DNA of 64,000 nucleotides from Natrinema marinum (GCF_024296685.1 NZ_CP100763.1:186001-250000); one strand, 5' to 3'. Counted from the first letter of the stretch, positions 1 to 64,000 are shown. Program-made: numbers and translations. The notes: a model not told the origin generated them from the sequence alone.

Positions 1-2
1 GG

Positions 3-542
3 AGCCTTCGCGCGGTCGACCTCGAGGACTACGAGCCCGACGAGCAGTGCTTTTGGTTGCGGCACCGGCCCGACACGGGCACGCCGCTCAAGAATCAGGG
101 GCCAGCCGAGCGGGCGATGGCGCTCGACGACTACTACTGCGATGTCCTCGACGAGTACATCCGTTTCCACCGCCACGATGTCGTGGACGAACACGGCCGC
201 GAGCCGCTCGTCACGAGCGACCAGGGCCGGCTGAGTTCCGGACAGATTCGCTCGGAGGTGTACCGGCTTACGCAGCCCTGTATGGTCGGGGAGTGTCCTC
301 ACGACCGCGATCCGGCGGACTGCGAAGCCACGGGATACGGTCACTACTACGACTGCCCGAGCAGTCTCTCGCCGCACACGATTCGGCGCGGGGCGATCAC
401 GTACCAGCTCCGCGAGGACATTCCCGAGAAGATCGTCAGCGATCGGTGCGACGTGTCCTCGGAAGTCCTCGATCGCCACTACGACCGCCGTACAGACCGT
501 GAGAAGATGGAACAGCGACGCGACTTTATCGAAGACCTATAA
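3..542 (+). CDS. tyrosine recombinase/integrase, C-terminal part (5' end outside window)
   Basis: The frame is open from the left edge, so this is the C-terminal ~180 residues of a longer protein. Recombinase features visible are the box II segment 'SPHTIRRG' (HxxR with the second catalytic Arg) and, 30 residues on, 'VLDRHYDRR' with the likely catalytic Tyr. The first catalytic Arg would lie upstream of the window. Before box II there is a Cys/His cluster (CMVGECPHD...DCPSS) that may bind zinc, a feature of many haloarchaeal integrases. The gene ends 114 bp before the 3' end of tRNA-Ala(GGC), as expected for an integrase at the edge of an element inserted in that tRNA. Family assignment is firm; the link to the tRNA is inference. 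Confidence 0.8.
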   Translation, partial: SLRAVDLEDYEPDEQCFWLRHRPDTGTPLKNQGPAERAMALDDYYCDVLDEYIRFHRHDVVDEHGREPLVTSDQGRLSSGQIRSEVYRLTQPCMVGECPHDRDPADCEATGYGHYYDCPSSLSPHTIRRGAITYQLREDIPEKIVSDRCDVSSEVLDRHYDRRTDREKMEQRRDFIEDL

Positions 543-656
543 CCGGAACATGACTCTCACACAAGCAGCTGTCAGCACTGTCGTATCGATAGTCATCAGA
601 ATACCCTTAGGGAACGGAATTCGGAAAGTAGAGGGCCTGAAGCGCCAAATTTCGAA
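543..656. other. short intergenic stretch between integrase and tRNA-Ala
   Basis: No gene is visible. If the left element used tRNA-Ala as its target, its attachment core would overlap the tRNA 3' end at the right edge of this stretch. The matching second copy must lie outside the window. Confidence 0.4.
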
Positions 657-728
657 TGGACTCGCCGGGATTTGAACCCGGGGCCTCTCCCATGCCAAGG
701 GAGTGATCTACCTCTGATCTACGAGCCC
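657..728 (-). tRNA. tRNA-Ala(GGC)
   Basis: A complete 72-nt cloverleaf reads on the minus strand. The acceptor stem GGGCTCG pairs with CGAGTCC and includes the G3:U70 wobble that identifies alanine tRNAs. The anticodon loop TTGGCAT gives anticodon GGC. The T arm contains the canonical GGTTCAAATCC. CCA is not encoded. A TATA-like TTTATC (minus strand, 761-766) lies about 35 bp upstream. The 3' end faces the partial integrase at 3-542. Confidence 0.97.
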
Positions 729-970
729 TCGTGTGCATCCCACAGTTTCCGTCGGGCATAGATAAACCCCTCGAATTTCTCGAGTCCCCGTTACGGTCCC
801 TCATTCCGGTCGCGGGCTGCCCATCTCTGTGCCCACGGTTCCGTCGCAAATCGTGTGGGTGGTGATCGCTGGACGACCGCGCCGCGCGATTTTGGTCGTC
901 GACATTGAGCGGCCGCGTGGCCGGTCGCGGGTTGGGAACGTTTTTGCGCGTCTATCGACCATCTCCGACG

Positions 971-1678
971 ATGGCTGGGGATCAGGAGCGGAGTCGAGAC
1001 CGAACGAAAAGCGGCGATGCATCCGTTCGTCGCGCCGACGTTCGCGATACCTACGACCGGATCGCGACCCATTTCGCGTCAACGCGGGAGTACGGCTGGC
1101 CCGAGGTTGAGTCGTTCGTTGCGACGCACGCGCCCGACCGCGCTGCCGGCGTCGGACTGGACCTGGGCTGTGGCAACTGTCGCCACGCCGAACTGCTCGC
1201 CGCTCGCCTCGAGTCCGTCGTCGGACTCGACGTCAGCCGCGGCTTGCTCCGAACGGGCCGCGAACGGGCCCTCGAGCGCGGGTTTGCCGTCGATTTGATA
1301 CAGGGCGACGCGGCAGCGCTGCCGTTGTCGGCCGACGCCGTCGATGTTGCGGTTTACGTCGCGACGCTGCACCACCTCCCGACGCAGGGAGCCCGTCGAG
1401 ACAGTTTGGACGAACTCGCGCGGGTGCTCTCGCCCGACGGCCGGGGGCTGGTCAGCGCCTGGTCGACTGCTCACGATCGGTTCGACGAGACCGACGGGTT
1501 CGATACGACGGTCGAGTGGACTCTCCCTGGCGGCGAGCCGGTCGGGCGGTTCTATCACATCTACGCACCCGACGAGTTCGAGGCCGACCTCGTCGCCAGT
1601 GACCTCGAGCTGCTGGAGTGGGAGCTCTCGAGCGGGAACTGTTACGCGACGGTGGCGGGGGCGGCGGCGAGCGAGTGA
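971..1678 (+). CDS. class I SAM-dependent methyltransferase, Trm9/ALKBH8-like
   Basis: The 235-residue protein has a Rossmann methyltransferase core: motif I 'LDLGCGNCRHAELLA' (about residues 60-75), an acidic residue after beta-2 in 'VVGLDVS', 'GDAAALPLS' before beta-4, and 'ATLHHLPT' followed by 'DELARVLSPDGRG'. The HHL signature plus the start of a tRNA-like substrate region ('RDTYDRIATHFASTR') resembles the Trm9/ALKBH8 tRNA wobble-uridine methyltransferase group; the exact substrate is inference. The frame extends upstream to 905, but the ATG at 971 gives the expected N-terminus (MAGDQERS). The gene sits alone on the small core segment between tRNA-Ala and tRNA-Gly. Confidence 0.85.
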   Translation: MAGDQERSRDRTKSGDASVRRADVRDTYDRIATHFASTREYGWPEVESFVATHAPDRAAGVGLDLGCGNCRHAELLAARLESVVGLDVSRGLLRTGRERALERGFAVDLIQGDAAALPLSADAVDVAVYVATLHHLPTQGARRDSLDELARVLSPDGRGLVSAWSTAHDRFDETDGFDTTVEWTLPGGEPVGRFYHIYAPDEFEADLVASDLELLEWELSSGNCYATVAGAAASE

Positions 1679-1781
1679 GTGGGATCGTTCGACGGCGAAA
1701 CGACGGCCGGTGGCAATTCGCTTGCGGGCGGTCAGGGTGAAAAGGAAGAGCCTTAAACGTGGAACGAAAACTCGGGAGTGC

Positions 1782-1852
1782 GCGCGGATGGTCTAGTGGC
1801 AGGACCTGAGCCTTCCAAGCTCATGGCCCGGGTTCAAATCCCGGTCCGCGCA
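1782..1852 (+). tRNA. tRNA-Gly(TCC), integration target
   Basis: A complete 71-nt cloverleaf. Acceptor GCGCGGA pairs with TCCGCGC, the anticodon stem TGAGC/GCTCA encloses loop CTTCCAA with anticodon TCC, and the T arm has GGTTCAAATCC. A TATA-like CCTTAAACG (about 1750-1758) lies 25-30 bp upstream. The sequence from the last base of the anticodon 5' stem to the discriminator base is repeated at 23641 and 26787, so this tRNA is the attachment site of the elements to its right. Integration keeps the gene whole because the element brings a copy of the 3' part. Confidence 0.97.
1811..1852 (+). repeat. att core copy 1 (left end of element A)
   Basis: A 42-bp core starting CCTTCCAAGC and ending CCGCGCA, covering the tRNA-Gly anticodon loop to the discriminator base. 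It is identical to 23641-23682 and 26787-26828. Similarity to copy 2 continues to the right into integrase-upstream sequence; similarity to copy 3 stops after the core. Confidence 0.92.
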
Positions 1853-2006
1853 TCACCGTTCTCCGCATCGTCAGCGTCCATTCGAGCGGAGACTATCTCA
1901 GTGCAGTAAGCCAGCGACCCACGAACAGGCTTCACGCGAAACTGGACGAAACGTGGTTCGTTGCTTCCGGGTTTCCTCACGTAGACAGTACGCGGTCCAT
2001 CGACCT

Positions 2007-3116
2007 ATGAGTGAAGAAACCGAGAACATCGTCCTCGTACCCGAACCGTCAGCGAAACACCTCAATCCTCGACAGCGCGTTTCCTACCGAGACCACCGGA
2101 GCAAGCTCGTCGACTGGATGCTCTCCGAGGGAAAAGATCCGAAGCGATCGATCGGCTACGCCCGTTCGACGACTCGTCAACGAGCGTACCGCCTCGACAC
2201 GCTTTACCGAAAAACGTGGAAGGCAGAGAACCGATACACGGAGAACATCACCTCCACGCATGCGGACGCCTGGATGGAAGAGTTAGCGGAGACAGATTAC
2301 TCTCAGAGCTACAAACACTGCTGTCAGAAAGCGGTGCAGACACTGTTCAAATGGAAACGACACGAGTTCGGTAACTCGATCGAATGGGAACCGAAACTAT
2401 CGTTCGCATCGCGATCGCTACACAACCCGCGCGATTTCCTCACGCGTAACGAGCGGGAGCGCGTTCGGGAGGCCGCGCTCGAATACAGAGGTATTCCCGA
2501 TTACGACGCCATCACGCCGGACGAGCGCGAGCACTGGTGGCGGTACCTCGCACAGCGATTGGGAAAGCCAAAGGAAGACGTGACGGTAGACGACTGGGAA
2601 GCCACGAACGGTTGGAAGATCCCGTCGCTACTGTGGACGACGCTGGACGTCGGACTGCGACCGATCGAAGTGCGGCGAGCGACGACGTCGTGGATAGACA
2701 CGACGAACAGCGTAGTGCGGATTCCGAAGGAAGACTCGGCGAAGAACACGGATCACTGGCGGTGTAGCTTGTCGGATCGAACGGTGATAGCGGTCGAACG
2801 GTGGCTCGAAGAACGGAACTGTCGGGAGAAATACGAGAACACCGAGCAACTCTGGCTCACCCGGTTCGAAAACCCGTATTCGACCGGATCACTGAACCGA
2901 ATATTTCGAGAGATCTGTGCGGAAGCCGGAATCGCAGTGGAGGACCGCGACTTGACGTGGTACTCGATGCGTCACAGCGTCGGGACGTACATGGCGAACG
3001 AATTGACGGTGAAAGCGGCCGCAGCACAGTTACGCCATCGATCGATCAGATCCACGTTGCGGTACGATCGAGCGCCGATCGAGGAGCGAAAGGCGGCACT
3101 CGAGCAGATGGAGTGA
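2007..3116 (+). CDS. tyrosine recombinase/integrase of element A
   Basis: The 369-residue protein matches phage-type integrases in length and layout: an N-terminal SAM-like/core-binding region (about residues 20-130) and a catalytic domain. Catalytic residues visible are Arg I in 'GLRPIEVRR' (residue ~218), box II 'WYSMRHSVGTYM', the 'LRHRS' motif where most relatives have LGHxS, and the Tyr in 'TLRYDRAP'. The ATG at 2007 (MSEETEN) is preferred over an in-frame upstream start at 1953. The gene begins 154 bp after tRNA-Gly and points away from it. A broken paralogue follows the next att copy at 23837-24434. It should carry out integration and, with a directionality factor, excision. Confidence 0.93.
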   Translation: MSEETENIVLVPEPSAKHLNPRQRVSYRDHRSKLVDWMLSEGKDPKRSIGYARSTTRQRAYRLDTLYRKTWKAENRYTENITSTHADAWMEELAETDYSQSYKHCCQKAVQTLFKWKRHEFGNSIEWEPKLSFASRSLHNPRDFLTRNERERVREAALEYRGIPDYDAITPDEREHWWRYLAQRLGKPKEDVTVDDWEATNGWKIPSLLWTTLDVGLRPIEVRRATTSWIDTTNSVVRIPKEDSAKNTDHWRCSLSDRTVIAVERWLEERNCREKYENTEQLWLTRFENPYSTGSLNRIFREICAEAGIAVEDRDLTWYSMRHSVGTYMANELTVKAAAAQLRHRSIRSTLRYDRAPIEERKAALEQME

Positions 3117-3595
3117 TTACCCCTTCTGCTGCCGTTGTTCTACTGCGACGACCACGTGTTTGTACACCGCCCACTGAACGCCCTCGACGATCACAGTCGT
3201 GCTTGGCTAACGCAGAGACTACCGGACCCGATTACATGAAAAATCTCTGCGATACGATCACCGAACATGATGGGGTGCCATCGTGTGACGGGCGACTCCT
3301 CGGCGTTTGAGTGATGGCTGCTCCCCATCACGCTCATCTCGATCGAGAAGATTTTCTCCGATTTGAGTCTCGTCTTGGAAGTGTACGCCCGGAATATCTC
3401 GGTCCCATCACGACTCCGATCGCCGCGGACAGCTCGGCCATTTCGAACGGGAGACAGTGGTGGATGCTGAACCCGTAGAGACCCCTTCGATGTGGGACTC
3501 CGAGAGCGAGTACCGTCGTTGAACGAACTGCGCCACCGCGTCATCGACCGTAACACGTGGGGAGCGGTTATGTTATGTTGTGACGTACTGTATGT
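3117..3595. other. 479-bp stretch downstream of integrase, no convincing gene
   Basis: The first ~100 bp resembles the sequence after the decayed integrase of element B (after 24434). A 54-codon ORF at 3314-3478 (+) starts MAAPHHAHLDRED; it has no recognisable family and may be a remnant. An AT-rich run (GGTTATGTTATGTTGTGACG, about 3567-3586) just before the next gene is a likely promoter region. Confidence 0.4.
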
Positions 3596-4039
3596 ATGTC
3601 GACTAAGAGAGCATCTCCTCTGGCTGATCTGAGAGAAATCTTCTGGCGCCGTCACTCCAATCCGAAAAGCGGGTGGAGCCGGACCCTGTTGTTGCCCGCC
3701 ATTCTCACCGGAATCTATCATCGGAACTGGCGGCTCGTAATCGGCGCTGTCGTGTTCGCGGTCCTCAATCCGCTCCTGTTCGCTCCGCCGGAGAACGACG
3801 ACGCGTGGATGACTCGGGTCGTGCTGACGGAGCAGTGGTGGACCGACGAGATGAATCGCGGGGTCCTCAGTGCGTCGTATCCGAACGTGCTCAACCTACT
3901 CAACGTTCCCTTGTCGGCCTACGCTCTCGTCGCTGCGTACCGCCGACAACCGTACCGAGCAATTGTCGCCGGCGTGCTTTCGATGGGACTCAAGTTCTTG
4001 TTTGTCGGTGCCCTCGTCCGGCGGTACGATGCTCGTTAG
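3596..4039 (+). CDS. small membrane protein, DUF6653-like
   Basis: The 147-residue protein starts with an amphipathic N-terminus bearing 'FWRRHSNPKSGWSR', followed by hydrophobic segments at about residues 42-62 and 100-145. The WxRHxNPxSGWxR pattern recalls a haloarchaeal membrane family I associate with DUF6653; that name is from memory. The function is unknown. The gene stands alone with its own upstream AT-rich region. Confidence 0.6.
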   Translation: MSTKRASPLADLREIFWRRHSNPKSGWSRTLLLPAILTGIYHRNWRLVIGAVVFAVLNPLLFAPPENDDAWMTRVVLTEQWWTDEMNRGVLSASYPNVLNLLNVPLSAYALVAAYRRQPYRAIVAGVLSMGLKFLFVGALVRRYDAR

Positions 4040-4211
4040 CTCACGCTTTGCCCTGTGAATCGCGTCGTTTTCGTTTTCCAACAAAATACTTTCTTTGCTC
4101 GTACGGTGGTCTCGATTCGACGAACTGCGAGTTGCTGACGATTCTCCTCGATGGGCCGCCATATCGTGACGGAATTCAGGACCGAGTCGGCGTTTCGCGC
4201 GCCGGCACTGT

Positions 4212-4293
4212 CTAGTTTAGTACCTCCGCTGACGGTTGGTTGTTGAGTGGCTGGTGGGGTCGCTGTGTGTTATGAGCGGGCAGATTGTTCAAA
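4212..4293 (-). pseudogene. 3' remnant of a transposase gene
   Basis: The minus-strand reading ends with 'RPHQPLNNQPSAEVLN' and a stop. RPHxxLNNxxPAEVLN is the typical C-terminus of DDE transposases of the IS6/IS3 type. Only about 25 codons look transposase-like; upstream codons do not resemble a catalytic domain. I read it as the end of a deleted insertion sequence within element A. Confidence 0.45.
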
Positions 4294-4457
4294 CGTTTCT
4301 CTGCCGGTCTCTCGACTGTCGGCTTATGTAATTTCGTATCAAACGTCCTCCGACAGATTAATAACAACTGTCTGTCACAGAAGCTTGTATACGAATCTTC
4401 CATACGGTGTATAGAATATGAAGGCGTCCGGATCTCATCGATTCTGATTAAATTTCT

Positions 4458-4664
4458 ATGGCTTCTTCACCACACCGGTTTGCTTTGCTTGTTGCTATCT
4501 TTGGTGTCGTCTCCGGCTTACTCGTATACACGACGGGTGGGACTGTTTGTACTGCTCATTGGACAGAATGTGTGGCGGCAGACAAATATCCTCTCCGTAC
4601 GTTCTTTCTTCCGATAGTCGTCGTCATAGGGTATGTCCTCTTTCGTATCTCCGAAGCGCTCTGA
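4458..4664 (+). CDS. 68-residue two-TM protein
   Basis: A short ORF with two hydrophobic segments (about residues 7-27 and 48-64) and between them a Cys pair in 'CTAHWTEC'. Base composition is AT-richer than the neighbours. There is no family I can name. A longer overlapping frame (4285-4617) has no protein-like character, so this one is preferred. Confidence 0.45.
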   Translation: MASSPHRFALLVAIFGVVSGLLVYTTGGTVCTAHWTECVAADKYPLRTFFLPIVVVIGYVLFRISEAL

Positions 4665-4812
4665 TCTGTACTCCCGACAACCGAGCACATCTCTCACTCT
4701 TCCCTGACAACTTGACTTCCCTTTTCAAGGACGGTGCATTGGAGTCCAGATATCGGCTCACGGTGGCATCCACCCTGGCGCGAAACAGTAGATATCTTCA
4801 GATGGTTTTATT

Positions 4813-5262
4813 TCAACTGCCAGCACCGGGCGGGCGACGACGACTGCCGAAATCGGCAAGCCAACCGCCAACTCGTGCACCAGCAGTGCCGATGAGCGCG
4901 GCTAATCCGAACGCGAACACGGTAACTACAGCCGCGAAACCAATCAGGAATATAAGTCCAATAGCGATGAACCACAAAGGACCATCCAGACCGCCCGAAG
5001 CGGCGAGGAGGTCAACGATCAACCAGACCGCCGGCAGTCCGCCGATGATCCCAACGCGGACGCCGACATCGCTACTCGTCCCAGTCTTACGCTTGGCTAG
5101 AAACCCGGCGAGGATCCCACCGAAGAACACTGCACCGAGCGATATTTTGGATCCCGTCTGCCAGTAACTGGTGGCCGTGAACGGGAGCGAAGCGAGACCG
5201 CCAAGGAGTGCATACTGCCATGCTTCGTCCAATCTTTCCGAAAGCGAATTAACTTGTGTCAT
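4813..5262 (-). CDS. four-TM membrane protein, DUF5518-like
   Basis: The 149-residue protein starts at the ATG at 5262 (MTQVNSLSERL). The frame is open further upstream (ATG at 5301 and a start at 5388), but those extensions are basic and unlike a membrane protein N-terminus. Four hydrophobic stretches are visible, with a Gly-rich pattern 'FFGGILAGFLAKRKTG' that recalls haloarchaeal DUF5518 proteins. C-terminal residues are Arg/Pro-rich and cytoplasmic in style. The function is unknown. Confidence 0.6.
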   Translation of the reverse strand: MTQVNSLSERLDEAWQYALLGGLASLPFTATSYWQTGSKISLGAVFFGGILAGFLAKRKTGTSSDVGVRVGIIGGLPAVWLIVDLLAASGGLDGPLWFIAIGLIFLIGFAAVVTVFAFGLAALIGTAGARVGGWLADFGSRRRPPGAGS

Positions 5263-5344
5263 GATTGTAAGTGCTTTTGCTTGACGTTTAGTGTTTTGCA
5301 TTTCGAGACAGAGACAGCGTCGGCGAGTCGGTCCAAGATCACGG

Positions 5345-6484
5345 TTACGGATGATATCGCTCACGATGGATTTCTTCGCGTTTGTCACCGTCCGTCAGCG
5401 TTACGACGACTTCATCGCCCTCTGGTTCGATGCCGACGGTGAGGTGCGTCACATTTTCTGCGGGTTCGACCGATGTTTCGTCACCTCGGACTGTCGAGGC
5501 GACAGTGATTCGATCGCCTGTCTGCCGGCCTGTGAACTCGATCCGAGCAACCGCGTCGAATACTGCGTTGTCGGGTTGACCATCGAACACAACCCCATCC
5601 ACGACCCGGTCAGATGGCGGATACTGCTCCCGGTGGACAAGACGAGTTTCGCCGTCGATCGTCGCTGTTACGACCACTTCGTCACCGTCGGGATCAAGCG
5701 AGATGTCGAAGTAATCGATCACGTCTGGCGTGCTCGACGACCTAGAGGAGTAAGCAGTCTCCGCCTTGACGGTGACGCTATCGGCTACCGGCGAGTCGAC
5801 GAAGTGAACGCGAGCTCGGTCTGCCTCAATGTCAAACGTGACTTCCTCGACGACACGTGTAGCGAACGACGACGGCTCAGTGGACTCATCAGTTGATTCC
5901 TTGGATTCATCGCTCGCTCTGATCGCCCGTGCGAGGATTGTCCACTCGCCATCAACCGTAACAGTCACAGCGCTGTATTCGGTAGTTACACCGTTCTCGT
6001 CCGTCACCGTCACGTCAACGACCGCCGTCCGCTCGCCGTCGATCGCATCGGCAACTGCGTCGCGTTCGACGCTCATCGCCTGCAAGACTGGGGCCGAAAG
6101 GATAGTCTCGATCGTGATGTCCCGGTCGACGGTCTCAGTCTCAATCTCGGAAACCGAGTCGTCTTCCAGTAGCCATTCCTCGGCGTTCTCGTCCTCGAGG
6201 TTGTTCGGATGGAAGGGATGGACGGGATGGAAGTGCGTACCGACTTCGGCCGGGTCATCCGCTTCCACGCTGGCCTTGATGTACTGTCGGAGCGTCTCCT
6301 CGGGCGTCTCGTGCACGTCGTCAGATGAAGTTTGTTCCTCACTGTCGGGACCAGATTCGTTGCTCGGCTCATCTGCGTCCTGATCGTTGTTTTTCGCAGC
6401 GTCGCTGAGACAGCCGCCAAGGGAGGCACTGGCCGCGATCGCTAATCCACTGAAGCACCGTCGTCTCGTCATGCGAGGAGTCAT
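5345..6484 (-). CDS. Tat-exported lipoprotein with internal repeat
   Basis: The 379-residue protein begins with a twin-arginine signal and lipobox ('TRRRCFSG'...'ASLGGC'), then a Ser/Asp/Glu-rich linker (~residues 30-60) typical of haloarchaeal surface lipoproteins. A first domain (about 60-190) starts 'ETLRQYIKASVEADDPAEV', like NTF2/DUF-type lipoprotein domains. The C-terminal part holds two related ~70-residue units, each ending in a similar strand ('EVVVTATIDG..REQYPP' and 'EVVVTLTDGD..RERYHP'), so it arose by duplication. An alternative start is the ATG at 6472. No enzymatic motif is seen; the protein probably faces the cell exterior. Confidence 0.7.
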   Translation of the reverse strand: MTPRMTRRRCFSGLAIAASASLGGCLSDAAKNNDQDADEPSNESGPDSEEQTSSDDVHETPEETLRQYIKASVEADDPAEVGTHFHPVHPFHPNNLEDENAEEWLLEDDSVSEIETETVDRDITIETILSAPVLQAMSVERDAVADAIDGERTAVVDVTVTDENGVTTEYSAVTVTVDGEWTILARAIRASDESKESTDESTEPSSFATRVVEEVTFDIEADRARVHFVDSPVADSVTVKAETAYSSRSSSTPDVIDYFDISLDPDGDEVVVTATIDGETRLVHREQYPPSDRVVDGVVFDGQPDNAVFDAVARIEFTGRQTGDRITVASTVRGDETSVEPAENVTHLTVGIEPEGDEVVVTLTDGDKREEIHRERYHP

Positions 6485-6513
6485 TCCGTTTCGGGATTAG
6501 GACCGTTCATTGA

Positions 6514-7002
6514 TCAATCGAAGAGCACAGTCTCTGTGCCAGAAACACTGTTGAAGAACCGGTACTCGTGGTTCATCGACATGGTACGGACACGGAAGTT
6601 CTGGATCTGCTTGAATCCGTTCTTAATCCCCCACCGATGCTTATACTTCCTGATCACCCGCGCCGCCATGTGTGTCTTCTCTATCCCGGATATTTTGTCA
6701 CTGTCCTCCCCTGCATCGTCGGGAAATTCGAGATCAGGGTAATTCGTCTCAAACAACAGATACAGTTCCTTGTCTTCCTCACTTCCCGGCAGTTCTTGTT
6801 CGTCTTCCTCTTCACGAACTTCTTCAATCACGTCACCGAACATCTGCCCAACGTTTTCCGTATCCGCATCAGTCGCTTCTGCGAAATCACGGAGTAACTC
6901 CTGACGAAGCACATCCGCTTCGTCGCACTCACCATCCTCTATCGCGTCATTCGTCCGCTCAGTTGATGTTTGGATCGCCGTGTAAGATACAGAGCGCAGA
7001 TC
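6514..7002 (-). pseudogene. transposase remnant (C-terminal DDE region, truncated)
   Basis: The frame is open from a stop at 7003-7005 down to 6514. The segment 'RVIRKYKHRWGIKNGFKQI' followed by 'FRVRTMSMNHEYRFFN' is the Y-(2)-R/K-W-x-I-E-N/x-x-F-K...R-T...R-F-F signature of haloarchaeal ISH-type DDE transposases near the catalytic Glu. Here the usual IEN is 'IKN', and the sequence after RFFN ends abruptly (SVSGTETVLFD). The N-terminal catalytic Asp regions are missing. It is a decayed insertion sequence. Confidence 0.6.
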
Positions 7003-7142
7003 TCACACGGAAGATTCGCCCAAAACGGTCTGTTCGGATCGCGCACTGTAGTTCCCTGTCTTATTTATTAACGAAAATTAATGCCGGTCAAGCGAATCCA
7101 ATGGTTATGAAATAAATGGCTGCCGGGCAAATGTGTGGATAG

Positions 7143-7871
7143 ATGGGAAAGAGCAGTGGGACGGGAGTTATTAAAACGGTTCCCAGAGTGCTCAGAGAGT
7201 CCCGTGATTTCGCTTCTGGGTGCGTTCTGAACCTTGGACTTATTACCGGTGTGGTTGTGTTTGAGTGGAGTCTCGTTGAAATTGCTATTATATATCTCCT
7301 TGAGATAGCGATTATCAATCTCCTATTCTTTTCTGTCGCGTTGTTCACGCCACAGCCAGTGGATGAGCCTGATGGGGACTCTTGGAATAATAACCCCACT
7401 CCACTTCAGCCGATTGCGCTAATACCGCCGGTATACTGGCGGAATATCAAATTCATTCTGGGCAGAGCTATTCCCGCTGGTATCCTTATTGGGGCAGTTA
7501 TGATACCTGTATTTTCCAGTTACGGTCTAGATTCGGGACTTCCCTTCTCAGTTGGACTGGCGATTGCTAGCATTGTTTTCTTTCAGTTGGCGCGCGTCTG
7601 GCGCTACTTCATCGTCAACCGGTCATATCAACACAGGTCACCGGCGGACGCGCTTAAGTTTGCGTTTGTTCCAGTTGTTGAATTGTATCTAATGTTGTTC
7701 TATGTGGCCGCTCCCATCACCATCGTGCTTGCGGGTATCGTATTCGCAATAGATACCAATCTAAATTCACGGGCCTGGTTGTTACTCTATTTACTTCCAA
7801 TGGGGGCGATCAGGGCGTGGATAGGCAGCTTAGATCCTCAGACAGACGATCTTGAGATTAGTATCAACTGA
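7143..7871 (+). CDS. multi-spanning membrane protein, DUF6498-like
   Basis: The 242-residue protein has about six hydrophobic segments. The start region 'FEWSLVEIAIIYLLEIAII' resembles the W-x-x-x-E...Y-W/L-E pattern of DUF6498 proteins. The coding sequence is AT-rich compared with the core chromosome, pointing to transfer. It is monocistronic, with a TTATTT-type AT-rich leader about 7060-7110. The function is unknown. Confidence 0.6.
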   Translation: MGKSSGTGVIKTVPRVLRESRDFASGCVLNLGLITGVVVFEWSLVEIAIIYLLEIAIINLLFFSVALFTPQPVDEPDGDSWNNNPTPLQPIALIPPVYWRNIKFILGRAIPAGILIGAVMIPVFSSYGLDSGLPFSVGLAIASIVFFQLARVWRYFIVNRSYQHRSPADALKFAFVPVVELYLMLFYVAAPITIVLAGIVFAIDTNLNSRAWLLLYLLPMGAIRAWIGSLDPQTDDLEISIN

Positions 7872-8515
7872 GGCAGACGTAATTGCGTTTCTACTTTTTA
7901 ACTCAGAAACTCAGCGATGGACCGAACATACCCACTGATACACGGTTATCGATATGCCCAATGGGGCGTCTGAAAGCTCCATGATACCGGCTCTATCGGA
8001 TGGCGTACAAGGAACGCTGTGAAGTACTTCGTCTGTACTGAGCGATTCGTGGGCTCTCTGTACCGAACGATCAAGAGAGTACCCGAACATCCGTTCACGT
8101 TAAGAACCATTATGAACTACTGAAATGAGCGGAAGCTAGTGAACTCGTCCAGAAACACCGAGGAAACACAGATAATCGTCGATAGATGCCGCCCAAATCA
8201 GAACTAGTTGTCGAAGTGAGGGGTTGACTACCGCGACTGCTCTCGCGGTGGGAGAAGAAAGTGAGAAGGCGAGAAAAGGAGTGGAGGGGGTCAATGGTGC
8301 GAGCACGTGAGATGCTATGATGAAGGCTACGTGAGCAGTCGAAACGGGGTGCTGCCGACGAGTATTTCTACAAGGGCGTCCCCGAGAGTCCACCGATTAG
8401 CACTCTTTCGGGGCGGTTGGATGTGGATAGCTGAGCACAGCCGCTGATGCCGTTCGATTGTGGACTGCAGTCAAAACCGACGGTTCGGAGACATCGAGTA
8501 TGAGCCGTATTCACA
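7872..8515. other. 644-bp stretch without a credible gene
   Basis: Frames on both strands are broken or have shadow-like composition. A minus-strand 85-codon frame at 8136-8393 has a Ser/Thr-rich composition not typical of haloarchaeal proteins, and I do not accept it. The stretch may be eroded insertion-sequence DNA, given the transposase remnants nearby. Confidence 0.35.
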
Positions 8516-8986
8516 TTATTCGAAGTCCGAGAGGCTCTTGCCGACGTGGAAGCCGATGTTTTCGGAACCGAGTTCGATGGCGAGCATCTGCTCGTCAGAA
8601 TCGTCGATCGTGACTGTCTCGCTTGCTCGCGATTTCCCGTTGGCCTCAACGTCGGCCAGTTCGACAGTCACCTCGTATGCACCCGTCTTGCCCCATACGT
8701 CGTCATATACTGCAACCGACCGTTCGTCGTTGTTTTCGGAGTCCGAGGGAGCGAGGTCGTACTCTTGATCGAGAGCGGTGTCGCCAGCAGGATCCACGAT
8801 GACGATGGAGCCAGTGACTGGCTGGCTGGTTTCGTTGAACACGTTGACCTGTTTGAGCAATTGATCTCCGATGAAATCCGCCACAGCCGTACAGCCCGCT
8901 GTCAGCGCTAATCCCGTCGTTCCGCTTGTCACGAGCAACTTTCGTCTGGTAGTCAGACCGCCTTTATCGGGTTTCTGAGATGTCAT
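8516..8986 (-). CDS. Tat lipoprotein, paralogue of the one at 20054-20575
   Basis: The 156-residue protein has a Tat motif and lipobox ('TTRRKLLVTSG'...'LALTAGC') followed by a beta-rich domain of about 120 residues. The segments 'LLKQVNVFNETSQPVTGSI' and 'KSLSDFE' match 'LKDVNVVNAADQSVAGTI' and 'KKLSDLE' of the lipoprotein at 20054-20575, so the two share a fold and origin. ATG at 8986 is preferred to a GTG at 8992. The function is unknown; it is presumably anchored at the outer face of the membrane. Confidence 0.7.
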   Translation of the reverse strand: MTSQKPDKGGLTTRRKLLVTSGTTGLALTAGCTAVADFIGDQLLKQVNVFNETSQPVTGSIVIVDPAGDTALDQEYDLAPSDSENNDERSVAVYDDVWGKTGAYEVTVELADVEANGKSRASETVTIDDSDEQMLAIELGSENIGFHVGKSLSDFE

Positions 8987-9266
8987 AGGCACTCGTCAAA
9001 ACAGTAGACTGGATCGGCGGTAAACAGGAACGTCGGTTCTCTCGGTGAGAAACACTTGAGACAGGGAATTGATGTCCGGCCATCCACACCCACCAATGTC
9101 GTCACACTACCCTCCTGATCCGTTGTTCCGAGTAGTTTCATCCGTCTTCCCTGGCAGTACTCTCGTATATCCCTCACCAAAGTAATTCAATGAGGCCATC
9201 CACAGGTGTTTCTGGGGCTGAGATCTTGCGGCGGGACCTATTTGATTACCGGCCCATCGATTAGAC

Positions 9267-9380
9267 ATGGAGGTGAGCAAAACGAGGATTGCGAGCATCG
9301 TCGCAGTTACGACCATATTCGGGTACGCGCTTTATCGGCGCCGCTCGATTAATCCCTCTGACACCAATGGTGAAGAATAG
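9267..9380 (+). CDS. 37-residue single-TM microprotein
   Basis: The frame ATG GAG GTG AGC... encodes one hydrophobic helix ('IASIVAVTTIFGYALY') followed by RRR and an acidic tail. It overlaps the start of the next gene (ATG at 9367) by 14 bp, which suggests translational coupling. The positive charges after the helix suggest an N-out/C-in orientation. Support is structural only. Confidence 0.45.
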   Translation: MEVSKTRIASIVAVTTIFGYALYRRRSINPSDTNGEE

Positions 9381-9627
9381 GCCCCCAGCTGATGATAACG
9401 GACATCAAGCTCAGGCGATTGCAGACAAATCTACGCCGATGGCGGTCCTGCTAGCACTCGTACTTTCGCCGGTCGCGTACTACTACGTCGGCCGGACGAA
9501 GCTGGCAGTGATTAACTTACTGACGCTCAATTACCTGCTGCTGGGCATCGTAGTTGTCCCGATCCACGTGTATAAGATCATCAACGACGCCCAGAACGAA
9601 CGAGACGACCAAACCGAAGACTGGTAG
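9367..9627 (+). CDS. small TM2-like membrane protein
   Basis: The 86-residue protein has a polar N-terminus (~25 residues) followed by two helices: 'VLLALVLSPVAYYYVGRTK' and 'LLTLNYLLLGIVVVPIHV', ending in an acidic tail. The helix-YxGR-helix arrangement is like TM2-type domains. The frame extends upstream to 9289, but the ATG at 9367, inside the end of the 37-residue ORF, gives a compact protein. The function is unknown. Confidence 0.6.
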   Translation: MVKNRPPADDNGHQAQAIADKSTPMAVLLALVLSPVAYYYVGRTKLAVINLLTLNYLLLGIVVVPIHVYKIINDAQNERDDQTEDW

Positions 9628-9710
9628 GTAAGTCTGCCCGGCGATTCACACAAGCCCGCAGCCGCTTCAAAGGCGGCACGGGATAGATCGCCACTATTCT
9701 TCACTGCTTG

Positions 9711-11372
9711 TCACAATTCGTATCTGGTATCATAGAGGCGGACGGTCACAACGCTCCCCGTCGGATCGTTCTCGCGAAACGAAAGATCGCCGCCTAGTTG
9801 TGCGACGGCCCAGTTAACGAACCAGAGTCCGATGCCGTTCCCGTGTTCGAGTTGCGTCTCCGGTCCGGCGTCCAGAATTTTCCGTTCTCGATCCGGAATC
9901 CCCGGACCGTCGTCGGCGACACGGATTTCGGCAACTCCGTCGGGGCCCGTCCGAACGGTAACCTCGACGTGGGGAGAGTCTGCGTGTTCGACCGCGTTAT
10001 CCACGAGTTCCGATAGCACCTGTCGGACGACGGATTGATGCGACGAAACTACCAGCTCGTCTGGGCAGAACAGCGAAACTTCGCATGGCCGGTCTGCAGT
10101 TCGATACTCTTTGACGACATCCGACGCGACGGCCACAAGGTCGACTGGTTCCGGGGAGTCCGCACTGGCAGTCATCACGCCTTCGGCCTTCCGAGCCTTG
10201 TCACTGAGTTCGACGAGGTCAGTCGCGCTGTCTCGGACCCCACTCCGAACGTCTTCGTCGTCGATGCGATCGGCGTACGCGAGGACGACATCCAGTTCGT
10301 TCCGGACGTTATGTCGGAGGACGCGGTTGAGGACCGAGAGCCGCTGTTCGCGCGTTTGGCGGTCGGTCACGTCCCGCAACAGCACAATTCTAGCGACCGG
10401 GTCAGTTTCCCCTTCGGCGTCGGCTTTAGCGTCATCGACTGCCGAGACGCTGAACTGGAACCGTCGGCGCCCTTTCGTCGTCTGAAGAGTGACCGTCCCA
10501 GTAGCGCCTGCCGAGAGATCCTTCCCCTCGAGTCCGTCGACGATCGAGTGGATCGGTTCGCCGATCATTGACGCCGGAGACCGATCGAACAGTTCCGCGA
10601 TCGTCGCGTTGGCATCGAGCACGTGATCTTCCCAATCGAGTACAACGACTCCCTCCCGAAGCGCCTCAACGACGCGTGTTCGAGCGACGTAATCGGCCTT
10701 GGGAAAGCCGGTCATCACCGGGTAGCGCCGTACTGCAATCGCGGCCAATCCGCTGGAAACGAGGAGGCCGACGGTCACGCCGTCGGCGATGGGTTCGCTA
10801 CTCCCCGCCCCGCCCGCGTAATACGGTGCCGCGACCATCGAAGCCACGATCACGATTTGTAGCCTCGAGATGCGAGCGTGGTTCCAGCCGTGTCGGAGCA
10901 AGAGGTATGTCCCATATGAGAACAGTCCCAACAGAAACATGATCTCTGTCCCGAAAAACGAGGCGATCAGTGGTCTGGTCACAGACATCGGGGGTTGGAT
11001 GGCGATGACAACGGCGCTCAGAATGATTGGGATCGCGATCCCCAGAAACATGGCGACGCGCCACCGCGTTAGACCGGTGCCTCGGCCGGTGTAACTGAGC
11101 GCATACACGACCCACACTCCCGGGATGATGATCCCGACGCCGAGTTGGCCGAAGTCGATGACCGGTGACAAAAACGGAATTGCCGATATGCCGGGGAGTT
11201 CTGCCAGTACCGAGAGTATCCCCATGGTCGTCAAAAGGGCCAGAATGGTAATGAAGGGGGGCGCACTGGGCCGATCTCGCAATCTAATGGCGAACCAAGT
11301 TGTCCAGGCCAGCAATGCAACGGCACCTACATCCAGAACGATGGCCGCGAACATCTCGACGGGCGAGATCAT
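9711..11372 (-). CDS. membrane sensor histidine kinase (7TM-PAS-HisKA-HATPase)
   Basis: The 553-residue protein, from the ATG at 11372 (MISPVEMF), has seven hydrophobic segments over residues ~1-215 (the histidine-kinase N-terminal 7TM domain), a PAS domain (~225-340, 'EGVVVLDWEDHVLDANATI'), the H-box 'VLRHNVRNELDVVLAYADR' with the phospho-His, and an ATPase domain with N-box 'ELVDNAVEHAD', G1 'ADDGPGIPD' and G2 'GNGIGLWFVN'. A start at 11426 would add 18 polar residues. It lies directly downstream of, and in the same direction as, the ABC-2 exporter genes, 120 bp after them, so it may sense a condition linked to that exporter. Confidence 0.88.
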   Translation of the reverse strand: MISPVEMFAAIVLDVGAVALLAWTTWFAIRLRDRPSAPPFITILALLTTMGILSVLAELPGISAIPFLSPVIDFGQLGVGIIIPGVWVVYALSYTGRGTGLTRWRVAMFLGIAIPIILSAVVIAIQPPMSVTRPLIASFFGTEIMFLLGLFSYGTYLLLRHGWNHARISRLQIVIVASMVAAPYYAGGAGSSEPIADGVTVGLLVSSGLAAIAVRRYPVMTGFPKADYVARTRVVEALREGVVVLDWEDHVLDANATIAELFDRSPASMIGEPIHSIVDGLEGKDLSAGATGTVTLQTTKGRRRFQFSVSAVDDAKADAEGETDPVARIVLLRDVTDRQTREQRLSVLNRVLRHNVRNELDVVLAYADRIDDEDVRSGVRDSATDLVELSDKARKAEGVMTASADSPEPVDLVAVASDVVKEYRTADRPCEVSLFCPDELVVSSHQSVVRQVLSELVDNAVEHADSPHVEVTVRTGPDGVAEIRVADDGPGIPDRERKILDAGPETQLEHGNGIGLWFVNWAVAQLGGDLSFRENDPTGSVVTVRLYDTRYEL

Positions 11373-11492
11373 TCTATCCTTCTCACGTTCTTGTGAACCG
11401 GCTGTAATGAACGCAGTGGTCTGCATTCCATCAATTGATCGGGGATCCCACGGCCCTCGCAGTCGCCGAAACGGTTGAACGAAGAGATCTAA

Positions 11493-12305
11493 TCATAGAT
11501 CACTGGACCCGAACCGACGGTAGCCGGCTGCCAGCGGAACCGCGATCCAGATGAGGAGCAACACCAGTGCGGCCCACCAGTCGACGAACATCGGCACTCC
11601 GTCCACGGCGTATCGACTTGCTCGGTCAATGTCGAACCCTGCGCGCAAGAGTCTGGCGTACGATTCGCCGGGTTCGGCTAACTGGAGAAACAGCGCCCAG
11701 TCGGGCGTTCCCAAGCTGAGGTCGAAACGGTGGAGGAATGCGACGCCAAATGAGATGAGGCGGCGCCAGAGAACCGCCATTAGCACGTATGCCCCAACAG
11801 CGCCGAGGGTAATTCGGCGGTCGTTCGTTGTCGACGCTGAAAGCGCAACGGCGACCGCGACGAACGACGCGCCGTAAAGGACGGTTGCGAAGAGGAACCA
11901 CGGATACGCGATCACACCCTTGGTTCCGTACCGCAGCGCCGCGTAGAGCCCGGCGATTGACAATCCGAGAAGCGTCGGTACCAGCAACACGATTGTCCGG
12001 CCCAGCGCCTTTCCAACGAGCAATTCCGTACGTGATTGCGGGAGCGACATCGAGAGCAAGAGGCTCCCGTCGTTCCGCTCGTCGGAGATCGCACGGTAGC
12101 CCAGCAAAATACCAAGCACCGGTAGGACGGGGTCGACAATCGCGACGATACCGGCGACGAACCCCACGAACGTCTCGTCACCGGAGTAGGCGTACGCAAC
12201 GGCGTAGCCGATGAACAGGAGCGATAGGAATCCAAACAGTCCCCAGAGCGTCAGGGATCGGCTGGCGTCGTGAATGTCCTTGTGCGCTACATCTCGCCAG
12301 CTCAT
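11493..12305 (-). CDS. ABC-2 type transporter permease (NosY-like), second copy
   Basis: The 270-residue protein has six TM segments. The cytoplasmic loop 'LGYRAISDERNDGSLLLSMSLP' region is typical of NosY/ABC-2 permeases (GYxxI..ER..GSL...S.P.sR...GK). It overlaps the upstream permease by 4 bp (ATGA), so the two are translated together and probably form a heterodimer with the ATPase at 13108-14022. The substrate cannot be read from the sequence. Confidence 0.85.
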   Translation of the reverse strand: MSWRDVAHKDIHDASRSLTLWGLFGFLSLLFIGYAVAYAYSGDETFVGFVAGIVAIVDPVLPVLGILLGYRAISDERNDGSLLLSMSLPQSRTELLVGKALGRTIVLLVPTLLGLSIAGLYAALRYGTKGVIAYPWFLFATVLYGASFVAVAVALSASTTNDRRITLGAVGAYVLMAVLWRRLISFGVAFLHRFDLSLGTPDWALFLQLAEPGESYARLLRAGFDIDRASRYAVDGVPMFVDWWAALVLLLIWIAVPLAAGYRRFGSSDL

Positions 12306-13111
12306 GACAGATCACTGCCGGCGAACCGGCTATAAGTCAGTGCCAGAGGTCCGATTAACCAGAGGACGAAGACGACGAGCGCGACCCACTCGCTAAGATA
12401 CCAGGGACCGTCGACACTGGTACCCGGATCGAGAAAGCCTGCAGTCACTCGCTGGAAGACGGCGCCGGGCTCGAGATCGAAAATGAACTGAACGGGACCT
12501 GGAAGGGGGCCATCGGTGAGGCCGACCCGATTCAGCCCGAATTGGAGGGCACTAGCGATACCGTCCCAGACCATCACGAACAAGAAGAACAGTCCGAACG
12601 CGAGTACAGACGCACGCTGTTTGGTTGCGGTCGAAAGTGACGCGGCGATCCCGAGATTCGTCCAGATCGCCCCGAAGGCGACGGTCGTCGCGACGAAGCC
12701 GCAAAACCGCACGACGACAAGTTGGCCGAACGGATAAACGACGAGTCCCGCACCGACAACCATCGCAGCGAGGATAGCGCCGCTCAATAGTCCGACGCGG
12801 CTGAGGACCTTTCCAAGGACGAAGTCATCCCGTCCGTGCGGCAGCGACAGCGAGAGCAACAGCGCGCCGGATTCACGCTCACCCACGACCGCATCATAGC
12901 CTAGTAAGATACCGGTTAGGGGAATGACGGTCGCGAGCCAGCTATCGACAAACCCGGCAAAGCGCGCAGTCGTGATCGGATCAGCGCCGAGCAACGGGTA
13001 AAGGTATGCTGCTGCGAGAATCGTCACGACCGGCAGCCCGAGCAGTAGGTGGGTCGATCGTGGCTTCACGGCGAGCGCGCTATCTGTTCGGGCGATGGTC
13101 TGCCAGTTCAT
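12302..13111 (-). CDS. ABC-2 type transporter permease (NosY-like), first copy
   Basis: The 269-residue protein has six TM segments and the same motif as its neighbour ('LGYDAVVGERESGALLLSL'). It is a paralogue of the 11493-12305 product; both end in a similar 'YSRFAGSDLS'/'YRRFGSSDL' tail. ATGA overlaps on both sides tie ATPase, permease 1 and permease 2 into one operon. Confidence 0.85.
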   Translation of the reverse strand: MNWQTIARTDSALAVKPRSTHLLLGLPVVTILAAAYLYPLLGADPITTARFAGFVDSWLATVIPLTGILLGYDAVVGERESGALLLSLSLPHGRDDFVLGKVLSRVGLLSGAILAAMVVGAGLVVYPFGQLVVVRFCGFVATTVAFGAIWTNLGIAASLSTATKQRASVLAFGLFFLFVMVWDGIASALQFGLNRVGLTDGPLPGPVQFIFDLEPGAVFQRVTAGFLDPGTSVDGPWYLSEWVALVVFVLWLIGPLALTYSRFAGSDLS

Positions 13112-14022
13112 TCTCGACGGCCCCCAGTGTACGCGACGAACATATCTTCGAGTGAAGCTTCCTCGGTCCGGAAATTCACCACGTCCCCCCCCAGACCCTG
13201 AAGTTCGACCATGACGTTCATCTTCGCGTCGTTCGTGCAGGTCACCTCGAGCGTCGATCCATCGCGGACCGTCGCCGTCTCAACGCCGTCAACGGTTCGG
13301 ACTGCCTCGGCCGTGGAATCGTCCAGTTCGTTGACGTCGATCAGGAGCTTGGTGCCGCCGCCGATCGACTGCCGGAGTCCGTCGATCGAGTCGACAGCGA
13401 CGAGTTCGCCTTCCTGCAGGATAGCGACGCGGTCGCAGATCGCTTCGACCTGCTCGAGAATATGGCTGGAAAAGAATATCGTGGCGCCGCGCTCGCTCTC
13501 CTCACGGAGGATCGACCGAATCTCGGCAGCACCGTTCGGGTCTAGCCCCGACGTCGGTTCGTCGAGGATCAACAGATCGGGATCGTCGACGAGTGACATC
13601 CCCAGTACGAGGCGCTGTTTCATCCCCTTAGAGTAGTCGCTGGCCCGCCGGTCGGCTGCCTCCCGGACGCCGACGCGATCGAGGATCTCTATTGGATCGT
13701 CGTCGGCGTTTTTGGACCGAACGGCGTACTCGATATGTTGGAGGCCGGTGAGCCGGTCGAACACCGAGTACCCCTCGGGGAGCACGCCGACGCGTTCACG
13801 GGCTGCGACGCCCTCTGACTGGCAGTCGTGACCGAACAGTTCGGCTGTTCCGTCAGTCGGCCGCGCGAAGTCCAGCAGAATATTAATGAACGTAGACTTG
13901 CCGGCGCCGTTCGGGCCAAGAAACCCGAAAATTTCACCCTCCTCGACGGAGAGTGAGACCCGATCGAGCGCTGTGATAGTTGCGTACCGCTTCGACAGTC
14001 CGTTGACGGAGATTGCCGTCAT
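13108..14022 (-). CDS. ABC transporter ATP-binding protein (drug/NosF type)
   Basis: The 304-residue protein has Walker A 'GPNGAGKST' (~36-44), signature 'YSKGMKQRL' (~130-138), Walker B 'LLILDEPTSGLDP' (~150-162) and switch 'SSHILEQ'. The ~80-residue C-terminal extension is like that of DrrA/NosF exporters. The start is ATG 14022 (MTAISVNGLSKRY); an in-frame start at 14061 would add residues not found in the family. It is the first gene of the exporter operon. Confidence 0.9.
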   Translation of the reverse strand: MTAISVNGLSKRYATITALDRVSLSVEEGEIFGFLGPNGAGKSTFINILLDFARPTDGTAELFGHDCQSEGVAARERVGVLPEGYSVFDRLTGLQHIEYAVRSKNADDDPIEILDRVGVREAADRRASDYSKGMKQRLVLGMSLVDDPDLLILDEPTSGLDPNGAAEIRSILREESERGATIFFSSHILEQVEAICDRVAILQEGELVAVDSIDGLRQSIGGGTKLLIDVNELDDSTAEAVRTVDGVETATVRDGSTLEVTCTNDAKMNVMVELQGLGGDVVNFRTEEASLEDMFVAYTGGRRE

Positions 14023-14370
14023 AGCTGCGGCTTCGAATACGGGAGGGAAAATGATCGCCACTGCGTATCACGTTGAGAAACACCGGTCGATGGACGCTAA
14101 CGGTATGGACGAATTCGTGGACTTAGGGACACAGAACTCCGCCGACAGTCAGATTAATTACAGTCGGAGAAACGCTATGTCGGGCAGCCGAAACATGTTT
14201 CAGATCGCTTCTCAGTATTGCTAGAGTGTGCGTCTATAGGTACAGAGCCACAACGGTGAGTATATGACTTCGACAGCAGTAAATCGGACAAAAGCAATTG
14301 GGCTTGACATTATTTGTCGTACGAACCGAATCGGTCGTGTTACCTCTGGGATCGGGATCCGGTGAGCTTC

Positions 14371-15429
14371 GTGACAGACAACCAGAATGACGCTCGGGCG
14401 GAGGGGCCTGACGCCGTTGCGATCGATGCAGTTCCGAAACCGGTCGTCGGCTACAAAATCTCGAGCGGGGATCCAGAGATAGCAACTACGAATGATGCGT
14501 TCGAAGCAGAGTTTAGCGCGGTGTCGGATGGAGCGAGCGTCCGCGAGTGGCTGCTTCGGAACTGCGCAGTCGACGAGGAAACGGCCGCAGACGCTTGCGC
14601 CGCGCTCACCGACGGGGGCGCACTCGAAGTCGAGACCAGAGTCCAATCGGTCGACGAGCCCAACGCTGAACCACAACCGGTCCGACTTCGCAGCTTCGGT
14701 GAATCTGACGGTGGCGATGCGGTTGACGGGTATGTTCTGGTGACGAAATTAGCGCCAACGAGCGCCGATAAAGTCGAACTCAACCGGGTTGCGAGCGTCA
14801 TCACTCACGACCTACGGAACCCGCTCGATGTCGCGAAGGCGCACCTTCAAGCGGCTAGGGAAACTGGTGAATCGAGTCACTTCGATCAGGTCGAGGACGC
14901 CCACGATCGGATGGAACAGATCATTCGAGACGCGCTCGCGCTGGCCCGCGGAGGGCGCGCACTCGATATAACCGAGAGCGTCGCGATCGACACGGTTGCA
15001 GCCGACGCCTGGGCAACCGTCGACACGGGAACGGCGTCACTCTCTGTCGCCGAGAGCCTGCCGCAGATCAACGCTGACTCCGACAGGCTGCAGCGGCTGT
15101 TCGAGAACCTATTCCGGAACGCCGTTGAACACGGTCCAGCAGGCAGTCCGAACGCGACCGAACCGGACCGCGACGAAGCGGTCCGCGTCCGGGTTGAGAG
15201 CATCGACGGCGGGTTTCTCGTTGCCGACGACGGATCTGGAATCCCAGTCAGCGAGCGCGAACGAGTGTTCGAGCCTGGCTACTCGTCGACCGAGACGGGG
15301 AGCGGAACTGGCCTCGGGTTGACGATCGTCGAGCAGATTGCCCGCGCGCACGACTGGACCGTCTCGGTCGAAGAGGGATCGCGTGGTGGCGCTAGATTCG
15401 AATTTCGATCGATCGCGGACGATGACTGA
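14371..15429 (+). CDS. soluble histidine kinase
   Basis: About 352 residues. It has a PAS-like N-terminus (~20-130), H-box 'SVITHDLRNPLDVAKAHLQ', N-box 'LFRNAVEHGP', G1 'VADDGSGIPVSE' and G2 'GSGTGLGLTIVEQIA'. No TM segment, so it is cytoplasmic. The start is uncertain: GTG at 14371 (VTDNQND) looks best, with GTG 14362 and TTG 14314 also possible. It overlaps the Bat-like regulator by 8 bp, so the kinase and transcription factor are co-translated. Confidence 0.85.
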   Translation: MTDNQNDARAEGPDAVAIDAVPKPVVGYKISSGDPEIATTNDAFEAEFSAVSDGASVREWLLRNCAVDEETAADACAALTDGGALEVETRVQSVDEPNAEPQPVRLRSFGESDGGDAVDGYVLVTKLAPTSADKVELNRVASVITHDLRNPLDVAKAHLQAARETGESSHFDQVEDAHDRMEQIIRDALALARGGRALDITESVAIDTVAADAWATVDTGTASLSVAESLPQINADSDRLQRLFENLFRNAVEHGPAGSPNATEPDRDEAVRVRVESIDGGFLVADDGSGIPVSERERVFEPGYSSTETGSGTGLGLTIVEQIARAHDWTVSVEEGSRGGARFEFRSIADDD

Positions 15430-17074
15430 CCGATCTAGTGATGCCGACAGGGAGGCGAACAGTGGTGGTTCGGACACAATGGACGATCGACTACGACAGG
15501 CGCCGATAGGAGTCATCGAAACGACGAGCGAAGGGGAGATCGTCGACATCAATGACGCCGCAACGACGCTGTTGGAGACCGAGCCGGCCGCACTTCGGGG
15601 GACGGCGATCGAGGAAAGCTTCCCGAAGTCAGCTGTCAGGACGCTGCGTGAAGTCTTCGACGGCGCGTCACCGTCCCCTGCGTCGTTCGAGGAATACTAC
15701 CCGCTGATCGATCGGTGGCTCGCGGTCGACATCTGCGTCGACGAAGGCGCACTCGTATACGTACAGGACTGTACGCCGCGTAAGGAGACCGAACAAACCG
15801 TCGCTCGGCTGGACCAGCAACTCGACCGGGTCCAACGCATCAACTCGTTGATCGCGACCGTGTTACAGCAAGTCATCGGTGCGTCGGACCGTTCGGACAT
15901 CGCTCGGACAGTCTGCGAGCGGCTAGGTGGGACCGACCGCTACAAGTTCGTATGGGTCGGCGATCGGAAGTTCTCCGAGGAGCGCCTCCGGGTGCTCGCC
16001 GCGGCGGGCGATGCTACCGACCTTCGCGACCGAATCGACGAGAGTCTAGGCGGCGAGAAAACTTTGCCCGGCCAGACAGCAGTGGCGTCCGGGGAAACGC
16101 AGCTCGTCGAAGCAATCGCCGAAAACGACGCCGTTCCCCGCGGCGTTCGACGAGTGGCGTTCGGAAACGGGCTCCAGTCGTGTTTAGCAGTTCCGCTCGC
16201 GTACCAGGGGACGGTCTACGGCGTCGTAACGGTGTATTCCGGTCAGGAAAACGGGTTCAGCGAACAGGAGCGGGTCGGCCTCGAGACGCTAGGAAGTGTC
16301 GCCGGATTCGCGATCAAGGCCGGGCGACAGGAAGATCTGCTGGTTGCCGATACGGTCACCGAGGTGACCGTCGGGGTCCGCGACGAGACAATCCCGTTCA
16401 TCGGCGCTGCGGACGAGGGTAACTGCACCGTGTCGCTGGACGGCGCGGTCCCTCGGGGCGACGGAGCCGTCGTCTGCTATCTCACAACCGACGGTCCGAT
16501 CGAGGCCGTCGACGAGTGGCTAACAGGTTGTGAGGGTATCACCGACGTGCGACAGATACGGTCAGAAACCGAACCGCTCTTCCAAGCGACTATCGTCGAT
16601 GAAGCGCCCGTAACTACCCTCGCAGCATGGGGTGCGACGATCAAGAACGGGGAGTACAGTTCCGAGTCGGCCCGACTTGTCGCCGAACTCCCGTCAGACG
16701 GAGACGTTCGGCGGCTGGTCGAAGCCGTCGACGCCACGGTTGCGGAGACGCAGCTCGTCGCGAAGGAGGAGACGACCCGGACGCCCGAGCCGGCCGAGGC
16801 GTTTCAGAACGCCCTCGACGAGCGGCTGACCGACAGACAGCGGACGGTGCTGCGGACCGCTCATCTATCAGACTACTTCGCCTCGCCGCGGGGGAGTACC
16901 TCGGAGGAGGTAGCGGAGACGCTCGACATCGCCGGGTCGACGATGCTATATCACCTCCGGCGGGCCGAGCAAAAACTCGTTGAAGCCTTTTTTCATGCCG
17001 ACCGAGAAGCAGATGTGATCGGCTCGGAGGCAGGGGCGACCGACCCGGGGACGGGAATGTCCGACGAGCAGTAA
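15422..17074 (+). CDS. bacterio-opsin activator-like regulator (PAS-GAF-Bat-HTH_10)
   Basis: The 550-residue protein starts at the ATG at 15422 (MTDRSSDAD). It has a PAS-like segment (~20-115), a short coiled coil, a GAF domain (~150-300; 'SCLAVPLAYQGTVYGVVTVYS'), a Bat-associated domain (~320-470) and a C-terminal HTH_10 ('LTDRQRTVLRTAHLSDYF' and 'EEVAETLDIAGSTMLYHL'). This is the architecture of haloarchaeal Bat-type transcription factors. The start lies inside the stop region of the upstream histidine kinase (8-bp overlap), which makes the two likely partners. Confidence 0.88.
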   Translation: MTDRSSDADREANSGGSDTMDDRLRQAPIGVIETTSEGEIVDINDAATTLLETEPAALRGTAIEESFPKSAVRTLREVFDGASPSPASFEEYYPLIDRWLAVDICVDEGALVYVQDCTPRKETEQTVARLDQQLDRVQRINSLIATVLQQVIGASDRSDIARTVCERLGGTDRYKFVWVGDRKFSEERLRVLAAAGDATDLRDRIDESLGGEKTLPGQTAVASGETQLVEAIAENDAVPRGVRRVAFGNGLQSCLAVPLAYQGTVYGVVTVYSGQENGFSEQERVGLETLGSVAGFAIKAGRQEDLLVADTVTEVTVGVRDETIPFIGAADEGNCTVSLDGAVPRGDGAVVCYLTTDGPIEAVDEWLTGCEGITDVRQIRSETEPLFQATIVDEAPVTTLAAWGATIKNGEYSSESARLVAELPSDGDVRRLVEAVDATVAETQLVAKEETTRTPEPAEAFQNALDERLTDRQRTVLRTAHLSDYFASPRGSTSEEVAETLDIAGSTMLYHLRRAEQKLVEAFFHADREADVIGSEAGATDPGTGMSDEQ

Positions 17075-17081
17075 GTCGGCA

Positions 17082-17666
17082 TCAGTACCGTCCGCGGTCG
17101 ATGCCCGAGAACTCTGCCAGTAGCTCCTCGACTTCTGGGAGAAGTCCTAAAACCCGATCCTCGATGGCGGTGCGTCTAGTCTCGATCTCAGCAAGCCGAC
17201 CATCGTTCTCGATCTCGTCGGCGGGAAGTTCGGTGTCGACGACCGCCCGCGTCGACTCCAGTCGGAAGTATTCGCCGAGGAGTTCGTACGCGAGGACCTG
17301 ACACTGCTGGTCGACGGCCGCGTGAAGGTCCTCGCGCTCAACCGGCTTCGAGAGGTAGTCGTCGAACGGCATGTCGACGATATCCAGTCCAGGGTCGATC
17401 GCCGTCACCATCACGACCCGCGTTTTGAGGTCCCGTTCCCGGAGACGCTCGAGCACCTCGTCCCCCGAAAGTCCGGGCATGTGCCGATCGAGCAGGACGA
17501 CATCAGGGACCGTCTGATCGTCGACGACCTCGAGCGCTTCCTCACCGCCGTACGCGACGGTCACGTCGGCGACATCTTCAAGGCGGAGTGCGTACGCGTC
17601 GGCCACTTTCTTCTCATCATCAACCATCAAGACCCGGGGCTCCTCCACGCGCATCACGTTACCCAT
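17082..17666 (-). CDS. HalX-type response regulator
   Basis: The 194-residue protein has a receiver domain with acidic pair 'VDDEKK', phospho-acceptor 'VLLDRHMPGLSG' (second residue of LD), 'MVTAID' and 'DYLSKPVE'. The C-terminal ~70 residues ('LLGEYFRLESTRAV'...'DRVLGLLPEVEELLAEF') match the HalX domain. It lacks a DNA-binding domain. It ends 7 bp from the end of the Bat-like gene on the opposite strand, which groups it with the two histidine kinases. Confidence 0.88.
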   Translation of the reverse strand: MGNVMRVEEPRVLMVDDEKKVADAYALRLEDVADVTVAYGGEEALEVVDDQTVPDVVLLDRHMPGLSGDEVLERLRERDLKTRVVMVTAIDPGLDIVDMPFDDYLSKPVEREDLHAAVDQQCQVLAYELLGEYFRLESTRAVVDTELPADEIENDGRLAEIETRRTAIEDRVLGLLPEVEELLAEFSGIDRGRY

Positions 17667-17893
17667 CTTACCGGCCGGTAGGCTGTCACCGTACTAATAT
17701 CCCGTCACAAGTGGAACGTGATCGCACACATGTGGGTAGAACGGCCGGCCGTAATCGCAAGGGGAGGGGTTCGAACTGCCGGCCAAATACGGTCGGATAC
17801 ACAACTCTACTAATAACTAGAGTGGCGCGACGACACCATTGCGATTAGTAGCATCATCGTATAGGGACCGTCCCGTTCGATTAACAGATACCG
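17667..17893. promoter_or_regulatory. divergent control region between HalX gene and HTH gene
   Basis: A 227-bp stretch with no gene. AT-rich positions near 17692-17700 (ACTAATAT) and 17808-17820 could serve as TATA boxes for the leftward response regulator and the rightward HTH gene. No clear repeat operator is seen. Confidence 0.3.
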
Positions 17894-18301
17894 ATGCCGA
17901 AACTGGACTCATCCCGTAGCAGATTGCGACCAACCGGACGGCGAGGGAGCCCGTCTGAGAGTGACGGGACGATGATCGACTCGAATGCGGCGGTCAGACT
18001 CTTGAGCGACGATTATGCCCGAAGCGTGCTTGACGAACTCGACGAAGGTCCACTCTCTGCAAAGGAGTTGGTGGAGCGCCTGGACATTTCGCGTCCCACC
18101 GTGTATCGACGCCTGGACAGTCTCGAGTCAGCAGGACTCGTCCAAAGCTCGATCAGCGTGCGGGCGGACGGTCACCATCAACGGCGATACTGCGTCTCGG
18201 TCGATCGAATTCGGCTCACCTTCGAAAGTGACGGGATCACAGTGGAAGCGAACGATCGAGCCGACCGAGGACGTGACGTTGCTCTGCCTCTGCATAACTA
18301 G
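17894..18301 (+). CDS. winged-helix transcription regulator (first of two paralogues)
   Basis: 135 residues, or 109 if it starts at the ATG at 17972. It has a winged helix with recognition segment 'LDISRPTVYRRLDSLESAGL', close to the protein encoded at 18377. No ligand domain follows. It resembles small ArsR/TrmB-type HTH proteins of haloarchaea; the target is unknown. Confidence 0.75.
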   Translation: MPKLDSSRSRLRPTGRRGSPSESDGTMIDSNAAVRLLSDDYARSVLDELDEGPLSAKELVERLDISRPTVYRRLDSLESAGLVQSSISVRADGHHQRRYCVSVDRIRLTFESDGITVEANDRADRGRDVALPLHN

Positions 18302-18376
18302 AGGGTGGCGTTGGTCAGGGTTCCGAATAGTAGCGGGACACTACAGGGTCGTTCGGTCGGTACAGAGGCATAACTG

Positions 18377-18733
18377 ATGGCCGACAACGATTACAAGTCC
18401 AAATCCGATAAAGCGCTCGAGACCCCCTTGAGTAACGCGGAACCAACGGTTGATCTCGACGAGCTTCTGGCGGTACTGGCCGAAGAGTACACAAACGAGA
18501 TTATCGCAGCGCTGGGCAAAGAATCACTATCCGCCCGCGAGATTGCCGACAGTTCTGGTGCCTCCCGTCCGACGGTGTACCGGCGGCTCAACCGACTCGA
18601 ATCGATCGGCGCCGTTGAGACGACGATGGCCCCCTCGCCCTGCGGGCAATGCCGAAAGGAGTTCCGACTCATCCTTGGTGAGATCGAATTTTCACTCATG
18701 GGTGATGCAGATATTGTCCAGAACGGCAATTAA
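18377..18733 (+). CDS. winged-helix transcription regulator (second of two paralogues)
   Basis: The 118-residue protein carries 'SSGASRPTVYRRLNRLESIG', nearly the same recognition helix as the upstream paralogue, and a CxxC pair ('SPCGQCRK') in the wing region that might be redox- or metal-responsive. A 75-bp gap separates the two genes. The duplication suggests two regulators with related operators; which genes they control is not visible. Confidence 0.78.
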   Translation: MADNDYKSKSDKALETPLSNAEPTVDLDELLAVLAEEYTNEIIAALGKESLSAREIADSSGASRPTVYRRLNRLESIGAVETTMAPSPCGQCRKEFRLILGEIEFSLMGDADIVQNGN

Positions 18734-18982
18734 TAGAAAGCATCGAGAGACCAGTGTCGCGCCAATATCGAACCATGCGAGGCTGTTGCTGTCTTTTGGG
18801 CGCTATCGCCCACTTCTGATGAAGGGTGCATCCCTGCGTATCTAGAGTACTTCCGTACTCGGAACGGTCATCCGTATCGGATCGCTTCAGGAAAAGCCGA
18901 CGACACAGAAGTTGCCTCACCATTACACACCTCGATATGTGAAGGGGATCGACACCCGTTTCTGACACAGAAATCCATCGAT
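18734..18982. other. 249-bp intergenic stretch
   Basis: No gene is visible. It presumably contains the promoter of the membrane protein gene that follows; no repeat or RNA motif was recognised. Confidence 0.3.
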
Positions 18983-19771
18983 ATGCCTACTGAAAGTGGA
19001 ACGAATTTTCAGATCGTGACCCTGAATATCGGTTCATCGTTGACTGGCGGTTTCCGTCGCGTCGCCAATCGAAACGGTCTGTTGCTCCTAGTCGCCTATC
19101 TGTTCCTCGGACTCGTGTGGCAGGTAGCGTTCTACAGCGCAGTCATGGCCTGGTTGCAACAGTCGGACGTCTCAACGTCGGACGTGGCTCTCCCGTCGTT
19201 CGAAGCACCTAGCTCTATCCTCGCCGGTGTCGCGGCCCTCTCACTGCTATTACTCCTCTACTTGACCGTCGTCGCGATCAGGACGTTCGTGGGCGGACAC
19301 TCGCGGTCGATACCGTCCGAATACTACACGCGCAATATCGTCTATGTTCTCATCAATGCAATCGTCGGTAATATCGTGTATGGCCTGCTCGTAGCCTTCG
19401 GCTCTATTCTCTTTCTCATTCCGGGGATCATCGCCTACGTCGCATTTCCGTTCGCTATATTCTATATCTCTTCTGAGGATAAGAACTTCGTTGCTGCGTT
19501 ACGCGATAGCTGGAGTTTGACACGTGGACACTGGCTTCGGCTGTTCTTGCTATTCTTAATCGTATTTATCGGTAACGGGATTATCGCCGGTATCGGCTCC
19601 GTAATTACCATGGTTGCCGTCACTGCGGTTAGCAGTCAGATAATGGGGACCCTCGTCTCCGGTCTGTTCTACCTCCCGTTTTCGTTGCTCACACTCGGCA
19701 TCCTTGCAGAAGCCTTCATCCGACTTCGAGACAGCCAAGGTGCAGAGGACGAGGCGTTCGCGAACATCTAA
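18983..19771 (+). CDS. multi-spanning membrane protein, DUF7847/YciC-like
   Basis: The 262-residue protein has about six TM helices. The segment 'GSILFLIPGIIAYVAFPFA' followed by 'FVAALRDSWSLTRGHWLRL' is characteristic of the DUF7847 / GDPD-membrane-domain (YciC) family, in which a P-G-I helix precedes 'AL..SW.LT.G.W'. Members are uncharacterised membrane proteins. The gene is monocistronic in element A. Confidence 0.7.
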   Translation: MPTESGTNFQIVTLNIGSSLTGGFRRVANRNGLLLLVAYLFLGLVWQVAFYSAVMAWLQQSDVSTSDVALPSFEAPSSILAGVAALSLLLLLYLTVVAIRTFVGGHSRSIPSEYYTRNIVYVLINAIVGNIVYGLLVAFGSILFLIPGIIAYVAFPFAIFYISSEDKNFVAALRDSWSLTRGHWLRLFLLFLIVFIGNGIIAGIGSVITMVAVTAVSSQIMGTLVSGLFYLPFSLLTLGILAEAFIRLRDSQGAEDEAFANI

Positions 19772-20053
19772 TTGTCGAGTTCGTTTCGTAGAGGGTTCAG
19801 CAGTCTTCCACGGACACTGTCTAGTCACGGTGTTCGCTGTCCGCTCACACTCCCAGGATTCATCAAATTCCGCCGGATAGCACCCGCTGAAGGTCTGCGA
19901 GCTGCATAGCCGAATTAACTCCACGACCTGCCTGTCTCTCAAACTGAACTAACTAGACGGTGTCCAACTCCCTATCTCAATCTAAAGACGGTTTCAGGTC
20001 GAGAAACTCTGCTTCTGGTGTTTTTTATCCCCAATTCCAATGGCAAGTCACAG

Positions 20054-20575
20054 ATGCCCTGGAATTCAGCCTCACAGCGTCTCGCCGTTGATCAGCGGTC
20101 GATCACCCGACGAGCCGTGCTGGCAGTCGGCGCGAGCAGCGGCGTCGTTGCACTTTCCGGTTGTTCGACACTCTCCGATGCGGTCGGCAATTTAATTCTC
20201 AAAGATGTGAACGTCGTCAATGCAGCGGATCAGTCTGTCGCTGGGACGATCGAAGTAACCGGCCCAAACGGCGACACGTTACGAGACGAGCGGTTCGATC
20301 TCGTTTCGCAAGACAAGGTCGACAGTGGAGAGGAAGGAAACATGGCGTTCTACGGAGACGTTCTCGCCGATGGGGGAGAGTACACGTTGTCTGTCACCTT
20401 AGACGACGGGAGCGGAATCAACGGAACGACCACAGCGGAAGGAACAGTCAACGTGTCCGAGCCGGACGACGAACACGTCGTCGCGCTCCTGGGGGCTGGC
20501 AAGGCGGACGAACCGATCGTATTTACTGTCGTCAAGAAACTAAGCGACCTCGAAGAGTACGACTCGGACTTCTAA
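20054..20575 (+). CDS. Tat lipoprotein, paralogue of the one at 8516-8986
   Basis: The 173-residue protein starts at the ATG at 20054 (MPWNSASQ); the upstream GTG at 20018 is unlikely because the signal would be displaced. It has Tat 'ITRRAVLAVGASSG' and lipobox 'VALSGC', then a beta-rich domain beginning 'LKDVNVVNAADQSVAGTI' and ending 'KKLSDLE', both matching the paralogue. The function is unknown; it is presumably surface-anchored. Confidence 0.72.
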   Translation: MPWNSASQRLAVDQRSITRRAVLAVGASSGVVALSGCSTLSDAVGNLILKDVNVVNAADQSVAGTIEVTGPNGDTLRDERFDLVSQDKVDSGEEGNMAFYGDVLADGGEYTLSVTLDDGSGINGTTTAEGTVNVSEPDDEHVVALLGAGKADEPIVFTVVKKLSDLEEYDSDF

Positions 20576-20761
20576 GACGTATGCGTCCTCACCCGCTTTC
20601 CGGTACATAATTATTAAATTTCTAAATAATCCTCTTCGATCTATGAACTGAGATCCGATGAAGCGGCCGAGATCTTGCACCACCAACCCGCCGGGGGTGA
20701 ATACATAGCGCAGGCCAGTCACGAAAGATAGATCGGTGACGACACAATAGAATCGGTAAAT

Positions 20762-21646
20762 TCAGGCAGTAATTTTGATATCGAGAAACTCAGCGATACG
20801 TTCGACGAGTCGCTCGGGCTGATCTTCGGGAACAAGTAGGTGGGAATCCTCGATACGTTCAAGTCGTGCATTAGGGAAACATTCAACCAAGCGTTCGGCG
20901 TCCTTGAACGGGAAAATCGGGTCGTCAAATCCCCATACGACCAGAACTGGCCGATCGAATGATGAGAACGTTTGAGCAGCTGCGTTCGTGTACTGGGGTG
21001 AAGCACCGAGTAGCGCTTTCCGAAGGTCCCGTCGGATGGCTGGGTCCGTACACAATGAGTCCAGATACCCAGCAAGGATGTTTGGGCTGATAGAGTGTTT
21101 TGCGAAGAGTTTGAACGTCAGACGACGAGCAATCTTCGATCCGAGCGTTCGGGCCAGCAAGGTCGTAAAGCCGGGCACGCGTGCGCCCCAGACGAATGGA
21201 CGAGCAAGTAGTGGGGGAAAGCTATCAAAGGCATCACAATTGGTGAGAATTAAACGCTCTACACGCTCAGGGTACTCGGCTAAAAACACCTGACAAAAGG
21301 CTCCCCCCGAATCGTTACCGATCAGGGTCACTCGTTCCAGTCCAAGTGCGTCAATGAACTCGCTGAGCAACGCAGCTACGTCAGGCGGTGTAAGGTCAGC
21401 GTCGGGGTGCATCGCGACCTCGTGACCACCGAGAGGGAGAGTTGGAACCAGACAGCGGCGTTCCCGAGAAAGCGGCCCAGCGACGTTTCGCCAGAGGTTT
21501 CCGTTAACAAGCGCTCCGTGGACGAACACGATTGGTTCGCCTTCTCCTATGTCGCTGTACTGAATCGTTCCCTGTGACAGTTCGACCTCGGACAAACTGT
21601 CTTGGAGATGTGCCTGTTCCACTGTGCCAGATTTGGTCTGATTCAT
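20762..21646 (-). CDS. alpha/beta hydrolase with Asp nucleophile
   Basis: The 294-residue protein has the oxyanion region 'FVHGALVNGNLWRN', a nucleophile elbow 'LIGNDSGGAFCQ' in which the expected Ser is Asp (G-N-D-S-G-G), an acid loop 'VVWGFDDPIFP' and a His loop 'EDSHLLVPEDQPE'. An Asp nucleophile places it with haloalkane/haloacetate dehalogenases and epoxide hydrolases rather than esterases. The Tyr/Trp residues needed to decide between those reactions cannot be aligned by eye. It is divergent from an HTH regulator gene (start 21760), a likely control pair. Confidence 0.78.
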   Translation of the reverse strand: MNQTKSGTVEQAHLQDSLSEVELSQGTIQYSDIGEGEPIVFVHGALVNGNLWRNVAGPLSRERRCLVPTLPLGGHEVAMHPDADLTPPDVAALLSEFIDALGLERVTLIGNDSGGAFCQVFLAEYPERVERLILTNCDAFDSFPPLLARPFVWGARVPGFTTLLARTLGSKIARRLTFKLFAKHSISPNILAGYLDSLCTDPAIRRDLRKALLGASPQYTNAAAQTFSSFDRPVLVVWGFDDPIFPFKDAERLVECFPNARLERIEDSHLLVPEDQPERLVERIAEFLDIKITA

Positions 21647-21759
21647 ATCTCAAGAATTGATGCCAGGGGGTGTGAATACACCGCCGTGGAAATTCCGAGG
21701 TGCGTGGAAGTGACCTCCCAGCGATGAGTTTTTGTTTACCGAGTAGGAGGTTTGACTCT

Positions 21760-22527
21760 ATGGACGGTGATGGTCTTGTCGAACTGCTACAACTACGTCA
21801 TGATGTTCTCGACGAGCTCGCTGATGAACAGTACTCTCGGCACGAACTCATTGATGTGCTTCCGGACTCGAAGTCGACCATTTATAAAGGCCTGTCACAA
21901 CTTCAAGAGTCTGGGCTTGTCGAGCGCACCGAGGACGGACTCAAGCTCACCCTTCTTGGGGTGGTGGCACTTGCACGGTATCGGACGCTAGCGGATACTG
22001 CCGATACTGGGGATTTGCTGGCAGAGTTTCCAGGATCGTCAGTCGATCCCAAAGCGCTTGTTGGCGCAGATGTCGTCCGGCCAGATGAGTCCGATGTGGA
22101 ACGACACCTCGAAGCGTTCTGGGAACTGCTGGACGATGCGGACCACATTACCGGTATTACACCGGTTGTTTCTCCAGGATACATTGATCGATTTCGCTCA
22201 TTCTTGGATGGCGGTCTCACTGCCGATCTCGTGCTCCCCGAAGAGGTTTTGAAATCCTTTCAATCAACACATCCAAACGAATTATCTACCCTCTCGGATC
22301 GTGTCGTACTCTCCAAAACCACCACTGAAATTCCGTTCGGTATACTCGTAACCGAGGGGTCGTATCCGCGGATGGCGATCGAGCTGCGTGATGGACCACT
22401 CATCACAGGATTGGTCGTAAACGATACCCCAGATGCGATCGAATGGGCGAGGGAAACTATTGATCGCTTTCGAGCAAACGCTACACAAGTTGGCTCTTCG
22501 AGCACAGAACCTGGCGGCAACTCGTAG
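21760..22527 (+). CDS. HTH regulator with C-terminal effector domain (DUF1724-like)
   Basis: The 255-residue protein starts at the ATG at 21760, chosen because a strong Shine-Dalgarno GGAGG (21746-21750) lies 9 nt before it; upstream in-frame starts exist at 21700 and 21724. It has an N-terminal winged helix ('EQYSRHELIDVLPDSKSTIYK', shortened here) and a ~170-residue C-terminal domain with 'ITPVVSPGYIDRFRSF' and 'VVNDTPDAIEWA' as in haloarchaeal DUF1724-type regulators. It is divergent from the hydrolase at 20762-21646 with a 113-bp gap, so it probably regulates that gene. Confidence 0.78.
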   Translation: MDGDGLVELLQLRHDVLDELADEQYSRHELIDVLPDSKSTIYKGLSQLQESGLVERTEDGLKLTLLGVVALARYRTLADTADTGDLLAEFPGSSVDPKALVGADVVRPDESDVERHLEAFWELLDDADHITGITPVVSPGYIDRFRSFLDGGLTADLVLPEEVLKSFQSTHPNELSTLSDRVVLSKTTTEIPFGILVTEGSYPRMAIELRDGPLITGLVVNDTPDAIEWARETIDRFRANATQVGSSSTEPGGNS

Positions 22528-22822
22528 TTGCTTCCTCATAGTGGTCACTCGACCGTTGACGCGACCCTCACACAGTTTAGACGCCAGTTGACTCGAGGAT
22601 TGATTGGGAGATATATCGGTGGAAAGTTACTGGCTATAGCCTCTAAACGCGCAGTTTCTACTATCTTCCAGACAAATCGGTCGGCCGCTCCATTACCTGC
22701 TCACCCTGCACTTATCGCTGTCCTCAGGGGTCATGAACATGGTACTCGTATAGGTACAGATGCATAGTGTCTATAGTAACAGTCGAAAATCATTTTACCA
22801 CGCCAACCATGTATTATCGAAT
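22528..22822. other. 295-bp intergenic stretch
   Basis: No convincing gene. The 79-codon frame at 22528-22767 has no protein-like hydrophobicity pattern. It probably contains the promoter of the small membrane protein that follows. Confidence 0.3.
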
Positions 22823-23167
22823 ATGTTGAAGGTCTCCCCACGATCAGTCCTTGCACCGCTTGTCCTGTTCGGTTTCTCCGTAAGTGCGTACTTCCTCGTG
22901 CTTGGTGGAGTTGTGCCAGTTCCACAGGGGCCGAATGTCGTGTTGCTCGCTCTTGCAGGTGTAACGACGCTTGCCGCTGTGGTCATCCGGGCGAAGATTC
23001 CTGCTATTACAGCAGGCGTGGCGACGCTCGGATTCGTCCTTAGCTTCGGCACCGATCCACTCGTCGTCACCGTCGCCGCGGCACTCACGATCCTTGGCGG
23101 CCTTGGTTTTCTCGTTGGGACGGCGAACCATGTCAGGAAGCGTGCTACCACCACGAATCCGGCCTGA
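22823..23167 (+). CDS. 114-residue membrane protein
   Basis: About four hydrophobic segments with short loops, ending in a basic tail 'HVRKRATTTNPA'. The ATG at 22823 (MLKVSPRSVL) is preferred to 22760. No family is recognised. It is the last protein-size gene before the conserved right end of element A. Confidence 0.6.
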   Translation: MLKVSPRSVLAPLVLFGFSVSAYFLVLGGVVPVPQGPNVVLLALAGVTTLAAVVIRAKIPAITAGVATLGFVLSFGTDPLVVTVAAALTILGGLGFLVGTANHVRKRATTTNPA

Positions 23168-23234
23168 TTTCTGCGAATATTTCCGGCAGTACTTCGGTGT
23201 CGCTAGCTCCGAGCCAGAGTACTCACTACTATAT

Positions 23235-23640
23235 CTGTACTTTCCGAATCCGAAGATAAGGTAGTGAGGATATAGGAACCGTTCTATGACACCTTCCGTC
23301 GGTTGGGAAATCACGATCTATGAGCACTGACTCTGTCTCTGCCTTCGGGTAATCGTCTGGATCGATCACTGAGCCCTCCCCGTAGCGACGAGAGATCATG
23401 ACCGACTGAAAAACAGCAGTAGATCGAATGGTACGTGTTATGGATGTAAGCCCCTACGCTCACGACGCCGGTCTTTATAATATCCTAGATAGTATTACGA
23501 GCCGAGGAAACCGGGAACGCTAACGAGAGAAAATGCAAGACGGAGACAGGGTGACTGTCGAAACCGGTGTTGAATCTGTGTCGTTCTGCGTCGAATTGAA
23601 CCCTGTTTGATGGGTGAAATCACACGGATTGTGATAGAAG
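23235..23640 (+). repeat. right-end module of element A
   Basis: This ~406 bp is repeated with mismatches and small indels at 26384-26786. The best-conserved part is a promoter-like TTTATAATATCC (about 23474-23485) followed by GATAGTATTACGAG, a short ORF, and TGGGTGAAATCACACGGATT directly before the att core. Conservation including the promoter and ORF suggests a function in recombination or integrase expression. Confidence 0.85.
23533..23610 (+). CDS. conserved 25-codon micro-ORF next to att copy 2
   Basis: The frame encodes MQDGDRVTVETGVESVSF..., with a counterpart at 26680-26781 that reads MQDGDGVTVEDGVESVSF... and runs 8 codons longer. Here a TGA replaces the CGA of the other copy, so this version may be a truncated allele. 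It lies ~50 bp after a conserved TATA-like box. Function unknown; a recombination directionality factor or a leader/regulatory RNA are options. Confidence 0.35.
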   Translation: MQDGDRVTVETGVESVSFCVELNPV

Positions 23641-23682
23641 CCTTCCAAGCTCATGGCCCGGGTTCAAATCCCGGTCCGCGCA
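23641..23682 (+). repeat. att core copy 2 (junction of elements A and B)
   Basis: Identical over 42 bp to tRNA-Gly 1811-1852. To its left is the right-end module of element A; to its right the sequence matches the integrase-upstream sequence of element A (through 23836 vs 2006). Confidence 0.92.
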
Positions 23683-23836
23683 TCACCGTTCTCCGCATCG
23701 TCAGCGTCCATTCGAGCGGCGGCCATCTCAGTGCAGTAAGCCAGCGACCCACGAACAGGCTTCACGCGAAACTGGACGAGACGTGGCTCGTTGCTTCCGG
23801 GTTTCCTCACGTAGACAGTACGCGGTCCATCGACCT

Positions 23837-24434
23837 ATGAGTGAAGAAACAGAGAACATCGTCCTCGTGCCCGAACCGTCAGCGAAACACCTCAGTCCTC
23901 GACAGCGCGTTTCCTACCGAGACCCGGAGCAAGCTCGTCGACTGGATGCTCTCCGAGGGAAAAGATCCGAAGCGATCGATCGGCTACGCCCGTTCGACGA
24001 CTCGTCAACGAGCGTACCGCCTCGACACGCTTTACCGAAAAACGTGGAAGGCAGAGAACCGATACACGGAGAACTGGCAGTGTAGCTTGTCGGATCGAAC
24101 GGTGATGGCAGTTGAGCGGTGGCTCGAAGAACGCAGCTATCGGGAGAAATACGAGGACACGGAGCAGCTCTGGCTCACCCGGTTCGAAAACCCGTATTCG
24201 ACTGGATCACTGAACCGAATATTCCGAGAGATCTGTGCAGAGGCCGGAATCGCAGTCGGGGATCGGGACCTGACGTGGTACTCGATGCGCCACAGTATCG
24301 GGACGTACATGGCGAACGAATTGACGGTGAAGGCGGCCGCAGCGCAGTTGCGCCATCGATCGATCAAATCTACGCTGCGGTACGATCGTGCGCTGATCGA
24401 GGAACGAAAGGCGGCACTCGAGCAGATGGGGTGA
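23837..24434 (+). pseudogene. decayed integrase of element B
   Basis: Very similar to the intact integrase at 2007-3116, but with two lesions. A 2-bp deletion near 23927 (GACCACCGG in the intact copy, GACCCGG here) shifts the frame. A 510-bp in-frame deletion (intact positions 2247-2756, residues ~81-250) removes the core-binding part and catalytic Arg I. Box II 'WYSMRHSIGTYM' and the Tyr region 'LRYDRALI' remain. No functional recombinase can be made from it. Confidence 0.92.
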
Positions 24435-24809
24435 TTACCCCCTCTGCCGTTGCGCTACCGCGTCGACTAAGCGTTTGCATACCGCTCGCTGAATACCCCT
24501 GGTGATCACAATCGTGTATGGCCCACGACGAGACGACGTGCCTCGAAAATGGGATCGTGGTGCTGCTGCGGCGATTGATCACGATGGGACTGTCCGCCGG
24601 ATGCGAACTTGAGGTGTGATTCTACAGATCGCGGACTACTGTCACTGCAGAGTGCGAATCTAACGTTGACACTTCCATCAGTTATCAGTGATGTTGGTAG
24701 AGTCGTGCTGAATACAGAGAATGGGTACACGATTGTCTCGTTTGTTACACGACCAATCTACTGAACCAGCCGTTCACAGATATGCTCGCTTATCAGACGA
24801 GAGGGCAAC
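24435..24809. other. 375-bp stretch without a gene in element B
   Basis: The first ~100 bp is related to sequence downstream of the intact integrase (3117-3220). The rest shows no gene, repeat or RNA motif that I recognise. Confidence 0.35.
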
Positions 24810-25607
24810 CTAAACCAGTGAGATCACGAGAATAACACTGCCACCAATACCAGCAAGAATGCCGACTCCGCGCGCCAGTTGCCCACCCCACGCAACCGTC
24901 CGTTCGAGCGAGAGCACAACCGCGATGAGCGCCATCCAAACGATATTCATCGAGCCCACGATCACCATGAACGTGAAAAGGGCCCAACAACACCCGGCAC
25001 AAAAGACGCTGAACTGCCAGCTCATTCTGACGGCACCACGCACTCCCGGCCGGTAATGGCCCAGAAGGAACCCAAGCGGTGACCGGCAATACCGCAGACA
25101 CCGGTATTTGTACGGTGAGAGCTGGTATCCCGATAAGAGTAGCAACGACCCACCCAGCAGGAGGCCGCCATGGGAGTCCGCGAGGCTGACGATCGGCACC
25201 AGCACATTGACGACGAGCGGGACAACCCCCGTCAACGTCCAAACTAATGCGTACGTCCCGATAAACGCCCCAATTCGCATCGTTTTGCCTGTTGCCGTCG
25301 TCCCCGTGAGTGTCTCGGCGTATAGCCGGAAGAGCGGAACTGACGACGGGTACATCATAGCGACCATCATCACCCCCCACATGAACAGATAGAGACCGAT
25401 GCCAGTCAACCCGTTCGAGAGCGCCATCGCCTCCGGTGCGCCTGGCTCGGACATACGCATCTTCATACCCATCTGCCCGCCGGGCATCGGGAGCCAGCGA
25501 CCAATTACTGCTGCCCACGCGAGCAACGCGATTACGTAGGTAACGACCGCGACGATCGGGATGTGTCGGTGGGTAATTCGATCCCGGAACGAGTCCTGTG
25601 CACCCAT
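24810..25607 (-). CDS. DUF2182 family metal-binding integral membrane protein
   Basis: The 265-residue protein has about seven TM helices. The N-terminal part has a Met-rich stretch 'PGGQMGMKMRMSEPG', and the middle 'FMWGVMMVAMMYPSSVPLF', the hallmark M-W-x-V-M-M-x-A-M-M-x-P of DUF2182. Cys residues occur at 'KYRCLRYCRSPLGF' and 'FCAGCCW'. These proteins are described as predicted metal-binding membrane proteins. The gene is 28 bp downstream of a DUF1326 gene on the same strand, the usual partner. Confidence 0.88.
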   Translation of the reverse strand: MGAQDSFRDRITHRHIPIVAVVTYVIALLAWAAVIGRWLPMPGGQMGMKMRMSEPGAPEAMALSNGLTGIGLYLFMWGVMMVAMMYPSSVPLFRLYAETLTGTTATGKTMRIGAFIGTYALVWTLTGVVPLVVNVLVPIVSLADSHGGLLLGGSLLLLSGYQLSPYKYRCLRYCRSPLGFLLGHYRPGVRGAVRMSWQFSVFCAGCCWALFTFMVIVGSMNIVWMALIAVVLSLERTVAWGGQLARGVGILAGIGGSVILVISLV

Positions 25608-25635
25608 GATTGACTCTGTCGCTGTCCTACCGCTC

Positions 25636-26247
25636 TTAGGAGTTCGCCAATTCGAAGTCGCCGAGGTAAGCGTTGTTTCCGGAGACGTCCCACGTGAACT
25701 GGTCGTCGTAGGAGACGGTGGCCGTGGTTGACTTTCCGGTCTGTACCTCTGTACTCTTCGTCAGTGGGTGGGGCGTGATCGTACCGACCTCTTCGTTGAA
25801 TCCGACTGCACCGCTCGCATCCATTTCGATGGCGTCACCGATTTCGACGGAGAAGTCCACCCCGTCCCGCGAGAAACTGATCGGAACGGTTGTGACGTCT
25901 GCGGATCGGACGTGTGTATCAGCGACGGGTGCCCAGATGCCACCGGCGCGGCCGGAGTAGATGTCTTCGAGAGCTTCGCGCTGATCGTCGTCGGCTGTCT
26001 CGTCGAGGAGTAACACGATGTCCCACTCCGTCTCGGGGGCGAACATGACTCCCTCATCGGTCGAAATGAGCATGCCGACATCTACCCCACTGAGGTCGAC
26101 ATCGCCGTAGCTTCCTTCTTCGATATGCCACGCCAGTGAGACAGTACAGACGCCATCGTCCGGTGATTCCATCCATACACACTGACATGCGACATCGCAG
26201 TTACAGGCTTCGACGTAGTCTCCTTTGATGGTCCATTCTTGTACCAT
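25636..26247 (-). CDS. DUF1326 domain protein
   Basis: The 203-residue protein has a Cys cluster near its N-terminus, 'EACNCDVACQCVW', typical of DUF1326, followed by a beta-rich body. No signal peptide, so it is cytosolic. It is the first gene of an operon with the DUF2182 membrane protein. Metal handling through the Cys cluster is likely but inferred. Confidence 0.88.
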   Translation of the reverse strand: MVQEWTIKGDYVEACNCDVACQCVWMESPDDGVCTVSLAWHIEEGSYGDVDLSGVDVGMLISTDEGVMFAPETEWDIVLLLDETADDDQREALEDIYSGRAGGIWAPVADTHVRSADVTTVPISFSRDGVDFSVEIGDAIEMDASGAVGFNEEVGTITPHPLTKSTEVQTGKSTTATVSYDDQFTWDVSGNNAYLGDFELANS

Positions 26248-26383
26248 TGATGAACACCGTGTGGTATGCCAGCAAGCACCATGATAAAGCTATTCGGTGA
26301 AACTCTGACGCTTGGTGAAACCGGGAATTGGCCTTTCCATTCGCCTGCAATGGGAGAACATACGCGCATGGTATCTTGTTGCC

Positions 26384-26786
26384 CTGTACTTACCGAATCC
26401 GAAGATCAGGTGGCGAGGGTATGGGAACCGCTCTCTGACAACTTCTGTCGGTCGGAAAATCAGGATCAGCGATCACGCACTCTGCCTCCGCGTTCGGGTA
26501 ATCGTTTGAGTCGATCACAGAATCCTCCCGTAGCGGTGAGGGATTGTGACCGACTTGAAACACCGTCGACCGACTGGTTCGTAGTATAGATGTACGCCCT
26601 GAAGCCCACGACGCGGGCCTTTATAATATCCTAGATAGTATTACGAGACGAGGAAACCGGGAACGCTGACGAGGAGAAAATGCAAGACGGAGACGGGGTG
26701 ACTGTCGAAGACGGTGTTGAATCTGTGTCGTTCCGTGTCGAATTGAACCCTGTTCGATGGGTGAAATCACACGGATTGTGATAGAA
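26384..26786 (+). repeat. right-end module of element B
   Basis: A ~403-bp counterpart of 23235-23640. Conserved blocks are TGTACTT.CCGAATCCGAAG, CTTTATAATATCCTAGATAG, and the ~110 bp before the att core including the micro-ORF. Divergence is scattered, so the two copies are old relatives, not a recent duplication. Confidence 0.85.
26680..26781 (+). CDS. conserved 33-codon micro-ORF next to att copy 3
   Basis: The frame starts MQDGDGVTVEDGVESVSF and ends ...VKSHGL, 5 bp before the att core. A GGAG (26673-26676) lies just upstream as a possible ribosome site. The counterpart in element A has the same start but an earlier stop. Confidence 0.4.
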   Translation: MQDGDGVTVEDGVESVSFRVELNPVRWVKSHGL

Positions 26787-26828
26787 CCTTCCAAGCTCAT
26801 GGCCCGGGTTCAAATCCCGGTCCGCGCA
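26787..26828 (+). repeat. att core copy 3 (right end of the tandem array)
   Basis: Identical over 42 bp to tRNA-Gly 1811-1852. The base after the core differs (C instead of T) and similarity ends there, so 26829 onward is the original chromosomal sequence downstream of tRNA-Gly. Confidence 0.92.
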
Positions 26829-27012
26829 CTTCTCGCGATGTCCCGATCCTTCTGTGTAGAAACATCGTCCGCATCGTTTCTCCTGACCTCGCCGACGAAC
26901 GGAGCGACTCGAGCGCCGTCGAGTCGCCGGCGATCCGTTCGAGAGAACCGCGGGACCGAGCAGCGAGATGACGAACCGCACATTGTAGTGGTCGGCGCGC
27001 GAAACGACCGTC

Positions 27013-27561
27013 GTGGAGTACGAACTGCTCGGCTGGCCGCCCGACGGCCCGAAGCTGCGGCTCGATCACGAACGGTTCAGCTACGCGGGCAAGTTCGTCA
27101 TGACGAACACTGGCAAAGCGGTGGCTCGAGCCGACGACGGACGCCTCATCGCGGCCGTCGCGTTCAACGAGGATCGGACCGACGACGGGACGCTCTGGCT
27201 GCGCTACGTGACCGTCGCCCGCGATCGGCGCGGCGAGGGGATCGGCCCGGCACTTCTCCGCCGCGTCAGGGACCGTGCGCTCGAGCGTGGCTACGATCGG
27301 CTTCGGATCGCCGTCAACAACCCCTACGCCTACGAGGCGCTCTATCGGAGCGGGTTCGCCTACACCGGAGAGACGACGGGGATCGCGGAACTGATCCTCG
27401 AGCATCCCGCGCCCGCGGCCGACCGGGACTGGACCGAGCGCGAGCGCTACCAGGCCGGCCTCGAGCGGTTTCGCGACCGCGACCTCTCCGCCGACGAGGA
27501 CGCGTTTCTCGCGTCGCGTCGCGATAGCGACCCACCCGAACGCGAGTCAACCCCCGAGTGA
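27013..27561 (+). CDS. GNAT family N-acetyltransferase
   Basis: The 182-residue protein begins with GTG. Motif A 'YVTVARDRRGEGIGPALLRR' (R-x-x-G-x-G/A) is the acetyl-CoA binding loop, followed by 'AVNNPYAYEALYRSGF' as in GNAT motif B. The last ~45 residues are charged and probably disordered. The substrate is unknown. First chromosomal gene after the element array. Confidence 0.85.
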   Translation: MEYELLGWPPDGPKLRLDHERFSYAGKFVMTNTGKAVARADDGRLIAAVAFNEDRTDDGTLWLRYVTVARDRRGEGIGPALLRRVRDRALERGYDRLRIAVNNPYAYEALYRSGFAYTGETTGIAELILEHPAPAADRDWTERERYQAGLERFRDRDLSADEDAFLASRRDSDPPERESTPE

Positions 27562-27583
27562 ACCGCGGGACGCCGAGGCGGGT

Positions 27584-27811
27584 TCGCGCCCGGATGGCTC
27601 GCGGCCAGCACGGGCCGGTTCCCTCGAGCGGGAGTTCGGTCTCGCAGCGCGGACACGAGGCGCGTTCGTCGTCGCCAATGTCGGTTCGGGTCTTCCCGCA
27701 CTCGTAGCAGGTCAGTTCGACCGCCGACGGGTCGTCTTCAGCGTCGGTTGCGAGCCCGCGGAGTCGCGAACCGACGGCGACGGATCGTCGTGCGCGTCCG
27801 AGACATGGCAA
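27584..27811 (-). pseudogene. zinc-ribbon ORF, probably degenerate
   Basis: A minus-strand frame encodes 'CYECGKTRTDIGDDERASCP' plus 'RCETELPLEG', i.e. two CxxC pairs as in small rubrerythrin-like zinc ribbons (DUF7129 style). It has no ATG (only TTG at 27811), and its frame runs on through the antisense of the acetyltransferase gene. A one-base shift after LPLEG would give a normal short C-terminus ending near 27555. I read it as a small gene damaged at one or both ends. Confidence 0.35.
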
Positions 27812-27843
27812 TCCTTTTCCCCCGGGCTACAGAATCCGATGGT

Positions 27844-28233
27844 ATGACGGACGAAAACGACGCCCCCGACGGAGACGACGCAGGCGAAGGTAGCGAGGAG
27901 AAATCCTTCCGCGAGCGAGTCGAGGAGATTCGTGAGAAGCGCGCCGAAGAGGGCGAGGGGGAGGGCGACGCCCCCGAGAGCCCGTTCGGCGGCGGTCCGG
28001 GCGGCCCCGGCGGTCCGGGCGGCATGGGCGGTGGCAACCCGTTCGCACAGATGATGGGCGGCATGATGGGCGGCGGCCCGGGTGCCGGTCCCGGCGGTCC
28101 GGGCGGCCCCGGTGCCGGCGGACAGGACGAGAGCAACGAAGAACTCGTTCGCGAGGTCCGACAGCTCCGCGACGAGATGCGCGACCAGACTCGCGCGCTG
28201 AAGCGCATCGCCGACGCGCTCGAGGATCAGTAA
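27844..28233 (+). CDS. Gly/Pro/Met-rich low-complexity protein with coiled-coil ends
   Basis: The 129-residue protein starts at the ATG at 27844. Residues 1-45 are acidic with a charged helix ('ERVEEIREKRAEEGEGEG'); 48-97 is almost entirely Gly, Pro and Met ('GGPGGPGGPGGMGGG' and 'QMMGGMMGGGPGAGPGG'); and 98-129 is a coiled-coil-like helix ('ELVREVRQLRDEMRDQTR'). No signal peptide. Such proteins occur in haloarchaea without known function. The coil suggests oligomers linked by a flexible core. Confidence 0.75.
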   Translation: MTDENDAPDGDDAGEGSEEKSFRERVEEIREKRAEEGEGEGDAPESPFGGGPGGPGGPGGMGGGNPFAQMMGGMMGGGPGAGPGGPGGPGAGGQDESNEELVREVRQLRDEMRDQTRALKRIADALEDQ

Positions 28234-28324
28234 CGACCCCGACGGATCCGTTTTTCGCGTTTCGAGTCACCGGCTAGTGAGACGTGAATTCCTTCGCGAT
28301 ACGGTCGTCGCCGACGGCTGCTGA

Positions 28325-30103
28325 TTACTGTCTGACCCGGAGCCGGCCGCGTTCGTCGTATCGGAAGCCGGCCTCTTCGAACGCGGCTTGCGCTGCGCTC
28401 ACGTCGACCTCACCGCCGGTTCCGAGGAACGGCACCTCGGGGTCGTTCCCATCCCACTCGAGGCTCTCCGGAACCCACTGCCGGGTGACCGGCGTGGCGA
28501 CGGGTCGTGCCTTCCCGCGGAACACGGTGTCGACCAGCCACTCCTTGTCGACCAGTTGCGCGATGACCCGGCGGAATCGCGGGTTGCTGAACGGCGCTTT
28601 CCGCGCGTTGAAGCCGAGGAAGTAGAACGTCCACGACGGGGACTCGACCAGTCGGGTGGTCTCCGTCGCCTCGACGGAATCGATGACGTCCGTCTCGAGT
28701 GCCGTACTCGTTACGTCGGCGATGCCGTCTCTGACGGCGGTCACGGCCGTCTTGCTGCTCGGAGAGATGCTGAAGGTGAACTCGTCTGCGGTCGGCGCCG
28801 GAAGGTCAACGCCGGCTCGGCGCGTGAAGTGCGTATCGAAGCGCTCGAACGTCAGCTGCTCTCCTTGCGTCCGGCCGGCGAACTGATAGGGACCGCTCCC
28901 GACCGGCGGTACGTTGTTCGCGGTGACCGCCTTCGTGGTCCCCTGTGTCATGCTGACGCCGCCCGGTCCCGTCGCGTCGGCGGCCCGCTCGCGCCAGACG
29001 TGTGCCGGGAGGATCGGAACGAGAAACGCGCGCTCGCCGACCGCACGGTTCGTGTCGACCGAGATCTCCAGTCGATTCCGGCCGCGGACGTCGACCGAGT
29101 CGACGGTTTCGACCCGTCCGCGGTACCGAGGCGTGGGGACGGCGGCGTCGTGGTTCCCGAGGGACATATCTTGCAGAAAGCGATAGGTGAACGCGATGTC
29201 GCTGGCCGTCACCGACACACCGTCGTGGAACGCACAGCCGTCGCGGAGACGCACGTCCGCCGTCCGACCGTCCCACTCCCACGATTCCGCGAGCCACGGT
29301 TCGACATCCCCGCTGGGGTCGTCGGTAGCCAGCGAATCGTAGAGCAAGTCGGTGATCAGCCCACGACCGCGGTAGCCGACTGCGAGTGGATTGAGGTTCT
29401 TCGTCGGCCTGCCGTCCGTGTGGCTCGCCCGCAGTGTATCGACGCCGACTGCCGACTCGAGGCCGAGATAGCCGCGCCGGGTCGCGAGATGATTCTCGCC
29501 CCAGCCCTCGAACCGAGCGGTCCCGACGAGTCGGTGTTCCTCCGGGACGCAGATCGGCACGAACGGCTGGACGGTCGCAATCGACTCGAGGGCCGCCGTG
29601 ACGGCCTCTCGGCGTCTCTCGCCCGAGACGCGGCGCTGTTTCTCGAGGAAGCCGTCGACGTTCAGGTTGGTGAACCCGAAGGGGTTCTGCCAGCCTGACT
29701 CGTCGGCGTACAGCGAGTGCAACGTCTCGTACAGGAAGTCGGGATCGGTGCCGCCCGGATGGCGACCGATACAGACATCGAACTCGTGGTCGTACAGTAC
29801 CGTTCGGCGAAAGTCGATACCCGACCGGATGTCGTAGGAGACGTCGATGCCGACTCGCTTGAAGACGCGCTCTAGTTCGTTGGCGATTCGAATGCTCTCT
29901 CTGTCACTATCGGCGGGGAGGGTGGTGATCGTCAGCGAGAGCTGATCGATGTTATTTCGGGTGACCAGGTCCTGAAGCCGTTGTACGCAGCCGCTCGTCG
30001 AGACGGTCAGACCGGCCGTCGCTGCCAGCATGGCGCGACGGCTGATGGAACTGCCGTCGGCGTCGCGACTGCGCCGCTTCGGTGCGGCCCGTCGTCCGTT
30101 CAT
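28325..30103 (-). CDS. family-5 solute-binding lipoprotein with permuted halves (copy 1)
   Basis: The 592-residue protein has a Tat signal and lipobox ('SISRRAMLAATAG'...'TVSTSGC'). Family SBP_bac_5 motifs are clear ('LAESWEWDGR', 'FHDGVSVTASDIAFTYRFL', 'PPVGSGPYQFAG', 'FNARKAPFSNPRFRRVIAQL'), but their order is unusual. The segment that normally closes the protein ('LSLTITTLPADSD', 'GIDVSYDI', 'DFLYETLHSLYADESGWQNP') comes first, and the chain ends at 'AAFEEAGFRYDERGRL', normally the middle. A paralogue with the same order lies at 31080. No ABC permease or ATPase gene is adjacent. It presumably binds peptides or similar solutes outside the membrane. Confidence 0.85.
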   Translation of the reverse strand: MNGRRAAPKRRSRDADGSSISRRAMLAATAGLTVSTSGCVQRLQDLVTRNNIDQLSLTITTLPADSDRESIRIANELERVFKRVGIDVSYDIRSGIDFRRTVLYDHEFDVCIGRHPGGTDPDFLYETLHSLYADESGWQNPFGFTNLNVDGFLEKQRRVSGERRREAVTAALESIATVQPFVPICVPEEHRLVGTARFEGWGENHLATRRGYLGLESAVGVDTLRASHTDGRPTKNLNPLAVGYRGRGLITDLLYDSLATDDPSGDVEPWLAESWEWDGRTADVRLRDGCAFHDGVSVTASDIAFTYRFLQDMSLGNHDAAVPTPRYRGRVETVDSVDVRGRNRLEISVDTNRAVGERAFLVPILPAHVWRERAADATGPGGVSMTQGTTKAVTANNVPPVGSGPYQFAGRTQGEQLTFERFDTHFTRRAGVDLPAPTADEFTFSISPSSKTAVTAVRDGIADVTSTALETDVIDSVEATETTRLVESPSWTFYFLGFNARKAPFSNPRFRRVIAQLVDKEWLVDTVFRGKARPVATPVTRQWVPESLEWDGNDPEVPFLGTGGEVDVSAAQAAFEEAGFRYDERGRLRVRQ

Positions 30104-30133
30104 TTGGTTCGTTTCTCACTGTTGGCCAGCCGC

Positions 30134-30153
30134 GATATAACAGTATTGTGCTC
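30134..30153 (-). promoter_or_regulatory. promoter and conserved upstream motif of solute-binding gene 1
   Basis: On the minus strand GAGCACAATACTGTTATAT places a TATA-like TTATAT about 30 bp before the ATG at 30103. It is preceded by GAGCACAATACTGT, which recurs with small changes before solute-binding gene 2 and the G8 gene. Confidence 0.55.
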
Positions 30154-30219
30154 ACGTGAGTGGTATCGTCCCCACCATCGTCGTACCGACGTCCGGGTAG
30201 CGAGGGGTTCCTTGCGGTC

Positions 30220-31074
30220 TCAGTCGTGATCGCGGTCGCGGTCCCGGAGTCGCTGATATCGGTTGCCGAACCGCTCGGAGAGCGACCAGCGGCCCACGAG
30301 CCGGTCGGAGAGTCTGACACAGAGCGCAGCGAGGAGCAATCCGGCGGTCACGTCGATCCCCCAGTGAATCCCGAGATACATCGTCGAGATCGCGACGCTC
30401 GCGGCCAGCACGACCGCGACGGGAAACCACTTCGGAAACGCGGATCGCGTCATCGCCGCGAACGTGGCCACGGTCGCCGACAGCGAGGTGTGCAACGATG
30501 GAAAGACGTTGGTGTTCGTGTTGACTTCGCGTGTGAGATACTGATACTGCGGATTGGTATCGTACAGCATCGTCGGCGCGAGCTCGGCGGGCATCACGTT
30601 CCGGGGACCGTACGCGATCACGAGGATGTACAGGACCAACCCGATCGCGTAGTTGAGCGCGTAGGCCGTCAACAGCCGACGGAAGATCCGGGTATCGGAG
30701 AGCGTAAAGTACGCGATAACCGGGAAAATCAGCAGGAACGTGTAGCCGTAGACGTAGATCATCGAGAAATACGCCGTCAGCTCGGGGGTCGCGATCGATT
30801 GGAAGAGCAGGATGAACTCCCCTTCGATGTTGTAAAACGTCGCGGTCAGGTGGATCCCGATCTCCCGCGAGATCGCCGGTGCCGTCTGCCTCGCGACTCG
30901 ATTGATCAGTAAGACGATAAGCAGGACGGCGATGACCGGCGCAGTCCTTCTGAGACGCGACCGCCACTCCGCTAGCGCTCGTGCAAAGTGCTCACGGCCG
31001 ATGAAGACGGCTACCGAGACCAGAAGCAAGACCACAGTCACGACCGCGAGCTGAATCAAAACCTCAGCGAGCAT
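30220..31074 (-). CDS. PAP2-family membrane phosphatase / inositolphosphotransferase-like
   Basis: The 284-residue protein has about seven TM helices. The catalytic motifs 'FPSLHTSLSA' (SxxH region) and 'YLGIHWGIDVTAG' (second catalytic His with downstream Asp) are those of the PAP2_3/Aur1-like branch. It should act on a lipid phosphate at the outer face of the membrane. It starts 5 bp after the solute-binding gene 2 stop, so they share a transcript, and is followed by solute-binding gene 1 with its own promoter. Confidence 0.85.
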   Translation of the reverse strand: MLAEVLIQLAVVTVVLLLVSVAVFIGREHFARALAEWRSRLRRTAPVIAVLLIVLLINRVARQTAPAISREIGIHLTATFYNIEGEFILLFQSIATPELTAYFSMIYVYGYTFLLIFPVIAYFTLSDTRIFRRLLTAYALNYAIGLVLYILVIAYGPRNVMPAELAPTMLYDTNPQYQYLTREVNTNTNVFPSLHTSLSATVATFAAMTRSAFPKWFPVAVVLAASVAISTMYLGIHWGIDVTAGLLLAALCVRLSDRLVGRWSLSERFGNRYQRLRDRDRDHD

Positions 31075-31079
31075 CGCTA

Positions 31080-32876
31080 CTAGTAGCCACCAAGCAAGCG
31101 CCCGTTATCATCGTAACGGAACCCTGCCGTCTCGAACGCCGACTTCGCCGCTTCGACGTTCAGTTCCCCGTCGGAACCGACGAACGGCGTCACCGGATCC
31201 TCGCCGTTCCACTCGAGCGAGGACGGTACCCACTCGCCGGTCACCGGCGTCGCAGTGGGCGTCGCGTTGCCGTAGAACACGTCCTCGACGATCGCTTCTT
31301 TGTCGAGCAACTGTGTGATCGCTCGCCGGAAGTGGGAGTTGCTGAAGGGGGCGTTCCGAACGTTGAAGCCGATGTGATAGAACATCCGTGACGGCGATTC
31401 TAGTCGCTCGATGGCCGACGAATCGGGGATCGTTCCCAGCGAGTGGGCCCCGAGTACCGACGCCGTCAGATCGGCGTCGCCGTCCGCGACGCGATCGATC
31501 GACGAGACGCTGCCGGGATCGACGGAAAATCGGAGTTCGTCGACGGTCGGTCCGGGTAGCGACACGTCCTCTCGGAGCGTGAAGTGGTCCTCGAATCGTC
31601 GGAGGACGAGCGACTCGTCTTCGGTCCTGGTTTCGAATCGGTAGGGGCCGCTTCCCACGGGTGGAACGTTGTTCGAAGTGACGACGCTCCAGCGTCCCTG
31701 CGGGGCAGTAAAGTCGCCCGTAGCAGCGTGTTGATCGACCCGCTTTCGCCAGACGTGCTCCGGCAGGATCGGAACGGTAAATACGCGCTCGCCGACCTCG
31801 CGGTTGCTCGTTACGGTGATCGACAGCCGGCGGTCGTCCTCGACGTCGATGCCGTCGACGATTCCGACGTGTCCTCGGTACTGTGGTGATGGAGAGGGGA
31901 CGTGGGCCCGTCCCAGCGACGTATCCCTGAGGAATCGGTACGTGAAGGCGACATCGTCGGCAGTTACCGGCGTTCCGTCGTGGAACCGACAGTCCTCTCG
32001 GAGGGTAACCGTCGCCGTCCGTTTCGCCGTCGCGTCGCCGCTCGTCTTTTCGTCCGTGGGCTTGTTGGCCCACTCCCACGATTCCGCGAGCCACGGCTCG
32101 ACGGTGCCATCGCGTTCGCTTCCCAGCGAGTCGTAGAGCAGGTCGATCGTCGTGCCCTGCTTCCGGAACGTCGCCGAAAGCGGATTGAGGTTCATCGTCG
32201 TGCGGCCGCTGGTCAGGAGGGCGCGCAACTGGTCGACGCCGTCGGCGGGCTCGAGGCCGAGATAGCCGTGTCGAGTCGCGAGGTCGCCGTCGCTCCAGCC
32301 GTCGAACCGATCCGCGTCGGCGACCCGGGTTTCGTCCGGGAGGCAGATCGGTTCGAACGGTTTGGCCTGTGCCAGTCCTCGGAGGACCGACTGGACGTGG
32401 TCGATTCGCTCGGTGCCGTCAGTACGCCGCTGGGCCTCGAGGCGGGTATCGAAGGCCATGTTGGTGAACCCGAAGGGGTTCTGCCAACCGGCCTCGCTCG
32501 CGTACGTGGAGTGGAGGGCCTCGTAGAGGAAGTCCGGGTCGTAGTCGGCGGGGTGAAGGCCGACGTACAGGTCGAAGTCCTGGTTGATCAGGACCGTCTC
32601 CAGGAGCTCCGACCGCGACCGCATATCCAGCGTCACGTCGATGCCGACCTGCTCGAGCCGTTGCTCGAGTCGGCGGGCGATGCGGACGTTCTGTCTGTCC
32701 GCGTCCGCTGGAACGGTGGTGATGGACAGCGAGAGTTGATTGTATCCGCTCTGGTCGACGACGCTTCGGACGCTATCGATACAGCCGCTGGTCGCGACTG
32801 TCGCGCCGGCGGCACCGGCAGCGAGGAACGAGCGTCTGCTGACGCCGTCTGAAGGCGGGGAGAGGTTCCAATTCAT
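31080..32876 (-). CDS. family-5 solute-binding lipoprotein with permuted halves (copy 2)
   Basis: The 598-residue paralogue of 28325-30103 has the same order of segments. Lipobox 'ATVATSGC', then what is usually the C-terminal half ('LSLSITTVPADADRQNV', 'GIDVTLDMRS', 'DPDFLYEALHSTYASEAGW'), then the usual N-terminal half ('LAESWEWANK', 'FHDGTPVTADDVAFTYRF', 'PPVGSGPYRFE'), ending 'AFETAGFRYDDNGRL'. First gene of the unit with the PAP2 phosphatase; no transporter genes nearby. The ligand is unknown. Confidence 0.85.
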   Translation of the reverse strand: MNWNLSPPSDGVSRRSFLAAGAAGATVATSGCIDSVRSVVDQSGYNQLSLSITTVPADADRQNVRIARRLEQRLEQVGIDVTLDMRSRSELLETVLINQDFDLYVGLHPADYDPDFLYEALHSTYASEAGWQNPFGFTNMAFDTRLEAQRRTDGTERIDHVQSVLRGLAQAKPFEPICLPDETRVADADRFDGWSDGDLATRHGYLGLEPADGVDQLRALLTSGRTTMNLNPLSATFRKQGTTIDLLYDSLGSERDGTVEPWLAESWEWANKPTDEKTSGDATAKRTATVTLREDCRFHDGTPVTADDVAFTYRFLRDTSLGRAHVPSPSPQYRGHVGIVDGIDVEDDRRLSITVTSNREVGERVFTVPILPEHVWRKRVDQHAATGDFTAPQGRWSVVTSNNVPPVGSGPYRFETRTEDESLVLRRFEDHFTLREDVSLPGPTVDELRFSVDPGSVSSIDRVADGDADLTASVLGAHSLGTIPDSSAIERLESPSRMFYHIGFNVRNAPFSNSHFRRAITQLLDKEAIVEDVFYGNATPTATPVTGEWVPSSLEWNGEDPVTPFVGSDGELNVEAAKSAFETAGFRYDDNGRLLGGY

Positions 32877-32904
32877 TGGTTATGACACACCTCATTTGAT
32901 TCGA

Positions 32905-32924
32905 TATATAACAATACTGTGCAC
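32905..32924 (-). promoter_or_regulatory. promoter and conserved upstream motif of solute-binding gene 2
   Basis: The minus strand reads GTGCACAGTATTGTTATATA: a TATA-like TTATATA ~30 bp before ATG 32876, preceded by GTGCACAGTATTGT. The 10-bp core ACARTAYTGT is a palindrome, and the same core occurs at 30140-30149. Confidence 0.55.
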
Positions 32925-33082
32925 TCTGTTCGAATACGGGGCGGGGTAAAGAATCTTTTCAAACGGCGGTACATTCGCCACAGGTGAAGGCTTGTCGTAC
33001 CGGCGTGAGGGCTGCGAACCGCCGACGGCCGTCCCGTCCCCGGAGCGCAACACCAATAGGTCGACCGACGAAACAGGGACGT

Positions 33083-33361
33083 ATGGAGCTCGCCGCCGAA
33101 CGGCTCGAGCGGCTTCACGACCTCGCTCGAGCGGCGGCAGCGGACGGGGAAGACGACCGGGCGCGCTACTACGTGCGGCTGGCGCGACGGGTCGCAGAGC
33201 GGAACCGACTGACGCTGCCGCGGGAGTTCCGGCGCTTTACCTGCGATCGGTGCGACGCGTACCTTCGGCCGGGGGCGAACGCTCGCGTTAGATTACAGGA
33301 CGGTCACGTGGTGATCACCTGCGACTGCGGCGCTCACGCCAGATATCCCTACGAGGAGTGA
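33083..33361 (+). CDS. rnp4: ribonuclease P protein component 4 (Rpr2/Rnp21)
   Basis: The 92-residue protein starts at ATG 33083. An N-terminal helical pair ('RLERLHDLARAAAADGEDD') is followed by 'LPREFRRFTCDRCDAYLRPG' and 'VVITCDCGAHARYPYEE', giving zinc ligands C-x2-C and C-x-C as in archaeal RNase P component 4. It helps RNase P process the 5' ends of tRNAs. It is followed 92 bp later by the YhbY gene. Confidence 0.93.
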   Translation: MELAAERLERLHDLARAAAADGEDDRARYYVRLARRVAERNRLTLPREFRRFTCDRCDAYLRPGANARVRLQDGHVVITCDCGAHARYPYEE

Positions 33362-33453
33362 TCGCCGGCCAGCGGCCCACCTTGAGACACTCGTCGGGAC
33401 TGTCGAATTCCGATTCGAGAAGATTGAAACGCCTCGCTTCGTTATGCAGCGCC

Positions 33454-33702
33454 ATGGATAAACAGGACCTCAAGCAGCGGGCACACGACCTCGACGTCAC
33501 CGTCTGGGTCGGGAAGAGCGGCGTCGACGCCGTCGTCGACGAACTCGACGATCAGCTCGCGAACCGCGACCTCGTCAAGGTGAAGTTCCTCCGCGCCGCT
33601 CGAGCGGGGAGTTCGACCGACGAGAAGGCGGCCGACCTCGCCGACCGCGTCAACGCAGAACTGATCGACACGCGTGGGCATACGGCGGTGGTACATCGAT
33701 GA
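33454..33702 (+). CDS. YhbY/CRM-domain RNA-binding protein
   Basis: The 82-residue protein has the CRM fold motifs: 'VWVGKSGVDAVVDELDDQL' (a GKxG-like loop) and 'LVKVKFLRAARAGS'. It should bind structured RNA such as pre-rRNA or tRNA precursors. The stop overlaps the MscS start by 4 bp (ATGA), and the RNase P subunit gene is just upstream, a common haloarchaeal cluster. Confidence 0.92.
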   Translation: MDKQDLKQRAHDLDVTVWVGKSGVDAVVDELDDQLANRDLVKVKFLRAARAGSSTDEKAADLADRVNAELIDTRGHTAVVHR

Positions 33703-34622
33703 GCGGCGGAGCCGGTCTGCTCCCGTTACAGGCGCTCGGTCCGATCGGCCGCACGCTGGAAGAAGCCGGCCTCAGTTCGGCTCTCGCCGCGAGCGCAGAG
33801 AGCGCGATCAAGTTCGTCATCGCGTTCGTCGTCATCTGGCTCGTCGGCCGGGCGATCGTGCGACCGCTGGTCAAACGGGCGTTCGACAAGCGGGGCCTCG
33901 ACGAGCACGTCCAGAACCCGCTGTTGATGCTGACGAACTTCGGGATCGTGTTCGTCGCGATCGCGATCGCCTTCGGCTTCGCCGACTACGGGAACTTCCT
34001 CGTCTCGATGGCCGGCATCGCGGCGGCGGGCGCACTCGCCGTCGGACTGGCGATGCAAAACGTGATCTCGAACTTCGTCGCCGGCGTCTTCATCTACACG
34101 GACAAACCGTTCCGCATCGGCGACTGGATCGAGTGGGAAAACGGTACCTACGCGGGCACCGTCGAGGACATCAGCCTCCGCGTCACCCGCGTCAGGACCT
34201 TCGACAACGAACTGCTGACGGTGCCGAACTCGGCGCTCACGGACGGTGTCCTCAAGAACCCGGTCGACGCCGACAAGCTGCGACTGAAGTTTGTCTTCGG
34301 GATCGGCTACGACGACGACATCCAGCGGGCGACCGACATCATCGTCGAGGAGGCCGAACGCCACCCCGACATCATGGACGACCCCGCACCGTCCGTCCGG
34401 CTGACCGAACTCGGCTCCTCCGACGTCGGCCTCCAGTCGCGGTTCTGGATCGAGAACCCCTCGCGCGCGGACTTCGTCCGAACCCGCGGCGAGTACGTCA
34501 CCGCGGTCAAAGGACGCTTCGACGAGGAGGGGATCGACATCCCCTACCCCGTTCGCACGCTCGAGGGCGGCCTCAACATCGAGAGCGGCGACGGTCAGAG
34601 CGTCGTCCAGCCGGCCGAATAG
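33699..34622 (+). CDS. MscS-family mechanosensitive channel
   Basis: The 307-residue protein has about three TM helices. The pore helix is Gly/Ala-rich ('GIAAAGALAVGLAMQNVISN'), followed by 'FVAGVFIYTDKPFRIGDWIE' in the beta domain and 'VPNSALTDGVLKNP'. This matches MscS. It should release solutes upon osmotic downshift. Translationally coupled to the YhbY gene. Confidence 0.92.
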   Translation: MSGGAGLLPLQALGPIGRTLEEAGLSSALAASAESAIKFVIAFVVIWLVGRAIVRPLVKRAFDKRGLDEHVQNPLLMLTNFGIVFVAIAIAFGFADYGNFLVSMAGIAAAGALAVGLAMQNVISNFVAGVFIYTDKPFRIGDWIEWENGTYAGTVEDISLRVTRVRTFDNELLTVPNSALTDGVLKNPVDADKLRLKFVFGIGYDDDIQRATDIIVEEAERHPDIMDDPAPSVRLTELGSSDVGLQSRFWIENPSRADFVRTRGEYVTAVKGRFDEEGIDIPYPVRTLEGGLNIESGDGQSVVQPAE

Positions 34623-34648
34623 GCCCCGCTGGTTCCTCGTTGTGTCGC

Positions 34649-35455
34649 TCAGGAGATGTCCTGAACGGTCGCGTTTTCCGGCGGATCGAACGCGAACCGC
34701 TCGTCGTCGAGGCCGTCGTTGAACGAGACCGACTCGTAGTAGTCCGTCAGAACGATTCGTTCGCCGTCCGGCGCCTCGAACACCACTCTTTCCTTGAGCG
34801 GATAGTCGTACTCCGTATCGATCCACAGCCGCTGTTCGACGACCAGCAACTCCTCTCTGGGGTTGCTCGTCTCGAGCGCGTAGACGTACTTCGTGTCCCC
34901 GACGATCGCGGAGATGCCTTTCTCGACGGTCTCGTTTTTCGCCGCGACGTCGAGGACGTGCGTCTCTCGACCGGCGATCCGCTCGGTCCCGTCGTACTCG
35001 ATGTCGTACTTTTCGAGGCCCTCCGCGGCCATTTCCGCCCGACTGGATCGGACCTCCTCGTTGTCGAACGGCTCCGCCGGCTCGAAGTACTGGGCGACCC
35101 CCGCGTTCGGATAGTAGAACCAGTTCTTCGTGGCGTTGGACACGTAGAGGTTTCCGATCTGGTCCGGATCCGGCGCGTCGATCACCTTCGTTCGCTGGTC
35201 GACGTACGGCCGTTTGTACACCCGCATGGTTTCCGTCAGCGTGTGGCTCCCGTTCGTCACTTCGGTCCGCCGCGTCCCCGCGACGCTCTCGAGGTCGTCG
35301 GCGTGAACGTACGCGCCTTCGAACACCGCCTCGGGGTCGGGCTCGGAATCGGACTCCTCGGCATCGCTCGAGGGCGTCTCGAACGCGGCACAGCCGCTCA
35401 GCGGGACGCTCACCACGAGCAGCACCAAAACAGCCGCAAATCGATAGTTCCCCAT
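34649..35455 (-). CDS. LolA-like lipoprotein
   Basis: 268 residues from ATG 35455 (MGNYRFAAVL). A signal peptide with lipobox 'VPLSGC' is followed by a Ser/Glu/Asp linker and a beta-rich domain with 'TMRVYKRPYVDQRTKV' and 'IAGRETHVLDVAAKNE', like the LolA/outer-membrane-lipoprotein-sorting fold found in haloarchaeal secreted proteins. In archaea without an outer membrane the role is unknown. Confidence 0.75.
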   Translation of the reverse strand: MGNYRFAAVLVLLVVSVPLSGCAAFETPSSDAEESDSEPDPEAVFEGAYVHADDLESVAGTRRTEVTNGSHTLTETMRVYKRPYVDQRTKVIDAPDPDQIGNLYVSNATKNWFYYPNAGVAQYFEPAEPFDNEEVRSSRAEMAAEGLEKYDIEYDGTERIAGRETHVLDVAAKNETVEKGISAIVGDTKYVYALETSNPREELLVVEQRLWIDTEYDYPLKERVVFEAPDGERIVLTDYYESVSFNDGLDDERFAFDPPENATVQDIS

Positions 35456-35485
35456 ATGATACTGCATAAAATTAGGATCGAATAA

Positions 35486-35745
35486 GGGTTCGCATCTCGA
35501 GTACTGAAAGCAAACGGCGCCAGTTTCGCGGATCGTCGCACTGGATAGTCACCGAATCCCTCGCTCGAAAAAGAGTGGTCACGTGCGCTCCGTGAGCGAG
35601 TGGGAGCGCGGCGCTCCGCACCGCGGTGGTGCGAGCGGCCTGTCGACCGATGTGAGTGACTGAAAGAAGGACGCAGGGAGGAAGCTTTTCATCGAACTCT
35701 TATCGAGCAAGCAAGGCGCGTAGCGCAGCCGCTCACGGAGCGTCA
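35486..35745. other. intergenic stretch with a 13-bp inverted repeat
   Basis: No gene. CGCTCCGTGAGCG at 35586-35598 is the exact reverse complement of CGCTCACGGAGCG at 35730-35742, 131 bp apart. The repeat lies just downstream of the SRP RNA 3' end and may be a mobile small repeat or part of a 3' processing structure. Confidence 0.4.
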
Positions 35746-36063
35746 AAGATCGGTATGAATGCGGACGACCGCGGTGGCCCGGCGTTCCGGCCGGGGGAAT
35801 CCCGGTTGCCTTCTCCACCCCGCGACCCGTCGAGCGACAGGTGTCCGGCGGTCCACTGCTCGCTTCCGCGCCTGATGGGCTGTCGCCGACTAACCACGAT
35901 GGGGCGTCCCTGCGGACGGCCATCGTGGACCGCTGTCCCCGACGGACGAGGCTTCTCTGTTGGCTCCCGGGGCCCCGGTCGGTCTGACCGGACGCCCGCG
36001 GGATTCGGTCCCCGCTAATGACCATAGCGCGGGTGACGAGCAGGGCCAAACTGCCCGACCTAG
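35746..36063 (-). ncRNA. ffs: signal recognition particle RNA (7S RNA)
   Basis: The minus strand carries the helix-8 signature CAGGCGCGGAAGCGAGCAG (35853-35874 region), matching the SRP consensus CAGG..CGGAAG..AGCAG, inside a long GC-rich rod, with GGGTGGAGAAGGCAACC nearby. The 5' AGGTCGG (36061-36055) pairs with the 3' CCGATCT (35753-35747), forming archaeal helix 1, which sets ends near 36063 and 35746 (~318 nt, the normal archaeal length). A TATA-like CCTTAAG (36089-36095) lies ~27 bp upstream, and TTT follows the 3' end. It targets secretory and membrane proteins with SRP19/SRP54. Confidence 0.93.
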
Positions 36064-36206
36064 TCCATTTCCAACTAGACGGGTAGAACTTAAGGGCCTT
36101 TCGTCTCCCGGATCGCACGACTGCACAGTAGTCTATCACGAGACAAGGGGCTCGAAACGGTTCGACCGTATCCGCAGAAGCCATTCGAGCCGGGACAAAC
36201 GGCTGA

Positions 36207-37493
36207 TCAGTTCGAGGCTTCCGATTCGTGGAGCGCGTGCAATCCCTTACTCGGGAAAAAGACTGTCTCGCCAACGACTGGCGCGAGCTTTTCGCCGCTC
36301 GAGCGCGTCGCGTCTGACTGATAGCCCCACAAGAACCCGCCGTCGCTCCCGTTGTACGCCTCCACCGTGTCCAGGCCGCTCACGTAGACGACGCCGTCGG
36401 CGATAACTGGTGGTCGGTTGCCGTAGGTTTCGGCCGTCCAGCGCTCCGAACCGGTTTCGGCCTCGAGCGCCGTAATCTGCCCCGAGTTCGTGACGTATAT
36501 CGTTCCGCCGGCCACTGCTGGCGATGTGACCGTTTCCAGTCCCCACCCCTGGCCACGTCCTTCGATGGGCTGACGCCAGCGCGGCGTTCCGTCCCGCTCG
36601 AGCGCGGCGACAGTCCCGTCGCCGACCGGGACGTAGATCGTGTCACCGACGATGGTCGGCGGCCCGGTGATCGTGTTCCCCAGATCCCGCGTCCACTGGA
36701 CGTCGCCATCGGCCGCCGATAGCGCGGTGAGCTCGATCCCGCCCTGGTAGACGGTTCCGTCGGCGACCGCAGGCGGCGTCGGAATGTACATCTCGCCGTC
36801 GGAAAGCCGAGCGGTCCAGCGCTCGCGGCCGGTCTCGAGGTCGATTGCCACGAGCGTCGGCGGGTCCGCGTACGTCGTGTTGATCGCGTACATCGTCCCG
36901 TCGGCGACTGCGAGTTCGGTAGCGAAGTCCCGAACGAGCTGCCAGCGTTCGGTTCCCGATTCGGTCTCGAGAGCGACGATCGAGGAGCCAATGGCCTGAA
37001 CGACCAAACCGTCGGCAACCAGTGTCGCACCGACGACGTTCGTCCCGGAATATGGATGCTCCCACTCGACCTCCCCGGTTGCACCGTCGAGGGCGTACAC
37101 GACTGACTCCACTCGCTCCTCACCCACGGCTTGCCCCTCCGCTACGTAGACCGTTCCCTCGACGATCGCCGGCGTTCCGATCTGATACGCAGGACCGGGA
37201 ACTCCGTTGCGGAACGTCCAGACGGCCTCAACGGCGTCGGTCGGGCCGGGACCGCCCGCATCGCCCACGTGTCGCGGTCCGTACTGATGCATCCGGTACG
37301 GATCGGACGCGGCGAGCGTTTCTCGAAATCGTTCGGTTGGGTCGGTCGAAGCGTCTTCGTCCGGTTCTTTCGATCTCCTCTTCCCCCCGAGTACGCCGAG
37401 ACACCCCGCCAGTCCGCTACCGAGGACTGCTCCTGTGGCGATCAGATCGCGGCGGTATCGGCCGTCGGTCGTCTGCTCCCTCCCCGAATCCAT
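36207..37493 (-). CDS. PQQ-type beta-propeller lipoprotein
   Basis: The 428-residue protein has a signal with lipobox 'GLAGC', then about seven to eight repeats of the form 'tPAIVEGTVYVAEG...VYALDGATGEVEWEH' ('ALDGATGEVEW', 'ALETESGTERWQL', 'AIDLETGRERWTA', 'ALEAETGSERWTA'). These are PQQ-like WD-type blades. No dehydrogenase active-site residues are obvious, so it is probably a structural or binding propeller on the cell surface. Upstream, GTAATATATAATTAC (about 37511-37525) is an AT-rich palindrome that may include the TATA box. Confidence 0.85.
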   Translation of the reverse strand: MDSGREQTTDGRYRRDLIATGAVLGSGLAGCLGVLGGKRRSKEPDEDASTDPTERFRETLAASDPYRMHQYGPRHVGDAGGPGPTDAVEAVWTFRNGVPGPAYQIGTPAIVEGTVYVAEGQAVGEERVESVVYALDGATGEVEWEHPYSGTNVVGATLVADGLVVQAIGSSIVALETESGTERWQLVRDFATELAVADGTMYAINTTYADPPTLVAIDLETGRERWTARLSDGEMYIPTPPAVADGTVYQGGIELTALSAADGDVQWTRDLGNTITGPPTIVGDTIYVPVGDGTVAALERDGTPRWRQPIEGRGQGWGLETVTSPAVAGGTIYVTNSGQITALEAETGSERWTAETYGNRPPVIADGVVYVSGLDTVEAYNGSDGGFLWGYQSDATRSSGEKLAPVVGETVFFPSKGLHALHESEASN

Positions 37494-37631
37494 CGTTTCG
37501 GTGTAGAAATGGTGGTAATATATAATTACGTGATGTCGGTGTACGGTTGCACTGCGGTTTCACACCGTGAGTATCGCCGAGCCAAACTGGACGCGGTCAC
37601 CTCGGGAAGGCGTCCCGTCTCGGGTCCCAAC

Positions 37632-40448
37632 TCACGCCCGCTCGAGAAACGGCGTATACATCCGGTGCGTGTTCGGGCAGCCGCCGAGCCAGGCGGTGCC
37701 AGCGTCGAACTCGCGGGCGTAGATCCGCCGAAGTCCGTCCTCGGTGCCGAGCGTGTCGCCGGTGTCCGTCCAGTCGGTGAGCCACGCCGGCGGCTCGACT
37801 TCGGCGTCGTAGGCGACGTAGACGGTGGCCGGAGCGCGTAGCGTGAGCCCGAGGAACGAGCGGCGCTCACCGTCGTGGTCTTCCCGTTCCGGCCGGACGC
37901 ACTCGAGACCGGCGTATTTGCCGGGAACGGTCGTGTACGCGGACTCGTCGTAGACGTAGAGCGGTTCGCCGCGCTCGAGGCGGCCCTGCTGGGAGATCGA
38001 TCCGCGACCGGAGGTGACGCGGGCGACGAGGCCGTCGGCGTCTGATCGCGGGTCGCCGCTGGCGTCCGCGCGGTAGCCGCCGACGATATCGAGATCCGGT
38101 CCGGCCGAGTCGGGGACGAGCTCCCCGCCGGCGCTGATGCCGTACTCTTCGTAGAGGGCTCGGTTGGACTCGCCGACGAGCGCGGCCGGCTCGGCGTCGG
38201 TCAGGTCGTCGAGGGCGTCCTCGCCCGGCTCGACGACGGCCAGATCCGCGTCGGTGGGATACGGTTCGAACGATCGCTCCTGTGCCGCGGTGTAGAGGCG
38301 CTCTCCCTCGAGCGTGACCGCCCCGTCGGGTCTGAACAGCGCGTACGGCCCCTCCTCGAGGTGTGTGCCCAGATGGACGCGCCCGCGACCGCCGTCGGCG
38401 AACGAACAGCCTTCGATCTCGATCCGCTGTGGCGGCGTCCACCTGCGATCCATCCCGTCGACGGTCTGGATGTCGAGCCAGTTGTTAAACGCCACGTCGC
38501 GGACCGGACACGTGCCGCGGGGCGGAGCCCGAACGCCGACCGTCCAGCCGGTGATCTCGCCGCTCTCGAGGCGGACGTTGATCGGCGCGTGATTGCGGTT
38601 TACCCCGACGCCGCGGGCGTCGCCGTCGCCGGCGATCAGGCGGACGTTTCGGAGAACGACGTTCGCGCTGTAGCGGATCGAGATCCCGTTCGCGCCGCCC
38701 TGCCCGCCGCCGCGGTTCGGGATGTAACGCGAGCCCCACTCGCTCGTGAGTCCACCGACGTTGTAGGCGGTAAAGCCCTCGACGACGCTGTACTCCGCGA
38801 CGCGATCGTGGTGGTTCCCGAACTGGTGACGAGAGATGTCGAGGCCGCCGCCGGAGGCGAAGACGGTGTTGTTCCGGAACGAGCGGAAGGCGACGAAACT
38901 CGAGGGGACTTTGCCGTCGTCGACGCGATCGGAGCGTTTCAACTCGGGTTGGCCGTCGACGTGCTCGAGCGGGAGGTTGGCGCGATTACCGATGACGCCG
39001 CCGATCTCGCCCGCCGGCACCGAGGCGTCGGGTTTGGCGCGGGTCCAGTAGACGAAGCCGAAGTGGCGGTGGCCGGCGGCGACGTTGTCCTCGACGGCGA
39101 CGGCGGGACCCTGAAACCAGAAGCCGTAGCCGCCGTGGCCGAAGTCGTCGATCGCGCCCTCGCTGTCCTCGTGGAACTGACGGTGGTCCGGCAGTCGGCC
39201 GGTCCCTCGAGACCGGAGCGCGAAGTTCCCCGCGAACCGACCCGTCTCGGCGCCGACCTCGGCGACGAACCCTGAGCCGAAGACGCGATGGGAGACGTTG
39301 TTCGTGAAATGGACGTAGCTGCGGTGATTGACGAACCCCCAGCCGGGACTGCCGCGGGCGACGCAGCCGGCGACGACCGCCGGCTCGCCGTCGGTATCGG
39401 TCCCGTTCCGGTGGAAGTGACAGGCGTACCGCGCCTTCGGGTTCGGCTCGACGCCTTTCGGCGGAACGCCGTTGTCGGGGTTCGTCACGGGCCGGGACTT
39501 GTCCGTCCGCCCGAGTTCGTGGAACTCGACGCCGCGAACGTCGACGTCTCCCGTCATGAACATGACGTGCCCTCTGCGGGGGATCTGCTCGGTCCCCGAC
39601 TCGAGTCGAATCGGCCGCTCGAGGTGTGCGACGTACGTTCGGAGATCCGTCCGCGGCGGGACGTGATCGTATTCGAGCGAGTCCTCGAGTTCGACGGTCG
39701 TCCCGTCGACGCCGGCGACGGTCACTCGCTCGTCCTCGTTCCGGTCGGGATTCACGCCGGCCACGACGAGAGTATCGCCGGAACGCCAGCCGGCCGGCGG
39801 TTCCGCGAGCCGGAGCGTCGACTCGCCGCGCCGTGGCGGCTCGGCCAGCGCCGTAAACGACGTCGTCTCCCCGCCGTGCATGCGGACGGTCGCGCCCTCG
39901 AGCGCGAGCAGCCCGCGGCTCAGGCGATCGCGATCCCAGTCCGTGTCGATGGGGCCGCGGTCGATGAACGTGATCGACGCCGACCCGCCGTCAGCGCCGC
40001 CCGCGACCGGTTCGTCGGCGGATCCGATCTCGAGTCGGCCGGTGCTCATCACGACGATGGTGTCGACGGCGAGTTCCGCCACTGCCGTCGGCTCGAACCG
40101 CAGCGTGCCATCGACGCGGATCGTCCGGAGCCGCGCATCGTCCTCGTGATCGACCGTGACCGTCGTCTCCGCCGGAACCTGGACGTTTGCGCCGTCGCCA
40201 GGACCGTCGCTCTCTTCCCACGTCGACGCCGCCGCCCATCGACCGCCTGTCGCTCGGTGGGTCACGTCGTCCTCGGAGACGAGCGCCGCGGCACTGGCCG
40301 CGTGAGCGGCCTCGCCACCGAGCCGATCGCGGTAGAGAACGCCCGTTCCGACCGCCCCCGTGCCGACGGCTCCGAGGCCGATCCCCTTCAGTAGCGTTCG
40401 CCTGTCGGTCGCGTCAGTCGCATCTGGCGCGTCGTCTCCGCCGGTCAT
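37632..40448 (-). CDS. G8-domain/right-handed beta-helix protein, CEMIP/TMEM2-like
   Basis: 938 residues from ATG 40448 (MTGGDDAPDA). Tat-type signal 'DRRTLLKGIGLGAVGTG'. Residues ~55-180 look like a G8 domain ('GGRWAAASTWEESDGPGDGA'... 'VDGTLRFEP'...). Residues ~280-700 form a parallel beta-helix with 'YACHFHRNGTD', 'NNVSHRVFGSGFVAE' and 'GHRHFGFVYWTRAKP', similar to CEMIP/TMEM2 and bacterial relatives. The last ~90 residues ('TVYVAYDAEVEPPAWLTDW'...'AWLGG') match a C-terminal domain common after beta-helix lyases. Secreted; it probably acts on a polysaccharide. The shared upstream motif suggests coregulation with the solute-binding genes. Confidence 0.8.
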   Translation of the reverse strand: MTGGDDAPDATDATDRRTLLKGIGLGAVGTGAVGTGVLYRDRLGGEAAHAASAAALVSEDDVTHRATGGRWAAASTWEESDGPGDGANVQVPAETTVTVDHEDDARLRTIRVDGTLRFEPTAVAELAVDTIVVMSTGRLEIGSADEPVAGGADGGSASITFIDRGPIDTDWDRDRLSRGLLALEGATVRMHGGETTSFTALAEPPRRGESTLRLAEPPAGWRSGDTLVVAGVNPDRNEDERVTVAGVDGTTVELEDSLEYDHVPPRTDLRTYVAHLERPIRLESGTEQIPRRGHVMFMTGDVDVRGVEFHELGRTDKSRPVTNPDNGVPPKGVEPNPKARYACHFHRNGTDTDGEPAVVAGCVARGSPGWGFVNHRSYVHFTNNVSHRVFGSGFVAEVGAETGRFAGNFALRSRGTGRLPDHRQFHEDSEGAIDDFGHGGYGFWFQGPAVAVEDNVAAGHRHFGFVYWTRAKPDASVPAGEIGGVIGNRANLPLEHVDGQPELKRSDRVDDGKVPSSFVAFRSFRNNTVFASGGGLDISRHQFGNHHDRVAEYSVVEGFTAYNVGGLTSEWGSRYIPNRGGGQGGANGISIRYSANVVLRNVRLIAGDGDARGVGVNRNHAPINVRLESGEITGWTVGVRAPPRGTCPVRDVAFNNWLDIQTVDGMDRRWTPPQRIEIEGCSFADGGRGRVHLGTHLEEGPYALFRPDGAVTLEGERLYTAAQERSFEPYPTDADLAVVEPGEDALDDLTDAEPAALVGESNRALYEEYGISAGGELVPDSAGPDLDIVGGYRADASGDPRSDADGLVARVTSGRGSISQQGRLERGEPLYVYDESAYTTVPGKYAGLECVRPEREDHDGERRSFLGLTLRAPATVYVAYDAEVEPPAWLTDWTDTGDTLGTEDGLRRIYAREFDAGTAWLGGCPNTHRMYTPFLERA

Positions 40449-40481
40449 GCTAATCGACGCCTTTCGTTCGTGATCGAACCC

Positions 40482-40497
40482 TCTTAATACTGTGCTC
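40482..40497 (-). promoter_or_regulatory. promoter and conserved upstream motif of the G8 gene
   Basis: The minus strand reads GAGCACAGTATTAAG: TATTAAG serves as TATA about 35 bp before ATG 40448, and GAGCACAGTATT matches the element before the two solute-binding genes. Confidence 0.5.
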
Positions 40498-40719
40498 GAT
40501 CGAGGCACACCGGCGACGGATCGCCGGCCGACCCGATGTCTGGACCGGCAGTGGCGCTATCGTGTGGGACGCGCGTCGAACTGGCCGAGCCTATCCATTC
40601 CTCGAGTTCGACGTGGCTCGTCATCATCGCGATCTCTCGCCGAAATCCGCGAGGTGCGGTCGCTACCGACGCGCCGAGCGAGGAAAAGGCCCATTAGTTC
40701 CCCGACACATCCTTCCGTC

Positions 40720-41022
40720 ATGGGACTCGGCAGCACCGCAAAGAAGATTCAGACGCTCTCGGATCGGGCCGAGGCGATGTACAAGCAAGTACAGAAGCTC
40801 CAGCAGCGGATCACGGGGCTCGAGGAGAAGACGGACGAGACGAACGAAACGGTCGCGCGGTTGGACCACCAGCTCACCGAGCAGCGCGCGCTCTTGCTCG
40901 CGATCGCCGAGGAGCAGGGGCTCAACGGCGAGGAAATCCTCGCCGAAGCGGCGATCGACGACGTCGACGCCGACGAGTCGAGCCCGGCCGAGGCGGCCGT
41001 CGGCGAGACGACGAGCGAGTAG
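40720..41022 (+). CDS. coiled-coil protein, DUF5798 family
   Basis: The 100-residue protein from ATG 40720 (MGLGSTAKKIQTLSDRAEAM) is a long heptad-like helix ('QKLQQRITGLEEKTDETNE', 'VARLDHQLTEQRALLLAIAE') with an acidic tail. The start matches the haloarchaeal DUF5798 pattern. The frame is open upstream, but those residues are low-quality. Function unknown. Confidence 0.82.
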   Translation: MGLGSTAKKIQTLSDRAEAMYKQVQKLQQRITGLEEKTDETNETVARLDHQLTEQRALLLAIAEEQGLNGEEILAEAAIDDVDADESSPAEAAVGETTSE

Positions 41023-41196
41023 CCCCGCACTCGGCCGCCGGCTCGACCGGATCGGGACAAGACCCAACAGCGGCGGTCCCTTTTTCGACACGGTGGCGAC
41101 TCCCCACGAGCCGGTCGTCACGATCGTCCTCGACTCGAGCGAGCGATACCGCTCCAAGGGGACCGCTCGAAGAGTGAACGGTGTAAGCGGGCCGGC

Positions 41197-41607
41197 TCAG
41201 GCCGCCAGTCGCCGGTGCTGCACTTTCATGCACCGATCCTGCACCACCTGTTTTCCCCCGGTTTCCGCGCGGGCGGCCGCCTCGTCGTCGCGAATACCCT
41301 GCTGGGTCCAGATGACCTTCACGTCGTCGCGCTCGAGGGCCGCGTCGACGATCTCGCCGACCTCCTCGCTGGGGCGGAAGATACAGACGACGTCGATCTC
41401 GTCGTCGACGTCCGAAAGCGAGTCGTGGACCTCACGGCCGAATATCTCGTCGGCGTAGGGATTGACCGGAATCACGTCGTAGCCGTGTTCGAGCAGGTAC
41501 TTCGGGACGTCGTGGGCCGCCTTCCCCGGCGTACTCGAACAGCCGACGACGGCGATCGTCTCGTAGTCGAGAATTGCCTCGAGTTCGTCTGTGGAGTCGA
41601 CAGGCAT
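41197..41607 (-). CDS. CoA-binding Rossmann-domain protein
   Basis: 136 residues from ATG 41607 (MPVDSTDELEAIL). 'IAVVGCSSTPGKAAHDVPKY' and 'VIPVNPYADEIFG' are the CoA-binding domain motifs of the succinyl-CoA-synthetase-alpha-like family (YccU). 'VIWTQQGIRDDEAAARA' completes it. It may bind CoA as a sensor or in metabolite acylation. Downstream of an ATPase gene on the same strand. Confidence 0.9.
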   Translation of the reverse strand: MPVDSTDELEAILDYETIAVVGCSSTPGKAAHDVPKYLLEHGYDVIPVNPYADEIFGREVHDSLSDVDDEIDVVCIFRPSEEVGEIVDAALERDDVKVIWTQQGIRDDEAAARAETGGKQVVQDRCMKVQHRRLAA

Positions 41608-41681
41608 ACACGCTGGTACGCGCTCGAGTAGTAAAACGTCTCGTGGTACGGTGACGCTGGCGACGAGAGCCAAGCGACGGA

Positions 41682-42314
41682 CTACGTCGAGAAGCCGGCC
41701 GTCCGAATCTCGGGCTCCTCACCGTCGGTCGCTTCCTCGAGTTCGAGGACGCCGTCGAACAGCTGTTTGAGCGTGTTCATCGTCTGATCGTCGTGGGCCG
41801 TCGAGTCGATGACGTAGACGCCCATGGCGTCGGCGCTTTGAATCCGTCCCGTGAAAACGTGGAGGAACCGGAAGACGGTCTGTAGGTCGGAGTACATCAA
41901 AAGCGTCGAGACCGAGTGCAAGAGCACGCGGTTCTCGGTGAGCCCGCGGCCCTCGTAAAACTCCTGGAGGAACTCCGAGAGTTTAATCCCGATGCCAGTC
42001 ATGTCGACGGGCGAGGAGGCGTACTTGATCCGCGGATCGTCGTCGATGGTCCCGATACCGCGCTGTTTGGTCACGCAGTCGACGACGCCGATGTCCGGTT
42101 CGGCGCCCTCGCTGAGGTGACCGTCGAAGCTCTCGAGGACCTTGTCGGCGCTGTCTTTCGTGGTGACGACGATCGACCCGTCACCGCGATTCGCACCGCT
42201 CGCGAGGATATCGAAGGCGATCCGTCGTTTCCCCGTCAGTGGCGGGCCCGCGATGAGCACGTTCGCCCCCGGATCGATCTCGACGCCCGGAAGGACATCT
42301 GCAAGGTCATACAT
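41682..42314 (-). CDS. RecA/KaiC-like ATPase, haloarchaeal DUF7504 type
   Basis: The 210-residue protein has P-loop 'LIAGPPLTGKRRIAFDIL' and the Walker-B-like 'RVLLHSVSTLLMYSD', the layout of RAD55/KaiC-like gas-vesicle/halocyanin-linked ATPases in haloarchaea. The C-terminus is acidic. No DNA-binding domain. TATA-like TTATAGTACTTTTG lies upstream at about 42408-42421. Confidence 0.8.
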   Translation of the reverse strand: MYDLADVLPGVEIDPGANVLIAGPPLTGKRRIAFDILASGANRGDGSIVVTTKDSADKVLESFDGHLSEGAEPDIGVVDCVTKQRGIGTIDDDPRIKYASSPVDMTGIGIKLSEFLQEFYEGRGLTENRVLLHSVSTLLMYSDLQTVFRFLHVFTGRIQSADAMGVYVIDSTAHDDQTMNTLKQLFDGVLELEEATDGEEPEIRTAGFST

Positions 42315-42487
42315 ACCAGATACTCACATCCACCGCCGCCGCGACGACCGTTACTGGTACCGCCCACTCCAGCGTCCGGCGTGTTGTATGGAAATACGTG
42401 AAGCGGCTTATAGTACTTTTGATTAGAAAACACGTTGGAGACTGCTGTCCACTCAGTGACCCGACTAGTAACGGTCCCGCGCGCGGG

Positions 42488-43351
42488 CTATCCCACCGCC
42501 GGGAACTCGAGGGCGGCGCGGCCGACGATAAACGCCAGCGCGGCGAGGAACATGCCGTACTTGAGCCGCGACTGGCCGGCCGTCGGATCGCGGAAGCTCT
42601 CGTAGGCGGCCGCGAGCATGACCGCGTCGGCCGGGGCGACGACCAGTAGATAGGCGACCCCGAAATACCCGCGAACGTACGGCAGCGGGCTCGCGACCAC
42701 GGCCGCCACGAGGAGGACGGCGGCGACGGCCAGCGCCCGGCGTTGGCCGATCGCGATCGGCAACGTGTTCAGCCCCTCCTCTCGGTCGCCCTCGATGTCC
42801 TCGACATCTTTGACGATCTCGCGGGTCAGCGTCGCGACCGCCGCGAGAACGAACAGGACGATCGCCGGCACCAGCTCCCCGGCACCGCCGACGGCCGCGG
42901 CTCCGAAGAGGAACGTGCTTCCGACCAGATAGGCGACGAGGGCGTTGCCGAGCCCCGGCAGCCCCTTGAACACCTCGGTGTAGGCCACCAGCGCGAGGAG
43001 GTTGATTCCGGCGATCGCCAGCGCGAGCCGCGGGAGCGTCAGCGCGAACGTGACCGCGCCGACGAAGAGCACGACGCTGAAACCGAGCGCGCCGCGCGGA
43101 CTCACCGCACCGCGCGGAATCGCCCTCCCGGGCTGATTGACCCGATCGATCTCCCGGTCGAAGTAGTCGTTGATCGCGTTCCCCGCACCGACCGCGAGGC
43201 CCGTCGCCGCGACCGCCGCGGCCACCGCGAGCGGGTCACCGGTCACGCCGCCGGCGACGAACGCCCCGATGAAGGTCAGCACGCTCGAGGCGGCCACGTT
43301 CACCGGCCGGGTCAACTCGAGCAACCCGCGAACCGTCTCCCCCGCTGTCAT
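42488..43351 (-). CDS. digeranylgeranylglyceryl phosphate (DGGGP) synthase, UbiA family
   Basis: The 287-residue protein has about eight TM helices, with both Asp-rich prenyl-diphosphate motifs: 'NAINDYFDREIDRVNQPGR' and 'DVEDIEGDREEGLNTLPI'. This is the archaeal UbiA-type enzyme that adds the second geranylgeranyl group in membrane ether lipid synthesis. It is the only pathway gene in the window. Confidence 0.92.
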   Translation of the reverse strand: MTAGETVRGLLELTRPVNVAASSVLTFIGAFVAGGVTGDPLAVAAAVAATGLAVGAGNAINDYFDREIDRVNQPGRAIPRGAVSPRGALGFSVVLFVGAVTFALTLPRLALAIAGINLLALVAYTEVFKGLPGLGNALVAYLVGSTFLFGAAAVGGAGELVPAIVLFVLAAVATLTREIVKDVEDIEGDREEGLNTLPIAIGQRRALAVAAVLLVAAVVASPLPYVRGYFGVAYLLVVAPADAVMLAAAYESFRDPTAGQSRLKYGMFLAALAFIVGRAALEFPAVG

Positions 43352-43486
43352 AGGGGGGAGTGGTCAGGCGGCCCGGTTAAACGGTGCGGTCCGCAGCCGC
43401 CAGTTCGCTCGCAGACGCGGCAGAGACGAACTCGAAAACGAAAGAATCGAAGCCGGGCGTCCGATCCCCGCGACCGGGTCTGCGGC

Positions 43487-43669
43487 TCAGCGCCACTGCT
43501 CGAGGTCACAGAGCGCGTCGCCCTCGACCTCGAGCCACTTGGTCATCTGCTCGTCGCCGCTCGCGTTGGCTGGCACGGCGGTCCAGACCTGCTCGTCGTC
43601 GGTGAGCAACTCGAGCGGCGTCGCGCCGGACTGCGCCTCGTCGGGGATGGGGGCCTCGTTCATCGTCAT
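43487..43669 (-). CDS. small DUF7511-like protein
   Basis: About 60 residues from ATG 43669 (MTMNEAPIP; ATG 43663 also possible). The body 'VWTAVPANASGDEQMTKWLE' and end 'ALCDLEQWR' match a haloarchaeal family I know as DUF7511. Function unknown. Confidence 0.7.
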   Translation of the reverse strand: MTMNEAPIPDEAQSGATPLELLTDDEQVWTAVPANASGDEQMTKWLEVEGDALCDLEQWR

Positions 43670-43818
43670 AGCACGGATAGATATTGGCACTCCATACCAA
43701 AGACTCCTCGCGGTGATTGTCACCGACTGAAAATTGCTGGGATGCGAGCGTGTCTATCCTTGTCGAAACCGTTGAAAATCGAGTGACTTATACGGACCCA
43801 TCGGGAAGAAAACGATGC

Positions 43819-43893
43819 GGGCGCTTAGCTCAGTCTGGACAGAGTACTTGGCTTCGGACCAAGCTGCCGTGGGTTCAAATCCTGCAGCGCCCA
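43819..43893 (+). tRNA. tRNA-Arg(TCG)
   Basis: A 75-nt cloverleaf: acceptor GGGCGCT pairs with AGCGCCC, the anticodon arm CTTGG-CTTCGGA-CCAAG gives anticodon TCG, and the T arm has GGTTCAAATCC. No intron, CCA not encoded. A TATA-like CTTATACG lies about 27 bp upstream. Confidence 0.96.
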
Positions 43894-44047
43894 TGATTCT
43901 TCCGCGAGCAACGTGAGCGGAGAATCATCTCCGCGAAGGATTGCTCCGTGTACTCGAGACTCGAAGGCGGCGCCAACGCTGACTGCGGGGCTTGCCAGTT
44001 AGGAACACGCACGTGGCGCGCTCCTCGGCGTCGAACCGGATCGGCCG

Positions 44048-44701
44048 TTACGCGTCGGGGGACTCGTTGATGATGACGACGGCTTCGCCGTCGATGACCG
44101 GCTCGTCGTCTTCACTGAAGACCCGGGTGTGGAGCCGGTAGCGGTCGCTGCCGAGGGCTTCGATGATTTCACACTCGGCGGTGACCGTCTCGCCGATTCG
44201 GACCGGCCCGGTGAACTCGAGGTCCTGGGAGAGGTAGACCGTCACGCCCGGAAATCTTGCCAGTGCAGCACTGATCGTGCCGGCGACGAGGGTGCCGTGG
44301 GCGATCCGGCCGCCGAACTGGGTGTCTTCGGCGAACGCCGACTCGAGGTGGAGCCGATTGGTGTCGCCGGAGACCTGCGCGAACGCGGTCACGTCCGCGT
44401 CCGCGATCGGCTTGCTGAACCGGACGTAGTCGCCGACGCCGAGCGATTCGTACTCGTCCGTCGAGCGCTCGACGATCCAGGTTTCGTCGCCGAACGCGAC
44501 TTCGGGGACCGACTCTGTGGTCGTCGCCGGTTCCGACTGAGACGGTGCCGGCTCTCCGCTCGAGGAGGTGAGTCCCATCGCCGCGAGGAGGGCGTTGTTC
44601 GCCTCGAGATAGCTATTGAAGACGTGTTTCGAGACGCTCGTCCAGTTGGCAGTTGCTGGCGGGGAGTCGACGCTGTCAGTGTCCGGGCATTGGCTACTCA
44701 T
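44048..44701 (-). CDS. phaJ: MaoC-family (R)-enoyl-CoA hydratase
   Basis: 217 residues from ATG 44701 (MSSQCPDTD). The N-terminal ~75 residues are Ser/Thr-rich with a helix 'WTSVSKHVFNSYLEANNALL'; the C-terminal hot-dog domain has 'FAQVSGDTNRLHLESAFA' and 'FGGRIAHGTL', with the catalytic Asp/His pair of R-specific hydratases. It is similar to haloarchaeal PhaJ, which feeds beta-oxidation intermediates to PHA synthesis. The role is inferred; the PhaB-like reductase at 59976 is far away. Confidence 0.8.
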   Translation of the reverse strand: MSSQCPDTDSVDSPPATANWTSVSKHVFNSYLEANNALLAAMGLTSSSGEPAPSQSEPATTTESVPEVAFGDETWIVERSTDEYESLGVGDYVRFSKPIADADVTAFAQVSGDTNRLHLESAFAEDTQFGGRIAHGTLVAGTISAALARFPGVTVYLSQDLEFTGPVRIGETVTAECEIIEALGSDRYRLHTRVFSEDDEPVIDGEAVVIINESPDA

Positions 44702-44882
44702 AGTGGTGCGGGGATGATCCGACGAAGGTACTGGGTCCACCTCAGTATAGGGTGGTTACTGTCTTTGAGGTGTCGCCAAATTACATTGGACCGTTGACAG
44801 CGACAGTCTCGCGGATAACAGATTGACACGTTTCGAACTGAACTGATACGTCGGGGCGGGTACCGAATGGAGCCCGATTTCG

Positions 44883-45710
44883 TTACGTCGCGGGCAGTCC
44901 GTCGAGGAATTTCGCCGCGGCGGCGTTGAACGCGTCTGGCCGATCTTGGTTGACGAGGTGGCCGGAGTCGGACAACTCCAGCCGGTCGCCGTGGGTCACG
45001 GCCGTGACGATCTGTTGGCCCTGGCGCTTGACCAGCGGAGCTTCCTGCTCGCCGTGAACCACGAACGTCGGCGTTTCGACGTCGGTCAGTTCGGGCGGGT
45101 CGTACCGGTAGAGCGCGTCGAAGATCTTCCGGAACTCGGTCGCCGGAATGTCGCCGACGTCGGCGATCGCATCGGCTCTGACTTCGGGGTCGACCGACAG
45201 CCACCGCTCGCCGGTCGTCGCCTGAATCGAATACAGCATCGACTGGAACGTCCCCGTCGTCCCCGTCAGCGACAGCGACGCGGTCAGTGCCGGTACCGGC
45301 GACCAGAGGGGTTTCAGCCCCGGCGGCATATCGATCGGTGGCATCGATCGGACTGCACCGCCCATGATCGCGCCAGTCGCACCGTCGGGGTGGCGGTCTA
45401 AGTACTCCTGGACGACCATCGAGCCGAGCGAGAGCCCACAGAGGGCCGGCCGTTCGATCTCGAGATCGGCCAGCAGCGCCTCGAGATCGTCCGTAAAGAG
45501 TTCGATCGAGTACTGGTCGGGGTCGGTCGCGCCGGTCTCGCCGTGGCCGCGAACGTCGAGGGTGACGACCCGATAGTCGTCGGCGAAGTGCTCGACTTGG
45601 GGCCGCCAGGCCTCGCCGTTCATCCACCCGCCGTGGACGAACACCAGCGGGGAGCCGTCGCCGGTCGTCTCGTAGTAGATGGAACCGTCCTCGAGCGCGA
45701 GTTCTGCCAT
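44883..45710 (-). CDS. alpha/beta hydrolase (Ser nucleophile)
   Basis: 275 residues from ATG 45710 (MAELALEDGS). 'FVHGGWMNGEAWRPQ' oxyanion loop, elbow 'CGLSLGSMVVQ' (nucleophile Ser), acid loop 'FVVHGEQEAPL', and His in 'ELSDSGHLVNQDRP'. Substrate not predictable. Monocistronic. Confidence 0.85.
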   Translation of the reverse strand: MAELALEDGSIYYETTGDGSPLVFVHGGWMNGEAWRPQVEHFADDYRVVTLDVRGHGETGATDPDQYSIELFTDDLEALLADLEIERPALCGLSLGSMVVQEYLDRHPDGATGAIMGGAVRSMPPIDMPPGLKPLWSPVPALTASLSLTGTTGTFQSMLYSIQATTGERWLSVDPEVRADAIADVGDIPATEFRKIFDALYRYDPPELTDVETPTFVVHGEQEAPLVKRQGQQIVTAVTHGDRLELSDSGHLVNQDRPDAFNAAAAKFLDGLPAT

Positions 45711-45799
45711 GCTCACTCTCTGGGTCCGATCGCTCTTAGAACGAGTGGTTGCGTTGGCGCGGCCTGAGAACCCGAGACGAGCGCGTCGGAGATCCCGTT

Positions 45800-47350
45800 T
45801 CAGCGCTCGCTTTCCGCGTCGGCCCCAAGCCAGCGGTCCCAGGCCGAGTCGAACTCGGATTCGTCTTCGGTGATGCGGTCCCAGGCTGCCAGGCCGCGTT
45901 CCTCCCGCGAGCCCGGAATCGTGTTATCGAGGACGAGCGCCGCGAGTCCGCCGACGGCCATCCCAGTCGAGCCGATGATGTAGATCGTGTCGACGACGGC
46001 CTGTGCGGCGGCTTCGAGCGCGGGCGAAGCGGAAATACTCGCGAACCCCACGGCCTCGCGGAACGCGATCGTGCTCTCGAAGTTGCCCATGTACGCCGGG
46101 ATCGCCAGCCCGACGAACAGCGCGAAGCCGACGACGAAGGTGTTTCTCGAGGAGTCGAGATCGACGTGGCGCAGGTTCGAGATGCCGACGGCGACGATCT
46201 GGCCGAACATGGCGATGAAGAGGCCGCCGACGATCGGGTCGGGAATCGTGGCGATCAACTGGCCGAAGTAGCCGACGAAGCCGACGAACAGCATGACGAC
46301 GGCACCGAGCTGAACGACGTATCGGGAGGCGACGCCGGTCAGTCCGATCGCGCCGATGTTCTCGGAGTACGACGTGGAACCGCCGGTTCCCATGATCCCC
46401 GCGAAGACGTTCATCAGCCCTTCCATTCCGATGCCGTGGTTGATCCGCTTCTCGCTGGGCGCGCCCGATCCCGAGAGGTTCGCCACCGCGTAGTAGTCGC
46501 CGATACTCTCGACGATCGAGGCGAGCACGCCGGCGAACATCCCGATGATGAACGCCGTCGTCACCTGCGGGGTTCCCCACTGGAAGGGGTAGATCGGAAG
46601 CAGTAGCCGGCTACTCGCGACGGCCCCCAGGTCGACGTAGCCCGGATGGTCCACGCCGATCACGCCGAACACCGACAGCGCGGCGGCGACGACCCAGGCG
46701 ATCACGAGCGCCAGGATCACGGGATAGAGCCGGAACGCCTTGTGTCGAACGTCGAGATACTGCGAGAACAGCAGAATGAGACCGAGCGTCAGTCCAAGCA
46801 GCCACCAGCTCTGGTTCGACGCGGTGATCTGGGGCGCGCTGAACAGCGAGAGCCCGATCAGCGCGATCGTCGGTGCGATGACGATCGGCGAGAGGAACCG
46901 GCGCAGTCTCCCGACCAGTCCGAAGTAGCCCATCGCGACCTCGACGAGCGAGGCGACGATGATCGCCCCCTGTAGTTGTAGTAACGCGGCTTCCCAACTC
47001 GGCTGTCCGGAGACGCTGCCGGCGGTCACGACGCCGACGATCGCCAGCGCGGGTGCGAGCATGGAGAACGGCGCGCCCTGCACGATCGGGTACCGATTCC
47101 CGAAGGTGGTCTGCGCGAGCGTGGCTATCCCCGAGACGACGAAGAACGTCCCGACGAACCGTGCGGTCACGTCGCCCGGCATCCCCATCGCCCCCGCGAG
47201 GATCAGCGGCACCGCGATGTTTGCGCCGACCATCGTCAGATAGTGCTGGACGCCCAGCACGACCGATTCCCCGAGCGGCGGTCGCTCGTCGATTCCGTAC
47301 TCGATATCGTCGCCGACGGTTCCATCGGCGGTTGACTCGTTCCCCGTCAT
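45800..47350 (-). CDS. uracil-xanthine permease (NCS2 family)
   Basis: 516 residues from ATG 47350 (MTGNESTADG). About 12-14 TM helices with 'LGVQHYLTMVGANIAVPLIL' (TM1), 'GTGGSTSYSENIGAIGLTGV' (the TM8 loop that holds the substrate Glu in SYSENIG) and 'GGLFIAMFGQIVAVGISNL'. Imports nucleobases with protons. An in-frame start far upstream (47566) would add ~70 residues of basic random-looking protein. Confidence 0.9.
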   Translation of the reverse strand: MTGNESTADGTVGDDIEYGIDERPPLGESVVLGVQHYLTMVGANIAVPLILAGAMGMPGDVTARFVGTFFVVSGIATLAQTTFGNRYPIVQGAPFSMLAPALAIVGVVTAGSVSGQPSWEAALLQLQGAIIVASLVEVAMGYFGLVGRLRRFLSPIVIAPTIALIGLSLFSAPQITASNQSWWLLGLTLGLILLFSQYLDVRHKAFRLYPVILALVIAWVVAAALSVFGVIGVDHPGYVDLGAVASSRLLLPIYPFQWGTPQVTTAFIIGMFAGVLASIVESIGDYYAVANLSGSGAPSEKRINHGIGMEGLMNVFAGIMGTGGSTSYSENIGAIGLTGVASRYVVQLGAVVMLFVGFVGYFGQLIATIPDPIVGGLFIAMFGQIVAVGISNLRHVDLDSSRNTFVVGFALFVGLAIPAYMGNFESTIAFREAVGFASISASPALEAAAQAVVDTIYIIGSTGMAVGGLAALVLDNTIPGSREERGLAAWDRITEDESEFDSAWDRWLGADAESER

Positions 47351-47458
47351 CGATTCTCGTCGGATAACGGCAGAGGTCTCGCATAGGGGTGTTGATCCGC
47401 GGTCGGCGAACTGTTCGGCCGGCTGTCTCGTTGACTCCCCTCGAGCGAGCCGCTCAGA

Positions 47459-47563
47459 AGGGGACGGACCAGACGTGTCCGCAGTCCTCGCACTCGAAGG
47501 TCTTCTCGAGGCCGGCCTCGAGCAGTGCGCGCTCGATCGGTTTCGACGCCGGATGCGGTCAGG
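47459..47563 (-). pseudogene. zinc-ribbon C-terminus without a start
   Basis: The minus strand reads 'KTFECEDCGHVWSVPF' and a stop, a small zinc-ribbon end with one CxxC. The frame closes upstream after ~34 codons with no initiation codon. Another frame upstream offers a GTG start at 47595. A frameshifted small gene or a remnant is likely. Confidence 0.3.
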
Positions 47564-47680
47564 CACTCCGGACGCCTGATACGACTCACTGTCACACCCG
47601 GCGCAATCGAGCGCCGTAAATCGACCGCTCCGTGAGCCGTCGGCCCCTCTGATTCGACCGAGACCTCGCTTCTGACGGCG

Positions 47681-49903
47681 CTACGGCCGTTCTTCGGTCG
47701 CCGCGCGTTCGGCGGCGATCCGCACCGTCTCTGCCGACAGCGACTCGAGGGCGACCAGTTCGCCCTCGGTCACGCTGGCGACCAGTTCCGAGAGGCCCGC
47801 GCGAGAGTCGTCGCCGGCGTCGACGACCACCACCCGCGCGTCGTCGGTCGCGAGCGCTCGAGCGGCCCGTCGCGTCGCGTCCGTCGGACTCCCGTCGGCG
47901 ACGTTGGCCCGTCCGTCGGTGACGAGGACGACGACCGATGCGTCGGTATCGGCTCGTTCGATGACTCGCCGCGCGGTCTCGAGCCCCGCGGGAAGCGGCG
48001 TTCGATCACCCGACGGGAGGTCCTTGAGGTGGCGGGCGGCCAGCGAGACGCTGTCGGTCGGGGGCAGCAACACGTCGGCGTCTTCGCCGGCGAACGCGAC
48101 GAAGGCGACCTGATCCCGGTGTTCGTAGCTCTCACGCAGCAACTCGAGGACGACGCCCTTCGCGGCCCGCATCGCCGGCCGCATCGAGGCGCTGGCGTCG
48201 ACGGCGAAGACGATCGTCACCGAGGTCTCGCCCGTTCGCACGGACTGGCGGAGGTCCCGTTTCTCGACCCGAGACTCGCCGCGGGCCGCGGCCGATCGGA
48301 CCGACGCCGCGGCGTCGATCGGCCCCTCGCCGGACGCGGGCTCGGTGCGGACGCGAGCGCCTCGGTTGTCGACGCTCGGGGCGGTGCCCGCTCGCGATCC
48401 CGTCGCCGCCGTTCCGTCGCCGCGCTCGACCGTCGCGGCCTCGAGATCGGGTGCCCGCGCCTCGCCGATCTCGGCCCGCTGCTGGCCGGGGACCAGCGGC
48501 TCGGCGGTTTCGTCCTCCGCGTCGTCTGGCGACTCGTCCGATTCTGACTCCGAATCGGAGTCGCGGCCGCTCGAGTCGTCGGACCTTCCGTCACCGGTTT
48601 CCGCGGACGACTGGTTCGTCGAGGCCGGTCGCTCGCCGTCCTCCGGTCGCCGTTCGGAGCTACCCTCGTCACCGTTCCTGCCGTCGGAATCGTCGTCGGC
48701 GTCGTCCCCGCTCGAGCCGCCGTCCTCGTTCTCAGCTCCCTCGTCGCGCTCTCCCTCGCGATCACCGGATTCGTCGTCGCCCGAGTCGGAGTCGACTTCC
48801 TCGTCGCCGTCTCCCTCGTCCGCGTCGCTCTCGTTGGATTCCCCCTCGCCGTCGGCGTCGTCCGGCGCTTCTCCGTCGAACCGGTCCTCGAGCAGGTCGT
48901 CCAGGTCCGGTTCGTCCTCGAACGGCGTGCTCCGGAGGCGATGGGGGAGCGCGTACGTCGCGGCCTCGTGGATATCGGACTCGATGACCGTCTCGCGGCC
49001 CTCGAGCGCGGCCAGCGTCATCGCCGTTCGGGCGGTCGCCACGTCGCCGCGGTGGCCGTCGACGCCGGCCTCGAGACAGAGGCGGGCGATCTCTGCTTTG
49101 AACTCGGTCGGGAGCGAGACGCTCGAGAGGCGCTCGCGGGCCGCGGCCAGCTCGTCGCGCAGGGCCGCTACGTCGTCGGCATACGCCGCTTTCGGGTCCG
49201 TCTCGCCGCCGTCGGCCTCGAGCGCGCGGTCGATGATCTCGACGCGGTCGTCGATCTCGCGACAGCCCTCGACGGTGGCCTGCAGGGCGAAGCGGTCCCG
49301 CAACTGTGGTCGGAGGTCGCCCTCCTCGGGGTTCATCGTCCCGATCAGCGTGAAGTCCGCGGGATGGGAGACGCTGATCCCGTCGCGCTCGACGGTGTTG
49401 ACACCGCTGGCTGCCGCGTCGAGCACGACGTCCACGAGGTGGTCGTCGAGCAAGTTGACCTCGTCGACGTAGAGGATGCCCCGATGGGCGCGAGCCAACA
49501 GGCCGGGATCGAAGTCGGCCGCACCGGCCAGCGCGTCCTCGACCGAGAGGGTGCCGACGACGCGGTCTCGAGTCGCGCCGAGCGGGAGCGTGACGAGGGG
49601 GACCGGCCGCGTTTCGACCGGCAGATCGTCGGGTTCGCGGTCGCGACAGTCCGCACACTGCAGGTCGGGGTCGTCCGGCGAACAGCCGTACGGGCAGTCG
49701 GCGACGGCCCGCTGCTCGGGCAGGAGCTCGACGAGCGCTCGGACGGCGGTCGACTTCGCGGTCCCCTTCTCGCCGACGATCAGCGCCCCGTCGAGGCCGT
49801 CGTTGGCCGCGACGGTCAGCAACACTCGCTTCAGATCGTCCTGTCCGACGATCGCCGGAAAGGGGAGTGACGACAGCTTTTTGGCCCCGGCGTTTGCAAC
49901 CAT
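47681..49903 (-). CDS. cobalt/magnesium chelatase ChlI-ChlD fusion (AAA+ and VWA)
   Basis: 740 residues from ATG 49903 (MVANAGAKKLS). The N-terminal AAA+ domain has Walker A 'IVGEKGTAKSTAVRAL' and Walker B 'RGILYVDEVNLL', with a Cys cluster 'CPYGCSPDDPDLQCADCRD'. Residues ~335-500 are an acidic Ser/Asp/Glu linker with Pro, and the C-terminal VWA domain has MIDAS 'VFAVDASASM' and 'TDGRANVADG'. In haloarchaea this protein partners with CobN as the motor of the cobaltochelatase. It is divergent from cobN, 34 bp apart. Confidence 0.92.
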   Translation of the reverse strand: MVANAGAKKLSSLPFPAIVGQDDLKRVLLTVAANDGLDGALIVGEKGTAKSTAVRALVELLPEQRAVADCPYGCSPDDPDLQCADCRDREPDDLPVETRPVPLVTLPLGATRDRVVGTLSVEDALAGAADFDPGLLARAHRGILYVDEVNLLDDHLVDVVLDAAASGVNTVERDGISVSHPADFTLIGTMNPEEGDLRPQLRDRFALQATVEGCREIDDRVEIIDRALEADGGETDPKAAYADDVAALRDELAAARERLSSVSLPTEFKAEIARLCLEAGVDGHRGDVATARTAMTLAALEGRETVIESDIHEAATYALPHRLRSTPFEDEPDLDDLLEDRFDGEAPDDADGEGESNESDADEGDGDEEVDSDSGDDESGDREGERDEGAENEDGGSSGDDADDDSDGRNGDEGSSERRPEDGERPASTNQSSAETGDGRSDDSSGRDSDSESESDESPDDAEDETAEPLVPGQQRAEIGEARAPDLEAATVERGDGTAATGSRAGTAPSVDNRGARVRTEPASGEGPIDAAASVRSAAARGESRVEKRDLRQSVRTGETSVTIVFAVDASASMRPAMRAAKGVVLELLRESYEHRDQVAFVAFAGEDADVLLPPTDSVSLAARHLKDLPSGDRTPLPAGLETARRVIERADTDASVVVLVTDGRANVADGSPTDATRRAARALATDDARVVVVDAGDDSRAGLSELVASVTEGELVALESLSAETVRIAAERAATEERP

Positions 49904-49937
49904 ACTTGAGCTAATACAATAGAGGTTTAAAAACGCG
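49904..49937. promoter_or_regulatory. 34-bp divergent promoter between chelatase and cobN genes
   Basis: Both genes start within this gap with no leader. On the minus strand TTTTTAAACC (about 49924-49933) is centred ~26 bp before ATG 49903, ideal for a TATA box of the chelatase gene. For cobN the equivalent position holds only the weaker TAATACAATA. The two promoters must overlap, so transcription of one may affect the other. Confidence 0.5.
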
Positions 49938-52900
49938 ATGACACGCATCGGTATTTACACCGCGACGGAGAACGAACTCGGCTCGATCGGGCAGGCGGCC
50001 GACCGCCTCGAGGGGGTCGAACTGGTCGTCCGCTCGGAGAGCGACCTCGCCGAGGAGGCCGACATCGAGGAGTTCGTCGAGGAATTGCGCGACGCCGCGG
50101 CAGCGATCTTCTGGCTGCACGGGGCCGAAGACAGCATGCCGGGCTACGACTACGCGACGGGCGCGCTCGAGGACGCCGGCGTCCCGCTGATCGTCAAGGC
50201 GACCGGTGACGCCTTCGCCGTCGAGGACACGACGGTATCGACGGACCATCGCGATCAGGTCTACGACTACCTCGAGAAAGGCGGGACGATCAACGTCGCG
50301 AACCTGTGTCGGTTCCTCGCCGCCGAGTACGAGGGCCGGGACCTCGAGTACGACGAGCCCGCGGAACTTCCCACGGAGGGAGTCTACCACCCCGATCATC
50401 CGGGGATCGAGTACGAGGATCTGCTCGCGACCCACGACCCCGACAGGCCGACGGTCGCGATCTGGTTCTACGAATCACACTGGACCCACGAGAACACCCG
50501 CTACGTCGATGCGCAGGTCCGGGCGCTCGAGGAGCAGGGAGCGAACGCACTGCCGATCTTCTGTAATCCGGCGACCGATACGGACGAACAGGAAGACGCC
50601 GAGTGGGTGACGGACAACTGGCTGCTTGACGGCGAGGCGTCTCCGACGCCTCGAGGAGGCGGTGAAACCGCCGACGCCAGGAATCCGGTGGTCGACGCCG
50701 TGCTTTCGTCCTTTATGTTCTCGCTCTCGATGGACGAGCGCGGCCGCAGCGCCGACGACGAGGGCAGTTCCGCGGAAGACGTCTTCCTCGACCGCCTCGG
50801 GGTCCCCGTCCTGCAGACGATCACGACGATGCGCTCGCGATCGCGCTACGAGTCCAGCGACACGGGTGTGATGGGTTTCGAACTCGCCCTCTCCGTGGCG
50901 CTCCCGGAGTTCGACGGCAACGTCATCACGCACCCGATCTCGGGCAAGGAGCGCACCGACGACGAGGCCGGCATCGGCTCCGCGCCGAAACACCACTTCC
51001 CGATGGAAGACCGGATCGACCACGCCACGCGGCTGGCGGTCAACTGGGCCGAGCTTCGGCACACGCCGAACGAGGAGAAGCGGGTCGCCGTCGTCCTCCA
51101 CAACTACCCGCCGAGCGACGACGGGATCGGCACCGCGTTCGGCCTCGATTCCCCCGAGTCGACCGTCAACCTGCTCTCCGAACTCGACGCTCGAGGGTAC
51201 GATGTAGGCGACGACATGCCGGACAGCGGGCAGTCCCTGGTGGAGAAACTCACTGCCCAACTCACGCTCGAGGACCGCTGGGTCGCCCCCGAGGACGTTC
51301 GCGACCTCTCGGTCGACGTGGTGTCGCCGGAGACCTACGCGGACTGGTTCGGCGAGGCCGACGAGCGCTTCCAGGAGAACGTGGTCGAGGAGTGGGGCGA
51401 GGTCCCCGATCGGCCGTTCGCGATTCCGGGCGTCGAGTTCGGCAACGTCCTCGTAACGGTTCAGCCCCCCCGCGGGTTCGGGATGGACCCCTCGAAGGTC
51501 TACCACGATTCTGACCTGCAGCCGCCACACGACTACTTCGCCTTCTACGGCTGGCTGCGGAATACGTTCGAGACCGACGCTGTCGTCCACCTCGGCACCC
51601 ACGGCAGCCTCGAGTGGCTCCCCGGGAAGACGGTCGGGCTGAACGGCGAGAGCGCGCCCGACCAGTTGATCGACGATATTCCGAACGTCTACCCCTACAT
51701 CGTGAACAACCCCGGTGAGGGGACGCAGGCCAAGCGCCGCTCCTACGCCGCTATCGTCGACTACCTGACGCCCGTCATGCGAAACGCCGGCACCTACGAC
51801 GAGCTCTCGGAACTCGAGGAACTGGCCAACCAGTACCGCGAGGCCGGCATGGAAGACGCCCGAAGCGACGACGGCGAGCACCTCGAGACGCTGATCCGCG
51901 AGACAGTCGAGGAACTCGATCTCGCCGTCGAACTCGGGGTTTCGGGGACCGTAGACGAGAAGGCAGATGTCCGCGGGCCAGAGGAAGCGGGGTCGACGCT
52001 GGCGGAGGGCGAGGTCGCCGGTGACGACCTCGAGATCGACGAGCTGGTCGAGCGCGTCCACGAATACCTCACGGACGTGAAGACGACCCAGATCCGGCTC
52101 GGACTGCACACCATGTCCGAGCCGCCGGCCGACGAGCGCCTCGTGGAGTACCTCGTCGCGCTGACCCGCCTCGAGAACCCCGGCGCACCGAGCCTGCGCG
52201 AGAGCGTGGCCGGCGCACTGGGCGTCGACTACGAAAAGATGCTGAACGCGCCCGGGGAGTACGACGCGGCCCTCGGGATGACCTACGCCGAGGCCGCAGA
52301 CGAAGTCTACGAGACTAGCGTCGACCTGCTCGAGACGCTCGCCGAACACGACTTCGACGTACCTGAATCGGAGCGCGAAGCCGGTCCAGACGATGAGGTC
52401 AATATGAACCTGCTCGTGGTCGACCTCGAGACGATCGGCGACGCGCGAGCGAAGTCGGGCGCACACGACGACCTGCGGGAGGTCTTGGCGTACATCTGCG
52501 AGGAGGCCCAGCCCCGCGTGCAGGGGGCCGAAGACGAGATCCCGCGCACCGCGGATGCCCTCTCGGGCGAGTACGTCCCGCCCGGCGGCTCCGGTGCGCC
52601 GACCCGTGGCGGCGTCGACCTGCTGCCGACCGCGCGGAACTTCTACACGCTTGACCCGCGGAAGGTGCCCGCGAAGGCCGCCTGGCAGGTCGGGAGCGAA
52701 GTCGCGGAGGGCGTGCTCGAGCGCCACCACGACGAAAACGGCGGGTACCCCGAGGAGATCGGCGTGGTCGCCTGGGGGACCCCGACCGTGCGCACCCGCG
52801 GCGAGACCATCGCGCAGGTGCTCGCGATGATGGGCGTCGAGCCCCAGTGGACCGACGCCGGCCGAATCGACGACGTCGAGCCGATCCCGCTCGAGGAACT

Positions 52901-53870
52901 CGATCGGCCGCGGATCGACGTGACGACCCGCGTCTCGGGACTGTTCCGCGACGCCTTCCCGGCCGCGACGGGGGTCATCCACGACGCCGTCGACGCCGTC
53001 GTCGACCTCGACGAACCGCACGAGATGAACTACGTGAAGAAACACGTCGAGGAAGAGCAGGCGGAACTCGAAGAGGAGGAGGGGCTCGACGAATCGGATG
53101 CACGAAAAGCGGCGAAACACCGCGTCTTCACGACTCGCCCCGGCGGCTACGGTGCCGGGACGAACAAGGCCGTCGACGAGGGCAACTGGGACGACCGTTC
53201 CGATCTCGCCTCCGTCTACGTCCAGTGGGGTGGCTACGCGATGGGGTCGAGAGGCCGCGTTTCGGACGCCCACGACGCGTTCGAGCGCCGCCTCTCGAGC
53301 GTCGACGCGACGGTCAAACTCGAGGACACGATGGAGCAAGACGAGTTCGACTCCTCGGACTGGTATGCCTTCCACGGCGGCTTCATCTCCGCCGTCTCGG
53401 AGATCTCGGGCGAGGAGCCCGCCTCCTACGTCGGCGACTCTTCCGATCCCGACAACGTCGACGTCTACACCAACGAGGAAAAGGTCCGCAAGGCGATGCG
53501 TTCTCGGGTCCTGAATCCGGACTGGCTCGAGTCCATGGAGGACCACGGCTACAAGGGCGCGGGCGACCTCTCGACGACGGTCGACGTGACGCTCGGCTGG
53601 GACGCGACGACCGGCGTCGTCAGCGACACCCTCTGGGAGGAAGTCGCCGAGAAGTTCGCCTTCGACGACGCTCGTCAAGAATGGATGCGCGACGTGAACC
53701 CGTGGGCGCTCGAGTCCATCACGGACACCTTACTCGAGGCGATCGAGCGCGATCTGTGGGATGCCGACGACGAGACGGTCGACCGGTTGCGCGACCTGAA
53801 CCTCGAGGTCGAGGGCGATCTGGAAGCGCGGACGACCAACGAGGCCGTGGGGGTAGCGAACGATGACTAA
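49938..53870 (+). CDS. cobN: cobaltochelatase large subunit CobN
   Basis: The 1310-residue protein has the usual CobN/ChlH length. Motifs include 'VHLGTHGSLEWLPGKTVGL', 'YPYIVNNPGEGTQAKRRSYA' and 'GGIDV'-like segments later. It inserts cobalt into the corrin ring with the ATPase partner encoded at 47681. Inside codons ~233-245, two perfect hairpins (50634-50652 and 50658-50672) encode a Gly/Arg/Thr-rich insertion. The stop overlaps the 20-codon ORF by ATGA. Confidence 0.97.
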   Translation: MTRIGIYTATENELGSIGQAADRLEGVELVVRSESDLAEEADIEEFVEELRDAAAAIFWLHGAEDSMPGYDYATGALEDAGVPLIVKATGDAFAVEDTTVSTDHRDQVYDYLEKGGTINVANLCRFLAAEYEGRDLEYDEPAELPTEGVYHPDHPGIEYEDLLATHDPDRPTVAIWFYESHWTHENTRYVDAQVRALEEQGANALPIFCNPATDTDEQEDAEWVTDNWLLDGEASPTPRGGGETADARNPVVDAVLSSFMFSLSMDERGRSADDEGSSAEDVFLDRLGVPVLQTITTMRSRSRYESSDTGVMGFELALSVALPEFDGNVITHPISGKERTDDEAGIGSAPKHHFPMEDRIDHATRLAVNWAELRHTPNEEKRVAVVLHNYPPSDDGIGTAFGLDSPESTVNLLSELDARGYDVGDDMPDSGQSLVEKLTAQLTLEDRWVAPEDVRDLSVDVVSPETYADWFGEADERFQENVVEEWGEVPDRPFAIPGVEFGNVLVTVQPPRGFGMDPSKVYHDSDLQPPHDYFAFYGWLRNTFETDAVVHLGTHGSLEWLPGKTVGLNGESAPDQLIDDIPNVYPYIVNNPGEGTQAKRRSYAAIVDYLTPVMRNAGTYDELSELEELANQYREAGMEDARSDDGEHLETLIRETVEELDLAVELGVSGTVDEKADVRGPEEAGSTLAEGEVAGDDLEIDELVERVHEYLTDVKTTQIRLGLHTMSEPPADERLVEYLVALTRLENPGAPSLRESVAGALGVDYEKMLNAPGEYDAALGMTYAEAADEVYETSVDLLETLAEHDFDVPESEREAGPDDEVNMNLLVVDLETIGDARAKSGAHDDLREVLAYICEEAQPRVQGAEDEIPRTADALSGEYVPPGGSGAPTRGGVDLLPTARNFYTLDPRKVPAKAAWQVGSEVAEGVLERHHDENGGYPEEIGVVAWGTPTVRTRGETIAQVLAMMGVEPQWTDAGRIDDVEPIPLEELDRPRIDVTTRVSGLFRDAFPAATGVIHDAVDAVVDLDEPHEMNYVKKHVEEEQAELEEEEGLDESDARKAAKHRVFTTRPGGYGAGTNKAVDEGNWDDRSDLASVYVQWGGYAMGSRGRVSDAHDAFERRLSSVDATVKLEDTMEQDEFDSSDWYAFHGGFISAVSEISGEEPASYVGDSSDPDNVDVYTNEEKVRKAMRSRVLNPDWLESMEDHGYKGAGDLSTTVDVTLGWDATTGVVSDTLWEEVAEKFAFDDARQEWMRDVNPWALESITDTLLEAIERDLWDADDETVDRLRDLNLEVEGDLEARTTNEAVGVANDD

Positions 53871-53925
53871 CGACGGTGTTCGACCGACGAGCGATACGCG
53901 GGCCGCGGAGGGTGATTGCCAATGA
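53863..53925 (+). CDS. 20-residue micro-ORF linking cobN and cbiC
   Basis: It starts inside the cobN stop (ATGACTAA) and its stop overlaps the cbiC start (AATGAG), so it overlaps both genes. The peptide MTNDGVRPTSDTRAAEGDCQ looks unstructured. The layout suggests its role is coupling of translation; the peptide itself may not matter. Confidence 0.5.
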   Translation: MTNDGVRPTSDTRAAEGDCQ

Positions 53926-54671
53926 GTGACAGTCAAGAATTCGAGAACGAATACGTCGATCTGGGAGCAACGACGCAGAACGCGATGGACATCGCGGAGA
54001 CGAGCATGGACATCGTCCGGCAGTTCACGCCGGACGAGACGCTCGCCGACCGGATCCGACAGAAGTCCGTCCACTCGATGGGCGACATCGAGTTCCAGCA
54101 CCTGATCGAGTTCACCGGCGGCGACGCGGTCGGCGACGACGAAGACGCGCCGGTCCGGGCCGGCGCGCGGGCTGTACTCGAGGACGCCGACATCATCACG
54201 GACATCACGATGGTGAAAGCCGGCGTCACGGGGCGGGGCCACGACTGCGAGGTCTCGAAGGCCATCGGCCACGGGAAGGAACTCGCCGAGGAGACGGGGA
54301 TGACCCGGACCGCGGCGGCGATGCTCGAGCTCGACAAGGCCGACGCCTTCGACGGGTCGATCGTGACGATCGGCAACGCGCCGACGGCGGCGCTGGCGCT
54401 GGCCGACTGTATCGAGCAGGGGACCCGGCCGGCGGTCGTCGTCGCTAACCCCGTCGGCTTCGTCAAGGCCGAGGAGAGTCGCGGGCGCATCCGCGAGGTC
54501 AGCGAGGCGTATGGCGTCCCCGCGATCACGCACGTCGGCCGGCGGGGCGGGAGCGGGCTCGCCGCCGCGCTGACGAACGAACTGATCCACGTCGCGACGG
54601 ACGTTCGAACCGACGAACTCGACCTCGAGATCGACGCCGAGACGCGGGCCGCGGACGGCCGGAACCGATGA
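53922..54671 (+). CDS. cbiC: precorrin-8X methylmutase (CbiC/CobH)
   Basis: 249 residues. The catalytic His is in 'QKSVHSMGDIEFQ'; 'VGRRGGSGLAAALTNE' near the end is family-typical. It moves the methyl group from C11 to C12 to give hydrogenobyrinate/cobyrinate. The start overlaps the micro-ORF and the end overlaps cbiE by 4 bp. Confidence 0.96.
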   Translation: MSDSQEFENEYVDLGATTQNAMDIAETSMDIVRQFTPDETLADRIRQKSVHSMGDIEFQHLIEFTGGDAVGDDEDAPVRAGARAVLEDADIITDITMVKAGVTGRGHDCEVSKAIGHGKELAEETGMTRTAAAMLELDKADAFDGSIVTIGNAPTAALALADCIEQGTRPAVVVANPVGFVKAEESRGRIREVSEAYGVPAITHVGRRGGSGLAAALTNELIHVATDVRTDELDLEIDAETRAADGRNR

Positions 54672-55507
54672 GCGGCGACTACGACCTCGAGGCGGGGCCG
54701 GACCCGGCGACGTTCGCAGCGGGAGCGCCGGAGCCGGCCATCGACGAGGAGGCCGACGATCCGGTCTACGCCGTCGGCGTCGGCCCGGGGAATCAGGAGT
54801 ATCTCACCCCCCGTGGCAAACGAGCGATCCGGGAGGCCGATGTCGTCGTCGGCTTTACGACCGTCGTCGAATTCATCGCGGACCTGACTGACGCCGATCT
54901 ACTGACCTGCGGCTACAGGGACGAGGCCGCGGCGCTCGAGGCCTTCGGCGAGCGCGTCGCGGCCGGCGAGTCGGGCACCGCGGTCGCAATGGGCGACCCG
55001 AATCACTCGGGCTACCAGTTCGTCGGCAAGGTGCAAGATGCCGTCGAGCGGAGCACGACGAACCCTGCTTCGCAGGCGCAGCAGGACGCCGTCGAGCGCG
55101 ACGCGCCCGCTACCCCCGTCCGCGTCGTTCCGGGCATCTCGTCGCTCCAGCTGGCCGCCAGCCGCGCCCGGATGCCGATGGAGGACACCGAGTTCGTCAC
55201 GCTCCACAAGAGCGGCGACCTCGACTCCGACATGGACCGCCTCGCGGCCGCCGTGACCGACGACGGGCGACACCTGCTCGCGCTCCCGCGACCCTACGAT
55301 CGGATGCCCGGCGATATCGCGCAGTTCCTGCTCGAGGCGGGTGCCGAGTCGGATCTCGAGGCGCTGGTGCTCGAGAAGCTGACTCACGACGACGAGGCGA
55401 TCCATCGGTTTACGCTCGCGGAGTTGGCGGCCCATGCCGGCGGGAGCGGGAAAGACGATACCCCGTTCTCCGATCTGGTCGTGCTGGCGGTTCGACAGCC
55501 GGTCTAG
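54668..55507 (+). CDS. cbiE: cobalt-precorrin-7 C5-methyltransferase (CbiE)
   Basis: 279 residues. SAM-binding 'VGVGPGNQEYLTPRGKRA', 'GDPNHSGYQ' and 'RVVPGISSLQLAASRARMP' are typical CbiE motifs. The first ~30 residues (Gly/Pro/Ala) extend the family. A 48-bp in-frame direct-repeat insertion (55051-55098) adds 'STTNPASQAQQDAVER'. It probably works with CbiT (60958). Confidence 0.95.
   Translation: MSGDYDLEAGPDPATFAAGAPEPAIDEEADDPVYAVGVGPGNQEYLTPRGKRAIREADVVVGFTTVVEFIADLTDADLLTCGYRDEAAALEAFGERVAAGESGTAVAMGDPNHSGYQFVGKVQDAVERSTTNPASQAQQDAVERDAPATPVRVVPGISSLQLAASRARMPMEDTEFVTLHKSGDLDSDMDRLAAAVTDDGRHLLALPRPYDRMPGDIAQFLLEAGAESDLEALVLEKLTHDDEAIHRFTLAELAAHAGGSGKDDTPFSDLVVLAVRQPV
55051..55098 (+). 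repeat. 48-bp in-frame insertion in cbiE with direct repeats
   Basis: CAAGATGCCGTCGAGCG (55034-55050) recurs as CAGGACGCCGTCGAGCG (55082-55098), giving QDAVER twice. Between them CCTGCTTCGCAGG (55064-55076) is a perfect hairpin. This looks like a small mobile palindromic unit that preserved the frame. Confidence 0.6.
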
Positions 55508-55515
55508 ACAGCGAC

Positions 55516-55962
55516 CTATCGAAGCGATTTCTTCAGACAGGTCGCCGACGACGGACACAGCTCGGCGAACTCGGCTGTCTGCCGAATCCTCGACGGCACC
55601 TCCTCGCGGTCGATCGCTTCGTATCCCCGCCGTCGGAAAAACTCCGCAGCTGTCGTGGTCAACAGGTAGAGCGTCTCTATTCCGTTCTTTCGGGCGTGGG
55701 TTTCCAGCTCGTCGTATATCGCGGACCCATAGCCCTGGTCACGAACCGATCGCTTCGTAACGATTGACCGGAGGAGTCCGTCGGGCTCGTACCGTTCGAT
55801 TCCGCCGGCGCCGACGAATTCCGCGTCGGAGACGGCGACGAAGAAACACTCCGGCTTCGTTCGCACGTCTCGATGTGGGAGATCGTTCGCTTTCAGTATG
55901 GCTTCGATGCGGCCGAGAGCGCCCGTCTCCGCCCTCGAGACGGTTATCGTAACGTCGGTCAT
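55516..55962 (-). CDS. arsN2: GNAT acetyltransferase, ArsN2 type
   Basis: 148 residues. Acetyl-CoA loop 'SVRDQGYGSAIYDELE', then 'TLYLLTTTAAEFFRRRGY' and 'PSRIRQTAEFAELCPSSA', which are ArsN2 signatures (LLTTTAxxFF and LCPSSA). Last gene of a three-gene operon headed by arsR, and convergent with cbiE (8-bp gap). The acetylated substrate of ArsN2 is not established. Confidence 0.88.
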   Translation of the reverse strand: MTDVTITVSRAETGALGRIEAILKANDLPHRDVRTKPECFFVAVSDAEFVGAGGIERYEPDGLLRSIVTKRSVRDQGYGSAIYDELETHARKNGIETLYLLTTTAAEFFRRRGYEAIDREEVPSRIRQTAEFAELCPSSATCLKKSLR

Positions 55963-55992
55963 CCGGTCGCGTCGACCCCCTCGAAACGTCGG

Positions 55993-56271
55993 TTAGCTCG
56001 AGTCATCGGTGTGCGGGCGAGTAATCGTGAGTCGAACTCTGCCGGCCAGATCGACCGTGAGCGGCCGACAGCCGTAGAGGCAGCGGACTACTCGCGAGGC
56101 GCGCCGCGTGGCGGCGACGAGGCTGACGACAATCACGAGGGCCGCGACGGCGGTCGACGGATACTCGACGGCCCAGAGAACCACAGGGACTGCAGCTACC
56201 AGCGCGTAGCCAGTGAGTATCGTTCGTCCATCGGGGCGTCTCGAGGTCGGATCGGTCGGTGGTACGTGCAT
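55993..56271 (-). CDS. 92-residue membrane protein of the arsR operon
   Basis: It starts at ATG 56271 (MHVPPTDPTSRR). Two adjacent TM helices ('YALVAAVPVVLWAV' and 'STAVAALVIVVSLVAA') are followed by a basic segment with one C-x-x-G-C ('CLYGC') and a short tail. Family unknown. It lies between arsR and arsN2 with 30-40 bp gaps, so it is probably co-transcribed and may take part in arsenic handling. Confidence 0.65.
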   Translation of the reverse strand: MHVPPTDPTSRRPDGRTILTGYALVAAVPVVLWAVEYPSTAVAALVIVVSLVAATRRASRVVRCLYGCRPLTVDLAGRVRLTITRPHTDDSS

Positions 56272-56309
56272 CGTCTGATCGATCTCCGTCGTCGGTATCG
56301 GTGGGTGCG

Positions 56310-56684
56310 TCAGTTCTCCTCGAGCGATCTCGTCTCGTCGAGGGCACGGAGGAGCCGTTCCGCGCGCGGCGTCGCGGTGTAGTACCGCCATCGACCCTCT
56401 TTTCGTCGCTCGACGAGGTCGGCGCCGAAGAGCCGCGAGAGAGCCTGGCTGACCGCTCCCTGGCTCACCCCGAGTACCGGTTCTAGCTCGCAGACACAGA
56501 CGGCGCCGTCTGCGTCTGCGATGAGCCGAAGCGCTTCGTATCGGGTATCGTTTCCGAGCGCGGCGAGCGTCCGAACGTCGGCGGCGACCGTTTCAGCTGC
56601 CGGCGAACGGCCGACCGAACAGCAGTCGGCGCTCTCCTCGCTTCGCGATTCGGTCGCCGTCTCGTCCGTCTGTTGCCCACTCAT
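56310..56684 (-). CDS. arsR: ArsR-family transcriptional repressor
   Basis: 124 residues. Winged helix with 'LAALGNDTRYEALRLI' and recognition helix 'VSQGAVSQALSRLFGADLV'. The metal-site signature 'GAVCVCELE' (ELCVCDL type) is in place, with another pair 'DCC' near the N-terminus. Arsenite or antimonite is the likely inducer. The gene lies next to its own double operator (56686-56715). Confidence 0.93.
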   Translation of the reverse strand: MSGQQTDETATESRSEESADCCSVGRSPAAETVAADVRTLAALGNDTRYEALRLIADADGAVCVCELEPVLGVSQGAVSQALSRLFGADLVERRKEGRWRYYTATPRAERLLRALDETRSLEEN

Positions 56685-56685
56685 T

Positions 56686-56715
56686 TTAGCGATTGCTAAT
56701 ATTAGCGCCTGCTAA
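56686..56715. promoter_or_regulatory. double palindromic operator of the arsR operon
   Basis: TTAGC-GATT-GCTAA (56686-56699) and TTAGC-GCCT-GCTAA (56702-56715), 16 bp apart, start to start. Operator 2 overlaps the TATA-like TTATATTA on the minus strand, ~27 bp from the arsR start; operator 1 ends 2 bp from the start codon. ArsR dimers on both would block transcription. Confidence 0.75.
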
Positions 56716-56880
56716 TATAAGTGTTCGGGTCGTCCGCCTCCGGGTCGAACTCGACAGTCGACGGAGCCGTCTCGCGGACGGTAACGGACGACCGCCGGCC
56801 GACGCGCCGCGTGCGACCGGGAATCGGCGACGAGCGTCGCCCGTCGTCACTGCGAATGGCGCAGAGAAACGGGTTCGCCG

Positions 56881-57048
56881 TTACTCGTCGTCTTCGTATT
56901 CGCGTAGCACGGACGAAACCGTGTTCGAGACTTCCTCGAGCGCGACGGCGTTGGTCTTCCTGAGATCGTCGGCTTCCTGCGCCTCGTTCAGGTGCCGAAG
57001 CGTCTGCCGAAGGTGCCGTTCGATATCGGTTTCGTTTTCGTCAGCCAT
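56881..57048 (-). CDS. 55-residue acidic helical protein
   Basis: Starts at ATG 57048 (MADENETDIERHL). Charged amphipathic helices ('HLRQTLRHLNEAQEADDL' and 'VSNTVSSVLREYEDDE'), with no Cys and no TM. Function unknown. Confidence 0.6.
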   Translation of the reverse strand: MADENETDIERHLRQTLRHLNEAQEADDLRKTNAVALEEVSNTVSSVLREYEDDE

Positions 57049-57206
57049 AGTTCGAGCGGCGAGTCGTAACTGACTCGAGCGGTTAAGGTCGTCGGTGGGC
57101 CGAGTCCGCCTATACTCCGCGCGGACGTCGGCGACGACCCGGATCAGCACGCCCGCGTTGGGCTTCGCTCCGAGGAGCTAAGGGCGTCCGTGATACGAAT
57201 TCACAT

Positions 57207-58433
57207 ATGATAACGATCGACGAGGAGCGGTTCCGAGAGAGTTTCGAGACGTACTCCGAGATCGGCGCGACTGATGCGGGCGGACTCGACCGCCTCACAC
57301 TGACGGACGAAGACGAGCAGGCCCGAGATCGGTTCGTCGACGATCTGGAGGCACTCGGATTGGACGTCCGGATCGACGAAATCGGGAACGTGTTCGGACG
57401 ACGCGACGGCGCGGACCCCGACGCGGCCCCCGTTCTGATCGGCTCGCACCTCGACTCCCAGCCGTCTGGCGGTCGGTTCGACGGGCAACTCGGGGTCCTC
57501 TCGGCGCTCGAGACCCTCCGAACCCTGGAGGCGAACGGCGTCGAGACGGAGCGTCCGATCGAGATCGTCAACTGGACCAACGAGGAGGGATCGCGCTTTC
57601 AGCACGCGATGCTCGGTAGCGCGGTGGTCACCGGCGAAACCGACCTCGAGACCGCGCTGGACCTGACGGACGACGAGGGCGTTCGGCTGGGCGACGAACT
57701 CGAGCGGATCGGCTACGACGGCGACCATTCGGTCGACCCTTTCGACATCCACAGTCACGTCGAACTCCACATCGAGCAGGGACCGAAACTCGAGGCCCAC
57801 GGCAACGCCGTCGGCGTCGTCGAGGGAGTCTACGGGATCGCGTGGCTCAACGTGACGATCCGCGGCGAGTCGGATCACGCCGGCCCGACGCCGATGCACG
57901 CTCGGCGCGACGCGATGGCGGCCGCGGCCGATGCCGTCAGCGCGATCACCGCGCTCCCGAACCGGCTCTCAGCGGACGCCGTCTCGACCGTCGGCGAGTT
58001 CGACCTCGAACCGGACTCGATCAACGTGATTCCGAACCGCGCGACGTTTTCCGTCGATCTCCGGTCTTACGACGACGATACCGTCGACCGGGCCGTCGCT
58101 CGGGCCGAGAGCGAGATCGAGGCGGCCTGCGAACGGCACGGGACGACCGCCGACATCGAGGAAGTGTGGCGGATCCCGCACACCGAGTTCGATCCGAACG
58201 TCTGTGACGCCGTCGCCGCTGCTGCGGAAACGGTGGGGGTAGACTACGAACGCCTCGTGAGCGGTGCCGGCCACGACGCGAAGTACGTCAGCGATATCGC
58301 GCCGACCGCGATGATTTTCGTCCCCTCGGTCGACGGGCAAACGCACAACGAGTCCGAGTACACCGCCTGGGAGGACTGCGTCGCCGGGGCGAACGTCTAT
58401 GCCAACGTGGTCCTCTCGCTCGCCAACGAGTGA
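57207..58433 (+). CDS. M20-type Zn amidohydrolase (N-carbamoyl amino acid/allantoate family)
   Basis: 408 residues. Metal ligands in 'IGSHLDSQPSGGRFDGQLG' (H, D), 'NWTNEEGSRF' (catalytic Glu and ligand Glu) and 'SGAGHDAKYVSDIAPTAM', with 'HIEQGPKLE' also present. Typical of hydantoinase/allantoate amidohydrolases (AllC/AmaB). It acts on N-carbamoyl-L-amino acids or ureido compounds; the exact substrate is not visible. Confidence 0.9.
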   Translation: MITIDEERFRESFETYSEIGATDAGGLDRLTLTDEDEQARDRFVDDLEALGLDVRIDEIGNVFGRRDGADPDAAPVLIGSHLDSQPSGGRFDGQLGVLSALETLRTLEANGVETERPIEIVNWTNEEGSRFQHAMLGSAVVTGETDLETALDLTDDEGVRLGDELERIGYDGDHSVDPFDIHSHVELHIEQGPKLEAHGNAVGVVEGVYGIAWLNVTIRGESDHAGPTPMHARRDAMAAAADAVSAITALPNRLSADAVSTVGEFDLEPDSINVIPNRATFSVDLRSYDDDTVDRAVARAESEIEAACERHGTTADIEEVWRIPHTEFDPNVCDAVAAAAETVGVDYERLVSGAGHDAKYVSDIAPTAMIFVPSVDGQTHNESEYTAWEDCVAGANVYANVVLSLANE

Positions 58434-58523
58434 CCCGACGCGCGGGAGACGCCGCCGCGAACCCTCGGCGCTCCTGTCGACTCACGGTCGGAGCCTCGCC
58501 CTCACCGACGGTTTCAAGTCTAC

Positions 58524-58537
58524 TTGTTCTAATCCAA
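58524..58537 (+). promoter_or_regulatory. cob motif copy 1 (TTG-N8-CAA dyad)
   Basis: TTGTTCTAATCCAA, flanked as TACTTG...CAAGTA so that arms extend to 6 bp. It lies 5 bp before the ATG of the micro-ORF that leads into cobB, so a bound protein could block initiation. Confidence 0.55.
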
Positions 58538-58542
58538 GTACA

Positions 58543-58617
58543 ATGACTGTACACCGGTCGACCGGCGCGGTCGCTCGAGCGGAGACGATCGATCAGGCTC
58601 CGGAGGGCGACCGATGA
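58543..58617 (+). CDS. 24-residue micro-ORF before cobB
   Basis: Encodes MTVHRSTGAVARAETIDQAP... and ends with TGA overlapping the cobB ATG (ATGA at 58614). It sits right after the cob motif. Like the one before cbiC it probably serves translation coupling or control. Confidence 0.45.
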   Translation: MTVHRSTGAVARAETIDQAPEGDR

Positions 58618-59924
58618 ACGGGTTCGTCCTCGGCGGCGTTAGCTCCGGCGTCGGGAAGACGGTTGCGACGCTGTCGATCGTACAGGCCCTCGAGGACGCC
58701 GGCTACGCGGTCCAGCCGGCCAAAGCCGGCCCCGATTTCATCGACCCGAGCCACCACGAAGCGATCGCGGGTCGCCCGTCCAGAACGCTCGATTCGTGGC
58801 TCTGTGGCGAGGACGGCCTCCGGCGGAACTACCACCGCGGCGAGGGCGACATCTGCGTCGTCGAGGGCGTGATGGGGCTGTACGACGGCGACGGCTCGAG
58901 CACCGCGATGGTCGCCGACACGCTCGAGTTGCCGGTCGTCCTCGTGGTCGACGCGAAAGCGGGGATGGAAAGCGTCGCGGCGACCGCGCTGGGATTTCGC
59001 GAGTATGCGGACGCTGTCGGCCGCGATATCGACGTCGCCGGGATCGTCGCCCAGCGCGCCCACGGCGGCCGCCACGAACAGGGGATCCGCGACGCACTCC
59101 CGGCGGATCTCGAGTACTTCGGCCGGATTCCGCCGTCGGCGGACCTCGAGATTCCCGATCGCCACCTGGGCCTCGAGATGGGCGGTGAGGCCGCGCTGCC
59201 GACGGGAGCGTTGCGGGAGGCCGCGGAATCGCTGCGCGCCGAGCGACTGGCCGAGGTTGCGAACGAACCGCCCGCACCCGGCGCGCCGCTCGAGTCCACC
59301 GCACCGGTCGACGCCACTGTCGCCGTCGCCAGCGATGCCGCGTTCTGCTTTCGGTATCCGGCGACGATCGAACGGTTCCGCGAGCGGGCCGACGTGGTCG
59401 CGTTCTCGCCCGTCGCGGGTGATCCCGTTCCCGACTGCGACGCGGTCTACCTGCCCGGCGGCTACCCCGAACTCCACGCCGCCGACCTCGAGTCGGCCGG
59501 CACCCTCGCCGAACTGGGCGAGCGGGCCAGCGAGGGGCTGCCCGTGCTCGGCGAGTGCGGCGGGCTGATGGCGATGAGCCGGTCGCTGACCACCGCCGAC
59601 GGCGAGCGCAGCGAACTGGCCGGGATTCTCCCCGCCGACGTGACCATGCACGACCGCTATCAGGCACTGGATCACGTCGAACTCGAGGCCGTCGACGGCA
59701 CTCTGAACGCGACCGCCGGCGAGACGATTCGCGGTCACGAGTTCCACTACTCGAGTGCCGCCGTCGACGGCGACGCCCGCTTCGCCTTCGAAACCGTCCG
59801 GGGCGACGGCATCGACGGCGATCACGACGGACTTACCGAGTACGAGTCGCTCGGCACGTACGTCCACGTCCATCCGGAGAGCGGCGCGTTCGATCGGTTC
59901 CTCGAGCGGGTGGCGACGACGTGA
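58614..59924 (+). CDS. cobB: cobyrinate a,c-diamide synthase (CbiA/CobB)
   Basis: 436 residues. P-loop 'GGVSSGVGKTVATLSIVQAL' region, 'AGPDFIDPSHHEAIAGRPS' and 'VVEGVMGLYDGDGSS'. The glutaminase half has Cys in 'VLGECGGLMAMSRSL' and His in 'IRGHEFHYSS'. It amidates the a and c carboxylates of cobyrinate with glutamine and ATP. Confidence 0.96.
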   Translation: MNGFVLGGVSSGVGKTVATLSIVQALEDAGYAVQPAKAGPDFIDPSHHEAIAGRPSRTLDSWLCGEDGLRRNYHRGEGDICVVEGVMGLYDGDGSSTAMVADTLELPVVLVVDAKAGMESVAATALGFREYADAVGRDIDVAGIVAQRAHGGRHEQGIRDALPADLEYFGRIPPSADLEIPDRHLGLEMGGEAALPTGALREAAESLRAERLAEVANEPPAPGAPLESTAPVDATVAVASDAAFCFRYPATIERFRERADVVAFSPVAGDPVPDCDAVYLPGGYPELHAADLESAGTLAELGERASEGLPVLGECGGLMAMSRSLTTADGERSELAGILPADVTMHDRYQALDHVELEAVDGTLNATAGETIRGHEFHYSSAAVDGDARFAFETVRGDGIDGDHDGLTEYESLGTYVHVHPESGAFDRFLERVATT

Positions 59925-59975
59925 CGAGCGAACGGTGATTCGCAAATTCTGAGACTCGGTCGTATAATTAACACG

Positions 59976-60779
59976 ATGGTGGTGGCGATACGAAGTGTGT
60001 CCGAAACCGTCCAGCGTCTCGAGCCCCTGGAGCGCCGTCCGCTGACCGACCGCACTTGCCTCGTCACCGGTTCCTCGCGCGGGATCGGTCGCGATATCGC
60101 GTTCGAACTCGCCCGCGCGGGTGCCGACGTGGCGGTCAACTACCGCTCGTCGGAGGAACGAGCGCTCGAGGTGACCGACACCATCGAGGAGAACGGCGAG
60201 ACGGCCGTCTCGGTACAAGCCGACGTCTCCGATCCGGCGCAGGTCGAGCGAATGGCCGAGGCGGTCCGCGACGACCTCGGCGAAGTTGACGTGCTGGTCA
60301 ACAACGCGGGGATCACCGTCGATCGCACGTTCGAGGACATGACCTACGAGGACTGGCAGACCGTCATCGACGTCAACTTGAACGGGACGTTCAACTGTAC
60401 GAAGGAGTTCTACGACGACATCAAAACCTCCGAGTACGGCCGACTGATCAACATCTCGAGCGTTGTCGGCCAGCAGGGTAACTACGGACAGGCCAACTAC
60501 GCGACCTCGAAGGGCGGACTCTTCGCGCTCACTCGGACGCTCGCCCTCGAACTCGCGAGCCACGGCTCGACGGCCAACTGCGTCGCGCCGGGCTTTACCG
60601 AGACGGACATGCTCGAGAAGGTGCCCGAACGCGTTCAGGAGAAGATCCGCCAGGACATTCCGCTCGATCGGTTCGCAAAAACCGAAGACATCGTCGGGAT
60701 GGTCCGATTTCTCGCCGGCGATCAAGCCGAGTACATGACAGGGCAAGTGCTGGGCATCAACGGGGGCATGGAGTGGTAA
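59976..60779 (+). CDS. SDR reductase, PhaB/FabG-like
   Basis: 267 residues. NADPH loop 'LVTGSSRGIGRDIA', 'NNAGITVDRTFEDMTYEDW', Ser in 'INISSVVGQQGNYGQ' and catalytic YxxxK in 'NYATSKGGLFA'. 'MTGQVLGINGGMEW' is typical of acetoacetyl-CoA reductases (PhaB). A TATA-like TATAATTA is ~16-25 bp upstream. Not part of the corrin pathway though placed between cob genes. Confidence 0.88.
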   Translation: MVVAIRSVSETVQRLEPLERRPLTDRTCLVTGSSRGIGRDIAFELARAGADVAVNYRSSEERALEVTDTIEENGETAVSVQADVSDPAQVERMAEAVRDDLGEVDVLVNNAGITVDRTFEDMTYEDWQTVIDVNLNGTFNCTKEFYDDIKTSEYGRLINISSVVGQQGNYGQANYATSKGGLFALTRTLALELASHGSTANCVAPGFTETDMLEKVPERVQEKIRQDIPLDRFAKTEDIVGMVRFLAGDQAEYMTGQVLGINGGMEW

Positions 60780-60870
60780 GGCCGACAGTTGGAGGTGCTC
60801 GAGCCGCGGCATGACGAGTCGTGTCGCTCGTTTCTGATACGGAAATTCGCGCCCACTTCGACAAGTTTCT

Positions 60871-60918
60871 TTGTTCTACTCCAACTCTACCTGGGCAACC
60901 GGAGTTGGTCTACTCCAA
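60871..60918 (+). promoter_or_regulatory. cob motif copies 2 and 3 before cbiT
   Basis: TTGTTCTACTCCAA (60871-60884) and TTGGTCTACTCCAA (60905-60918), 34 bp apart. They end just before a TATA-like ATTGTTTTAG about 28 bp before the cbiT ATG. Only two or three positions differ from copy 1 at 58524. Confidence 0.55.
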
Positions 60919-60957
60919 ACAAAATTGTTTTAGGGACGGGCTCTGTTCCAACGGGTG

Positions 60958-61569
60958 ATGCCACCCATCGCGCTTCCACACGACGCGAAGGCCGGGCCGA
61001 CCAAGTCGGAGGTTCGAGCCGTCGTCCGCTCGAAGCTCGCGCTCGAGCCGGACGACCACTTCGCGGAGGTCGGCTCCTGTACGGGAGCCGTCACGATCGA
61101 CGCCGCACAGCGAGCCGGGCGCGTGACCGCCGTAGAACGGAAGGCAGCGCGCCTCGCGACGACCGAAAAGAATCTCGCCGCGAACGAGGACTCGATCCGC
61201 GCGGAGATCGACCTCCGCAACGCGGAAGCGCCCGAAGGGCTGCCCGACGACGCCGACGCGCTCTTTCTGGGCGGGAGCCGCAACTTCGAGGCGGTGCTCG
61301 ACCACGCCGTCGCAACCGAGGTCGATCGGGTCGTGATGAACGTCTCGCGGCTCGAGGTCGCCGGGAAGGCGACCGAAGCGTTCCGCGAGCGAGGGATCTT
61401 GGAAGAGGTCGTCCAGTTTCAGGTGAGTCACGGCTACGAACTCGCCGGTGCGACGAGTTTCGACTCGGACAACCCGGTGTACATGTTGGTCGGGAGTGCG
61501 ACCGCGGACGAGGACGAAGACGGCGGCGAGAAAGTCGCAGCCGATGGCGGCGAGGTGAGCCGCCAATGA
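60958..61569 (+). CDS. cbiT: cobalt-precorrin-6B C15-methyltransferase/decarboxylase (CbiT)
   Basis: 203 residues from ATG 60958 (MPPIALPHDAKAGPTKSEVR). SAM motif 'AEVGSCTGAVTIDAAQRAG', 'LFLGGSRNFEAVLD' and 'VMNVSRLE' are family-typical. It methylates C15 and decarboxylates ring C. It pairs with CbiE (54668), which is encoded separately. Ends with an ATGA overlap to cbiL. Confidence 0.95.
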   Translation: MPPIALPHDAKAGPTKSEVRAVVRSKLALEPDDHFAEVGSCTGAVTIDAAQRAGRVTAVERKAARLATTEKNLAANEDSIRAEIDLRNAEAPEGLPDDADALFLGGSRNFEAVLDHAVATEVDRVVMNVSRLEVAGKATEAFRERGILEEVVQFQVSHGYELAGATSFDSDNPVYMLVGSATADEDEDGGEKVAADGGEVSRQ

Positions 61570-62378
61570 CACTCTACGGCGTCGGACTCGGCCCCGGCGA
61601 GGCCGATCTCGTGACCGTTCGCGGGAAGGCAGTGCTCGAGAACGCGGACGTGGTCTACTCGCCGGGCCGACTCTCGCGGACCGTCGCGCTCGAGCACGTC
61701 GACGAGTCGAAGATCGGCGATCTCGACTTCCCGATGACGAAAGACGAAGAGAAGCTGCGAGCGGCCTGGAAGGCGGCCGCGGCGGAGATCGCCCCGAACG
61801 CCCGCGACGGCGACGTGGCGTTCGTGACGCTCGGCGATCCGAACGTCTACTCGACGTTCGGCCACCTGCGCCGGACGATCGACGCCTTCCACCCCGACGT
61901 GGCCCTCGAGATCGTCCCCGGCGTGAGCGCGGTGACGGCCTTTGCGACCGCGATGGGGGTCGAGATCGAGGCTGGCGCGGGACTTTCCTTGCGCGAAGCG
62001 GCGGGTGGTCACAGCCCGACAGGACCGGACCGGATGATCCTGTTCAAGGTCACCGACGCGCCGGCGACCCACGAGGGACTCGTCGAGGCCGGCTACGAGG
62101 TGACCTACGGCCGCCGACTGTTCATGGAGCAAGGCGAGACGATCGTCACCGACGACCCCGCGGAGATCGACGAGCGCGATTACTATACGCTCGCCTACGC
62201 CGAGAAGGCCGATCTCGAGGTCGACCAGACGACGGCGGCCTTCGAGACCGACGGTAGCGAATCGGAGGTTCGCTCCGACGGCGGTCGCGAACTGAGCGCC
62301 GACGAACTGGCCGCACTCGAGCGAAGCGAGGGCTGCGAGGGCGGCGACTGCGGCGAGCACCGCGGAGGGAAGCGATGA
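61566..62378 (+). CDS. cbiL: cobalt-factor II C20-methyltransferase (CbiL)
   Basis: 270 residues. 'YGVGLGPGEADLVTVRGKAV', 'FVTLGDPNVYSTFGHL' and 'EIVPGVSAVTAFATAMGVE' define the tetrapyrrole methylase family; the GDPxxYST is CobI/CbiL-like. The C-terminal ~45 residues are an acidic tail with CEGGDC. ATGA overlaps both neighbours. A longer in-frame ORF starting at 60789 is spurious. Confidence 0.94.
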   Translation: MTLYGVGLGPGEADLVTVRGKAVLENADVVYSPGRLSRTVALEHVDESKIGDLDFPMTKDEEKLRAAWKAAAAEIAPNARDGDVAFVTLGDPNVYSTFGHLRRTIDAFHPDVALEIVPGVSAVTAFATAMGVEIEAGAGLSLREAAGGHSPTGPDRMILFKVTDAPATHEGLVEAGYEVTYGRRLFMEQGETIVTDDPAEIDERDYYTLAYAEKADLEVDQTTAAFETDGSESEVRSDGGRELSADELAALERSEGCEGGDCGEHRGGKR

Positions 62379-63271
62379 CAGACGAGACGGGCGACGATCC
62401 GCAGGACGCGATCGACTCCCAAGGCGAAGCCCGCCGCGAGAAACTGGACGACCGGATCTTCGAACACAGCGCCGGCGACGAGCAGGCGGGGATCCCCTTC
62501 GTCGGCGCCGGCCCCGGCAACCCGCGCCTGCTGACCGTCGCCGGGAAGGAAGTGCTCGAGGCGGCAGACCTCGTCGTTCACGCGGGTTCGCTGGTCAACA
62601 GCGAACTGCTCGACGAGTACTGCGGCCACGCCGAACTCGTCAATTCGGTCGGGAAAGACCTCGAGGAACTGATCCCGCTGATGCGGGACGCCTACGAGGA
62701 CGGCGACAACGTCGTCCGGCTCCACAGCGGCGACCCAGCGATCTACGGGGCCGCGCTCGAGCAGATGGACGCGCTGGAACACGAAGGCGTCCCGACGTAC
62801 TTCGTGCCCGGCGTCACCTCAGCCTTCGCGGCCAGCGCGACGCTGCGGACCCAGTTGACGTTGAACGAGGTCTCGAACCACGTCGCGTTCACCCGGCCGC
62901 AGGGGAAGACCCTGACGCCGGAGGAAGACCACATCTCCGAGTTCGTCGAGATGGGCGATGTAACGACCTGCATCTACCTCGGCACCCACGCGGTTCGGGA
63001 GACGATGGATCGGCTGCTCGAGGATGACCACGACCCCGAGACGCCGGTCGCGGTCATTTACCACGCCTCGTGGCCGGACGAGGATGTGATCGTCGGCTCG
63101 GTCGGCGACATCGCCGACAAAGTGGAGGAAGCGGGGTATCGGGCCTCGGCGCTGGTCGTCATCGGCGACGCGGTGACCGGCGCGGGCTACGAGCGATCCT
63201 TCCTCTACGGCGACTGGGCGAATCGAGGGTCCGCTGAAAACTCGGGTGGAACGGAGGCTGGTAATGACTGA
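62375..63271 (+). CDS. cbiF: cobalt-precorrin-4 C11-methyltransferase (CbiF)
   Basis: 298 residues. After a ~40-residue acidic leader, 'PFVGAGPGNPRLLTVAGKEV', 'LHSGDPAIYGAALEQ', 'FVPGVTSAFAASA' and 'HVAFTRPQGKT' (TRxxGKT) are diagnostic for CbiF/CobM. The stop overlaps the ORF 63264-63482 by ATGA. Confidence 0.96.
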   Translation: MTDETGDDPQDAIDSQGEARREKLDDRIFEHSAGDEQAGIPFVGAGPGNPRLLTVAGKEVLEAADLVVHAGSLVNSELLDEYCGHAELVNSVGKDLEELIPLMRDAYEDGDNVVRLHSGDPAIYGAALEQMDALEHEGVPTYFVPGVTSAFAASATLRTQLTLNEVSNHVAFTRPQGKTLTPEEDHISEFVEMGDVTTCIYLGTHAVRETMDRLLEDDHDPETPVAVIYHASWPDEDVIVGSVGDIADKVEEAGYRASALVVIGDAVTGAGYERSFLYGDWANRGSAENSGGTEAGND

Positions 63272-63482
63272 GATTCGCTGGAGTTGCTACCGCGAACACG
63301 ATGAAAGCCCCTGCCGCGCTCGACCGGTTGCGCCTCGCTGCGGTCCTCACTGCGTTGCGGTCCTTGCGTCGGCTCACCGGACCGAGCGCGGCAGCCCCTT
63401 TCAGTCCCACCCCCGCAGTGGTCTGGACGGGTCGATAGCACGTGGACAGGACGATTTCGGCACGAGAGAGGTTTCACAATGA
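63264..63482 (+). CDS. 72-codon ORF between cbiF and cbiG, made of repeat DNA
   Basis: It overlaps both neighbours by ATGA (starts in the cbiF stop, ends in the cbiG start). The protein is Arg/Pro/Cys-rich without recognisable fold; most of it comes from a large inverted repeat (63303-63402). I think the frame is kept for coupled translation, or the gene was short until a repeat inserted. Confidence 0.4.
   Translation: MTEIRWSCYREHDESPCRARPVAPRCGPHCVAVLASAHRTERGSPFQSHPRSGLDGSIARGQDDFGTREVSQ
63303..63402. repeat. ~100-bp hairpin element in the cob operon
   Basis: GAAAGCCCCTGCCGCGCTCG (63303-63322) is inversely repeated at 63383-63402 (CGAGCGCGGCAGCCCCTTTC), with few mismatches. The central part also contains Cys-GGTC repeats (TGCGGTCC twice). 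This looks like an intergenic palindromic repeat of the kind found in many haloarchaeal genomes. Confidence 0.65.
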
Positions 63483-64000
63483 GTTCAGGAACTGAGAACA
63501 CGGATACGACGGACGAATCGGACTCCGGCGGCGGCCACTGCTCGACGCCGGATTCGGACGGCGAGGTCGCCGAGGAGATCGCGATCGTCTCCTTCGGTCG
63601 GAAGATGGACACCGCCGAGGAGATCAAAGCCGAACTCGAGGATCGCTACGAGGCGATCGAGATCCTCGAGTACCACGGCGACGTCTTCGAGGAACACTGG
63701 GGCGAGTACGACTGCTTCGTCGGGCTGATGGCCTCGGGGATCGCCATGCGGAAGACGGCCCACCTGCTCGACGACAAGTGGGAGGACCCCGCGATCTGCG
63801 TCGTCGACGAGGAACTCACGTGGGCGATCCCGATCACGGGCGGGCACCACGGCGCGAATCAGGTCGCGCAAGATCTGGCGACGATGGGTGCGGTTCCGGC
63901 GATGACGACCGCCTCCGAAGCGGCCGGCAAGCAGGGTGTCGAGTCCCGCGCGAAGGCGATGGACGCCCACGTCGTCAACGGCGACTCGACGGTGAAGACG
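63479..64000 (+). CDS. cbiG: cobalt-precorrin-5A hydrolase (CbiG), N-terminal part
   Basis: Runs off the right edge. The start MSSGTENTD overlaps the previous ORF. The first ~30 residues are an acidic leader with GGGHC, then '[20 protein letters not shown]', '[20 protein letters not shown]' and '[20 protein letters not shown]', which match CbiG. CbiG opens the ring delta-lactone and removes acetaldehyde in the cobalt-early (anaerobic) route. Confidence 0.95.

Follow-up and report, generated by a model that had tools for sequence, protein, structure and literature searches.

Recurrent circular permutation in family-5 solute-binding proteins, with a haloarchaeal branch encoded next to a PAP2-superfamily phosphatase

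The window analyzed here is a 64,000-nucleotide stretch of the Natrinema marinum genome (NZ_CP100763.1:186001-250000). Two ORFs for family-5 solute-binding proteins (SBP5) were located in the window at the positions at which a preliminary description of this DNA had placed them, and a membrane phosphatase gene lies between the two. The features of the locus, with the evidence for each, are as follows.

31080-32876, minus strand: permuted SBP5 gene 2, 598 aa, in the order signal peptide/lipobox, C-half, N-half (ORF, Pfam, alignment, AlphaFold)
32781-32876, minus strand: gene 2 signal peptide, with the twin-arginine motif SRRSFL and a lipobox to Cys32 (sequence)
32250-32738, minus strand: canonical C-terminal part of gene 2, with LSLSITT..., DPDFLYE, and WQNPFGF (C-half profile, PF00496 272-360, alignment)
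31083-32237, minus strand: canonical N-terminal part of gene 2, with AAKSAFETAGFRYDDNGRLL as its last helix (PF00496 1-284, cut map)
30220-31074, minus strand: PAP2-superfamily membrane phosphatase, 284 aa (PF14378, PF01569, invariant motifs, linkage, predicted fold)
28325-30103, minus strand: permuted SBP5 gene 1, 592 aa, with the architecture of gene 2 (ORF, Pfam, alignment)
29456-29944, minus strand: canonical C-terminal part of gene 1, now first (alignment to gene 2)
28328-29443, minus strand: canonical N-terminal part of gene 1, now last (PF00496 2-281)

The two SBPs were 53% identical along their entire length in an alignment of 43 sequences. In the case of the gene 2 export signal, the matches to PF10518 and TIGR01409 were weak and the formal TAT scores fell under the cut-off; the twin-arginine plus lipobox pattern of an SBP5 export signal was present, and its Cys was invariant in the alignment. 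The genes at 32984-34622, which we take to encode a protein component of RNase P, an RNA-binding protein of the YhbY type, and an MscS channel, adjoin the SBP-PAP2 cluster in unchanged order at many loci of Natrialbaceae. An archaeal SRP RNA gene was found at 35759-36000 on the minus strand, running on beyond 36000 (Rfam RF01857, 133 bits).

The preliminary description had proposed that the halves of both neighboring proteins are exchanged, and Pfam, an alignment to a solved structure, the 43-sequence alignment, and half-profiles agreed on this point. Specifically, PF00496 matched both proteins (164.3 and 173.6 bits, with a curated cut-off of 32.4), and the match to each was split into two stretches. 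In both proteins, the C-terminal 60% of the chain corresponded to the N-terminal part of the model (from position 1-2 to 281-284), the N-terminal model part of the NCBIfam family-5 profiles likewise fell on the C-terminal 60% of both, and model positions 272-360 of PF00496 aligned upstream of the N-half match in gene 2. With 5isu, the best solved structure, residues 53-295 of the chain paired with query residues 266-537, whereas residues 326-467 paired with query residues 35-179; that is, the order was exchanged. All 43 aligned sequences ran from a TAT motif and lipobox Cys through the C-half and the N-half to an AGYxYD..GRL end, with near-complete or complete invariance of the Cys of the lipobox and of a GWQNPF motif.

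Separate N-half and C-half profiles were made from 31 canonical euryarchaeal proteins. Across all loci retrieved, they placed the C-half before the N-half in 106 ORFs and the N-half before the C-half in 51; the C-half of gene 1 by itself scored under the half-profile threshold. When the halves of gene 2 were exchanged in silico, the best single-domain score against a canonical profile rose from 104 bits for the native order to 139 bits, and the profile coverage went from 58-364 to 58-510. The canonical controls behaved as expected. A co-linear alignment to canonical proteins, which according to the preliminary description would speak against a permutation, was looked for, and the alignments obtained were not co-linear. 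Because the order of the halves departed from co-linearity by Pfam, PDB alignment, half-profiles, and half exchange, we filed the window proteins as a permuted SBP5 variant rather than as canonical members of the family. These results confirmed that both are circularly permuted family-5 SBPs (PF00496) with the C-terminal part ahead of the N-terminal part. A gene-model error, already discounted in the preliminary description, and an assembly error were ruled out because the exchanged order recurs in dozens of genomes.

AlphaFold, run on gene 2 with the 43-sequence alignment, gave a single confident fold (mean pLDDT 88.8, pTM 0.87) in which residues 1-12 of the mature chain had low confidence. 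SBP5 structures were the top Foldseek matches of this model in the PDB and place it in the SBP5 fold, with a partial in-order alignment (about 400 of 567 columns, TM 0.4-0.5). A partial in-order match is what a sequential aligner would be expected to return for a permuted chain, and alone it would be no proof of the topology of the model. No permuted SBP5 structure was among the PDB matches listed, no NCBIfam model for the permuted form was found, and a search for phage carriage gave no match covering 80% of the query.

Canonical SBP5 proteins of cluster C (OppA, DppA, AppA, and NikA) are homologous to the permuted proteins in both halves, their structures match the predicted fold, and their dppBCDF linkage is shared by most permuted groups. 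The permuted proteins differ from them in the exchanged halves, in new termini located in lobe II, and, in the branch that holds the window pair (clade A), in a PAP2 gene that replaces the transporter. The closest described case, and the sole natural permuted SBP that we found described, was Tp0684 (TpMglB-2), a type I lipoprotein that binds glucose and is circularly permuted, termed Type Ic or Cluster Bc (PMC4990184). Like the permuted SBP5 proteins, Tp0684 is a natural circularly permuted ABC-type binding lipoprotein. In contrast to them, it is a cluster B (type I) protein and so of another SBP class, is cut in the N-lobe, has an extra hinge crossing, and comes from one described lineage. 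The sequence and fold matches of the window proteins were to family 5 and not to Type Ic/Cluster Bc. The preliminary description knew of no such permutation in family 5, and our search of open, non-subscription papers likewise found none. The degree to which the permutation recurs is unusual.

Three points were absent from the preliminary description: the coupled PAP2 gene, the wide spread of the permuted form, and its several origins. A scan of GTDB species genomes for the window pair returned 51 clade A loci, all haloarchaeal and 34-72% identical. Forty-nine of these were full-length open frames with the architecture of the window pair, and the two exceptions were a frame-broken copy (L050) and a copy truncated at the end of a contig (L055). 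When 147 genomes were drawn evenly from the order, 120 of them had a match at E<=1e-10, the weaker matches being other permuted groups or canonical proteins.

The window PAP2 gene starts 5 bp past the gene 2 stop. Its product matched PF14378 (57.2 bits) and PF01569 (45.7 bits), both above the cut-off, and carried the motifs YGPRN, FPSLHTS, and YLGIHWGIDV. The catalytic motifs C2 (P-S-x-H) and C3 (H-x3-D) were invariant in 37 sequences, and the folds nearest to the predicted model (pLDDT 89.6) were inositol phosphorylceramide synthase and Aur1, followed by bacterial PAP2 enzymes. Catalytic motifs and fold thus place the product of 30220-31074 in the PAP2 superfamily. The PSLH motif and predicted fold are common to this protein and Aur1/inositol phosphorylceramide synthase (PAP2_3), whereas the window protein is archaeal and coupled to a permuted SBP. 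A PAP2 gene was the next downstream gene at 83 clade A places (some loci overlap), and the gap from SBP to PAP2 was -4 to +27 bp in 74 of the 83. Places without a downstream PAP2 gene held the trailing copy of an SBP-PAP2-SBP row, as in the window, or a locus end. This tightly coupled operon spanned several haloarchaeal families, in most cases with a start and stop that overlap or abut, and no dppBCDF set adjoined the window pair or any clade A gene at the loci read. The SBP-PAP2 module, conserved in haloarchaea as a gene pair, has a putative role at the cell surface. The window genome has one more PAP2 paralogue (L189, G000:C1:2906358-2907125), which was 42% identical to the window PAP2. At L054 (7701-8678), PAP2 was matched in two overlapping frames, which suggests a frameshift.

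Permuted SBP5 proteins are widespread and occur in haloarchaea, another euryarchaeal family, and alphaproteobacteria. The window genome itself has at least four SBP5 genes, three of which are permuted. The third (group B; L058 6858-8504) is the first gene of its own dppBCDF operon; beyond the genus, the relatives nearest to it were 38-45% identical and had the canonical order. Group C proteins, about 26-30% identical to those of clade A and group B, are encoded at the head of a dppBCDF operon at the majority of the haloarchaeal loci read. Plasmid-borne permuted relatives were found in Ketogulonicigenium, Nitratireductor, Microvirga, Neorhizobium, Roseomonas, and Maritalea. Where annotated, the alphaproteobacterial genes adjoin those of ABC permeases and ATPases, and most also have M28 peptidase and hydantoinase/oxoprolinase genes nearby; the proteins appear to be soluble, periplasmic, and devoid of a lipobox. 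In group-C-type permuted operons of alphaproteobacteria and Natrialba (L177, L178, L180, L181, and L182), M28 peptidase genes were regular neighbors, and several of the bacterial operons also adjoined hydantoinase/oxoprolinase genes, hinting at peptides or oxoproline as substrates of group-C-type SBPs.

The remaining groups had close canonical relatives. Group D (L075, L077, L082, L083, and near copies) is permuted and haloarchaeal, whereas L076 and L089, sisters of this group, have the canonical order. In exchanged order, each half of L075 was 63-65% identical to L076/L089, the signal peptide was unmoved and still N-terminal despite the half exchange, and the adjoining dppB, C, D, and F were 72-80% identical to those of the canonical sisters. 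In group E (L194-L196), from the other euryarchaeal family, the halves were 86% and 83% identical to the congeneric canonical protein L100, and the DNA was about 80% identical with two blocks exchanged; this permutation is very recent. One further protein of the same family, F (L197), is permuted and kept a C-terminal membrane anchor. In groups B, C, D, and E, the SBP genes adjoin dppBCDF, in contrast to the window pair and the rest of clade A, which have PAP2 there. Permuted and canonical SBPs were shown to adjoin orthologous dppBCDF transporters.

Nearly all cuts mapped to the loop between an A-x-x-L-L-x-x-A-G-Y helix and the next strand, which is 4 to 20 residues long in canonical proteins; the group B cut lies just before this helix. 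As positions in the Pfam model, the cuts were at about 281-285 in A, C, and the bacterial proteins, at 275 in D, and at 257 in B. In OppA and DppA, the natural N and C termini are both in lobe I. The ancestral order of signal, N-half, and C-half most probably became signal, C-half, and N-half when the natural termini in lobe I were joined and the chain was opened in lobe II, within the variable loop that follows the A-x-x-L-L-x-x-A-G-Y helix of that lobe. The permuted proteins probably keep both fold and ligand binding. The change may have come about by tandem gene duplication and fusion followed by loss of the outer halves, a route proposed here although a tandem duplication was seen in no permuted lineage itself. 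The same general route is known for permutation via duplication in saposin/swaposin and DNA methyltransferases (PMC3320104). The SBP5 case differs from these in that the protein permuted is the binding protein of a transporter and the permutation arose several times at a single loop. At L172 (2310-5387, G227:C18), a 1026-aa open frame carries two full SBP5 proteins in head-to-tail arrangement (N-C-N-C), with dppB, dppC, and dppD coming next and then the locus end. L172 demonstrates that SBP5 genes can occur fused in tandem, which the duplication route needs, and represents a possible type of intermediate, not shown to be ancestral.

IQ-TREE trees on relinearized sequences indicated how often the permutation arose. 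Clade A, group C, and the alphaproteobacterial proteins formed one group (support of 100/99 and 100/100 in two trees), groups B, D, E, and F fell among canonical proteins, and one tree required at least six changes of state. A single clade of all permuted proteins was rejected by the AU test (p=1.7e-84), which rules out a single origin; B with D (p=4.5e-4) and E with F (p=3.7e-5) were also rejected, and group D may have arisen once or twice (p=0.16 for a single origin). Because the trees and AU tests keep the permuted groups apart, at least five separate origins were shown, a minimum under the models used: the clade of A, C, and the alphaproteobacterial proteins; group B; group D; group E; and F, the last counted from one genome only.

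Two other histories would account for the exchanged order without recurrent permutation, and both are very improbable. The fact that the majority of cuts lie in the same loop would fit a single ancient permutation, in which case the canonical relatives of B, D, and E would have been permuted a second time, back to the original order, or would be wrongly placed in the tree, but the AU test rejected one clade, the groups differ in cut position, and group E is still 83-86% identical to its canonical congeners. Just as hard to sustain is the idea that the proteins join halves of two different SBPs or are artefacts of the gene models or the assembly. The low identity of the halves in the deep clade of A, C, and bacteria to a canonical protein (about 23-29%) would allow fusion; against it, both halves in D and E are equally near the same canonical sister, and dozens of genomes from two domains of life share the order. 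As for what drove repeated permutation, selection could have acted because an N-terminal lipid anchor moves from lobe I to lobe II, an idea raised earlier for Tp0684 (PMC4990184). The lipobox at the new N terminus of haloarchaeal and group E members is consistent with it. However, the soluble, lipobox-free alphaproteobacterial proteins and the C-terminal anchor of F mean that anchoring cannot account for all cases, so that anchor repositioning is weakened as a general cause and is an unlikely one.

Known bacterial PAP2 enzymes have an active site that faces outside, and the clade A SBP would be a lipid-anchored, outside-facing binding protein with no adjoining transporter. Because the two would lie on the same side of the membrane, we propose the SBP as the binding subunit of PAP2. 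It may capture or sense a ligand and then feed or regulate PAP2 at the outer membrane face, akin to a non-transport SBP-like lipoprotein, a suggestion that we draw tentatively from the gene coupling. That coupling could also reflect shared regulation only. Somewhat less probable is that clade A SBPs are ordinary importer subunits of a dppBCDF transporter encoded elsewhere, with PAP2 as a passenger. Relatives in groups B, C, D, and E adjoin dppBCDF genes, and the window genome has two dppBCDF-type sets elsewhere (L057 and L058), each with its own SBP. Nevertheless, no clade A gene has a dppBCDF set beside it, and PAP2 is directly downstream at every clade A locus with readable downstream DNA, save for the trailing SBP copies of SBP-PAP2-SBP rows.

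LpqW, which has an SBP5-like fold, offers a possible analogue of the proposed PAP2-linked role. It is a mycobacterial lipoprotein that steers PIM/LAM lipoglycan synthesis (PMC7502851). Like the clade A SBP as proposed, LpqW acts on membrane lipid synthesis and not in transport; its partners are mannosyltransferases rather than PAP2. Permutation within SBP5, with its spread, its origins, and the coupling of clade A to PAP2, is very probably the best joint explanation of these data. The fullest version is a more speculative one, which we would still put behind its alternatives taken together: SBP5 would be a hot spot of natural permutation, with at least five origins at one loop and, within a single genus, a case close to the present, and one branch would have become the ligand-sensing, lipid-anchored subunit of a two-part SBP-PAP2 system by which haloarchaea control the chemistry of membrane lipids or of lipid-linked glycans.

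As a rule, circular permutations in nature are inferred from comparisons of distantly related proteins. In the present case, one half-exchanged pair was about 85% identical and another lay beside transporters that were 72-80% identical, and such close pairs therefore make it directly testable how chain order affects folding, export, and docking to the transporter. The permuted genes were annotated merely as ABC transporter substrate-binding proteins, and because the annotation says no more than this, the half exchange goes unnoticed. Among the loci retrieved was also a 1521-aa open frame (L176 1516-6078, G163:C1), the C-terminal two thirds of which is an SBP5 protein in canonical order.
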